In this document: one piece after another, positions 1 to 11,550 of the stretch
How positions within the stretch are numbered: the stretch's first letter is position 1
How the letters are laid out: each line of letters starts with the position of its first letter
Assembly (NCBI GenBank): GCA_025458465.1
Contig: JALOSK010000043.1
Span: 1 to 11,550, forward strand
From: Sandarakinorhabdus sp.
GTDB taxonomy: Bacteria; Pseudomonadota; Alphaproteobacteria; Sphingomonadales; Sphingomonadaceae
Direction: 5' to 3'
DNA length: 11,550 nt
Position numbers and translations under genes: made by a program
The notes under the pieces: generated by a model
Database searches by the model: none
What the model saw: only the letters and a program-made list of their open reading frames with translations
Told to the model about the DNA's origin: nothing

Positions 1-1189
1 ATCACCTGCCACGGCAGGCCGATCAGATCGGCGGTGGCGAACTTGGCGCCGCCGCGTTCATCGCGATCATCATACAGAACATCAACGCCGGCCGCCGCGA
101 AATCGGCATAAAGCTTCTCGCAGGCGGCGCTGCATGCCGCATCATCGGCGCGCAGGTTGATCAGCGCCACCTTGAACGGCGCCACCGCATCCGGCCACAC
201 GATGCCGGCGTCATCGTGGCACGCCTCGATGATGGCGCCCACCAGGCGCGAAACACCGATACCATAGCTGCCCATCAGCGGCGTCACCGGCTGGCCGTCC
301 GGCCCCTGCACCGTCACGCCCATCGCGGCGGTGTACTTGTCACCAAAGTGGAACACCTGCCCCACTTCAATGCCCTTCGATTGCTTGAGCGCCGCGCCGC
401 AGGCGGCCTCTGCCGCCAGATCGCGCTTTTCATCAGTGGCGGCATAATCGGCATTGAGGCCATCGATGAAGGCGCCAAGCGCCCCGGCATCATCGGCATC
501 CACGCCATCCGTATCACGGGGCTTCAGCCAGTTCTCGTGATAGAACACGTCGCTCTCGCCCGTGGGGGCCAGCACGATGAATTCGTGGGACAGGTCACCA
601 CCGATGGGCCCGGTATCGGCCTGCATCGGGATGGCATTCAGGGCATATAGGCGATGAACATCCGGTTATAGCTGTGCACCGCCCCGGCATAATCGACGTC
701 GAAGCTGTAGGCGTCCTTCATCAGGAATTCGCGGCCGCGCAGCACGCCAAAGCGCGGGCGCACTTCATCGCGGAACTTCCACTGGATCTGATAGAGGTTG
801 CGCGGCAGATCGCGATAGCTGCGCGCGCCATTCTGGAAGATGGCGGTGAACAATTCCTCAGCGGTGGGGCTGAACAGCATCTCGCGATCATGGCGATCGG
901 TGATGCGCAGCATTTCCGGGCCATAGGCATCATAACGGCCGGACTGGCGCCACAGATCGGCGCTCTGGATGGTGGGCATCAGCACTTCGATGGCGCCGGC
1001 GCGGTCCTGTTCCTCGCGCACGATGCGCTCGATGTTGGCCAGCACGCGCTTGCCCAGCGGCAGCCAGGCATAGATGCCCGCCGCCGTCTGCCGGATCATC
1101 GCGGCGCGCAGCATCAACTGGTGGGAAATCACCTGGGCTTCGCCGGGCGTTTCCTTCAACACGGGCATGAAATAGCGGGACAGGCGCAC
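1..1189 (-). pseudogene. proS: Prolyl-tRNA synthetase ProS, frame broken and 3' end outside window
   Basis: ProS is the cytoplasmic class II synthetase that charges tRNA-Pro with proline using ATP. The N-terminal part starts at a GTG (1189-1187) with a GAAGAG-type Shine-Dalgarno about 10 bases upstream. It gives the family opening [13 protein letters not shown], motif 1 context ([10 protein letters not shown]) and motif 2 ([10 protein letters not shown], then [12 protein letters not shown]), and then hits TGA at 640-638 after residue 183. The protein resumes at once in the -1 frame from 641: [21 protein letters not shown], and later motif 3 ([13 protein letters not shown]) and the start of the anticodon-binding domain, with no stop down to base 1. 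Compared with the family, about six residues (the RTFARMG region) are missing between AYM and LNAIP, which fits a loss of 19 bases. About 35 C-terminal residues lie outside. The high conservation of both halves of an essential gene makes a recent deletion or an assembly error more likely than an old pseudogene. Confidence 0.85.
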
Positions 1190-1270
1190 GTTGGTATCTC
1201 TTCACTGGCAAGGATGAACGCGGCCTTAGCATGGCTGGAGCGCAGCACAACAGAGCCATCCGAAGCACCC

Positions 1271-1288
1271 TGTTGCAAGGCTGCAACA
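1271..1288. repeat. Inverted repeat upstream of proS (possible operator or weak hairpin)
   Basis: A perfect 7-bp dyad, TGTTGCA-AGGC-TGCAACA, lies 82 bases upstream of the proS start. On the plus strand it is followed by a five-T run (1290-1294). It could be a repressor site for the minus-strand proS promoter or a weak plus-strand terminator. The stem is AT-containing and short, so a protein-binding site seems somewhat more likely. No regulator can be named from sequence alone. Confidence 0.3.
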
Positions 1289-1342
1289 GTTTTTCGATTC
1301 ATCACGCGATTGCCGTCGCAACCGCCTGACAGCGCCACGGAT

Positions 1343-1348
1343 TTGACA
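1343..1348 (+). promoter_or_regulatory. Consensus -35 box (TTGACA), candidate promoter into the 1.2-1.66 kb gap
   Basis: The hexamer TTGACA is a perfect sigma-70 -35 element. No good -10 box follows at 16-18 bases (CTTCGG at the 17-base position), so the promoter call rests on the -35 only. It points into the structured stretch that ends at the hairpin at 1556-1583, and it would give a start near 1375-1380. Confidence 0.22.
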
Positions 1349-1377
1349 TATCACAGCGCTTCGAACTTCGGCGCCTG

Positions 1378-1587
1378 CGCCGCAGGTTCGGGGAGAATGG
1401 CAACGGTGAATTTCACTGGGCGTCGTCTCCACCGTGGCGCGCCGGCCTTCGGGTCTGGCTGCGCGCGCCGGTCAGGGCAGATGGGGGCATTGGCCCTGGC
1501 CGGCGCTGGTGGTGGACGATACCCGGCGGGAATCGCCATCAGTCTCGTCACGGGCAGGCCCGGCCACGCAACTGGCCGGGCCTTCTT
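1378..1587 (+). ncRNA. Candidate structured small RNA or 5' leader between proS and the hydratase gene
   Basis: This stretch has no convincing protein gene; the open frame through it is Arg/Ser-rich and unlike any family N-terminus. On the plus strand it can fold into consecutive hairpins. The first is at 1392-1430 (GGAGA/TCTCC closing, with GTGAA-T-TTCAC inside). The second, at 1436-1469, is strong and capped by a TTCG tetraloop. The third pairs CAGGGC with GCCCTG, and GGCG/CGCC forms another. The run ends in the 10-bp hairpin at 1556-1583. A TTGACA box lies about 30 bases upstream of the presumed 5' end, which is an estimate. It could be an independent sRNA or an attenuator leader for the downstream hydratase-transporter pair. 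GC-rich DNA forms hairpins easily, and I do not recognise 4.5S, 6S, tmRNA, RNase P or a known riboswitch here. Confidence 0.25.
1556..1587 (+). terminator. Rho-independent terminator-like hairpin upstream of the enoyl-CoA hydratase gene
   Basis: A perfect 10-bp stem, AGGCCCGGCC (1556-1565) with GGCCGGGCCT (1574-1583), has an 8-base loop and is followed by TCTTG. The tail is T-rich only on the plus strand. It ends 74 bases before the hydratase start, with no plus-strand gene upstream for it to serve. It therefore implies either a short untranslated transcript or a leader attenuator. Confidence 0.45.
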
Positions 1588-1661
1588 GCGTTCCCCCCTG
1601 CTTTCATCAGTCCGCCCAGCCGTCGCCCGCATGGCAGAACCGGCGCAAGGGAGGACAGGAT

Positions 1662-2444
1662 ATGGCTTTTGAACATGTGACGGTGGCCACCGAAGGCCGG
1701 GTGCTGGTGGTGACCATCAACCGGCCGGAACGCATGAACGCGCTGCACCCGCCGGCCAATGCCGAACTGGATGCCGTGTTCAACGATTTCGCCGCCAACC
1801 CCGATCTGTGGGTGGCCATCATCACCGGCGCCGGGGATCGCGCCTTCAGCGCCGGCAACGATCTGCGCTGGCAGGCCGAAGGCAACGCCATCACCGTGCC
1901 GCCCTCGGGCTTTGGCGGGCTCACAAGCCGCTGGGATCTCGACAAGCCGGTGATCGCTGCCGTGAACGGTGTTGCCATGGGGGGCGGCTTCGAAGTGGCG
2001 TTGGCGGCCGACATCATCATCGCGTCCGAAACCGCCAGCTTTGCCCTGCCCGAACCCAAGGTGGGCCTGGCTGCACTGGCCGGCGGGCTGCATCGGCTGC
2101 CGCGCGCCATCGGGCTGTCGCGCGCCATGGCCATGATCCTCACCGCGCGCACGGTTTCGGCCGCCGAAGGCCGCGATCTGGGTTTCGTGGCCGAAGTGGT
2201 GCCGGCCGCCGATCTGCTCGCCCGCGCCCGCGTACTGGCCGCCGCCATGTGCGAGCTCTCGCCGCTGTCGCTGCGCGCCTCCAAGCAAGCCGTGCTCAAG
2301 GGGCTTGAAGAACCCTCGCTGCGCGCCGCCTATGAAGGCCAGGGCACATACACGGCCGTGCAGGCGCTGTTCCGCAGCGAGGATCTGCGCGAAGGCCCGC
2401 TGGCCTTCGCGCAAAAGCGCAAGCCGGAGTGGAAGGGTCGCTAG
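1662..2444 (+). CDS. Enoyl-CoA hydratase/isomerase family protein (crotonase fold, CaiD-like)
   Basis: This is a 260-residue crotonase, the usual length. Such enzymes hydrate enoyl-CoA thioesters in the cytoplasm. The ATG at 1662 follows AGGGAGGA (1648-1655) by six bases; the frame is open further upstream but encodes no family sequence. Visible features are N20-R-P22, the oxyanion-hole segment FSAGNDL (62-68), MGGGFEVALAAD (106-117) and FALPEPKVG (127-135). E111 and E131 are spaced 20 apart and match the two catalytic glutamates of rat enoyl-CoA hydratase, so hydratase activity is plausible. The C-terminus (EGPLAFAQKRKPEWKGR) and the internal GGFGGL-like stretch resemble E. coli CaiD (crotonobetainyl-CoA hydratase) more than fatty-acid hydratases. 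The transporter gene begins 62 bases downstream on the same strand, which suggests an operon for uptake and use of a carboxylic acid. The substrate is unknown; a carnitine link is not shown because no CaiB/CaiC partner is present. Confidence 0.9.
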   Translation: MAFEHVTVATEGRVLVVTINRPERMNALHPPANAELDAVFNDFAANPDLWVAIITGAGDRAFSAGNDLRWQAEGNAITVPPSGFGGLTSRWDLDKPVIAAVNGVAMGGGFEVALAADIIIASETASFALPEPKVGLAALAGGLHRLPRAIGLSRAMAMILTARTVSAAEGRDLGFVAEVVPAADLLARARVLAAAMCELSPLSLRASKQAVLKGLEEPSLRAAYEGQGTYTAVQALFRSEDLREGPLAFAQKRKPEWKGR

Positions 2445-2506
2445 GGCGCCCCCTGCGTCAATCAACCCTTTGACCGGGCCGCAGCGAACGGGCAGCGGCG
2501 CCGGCC

Positions 2507-4072
2507 ATGGGGGCTGAACCACTTGCACGCATCACGGCGCCGGCCGATTTCGATCGCTGGCTGGTGCCGCCATGCGCGCTCGCCATCCACCTGTGCATCG
2601 GCATGGCCTACGGCTTTTCGGTCTTCTGGCTGCCGCTCACCCACGCCATCGGCGTATCGGGCAGCGTCGCCTGCGATGGCCTGTCGCTCACCGGCGCGCT
2701 CACCACCACCAGCTGCGACTGGCGGGTGAGCGATCTGGTCTGGGTCTATACCTTGTTCTTCGTCGTGCTCGGGCTGGCCGCCGCGCTGTTTGGTGGCTGG
2801 GTGGAACGGGTGGGCCCGCGCCGTTCCGGCCTGGTGGCGGCGGCCTGCTGGTGCGGCGGCCTGGCCATCGGTGCGCTGGGCGTCGCGGTGCACCAACTAT
2901 GGCTGCTGTGGCTGGGCGCCGGCGTGATTGGCGGCATCGGGCTGGGCATCGGCTATATCACGCCGGTGTCCACCCTGATCAAATGGTTCCCGGATCGGCG
3001 CGGGCTGGCCACCGGCATGGCGATCATGGGCTTTGGTGGCGGCGCCATGGTGGGCAGCCCGCTGGCCGATCGGCTGATGGCGGCCTTCGCCGGGCCAGAC
3101 AGCGTGGGCGTGTGGCAGACGATGCTGCTTCTGGCCGGACTGCATGCCCTGTTCATGGCGGCCGGCGCGCTGGGCTTCCGCGTACCGGCGCCGGGCTGGG
3201 CGCCCCCCGGCAAGGCACAGGTGATTGCCGGCGGCCGCTTCGTGCCGCTGGGCACGGCCACGCGCACGCCACAATTCTGGCTGGTGTGGTGCGTGCTGCT
3301 GCTCAACGTGTCGGCCTCCATCGGCATCATCGGCCTTGCCTCCCCGATGATCCAGGAAATGTTCGGCGGGCGGCTGATCGGCACCCCAGGCATTGCCTTC
3401 GAAGCCTTCGACGAAAAACAGAAAGCCGCCGCTGCAGCCGTAGGCGCCGCGTTTGTCGGCCTGATCAGCCTGTTCAACATCGCCGGGCGATTCTTCTGGT
3501 CCAGCCTGTCGGATCGGATCGGGCGAAAGGCCCTCTATCTGTTCATTCTCGGGCTGGGCGCTGCCTGTTATGGCGTTGCCTTGCCCGGCCCGGCGGCGGG
3601 TTCGCTGGCGCTGTTCCTCGCCTGCTTTGCGCTGATTGCCTCGATGTATGGCGGTGGTTTTGCGGCCATGCCCGCCTGGCTGGCCGATCTGTTCGGCACT
3701 GCGCAGGTGGGCGCCATCCACGGCCGGCTGCTCACCGCATGGTCCACCGCCGGCATACTGGGGCCGCTGCTGGTGGCCTATGTGCGCGATGCCCGGCTGG
3801 CCGGTGGGGCGGCACGCGCCAATCTCTATGATCCGATCTTCCTGCTGCTGGCCGGGTTGCTGGTGGCAGGGCTGGTGGCGGCGCTGCTGGTGCGCCCGGT
3901 GTCAGAACAATTGTGGCAGGCGGCGCCCGATGCCGATGTGATGCCCGTTGACCTGGCAACCACGGTCCGCACGCGCCCGGCCCTGCGCGTGGCGGCATGG
4001 AGCGCGGTGGTGCTGCCGCTGGCCTGGGGCGGCGGCTTCACGCTGCAGAAGGCCGCGCTGCTGCTGCAATGA
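2507..4072 (+). CDS. OFA-family MFS transporter (oxalate/formate antiporter type) with C-terminal extra helix
   Basis: This inner-membrane major facilitator protein has 521 residues. OFA members exchange or import small carboxylates. The sequence shows 12 core hydrophobic segments from about residue 19, a motif-A-like loop GGWVERVGPRRSG (96-108) between helices 2 and 3, and the OFA hallmark stretch YGGGFAAMPAWLADLFG followed by AIHGRLLTAWSTAG. The loop after helix 1 is long and holds C56 and C70, a possible periplasmic disulfide. After helix 12 there is a polar linker and a thirteenth hydrophobic segment (VLPLAWGGGFTLQKAALLLQ). This resembles the separate 'MFS transporter small subunit' peptides that, as I recall, accompany some OFA transporters, so it may be a fusion. 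The ATG at 2507 lacks a clear Shine-Dalgarno, and the next in-frame ATG would remove helix 1. It probably shares a transcript with the upstream hydratase. The substrate cannot be told from sequence. Confidence 0.85.
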   Translation: MGAEPLARITAPADFDRWLVPPCALAIHLCIGMAYGFSVFWLPLTHAIGVSGSVACDGLSLTGALTTTSCDWRVSDLVWVYTLFFVVLGLAAALFGGWVERVGPRRSGLVAAACWCGGLAIGALGVAVHQLWLLWLGAGVIGGIGLGIGYITPVSTLIKWFPDRRGLATGMAIMGFGGGAMVGSPLADRLMAAFAGPDSVGVWQTMLLLAGLHALFMAAGALGFRVPAPGWAPPGKAQVIAGGRFVPLGTATRTPQFWLVWCVLLLNVSASIGIIGLASPMIQEMFGGRLIGTPGIAFEAFDEKQKAAAAAVGAAFVGLISLFNIAGRFFWSSLSDRIGRKALYLFILGLGAACYGVALPGPAAGSLALFLACFALIASMYGGGFAAMPAWLADLFGTAQVGAIHGRLLTAWSTAGILGPLLVAYVRDARLAGGAARANLYDPIFLLLAGLLVAGLVAALLVRPVSEQLWQAAPDADVMPVDLATTVRTRPALRVAAWSAVVLPLAWGGGFTLQKAALLLQ

Positions 4073-4085
4073 AGGGCGCGCCCGA

Positions 4086-4118
4086 ATGAAAGGGGCCGCC
4101 GGTTCCCCGGCGACCCCC
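4086..4118 (-). terminator. Terminator of the minus-strand mini-gene (may also block the transporter transcript)
   Basis: On the minus strand GGGG-T-CGCCGG, loop GGAA, CCGGCG-G-CCCC forms an 11-bp stem-loop with one mismatch (4092-4117), followed by TTTCATTC. The T-rich tail is only on the minus side, so it best ends a transcript carrying the 21-codon ORF at 4159-4224. The stem also lies 20 bases after the transporter stop codon and could stall plus-strand transcription. A second hairpin (CGGCT-CACGAA-AGCCG, 4131-4146) lies between the ORF stop and the terminator. Confidence 0.55.
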
Positions 4119-4158
4119 AAACATTGTCATCGGCTCACGAAAGCCGGTGTCTGGTGTA

Positions 4159-4224
4159 TCAGCAAACCACGACCTTGACCGTGGGCACCAGCGCCAACGT
4201 GGCCTTGATGAAGCAATGAGACAC
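4159..4224 (-). CDS. Candidate 21-residue small protein with a perfect Shine-Dalgarno
   Basis: The ORF starts at GTG (4224-4222) and stops at TGA (4161-4159). The peptide begins MSHCFIK, has a hydrophobic middle (ATLALVP) and ends VKVVVC, with cysteines at positions 4 and 21. The case for a real gene is its surroundings. The sequence AAAGGAGGTGATCC, fully complementary to the 16S rRNA 3' end, is placed so that seven bases separate GGAGG from GTG. A 17-bp hairpin encloses this site, and a terminator lies about 40 bases after the stop. I do not recognise the peptide. It could be a small membrane or exported peptide, a leader peptide, or an accidental ORF within a structured RNA. No neighbour on its strand explains it; the flanking genes run the opposite way. 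Confidence 0.45.
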   Translation of the reverse strand: MSHCFIKATLALVPTVKVVVC

Positions 4225-4267
4225 TGGATCACCTCCTTTCGTCTTGTGGAACAAGAAAGCCAGTGTC
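4220..4267 (-). promoter_or_regulatory. Structured leader enclosing the Shine-Dalgarno and start codon of the small ORF
   Basis: Read as minus-strand RNA, GACACUGG-CUUU-CUUGU, loop UCC, then ACAAG-(ACG)-AAAG-(GAGGUGAU)-CCAGUGUC. All 17 pairs are Watson-Crick. The two bulges, ACG and the Shine-Dalgarno core GAGGUGAU, are on one side only. The start codon GUG (4224-4222) lies inside the closing 8-bp stem, so translation would require this stem to open. That architecture is what an RNA thermometer or ligand-controlled translation switch would need. The fold is read by eye; no energy was computed. Confidence 0.45.
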
Positions 4268-4280
4268 AGGGCATTCGGCC

Positions 4281-4949
4281 ATGATCGCAAGTGGCATTAT
4301 CGCGCAGCTGCGCATCGGAACGCCGCAGCCGCTGGCCGGCGTTCGCCTGCCGTCGGCCTATTGGCGCCAATCGGTGGCCGGCCCGATTGCGGTGGGCGAA
4401 CTGGGCCTTGCGGGGGACCGGGTGGGCAATACAAAGGTCCACGGTGGTCCGGAAAAGGCCGTTTATGCCTATCCGCTTTCGGGCCATGCCGCGTGGGCGC
4501 GTGATTTTCCCGCCATCGCGGATCGCCTCGGGCCGGGCGCCATGGGCGAGAATCTGGTGGTGGACGGGCTTGATGAAGCCAGCGTGCATCTGGGCGACAT
4601 CATTCGCTGTGGCACCGCCACGCTTCAGGTGGCGCAGATCCGCGAGCCCTGCTCCACCCTTGCCGCCGCGCTCGGCACGCCGGCCGTGGTGAAGGCGATG
4701 GTGAAAAGCGGGCGCTGCGGCTGGTATTGTCGTGTGCTGGAAGCGGGTGAGATCGCCGCCGGCGATGCCCACGAGGTGATCGAACGGCCCAACCCGGCCT
4801 GGCCCATCAACCGCTTCACGCCAATTGCGGCGGGCACGGCGGGCACGCAGGGTGAACTGGCCGAACTGGCCGAACTGGCCGGCCTCAGTGCGTACTGGCG
4901 GTTGAAGCTGGCCCGCCGCCTGCAAGAGCAGCAGCGCGCGCTGACTTGA
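4281..4949 (+). CDS. MOSC domain protein, YiiM-like
   Basis: The protein has 222 residues and is collinear with E. coli YiiM. It has a beta-rich MOSC domain and then a C-terminal helical '3-alpha' region. Visible family marks are LGLAGD (41-46), KVHGGPEKAVYAYP (52-65), WARDFP (72-77), MGENL (88-92), the GDI(I/F)R turn (105-109) and the conserved MOSC cysteine, C124, in REPC. YiiM proteins use a molybdenum cofactor bound near this cysteine and reduce N-hydroxylated compounds such as 6-hydroxylaminopurine; the same activity here is inferred. The ATG at 4281 fits the family length. An in-frame GTG at 4263 is possible but lies in the leader hairpin of the opposite-strand mini-gene. Neither start has a strong Shine-Dalgarno. 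Near the C-terminus a triple 9-bp repeat encodes ELA three times. The last 65 bases overlap the end of the gene on the other strand. Confidence 0.85.
   Translation: MIASGIIAQLRIGTPQPLAGVRLPSAYWRQSVAGPIAVGELGLAGDRVGNTKVHGGPEKAVYAYPLSGHAAWARDFPAIADRLGPGAMGENLVVDGLDEASVHLGDIIRCGTATLQVAQIREPCSTLAAALGTPAVVKAMVKSGRCGWYCRVLEAGEIAAGDAHEVIERPNPAWPINRFTPIAAGTAGTQGELAELAELAGLSAYWRLKLARRLQEQQRALT
4296..4301 (-). promoter_or_regulatory. Possible -10 box for the minus-strand mini-gene
   Basis: GATAAT on the minus strand (five of six matches to TATAAT) lies inside the first codons of the MOSC gene, about 29 bases upstream of the structured leader. No good -35 is seen 16-18 bases further upstream, so support is weak. 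It is listed because the mini-gene needs a promoter and this is the only AT-rich hexamer correctly placed. Confidence 0.2.
4854..4880 (+). repeat. Three tandem copies of a 9-bp unit inside the MOSC gene
   Basis: The unit GAACTGGCC occurs three times in a row without change and keeps the frame (Glu-Leu-Ala x3) in the C-terminal helical region. It ends four bases before the stop codon of the converging membrane-protein gene (4885-4887). Unit gain or loss would lengthen or shorten one helix by three residues without breaking the frame. Confidence 0.85.
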
Positions 4950-5949
4950 GGGCGCGGGCTTCGAGCACGGCGATAAGGCCAGCGCCCAGCGCGAACGGGA
5001 TGAAGGTGTACAAGAGGCGGAACAGCGCCACCGCGGCAAGCACGCCGGCCTTGTCCGCCTCTGGCATCAGACCAACGATAACAAGTTCGAACACGCCCAG
5101 CCCGCCCGGCGCATGGGCGAGCGCGCCGGTCACCATGGCCACGGCATAGATGACAAGGAAGGTCAGCAGATCGGGAATGCCCGCCACCGGCAACAGCAGG
5201 ATGTAGAGCGCGCCGCCGGCCAGCGCGAGATCGATGGTGCCGATGGCGATCTGCTGCAGGGTTTCCTTGCCGTTGGGCAAGGCGAAGCGATAGCGCCAGA
5301 TGCGCAGATCGCCACGCCAGAGGCTGGCGATGATGGTGTAGAGCACGACGCCTGCCAGCAGGAGCACGCCGGTCCATTCCTCCAGCCCGGATGGGACCCA
5401 GGCGCGGATCGGCTCGGCCAGGCCTGGCGACACGATCAGGCCGATGCCGGCCACGAAAATGATGCCCAGCCAGAAGGTCCAGCCACACAGCAGGATGATC
5501 ATCGCGATGTCGACAGGCTTCACCCCTTCACGGGTGTAGATGCGATAGCGCACCGTGCCGCCCGTCAGCACCGTCAGGCCCAGCGTGTGGCTCATCGTGA
5601 AGCTGGAGAAGCTGGCCGCCGCCAGAGTCGGCCAGCGGATATGGTTGTAGCCAAGATGCCGCGTGGCGAACCAGTCATAGCCGACCAGCACGACATAGGA
5701 CAGGAAGGTGGACACCGCTGCCGCCACGATCAGGTGGGTGGGCGTCGCCTCGATCTCGGCCAGCACGTCGGCCAGCGTCACCTGGCCGGAAATCTTCTTC
5801 AGGCCCCAGGCGGCAAGGCCAAGCACGACCAGACCGAGCAGGGCGCCGATCCAGGTTTTCCAGTTGGCCTTTGGCTTGGGCGTCAACACCGCCGTTTCTG
5901 CCGTGGCCTCGTTCGCTGAAACGCCCAGAACCAGTTCCTCCAACCACAC
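4885..5949 (-). CDS. Lysylphosphatidylglycerol synthase TM-region protein (YbhN/MprF flippase-like, UPF0104)
   Basis: This is an integral membrane protein of about 350 residues with roughly eight hydrophobic segments and no C-terminal aminoacyl-transferase domain. It therefore corresponds only to the flippase half of MprF. Family marks are the loop HTLGLTVLTGGTVRYRIY and the signature GALAHAPGGLGVFE in the last third. Relatives move lipids across the inner membrane or modulate such steps; the lipid here is unknown. The start is uncertain. The longest frame begins at TTG 5979, inside the tRNA gene, and gives the typical tRNA read-through tail (MGVRIPPGPP), so I reject it. GTG 5949 is the first usual codon past the tRNA and is used here. 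The only good Shine-Dalgarno (GGAGGA, 5941-5936) would instead suit a CTG at 5928 (347 residues). The gene follows the tRNA closely and is probably transcribed with it. Its 3' end overlaps the MOSC gene by 65 bases. Confidence 0.85.
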   Translation of the reverse strand: MWLEELVLGVSANEATAETAVLTPKPKANWKTWIGALLGLVVLGLAAWGLKKISGQVTLADVLAEIEATPTHLIVAAAVSTFLSYVVLVGYDWFATRHLGYNHIRWPTLAAASFSSFTMSHTLGLTVLTGGTVRYRIYTREGVKPVDIAMIILLCGWTFWLGIIFVAGIGLIVSPGLAEPIRAWVPSGLEEWTGVLLLAGVVLYTIIASLWRGDLRIWRYRFALPNGKETLQQIAIGTIDLALAGGALYILLLPVAGIPDLLTFLVIYAVAMVTGALAHAPGGLGVFELVIVGLMPEADKAGVLAAVALFRLLYTFIPFALGAGLIAVLEARALKSARAAALAGGGPASTASTH

Positions 5950-5952
5950 CGG

Positions 5953-6025
5953 TGGGCCCGGAGGGATTCGAACCCCCAACCTAGCCGTTATGAGCGGCCA
6001 GCTCTAACCGTTGAGCTACAGGCCC
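5953..6025 (-). tRNA. trnI: tRNA with CAT anticodon, best read as tRNA-Ile2 (lysidine-modified, reads AUA)
   Basis: All 73 positions fold cleanly. The acceptor stem is GGGCCTG/CGGGCCC (one G-U), the D stem GCTC/GAGC and the anticodon stem GGCCG/CGGCT. The loop is CTCATAA, the variable loop AGGTT, the T stem GGGGG/CCCTC with TTCGAAT, and A is the discriminator. G1-C72 pairing excludes the initiator. C4-G69 and C5-G68 are the pairs known to let E. coli TilS recognise tRNA-Ile2 rather than elongator tRNA-Met. That, and the resemblance to alphaproteobacterial Ile-CAT genes, favours Ile2; elongator Met remains possible. The CCA end is not encoded (the next bases are CCG), so the nucleotidyltransferase must finish it. 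It is the first element of a unit with the membrane-protein gene downstream. Confidence 0.93.
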
Positions 6026-6134
6026 TCACCGGGTGGCCTGCGGTTAACCCATGGCACGGCAGATGGGAAGGCCGATGCGTCATTGCGAGACGGCGGCTGG
6101 TCGCACTTTCAAAAGTATCAGGCTGAAAAGGATG

Positions 6135-6167
6135 AAGGGCCGGATGCGGGGAACGCATCCGGCCCTT
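6135..6167 (-). terminator. Strong terminator hairpin between lysR and the tRNA
   Basis: A perfect 14-bp stem, AAGGGCCGGATGCG / CGCATCCGGCCCTT, has a 5-base loop. On the minus strand it is followed by CATCCTTTTC, which gives the better tail. It would end transcripts coming from trxB-lysR (lysR stops 311 bases upstream on the same strand) and insulate the tRNA. The plus strand has no gene needing it. Confidence 0.6.
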
Positions 6168-6477
6168 GATCTACACCCGGTGGCGCCGGGGGGGAGGTGG
6201 CGCAGTTCCGGGTCGGCGGGCCGCACCAAGGGAGGGGAGGAGCGGTGGGCCCAAGCCGGCCGGGCGGGCTGCAGGGAGGGGGAGGAGAGCAGCAGGCCCG
6301 GCGTTGCCGCATATCGCGGCGACCCGGTTGATTTAGGCCACCACCCGGCGGTTGTGCAGTGCAATATCAGGCGAAGCTGCTATGCATTTTTTGCATGGCG
6401 AGACGTACCCCTCCCCTGCAAGCCACTGTTTTCGTGACGTTATGACGACCGCCGACCATCCCCTGCGACAGGCTGCC
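6168..6477. other. Gene-free stretch downstream of lysR
   Basis: I see no supportable gene here; the plus-strand frame across it has an Arg/Gly-rich composition without family features. The stretch holds a purine-rich plus strand with many G runs (6190-6290), a G-quadruplex motif (6262-6282) and a small inverted repeat, ATGCA-TTTTT-TGCAT (6382-6396). A direct TGACG repeat with an 8-base period lies at 6435-6447. On the minus strand it is the 3' untranslated part of the trxB-lysR transcript, up to the terminator at 6135-6167. Confidence 0.5.
6262..6282 (+). other. Canonical G-quadruplex motif
   Basis: Four G runs (6262-6264, 6266-6268, 6274-6276, 6278-6282) are separated by loops of 1, 5 and 1 bases, matching the G3+N1-7 rule. 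It lies on the non-transcribed strand of the lysR 3' region, where it could form in DNA during transcription and slow polymerase. Other G-rich runs flank it. GC-rich genomes contain many such motifs, so function is unproven. Confidence 0.5.
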
Positions 6478-7389
6478 TCAGATGTCGAGCGCGGCGTCCG
6501 TCATGCGGTCCACCAGAAAATCGCGCAACGCCGCAATCCGCAGCGACCGCCGCATCTCCACCGGATAGGTGAAGAAGGTGCGAAACACCGGGCCTTCCAC
6601 CTGTGGCAGCACCACCTGCACCTTGCCGGAATAACGGATGAGATAGGACGGCAGCGCGGCGATTCCGGCCCCCGATTCCACCGCCTGCAACACCCCGTGA
6701 CTGTTGTTGATGGTAAGCGCGGCCTGCCGGGGATTGCCTTCGTGGCCAAGTTCCAGAATCCAGTTGATGCCCTTCAGGAAATCGGGCGCGGCATCGCCAT
6801 AGGCGATCAGCCGGTGCCGATCGAGATCGGCAACGCTCTGCGGGGCGCCGTGGCGGGCCAGATATTCGGGGCTGGCCACCAGGTGATGGCGGATGTTTGC
6901 CAACGGGCGCTGCATCAGCTCGCTCTGGAACGGGCGGTGGAAGCGGATGGCGACATCGGCCTCGCGCTTGGCCAGATCAAGATCGGTATCGACCAGCATC
7001 AGGTGCACGCTGATGTCGGGATAGAGATCGAGGAAATCGCCCAACTGGCGCGCCAGCCAGGTGGAACCGAAGGAAACGGTGGTGGTGAGGCGAATGGCGC
7101 CGGTGGGCCGGTCACGACTGGCATCGATGGCCTGCGCGGCCTTGTCGATGCGCTCGTGCATGTCAGCGGTCGCGGCGCGCAGCTGCTCACCCTCGTGCGT
7201 CATGGCAAGGCCGCGGGCATGGCGATGGAACAGCTTGGCGCCCAGGCTTTCTTCCAGCGCGGCAATCTGGCGGGACAGCGCCGGCTGGCTCATGTGCAGG
7301 CGGCGCGCCGCCTCGGTGAAGCTGCCGGCTTCGGCCACCGTGTCAAACAGGCGCAGCTTTTCCCAATCGAGATTGATGCCCGCTTGCAA
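6478..7389 (-). CDS. LysR-family transcriptional regulator
   Basis: The length, 303 residues, is normal for the family. The N-terminal winged helix-turn-helix is clear: LFDTVAEAGSFTEAARRL (14-31) then HMSQPALSRQIAALEESLG (32-50) and LFHR (53-56). A coiled linker follows, then a periplasmic-binding-protein-like effector domain from about residue 92 to 300. The TTG start (7389) has GGGGAGAGG just upstream; no ATG lies before the recognition helix. It starts 15 bases after the trxB stop, on the same strand, so the two are almost certainly one transcript. Its target and effector are unknown. LysR proteins usually control a divergent neighbour, but here the divergent gene is an Lrp-type regulator 1.1 kb away across trxB. 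It could act on the trxB promoter or on distant genes. Confidence 0.92.
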   Translation of the reverse strand: MQAGINLDWEKLRLFDTVAEAGSFTEAARRLHMSQPALSRQIAALEESLGAKLFHRHARGLAMTHEGEQLRAATADMHERIDKAAQAIDASRDRPTGAIRLTTTVSFGSTWLARQLGDFLDLYPDISVHLMLVDTDLDLAKREADVAIRFHRPFQSELMQRPLANIRHHLVASPEYLARHGAPQSVADLDRHRLIAYGDAAPDFLKGINWILELGHEGNPRQAALTINNSHGVLQAVESGAGIAALPSYLIRYSGKVQVVLPQVEGPVFRTFFTYPVEMRRSLRIAALRDFLVDRMTDAALDI

Positions 7390-7404
7390 GCGCCCTCTCC
7401 CCGC

Positions 7405-8337
7405 TTATCCGTGGGCCAGGAAACGTTCCGCTTCCAGCGCCGCCATGCAGCCCATGCCGGCAGCCGTCACTGCCTGACGATATAATTTGTCCTTCACGTC
7501 ACCGGCGGCGAACACGCCCGGCACGCTGGTGGCCGTGCTGTCAGGTGCGGTGATGATGTAGCCTTCGTCGTCCATGTGCAACTGGCCGGCGAACAACTGC
7601 GTGGCCGGAACATGGCCGATGGCGACGAACAGGCCGTCGGCCGGAAGATGCCGGCTGCTGCCGTCGCGGGTGTCCTTCAGGGTGACGCCTTCCACCTTCA
7701 GCGGCGCATCGCTGCCGTGCACCTCGGCCACTTCGCTGTGCCAGTGCATCACCACCTTGGGGTTTTCCAGCAGACGGGCCTGGTTGGTCTTGTCGGCGCG
7801 CAGCTCGCCGCGGCGGTGCACAAGATGCACCTTCGATGCGAACTTGGTGAGGAACATCGCCTCCTCCACCGCCGTATTGCCGCCGCCCACCACCACGACG
7901 TCCTTGCCGCGGAAGAAGAAGCCATCGCAGGTGGCGCAGGCTGATACGCCGAAACCACGGAACTTCGTTTCGCTCTCCAGCCCCAGCCAGCGGGCCTGCG
8001 CGCCGGTGGCGATCACCAGCGTGTCGGCCGTCCAGCCCTGGCCGCTGTCGGTCTCCAGCACGAAGGGCCGCTGCGACAGGTCCACCTTCGTCACGATATC
8101 AGTGATGATCTCGGTGCCGACATGTTTGGCCTGCGCCTCCATCTTCACCATCAGATCGGGGCCCATCACCATGGTCTCGCCGGGCCAGTTCTCCACCTCG
8201 GTGGTGATGGTCAACTGGCCGCCCGGCTGCAGGCCCTGCAGCAGCACCGGCGCCAGCATGGCCCGCGCGGCATAGACCGCCGCGGTGTAACCGGCCGGGC
8301 CGGAACCGATGATGAGAAGCTTGGCATGACGGGACAT
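7405..8337 (-). CDS. trxB: Thioredoxin reductase (NADPH)
   Basis: This is a low-molecular-weight flavoprotein of 310 residues, close to the usual 310-320. It passes electrons from NADPH through FAD and a redox disulfide to thioredoxin in the cytoplasm. The features run in order: FAD-binding GSGPAG (11-16), ATGA near 110-113, the active-site CATC (C134, C137), NADPH-binding GGGNTA (151-156) with the following HRR (phosphate-binding arginines), and C-terminal VFAAGDV, which closes on FAD. The CxxC plus HRR argue for true TrxB rather than ferredoxin-NADP reductase. The ATG start (8337) has AGGAG 10 bases upstream. It is the first gene of trxB-lysR and diverges from an Lrp/AsnC gene across 182 bases. 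Confidence 0.95.
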
Positions 8338-8519
8338 GAACGCGAATCTCCTGCTGGCCGGTCCATGCCGGCGGATGTGGCGCCTGACTTAAGCCAATTC
8401 GCGCGCATTTCCAGCCTGACACGCAAGCTTGCCGCAACCGCGCCCGCACCAACCCGCATCTTGCGCATATGTGAAACAATGTTATCAGGAATCGGCCTGC
8501 AAGAGATTGGGAGTTGCCC
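8338..8519. promoter_or_regulatory. Divergent regulatory region between trxB and the Lrp/AsnC gene
   Basis: This 182-base gap must hold both outward promoters. The plus side has an AT-rich island (about 8464-8490, around ATATGTGAAACAATGTTAT), 30-55 bases before the Lrp start. That is a natural place for its promoter and for autoregulatory Lrp binding. A small GCCGG-TCCATG-CCGGC inverted repeat lies near the trxB side. No promoter pair matches consensus well enough to call. Confidence 0.4.
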
Positions 8520-8999
8520 GTGGTCCACCGTTCGCGCCTGCCGATCGATGATATCGATCGCGTCATCCTGCGCCATCTGCAGGCCGAAGGGCGCATCACC
8601 AATGTCGATCTCGCCAATCGTGCCGGCCTCACCGCCCCGCCCTGCCTGCGCCGCGTGCGCGCGCTGGAGGAAAACGGCACGATCCGCGGCTATCACGCCG
8701 ATCTCGATGCCGCCGCGCTGGGCTATGGCATCACCGTGTTCGCCATGGTCAGCCTGAAAAGCCAGGCCGAAGCCGATCTGAAGGCGTTCGAGGATCATGT
8801 CTCCGCCCTGCCCCAGATCCGCGAATGCCACATGCTGAACGGGGAGATCGATTTCATCCTGAAGGTGGTCGCCCACGATCTGCAGGAGTTTCAGAAGTTC
8901 CTGACCAGCGAATTGACCCCGGCGCCCAACGTGGAAAGCGTGAAGACCAGCTTCGTCATCCGCACCGCCCTGCAAAGGCCGGGCGTGCCAGTGGATTAG
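8520..8999 (+). CDS. Lrp/AsnC-family transcriptional regulator
   Basis: The protein has 159 residues, a typical size. It has an N-terminal helix-turn-helix (DDIDRVILRHLQAEGRITN, 10-28, then LANRAGLTAPPCLRRVRALE, 31-50, with the family CLRRVR core) and the linker IRGYHADLD. A C-terminal RAM ligand-binding and oligomerisation domain follows (VFAMVSLK through SVKTSFVIRTAL). Family members bind amino acids and form octamers that wrap DNA. The start chosen is GTG 8520, six bases after GGGAG (8509-8513); the TTG at 8514 directly abuts that site. It is divergent from trxB. Its stop is nine bases from the stop of the converging rhomboid gene, so there is no room for separate terminators. The ligand is unknown. 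Confidence 0.93.
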   Translation: MVHRSRLPIDDIDRVILRHLQAEGRITNVDLANRAGLTAPPCLRRVRALEENGTIRGYHADLDAAALGYGITVFAMVSLKSQAEADLKAFEDHVSALPQIRECHMLNGEIDFILKVVAHDLQEFQKFLTSELTPAPNVESVKTSFVIRTALQRPGVPVD

Positions 9000-9008
9000 G
9001 GCGGTCGA

Positions 9009-9668
9009 TCAACCGCGCAGTGCCGCCCTTGCCAGCGGCCGCGCCAGTGCCAGGCCGGCGATGAAGCCGCCGATATGGGCCATGATGGCGATCCTGAGGT
9101 CAGGCCCGGCCAGCGCGGCGCCGGCCAGCACCTGCAGAACCACCCAGGCCACAGCCAGCCCCAGCGCCTGAAGCAATGGGCTGCGCTTCGATTGGCCGAA
9201 CAGCATGGCCTGCGCCGCCACCAGGCCGGAAATGGCGCCGGATGCGCCAACGGCGGGCGCGGCACTCATCGGCGCCCACAGCCATTCTGCAATGCCGCCG
9301 CCAAGGCCGGACAGGATGTAAAGCAGCAGGAAGCGCTTGGCGCCCAGCACCGGCTCCAGCAGCCGGCCGATGGCCAGCAGCATCACCATGTTCATCACCA
9401 GGTGCAGCGCGCCGCCGTGCAGGAACATGTGCCCGAACAGGGTGGACAGCGCGCTGCCCAGCGCCATCTGGCCATCGAAGGCCAGCGTGAGCCGCAGCGG
9501 CACCAGCCCGCCCCAGAACACCAGGATCTGCCGCACCTGCTCACCCGCCAGGCCCATCAGGATCGCGATGATGGCATTGACCAGCACCAGCGACCGTGTG
9601 ACCGTTGGCGGATCGACCAGCGTCGTCACCGGCGGATCGCCGGCAGGCAGAGGCTCAGATGAACTCAA
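9009..9668 (-). CDS. Rhomboid-family intramembrane serine protease
   Basis: This is a 219-residue membrane protein with about six helices, the basic bacterial rhomboid core. The catalytic serine is S143 in GASGAISG and the partner histidine is H198 in [11 protein letters not shown]89 and N93 in HLVMNMV supply the helix-2 oxyanion residues. All expected catalytic positions are therefore present and the enzyme should be active. It cuts membrane proteins within or near their transmembrane segments; the substrates are unknown. The TTG start at 9668 lies inside the last codons of greA (14-base overlap), which suggests translational coupling. An in-frame GTG at 9629 is an alternative that would trim 13 residues of a low-complexity tail. 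No strong Shine-Dalgarno supports either. It converges with the Lrp gene, with a 9-base gap. Confidence 0.92.
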
Positions 9669-10134
9669 CGCGCTCGATCAGGTAGAATTTGTCGCCCGAC
9701 GGGGTGTGGACTTCCACCTCGTCGTCCTTGCGGCGGCCGATCAGCGCCTTGCCCAGCGGCGAGGAGAAGCTGATGCGGCCTTCGCGCACATTGGCCTCGT
9801 GCTGGCCGACAATCTGGTATTTCACCGGCTTGTCGTCTTCATCAAGCAGGTGGACGGTGGCGCCGAACACCACCTTGTCGCCCGAAAGTGTCTTGGGATC
9901 GATCACGACGGCGCGGGCCAGCATGTCTTCCAGTTCGATCACCTGGGCCTCGATCTGGCCCTGGCGTTCCTTGGCGGCGTGATATTCGGCATTTTCCGAA
10001 AGATCGCCGTGGGCGCGGGCTTCCTCGATGGCTTCCACCACCGCCGGACGCTCCACTTCCTTCAGGTTGCGCAACTGCACCAGCAGGGCTTCATGCCCGG
10101 TTGGCAGCATCGGCACCTTGTCAACCGTCGCCAT
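9655..10134 (-). CDS. greA: Transcription elongation factor GreA
   Basis: GreA has 159 residues (158 in E. coli). It enters the RNA polymerase secondary channel and triggers cleavage of backtracked RNA. The N-terminal coiled coil spans about residues 10-75, with the acidic tip D44 and E47 in [17 protein letters not shown]. The C-terminal FKBP-like domain follows, with the conserved [17 protein letters not shown] strand. The frame extends upstream to 10209, but that part overlaps the carB terminator and is not family sequence. The ATG at 10134 gives the standard MATV start, with GGAAG about 10 bases upstream. It lies downstream of carB on the same strand behind a terminator, and its end overlaps the rhomboid start. 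Confidence 0.95.
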
Positions 10135-10162
10135 GATCGCACGCACTTCCATAAGCTTCGTT

Positions 10163-10174
10163 GCAAATATTTGC
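10163..10174. promoter_or_regulatory. 12-bp perfect palindrome upstream of greA
   Basis: GCAAATATTTGC is a perfect self-complementary site, 29 bases upstream of the greA start. It shares four bases with the foot of the carB terminator stem. It is the only AT-rich stretch of the intergenic region, so it may be part of the greA promoter or a dimeric regulator site. Part of its symmetry comes from the terminator foot. Confidence 0.3.
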
Positions 10175-10209
10175 CCCTGAAGGCCCATTGCTGTGGCCTT
10201 CAGGGGCAA
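10171..10209 (-). terminator. carB terminator/attenuator
   Basis: A perfect 15-bp stem, TTGCCCCTGAAGGCC with GGCCTTCAGGGGCAA, and a 9-base loop lie 21 bases after the carB stop. On the minus strand ATATTTGC follows, a short AT-rich tail. It separates carB from greA and probably allows partial read-through, since greA begins only about 36 bases later. Confidence 0.65.
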
Positions 10210-10230
10210 GACTGCGGGCCTGTGTGCCCG

Positions 10231-11550
10231 TCAGGATTGCTGATGATAGGATTGAAGCGGCCGAACTTCAAGCGTGCGGCGCCGCAGTGCAGCAATCGCC
10301 GCCACTGCCGCCCGGCTGGCCGGGGCCGTGGTGTAGTAAGGCACGCGGCCATACAGCGCCGATGCCCGGATGGACTGGCTGTCCTTCAGCGATTGCAGAC
10401 CTTCGGTGGTGTTGAAGATCAGGGCGATGCCGCCATCCTTGATGCGATCAACGATGTGCGGCCGACCTTCGGCCACCTTGTTGACCCGCGTCACCGGGAT
10501 GCCGGCGGCTTCCAGCGCCGATGCCGTGCCGCTGGTGGCCACCAGCGCAAAGCCCATGCCCACCAGATCGCGCGCCGCGTCCATCATCTGCGGCTTGTCG
10601 CTGTCCTTCACGCTGATGAACACTGCGCCTTCACGGGGCAGCGTGGTGAAGGCGGCGAGCTGGCTCTTGGCAAAGGCGATGGCAAAATCGGTATCGATGC
10701 CCATCACTTCGCCGGTGGACTTCATTTCGGGGCCCAGCACCGGATCGACACCGGGGAAGCGCGCGAACGGGAACACGGCTTCCTTCACGGCGATATGCTG
10801 GCCAACGTTGCGCGGCGAAAGATCAAAGGTCGCCAGCTTCTCGCCAGCCATCACGCGCGCGGCAATCTTGGCCACCGGAATGCCCGTGGCCTTGGCGGTG
10901 AACGGCACCGTGCGGCTGGCGCGCGGGTTCACCTCGATCAGATAGACATCAAGCTGTTCAGGGTCGGGCTGGCGCCCTGAGGCCTTCACCGCGAACTGCA
11001 CGTTCATCAGGCCCTTCACCTTCAGGGCGCGGGCCAGAACGGCGGTCTGCCGCTCGATCTCGGCAATGATGTCGGCGGGCAGGCTGTAGGGCGGCAACGA
11101 GCAGGCGCTGTCGCCCGAATGCACGCCTGCCTCCTCGATATGCTGCAGCACGCCGGCGACATGCACGGTGTCGCCATCGGCCACGGCGTCCACGTCCACC
11201 TCGATGGCGTCGCGCAGATAACGATCGATCAGCACCGGCGAGGTGCCCGACACCACCACCGCCTCACGGATATAGGTTTCCAGCTGGGCGCGGGTATCGA
11301 CAATCTCCATCGCGCGGCCACCCAGAACATAGGACGGGCGCATCAGCACCGGATAGCCGATGGTCTCGGCCACGTTGACCGCTTCCTCGGCGCTGCGGGC
11401 GATGCCGTTTTCCGGTTGGCGAAGGCCAAGCTCGGTGATCAGCGCGGCAAAGCGCTCACGGTCTTCGGCCAGATCGATGCTGTCCGGGCTGGTGCCCAGG
11501 ATGGGGATGCCGGCATCCTGCAGCGCCTGCGCCAGTTTCAGCGGGGTCTG
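10231..11550 (-). CDS. carB: Carbamoyl-phosphate synthase large subunit CarB, C-terminal part
   Basis: The last 439 residues are present; the N-terminal part (CarB is about 1,070-1,110 residues) lies beyond the right edge. With CarA it makes carbamoyl phosphate from glutamine-derived ammonia, bicarbonate and ATP for arginine and pyrimidine synthesis. The window enters at [10 protein letters not shown], followed by [18 protein letters not shown]. The second ATP-grasp domain follows, with [20 protein letters not shown] and the metal-binding [12 protein letters not shown]. The C-terminal MGS-like allosteric domain comes last, with [27 protein letters not shown] and IFNTTEG. In other bacteria this domain binds UMP, IMP or ornithine. 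The frame is open to the window edge with no defect. The order carB-greA is common in alphaproteobacteria. Confidence 0.97.

Follow-up and report, generated by a model that had tools for sequence, protein, structure and literature searches.

A candidate small mRNA with an extended Shine-Dalgarno sequence related to the CC2171 RNA family of Alphaproteobacteria

Overall finding

We analyzed a minus-strand mini-gene in a stretch of 11,550 nucleotides from Sandarakinorhabdus sp. (referred to as the window). It probably represents a small mRNA or dual-function RNA that stands alone and ends at an intrinsic terminator. It is a diverged relative of the CC2171 family and occurs in many Alphaproteobacteria. 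A reading frame of nearly fixed length follows an unusually complete ribosome binding site, which suggests that translation is part of the role of this putative RNA. The peptide itself may be secondary. Judged from the comparison of related loci, it is very likely that a translated ORF is under selection.

Organization of the locus

The mini-gene lies on the minus strand, with a convergent MFS transporter gene on one side and a divergent MOSC-domain gene on the other. A GTG codon followed by a 21-codon ORF, as described in the original prediction, can be read directly from the sequence at this place. The promoter and the leader hairpin of that description did not hold, and different elements are given in Table 1.

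Table 1. Features of the mini-gene and its neighbours in the window.
Feature	Positions	Strand	Remarks
-35-like box TTGCGA	4285..4290	(-)	Falls within the opening codons of the MOSC gene
-10-like box GACACT within TGACACT	4262..4267	(-)	YGACRYT in 24 of 24 same-genus loci
Transcription start	near 4255	(-)	Inferred position
Extended Shine-Dalgarno sequence GAAAGGAGGTGATCCAG	4224..4240	(-)	Complementary over 17 nt to the 3' tail of 16S rRNA
21-codon ORF MSHCFIKATLALVPTVKVVVC	4159..4224	(-)	GTG 4224-4222, codons 4224-4162, TGA 4161-4159
Long-range helix, 5' strand	4187..4218	(-)	Codons 3-13; P1 = CATTG 4218-4214; duplex prediction (locus L005) and compensatory test
Long-range helix, 3' strand	4122..4149	(-)	P1 partner CAATG 4126-4122; directly 5' of the terminator
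Intrinsic terminator	4085..4118	(-)	GC hairpin 4118-4092, then TTTCATT tail; hairpin finder and folds
Rfam RF01867 (CC2171) match, full length	4091..4248	(-)	64.2 bits, gathering threshold 75
Divergent MOSC-domain gene	4281..4949	(+)	ATG at 4281 likely, open from 4263; Pfam PF03473, E = 1.6e-31
Convergent MFS transporter gene	2507..4072	(+)	Downstream of the RNA; Pfam PF07690, E = 6.7e-28

Relation to Rfam family RF01867 and distribution

A covariance search matched the locus to RF01867 (CC2171, catalogued as an sRNA of Caulobacter) with an E-value of 1.2e-11, covering model positions 1-159 without truncation. Because the match is full length, we regard the mini-gene as a diverged relative of this catalogued RNA. 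Its score does not reach the gathering threshold of the family (Table 1), and we therefore describe it as a relative of RF01867 and do not file it as a member. The original prediction was made unaware of this relation.

Under strict filters, RF01867 was found in 35 of 60 related genomes: in all 24 of the same genus, in 11 of 12 from other genera of the family and in 0 of 24 from the remaining families of its order. Matches above the cut-off occur in two genomes of the taxonomic family to which the window belongs. Across the class, RF01867 was matched in 85 of 385 genomes; of these matches, G285 and G298 were left out of closer inspection, and G297 and G366 entered it via the pattern search only. 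A 20-nt core pattern, AAAGGAGGTGRTCNNDTGTC, occurs in 84 of the 385 alphaproteobacterial genomes; the exact pattern is absent from the other 301. Each positive genome of this set has one copy, except G071 with two. In a sample of the phylum, the core pattern was present in 50 of 86 alphaproteobacterial genomes versus 0 of 213 other Pseudomonadota (this split was counted by hand). The reversed core pattern, used as a control, gave 0 matches in the 385-genome class set and the phylum sample.

An exact scan of named genomes resulted in at least 120 stretches from Rhizobiales, Acetobacteraceae, Rhodospirillales, Caulobacterales and Sphingomonadales. Among the matches listed is a single record with the title Ramlibacter, which is a genus of Betaproteobacteria; since this record is a metagenome bin, the contig is possibly mis-binned. 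The motif or a close variant is also contained in 58 of 66 weak RF01867 matches retrieved by position. A plasmid-borne element was considered and rejected, as neither of two queries (the window RNA and locus L175) had a match in 72,556 plasmid records.

Reading frame and encoded peptide

In 162 of 174 non-redundant loci the frame behind the Shine-Dalgarno (SD) sequence is 18-30 codons long, compared to 20% in shuffled sequences that preserve base composition only. The other two frames contain ORFs of this length in 27 and 33 of the 174 loci. An earlier set of 167 loci gave 20-28 codons in 95.8% versus 13.1% in shuffles of the same kind, and loci found by the Rfam model gave 14-36 codons in 109 of 115 (36% in shuffles). 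Of the other six, L017, L162, L215 and L235 were mis-anchored by the script. In the real exceptions, L184 and L232, the ORFs run over 55 and 56 codons and by eye resemble signal-peptide proteins. Start and stop codons are exchanged among the 174 loci (GTG 121, ATG 47, TTG 6; TGA 94, TAA 46, TAG 34), and of the 24 same-genus loci 17 start with GTG and 7 with ATG.

The amino acid sequence is kept to a much smaller extent. For codons 5 to the end, pN/pS was 0.76 (0.62-0.93) with independent pairs of the first locus set; in the larger set, two divergence limits were used and gave 0.72 or 0.87. In this larger set the two limits gave 0.63 (95% CI 0.47-0.81, close pairs) or 0.75 for codons 14 to the end, and 0.87 or 1.10 for codons 5-13. 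Values of 0.63-0.87 for the former stretches (14 or 5 to the end) and of 0.87-1.1 for codons 5-13 render a function of the peptide doubtful. Taken together with the ORF counts, they indicate that length is far better kept than sequence. Thus, the comparison shows a predicted frame held open for about 18-30 codons behind the SD sequence, though the putative peptide barely resists amino-acid change. In an indel-phase check, 15 of 150 gap runs were multiples of three, with gap placement in the pairwise alignments being arbitrary.

The peptides themselves were compared in 242 loci. Second copies and 16S loci (L180, L247-L255) had been excluded from this set beforehand, identical loci were merged and 17 loci were rejected (10 lacking the motif, 6 because of their short length, 1 for its low score). 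The median GRAVY value is 0.04; it was considered with regard to a type I toxin-antitoxin system, in which the peptide would be hydrophobic and in most cases span the membrane, with an antisense RNA as partner. The cysteines noted earlier at positions 4 and 21 are both present in the window, but Cys21 is not kept within the genus.

A small-protein gene, whose 18-36-residue peptide is the product while the RNA structure merely tunes its translation, would account for a length-bounded ORF with real exchange of start and stop codons. It would also fit the first residues, which are MSHC in 155 and MS in 239 of the 242 loci, the motif EQP that recurs near the C-terminal end with GAG/GAA and CAG/CAA exchange, and the pN/pS of 0.63 for codons 14 to the end, as compared to 1.08 and 0.99 for the other frames in close pairs. 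For codons 5-13, however, no amino-acid constraint is seen, and by eye the peptides of different lineages (MSHC.., MSHGS.., MSSE.., MSTHQG..) are unlike beyond MS. In addition, C occupies the wobble position before a Trp codon in 106 of 119 cases versus 727 of 2086 (35%) elsewhere, so that what looks like a peptide motif reflects in part a constraint on the RNA. We consider this explanation possible, but doubtful.

Extended Shine-Dalgarno sequence

In the loci compared, a near-complete complement of the 16S tail is shown to be kept ahead of the predicted start codon at a nearly fixed spacing. The complementary 16S sequence is CTGGATCACCTCCTTTC, taken from two genomes of the same genus (L248, L249). 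Their 16S genes end in ...GCGGCTGGATCACCTCCTTTCTAAGG, from which the complementarity over 17 nt follows. In the assembly of the window itself no 16S tail was found; the sole match to GGATCACCTCCTTTC there is the mini-gene locus. An SD sequence of 14 bases with a full match to 16S rRNA had been predicted; the match is indeed full, but longer than claimed. It extends over almost all of the single-stranded tail that follows helix 45. The duplex with 16S rRNA has a predicted energy of -31.0 kcal/mol versus -9.2 kcal/mol for AGGAGG.

A match of 17 nt exceeds chance expectation. Among the GGAGGTGAT-anchored sites in 885,619 nt from 120 related loci, 120 reach 17 nt, all of them the elements themselves, and the next best reaches 13; as the loci were retrieved by an exact pattern that contains the motif, only the absence of other long matches is informative here. 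Conservation figures from pattern searches are biased upward, because parts of the SD sequence are already set by the pattern and by the regular expressions. The following figures are for 115 loci found by the Rfam model and loosely placed by GGAGG or GAAGG (125 loci given, 8 set aside, 2 merged), although this model has a preference of its own for the consensus. At most positions of GAAAGGAGGTG.TC conservation among these loci amounts to 93-100%, and the pairing run with the 16S tail, G-U pairs allowed, amounts to 15-17 nt in 98 of them. Within the GATCC block the main change, seen in 24 loci, replaces A by G at the GTGRTC position and keeps a G-U pair, as does the A to G change just before the start codon (34 loci). 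The first base of the start codon is A in 55 loci and does not pair with 16S rRNA there. The start codon follows GGAGG after 7 nt in 108 loci and after 6 nt in 3; the other 4 were mis-anchored by the script. The predicted accessibility of the SD sequence is moderate (mean unpaired 0.39).

An RNA that binds the 16S tail for its own sake, holding or sensing 30S subunits as a decoy or a free-30S meter while the short ORF releases ribosomes, appears unlikely. A complement of nearly the whole tail, in which the main substitution keeps pairing, would fit such an RNA. CTGGA, an echo of the 16S tail, is moreover found around nucleotide 40 in the ORF of 67 of 102 non-redundant RNAs with GATCCAG (7.7% in shuffles), and in 5 of the other 72 RNAs (5.8% in shuffles). 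This co-occurrence is confounded with lineage, however, and the window has CTGG only; on these two grounds we did not adopt pairing of the SD spacer with CTGGA as a general mechanism. A single-copy gene would also require very high expression to titrate ribosomes, and the spacing between SD sequence and start codon resembles that of productive initiation.

Less probable still is a sponge for anti-SD sRNAs, known as 'cuckoo' RNAs, with CCUCC loops. GGAGGUG could pair with the CCUCCUCCC loops described for Rhizobiales (PMC3927594), and in Caulobacter CrfA is reported to sponge SisA-D by a pairing motif with an anti-SD signature (PMC12559287). Conservation reaches GAAA..GAUCC, however, which lies beyond the complement of CCUCC, and the length-bounded ORF would be left unexplained. 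No CCTCC (as in CCUCCUCCC-type loops) occurs on the minus strand between 4330 and 4050, where GGAGG is present.

Long-range helix and terminator

In the comparison, compensatory change shows the first codons to pair with the stretch that adjoins the terminator. For codons 2-13 against the approximately 32 nt before the terminator, the mean pairing z-score was -2.97 in 165 non-redundant loci (dinucleotide shuffles), with values below -1.65 in 79% of the loci. The control, codons 14-25 against the same stretch, gave z = +0.07. The strands change together between lineages: CATTGTC is found with GACAATG, CATGGTTCAGC with GCTGACCATG and AATGAGAT with ATCTCAT. Of 42 sequence classes, 38 paired better with their own partner than with swapped ones; the p-value of 7e-7 (Wilcoxon) is optimistic because the classes are not independent by descent.

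Folding z-scores were -2.6 for positions 4290-4086 and -3.3 for the likely transcript 4256-4086. The minimum free energy fold of the longer segment includes the CAUUG:CAAUG helix. That of the likely transcript has a local hairpin over the start codon, and the helix is absent.

A terminator with a T-rich tail had been proposed. The GC hairpin is strong; the tail is weak, and a strict terminator and promoter scan of the locus reported neither element. Our hairpin finder, which searched downstream of the stop codon only, detected no terminator in 20 of the 242 loci; in the other 222 the stop codon precedes it by at least 17 nt in every case. The proximity of the stop codon to the 3' strand is partly forced by the way the regions were cut and was not used.

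Promoter and upstream region

The original prediction placed a -10 element (GATAAT, 4301-4296) and a 17-bp leader hairpin upstream of the ORF. Both were rejected on their conservation among the 24 same-genus loci, of which 2 have GATAAT within 95 nt and 4 have the 8 outer pairs of the hairpin complete. All 24 have a TTGN box located 15-19 nt before the YGACRYT box. In the window this -10 box (GACACTGG, 4267-4260) forms the 5' arm of the hairpin, which is therefore probably not transcribed. Across the class, CTTG is found at -75 to -46 in 102 of 205 non-redundant upstream regions versus 14 for the reversed word. Comparison of the upstream regions with RpoH-type and RpoD-type consensus sequences did not separate the two.

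A switch-controlled gene as drawn with a 5' leader hairpin finds no support in these data: the conserved structure is instead the predicted helix between ORF start and pre-terminator stretch. We found no conserved 5' aptamer ahead of the ORF, where the 5' UTR would be short and the leader arm is the -10 region, and no Rfam riboswitch among matches to the locus up to E = 1. The comparative data do support a putative mini-gene that is translated from an RNA having a promoter and a terminator of its own. Lack of conservation of the ORF or the structure among relatives had been named beforehand as an outcome that would refute this hypothesis; both are conserved and the hypothesis survives the test. 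The new small protein that was also suggested fares worse, because the amino-acid constraint is slight.

Neighbouring genes

We compared the flanks of 138 loci, considering the 22 largest protein clusters of the list, 14 of them in full. The largest cluster is present at 20 of the 138 loci; as no cluster exceeds this number, the RNA is not tied to one neighbour. Most large clusters are confined to one genus or a close group. One cluster, with products resembling periplasmic binding proteins, spans 18 loci: Bosea-like ones, where it lies on the opposite strand, and six from several genera of Acetobacteraceae, where it lies upstream on the same strand. Among the same-genus loci, 20 share the divergent MOSC gene and 11 the convergent MFS gene downstream. 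The largest co-oriented downstream cluster comprises 12 loci, all Bosea-like. The comparison of flanks thus shows no downstream gene shared by different lineages.

An ordinary non-coding sRNA with a chance ORF, for which the Rfam type ('Gene; sRNA') would be taken at face value, is quite improbable given the distribution of ORF lengths, the exchange of start codons and the use of three stop codons. Counting against translation in C. crescentus is the general statement of Schrader et al. 2014 that ncRNA regions were not translated in ribosome profiling; CC2171 is unnamed in the available part of that text, which called an RNA non-coding if no CDS was detected (PMC4117421). A leader peptide or attenuator, suggested by a short ORF followed by structure and terminator and by the co-oriented gene of the Bosea-like loci, can practically be dismissed, as the next gene in the window is convergent and no downstream gene is shared across lineages.

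Proposed mechanism

Based on the frame, the 16S complement and the helix we propose the following mechanism. During synthesis of the RNA, the extended SD sequence would capture a 30S subunit. The ribosome would then open the 5' strand of the long-range helix, clear this strand within about 20 codons and stop ahead of the 3' strand and the terminator. Behind it the helix would close and hide codons 2-13. The trailing footprint of a ribosome is 12-15 nt. Two forms of the RNA would result, one translated and open, the other untranslated and closed, with ribosome loading deciding between them. In the cell these forms may act via the peptide, the lifetime of the RNA, base pairing to a target or retention of 30S subunits. 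The frame would have to be long enough to clear the 5' strand (about 18 codons) and short enough to spare the 3' strand, which in this model would explain why length is kept without sequence.

A ribosome-gated fold as the main function is plausible, but we hold it with low confidence. We are slightly more doubtful about the complete proposal, in which selection keeps the act of translating a fixed-length frame and not the peptide, and the RNA is a switch that reads 30S loading via its 16S complement and responds by opening or closing the helix.

If the coding interpretation is right, a family catalogued under sRNA is translated in many Alphaproteobacteria, and methods based on peptide conservation (dN/dS) or on AUG starts would tend to miss it. 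The coding-sRNA prediction of Friedman et al. 2017 used AUG starts only and had dN/dS among its features (PMC5521070). With the extended SD sequence, a ribosome-sensing function becomes directly testable in laboratory strains, e.g. of Methylobacterium or Caulobacter crescentus. The finding may further relate to the question why bacteria such as C. crescentus, in which only 24.6% of the CDSs have an SD sequence (PMC4117421), retain a single transcript that complements almost the entire 16S tail.

Comparison with known systems

What seems to be new is the coding, ribosome-linked reading of an RNA family that was catalogued without an explained function. CC2171 probably goes back to Landt et al. 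2008. The titles and abstracts of the literature searched describe neither an ORF nor a function for CC2171. The RF01867 locus MH_s33 of Mesorhizobium huakuii yielded a 215-nt sequencing product, and in the accessible part of that paper it is unmarked among the RNAs picked for Northern blots (PMC5596092); a homologue is transcribed in this species. CC2171 is also tabulated among families whose structures were improved (PMC11701678). The window RNA agrees with RF01867 in the full-length match, the block GAAAGGAGGUGAUCCAGUGUCUCAUUG, the long-range stem and the terminator. It differs in its score below the gathering threshold and in the predicted ORF, which the consulted portions of texts on the family do not mention under its sRNA label.

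An sRNA-like gene with its own promoter, a short ORF and a terminator is likewise found in dual-function sRNAs and small mRNAs such as SgrS-SgrT, SR1 and RNAIII. Pos19 of Rhodobacter has been described as another example. Here, in contrast, ORF length is kept more than peptide sequence, the SD sequence complements nearly the whole 16S tail, and the RNA is spread over much of a class.

Pairing between SD and anti-SD sequences is also the basis of the alphaproteobacterial sRNAs SmelA075/A099 and SisA-D/CrfA. According to the available descriptions, SmelA075/A099 and SisA-D contain CCUCC-type anti-SD motifs, whereas the RNA described here contains the complement together with an ORF. Extended SD pairing is in broad use in Staphylococcus aureus (PMC13009471). 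Another single transcript with an exceptionally strong, extended SD sequence is the rpsU mRNA of Flavobacteriales, where the state of the ribosome decides on translation; in Flavobacterium an extended SD sequence can thus mark one transcript for a special ribosome state (PMC9976891). That mRNA encodes the ribosomal protein bS21 (PMC9976891), in contrast to the 21-codon peptide predicted here.

Sequence patterns within the ORF

An echo of the 16S tail, CTGGA, was observed in the ORF of 67 out of 102 non-redundant loci with GATCCAG, compared with 7.7% in shuffled sequences. In the GATCCAG loci (e.g. L044 and L143) it is located at approximately nucleotide 40 of the ORF. The wobble base preceding a Trp codon is a C in 106 of 119 cases, as opposed to 35% elsewhere. 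Peptides starting with MSS or MSN frequently contain EQP near their C-terminal end, with synonymous codon exchange.

Copies and ORF length

Genome G071, from the same family as the window, contains two copies of the element (L170 and L214), which differ in subtype (peptides starting with MSHC and MSHGS). Paralogues with unlike peptides can therefore coexist in one genome.

ORFs of 55 and 56 codons follow a full-length SD at L184 and L232 (genomes G438 and G407). By eye, they resemble small proteins with signal peptides. At these two loci an ordinary gene may have picked up the SD module, or may instead have been its source. At L192, L090 and L061, members that include Rhodopseudomonas rhenobacensis and Microvirga pudoricolor, the ORF comprises just 14 codons, which is below the length in other members.

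Distribution and genomic neighborhood

In this analysis the element was found only in alphaproteobacterial samples, apart from L092 on a record titled Ramlibacter (MAG), which may reflect contamination or transfer. In six Acetobacteraceae loci the RNA is preceded by a co-oriented gene, the product of which resembles a periplasmic amino-acid-binding protein.

Positions of features in the window and loci in relatives
Feature	Position or loci	Strand
tRNA gene	5953-6025	minus
RF00236-like hairpins	6121-6198	minus
Acetobacteraceae loci with co-oriented upstream gene	L065, L082, L084, L100, L146, L147	
Loci with MSS/MSN start and EQP	L179, L185, L189, L206, L213, L231, L295 and others	

The window contains another structured stretch close to a tRNA gene. 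Its hairpins gave a sub-threshold match to ctRNA_pGA1 (RF00236), with 30 bits versus a cut-off of 45.
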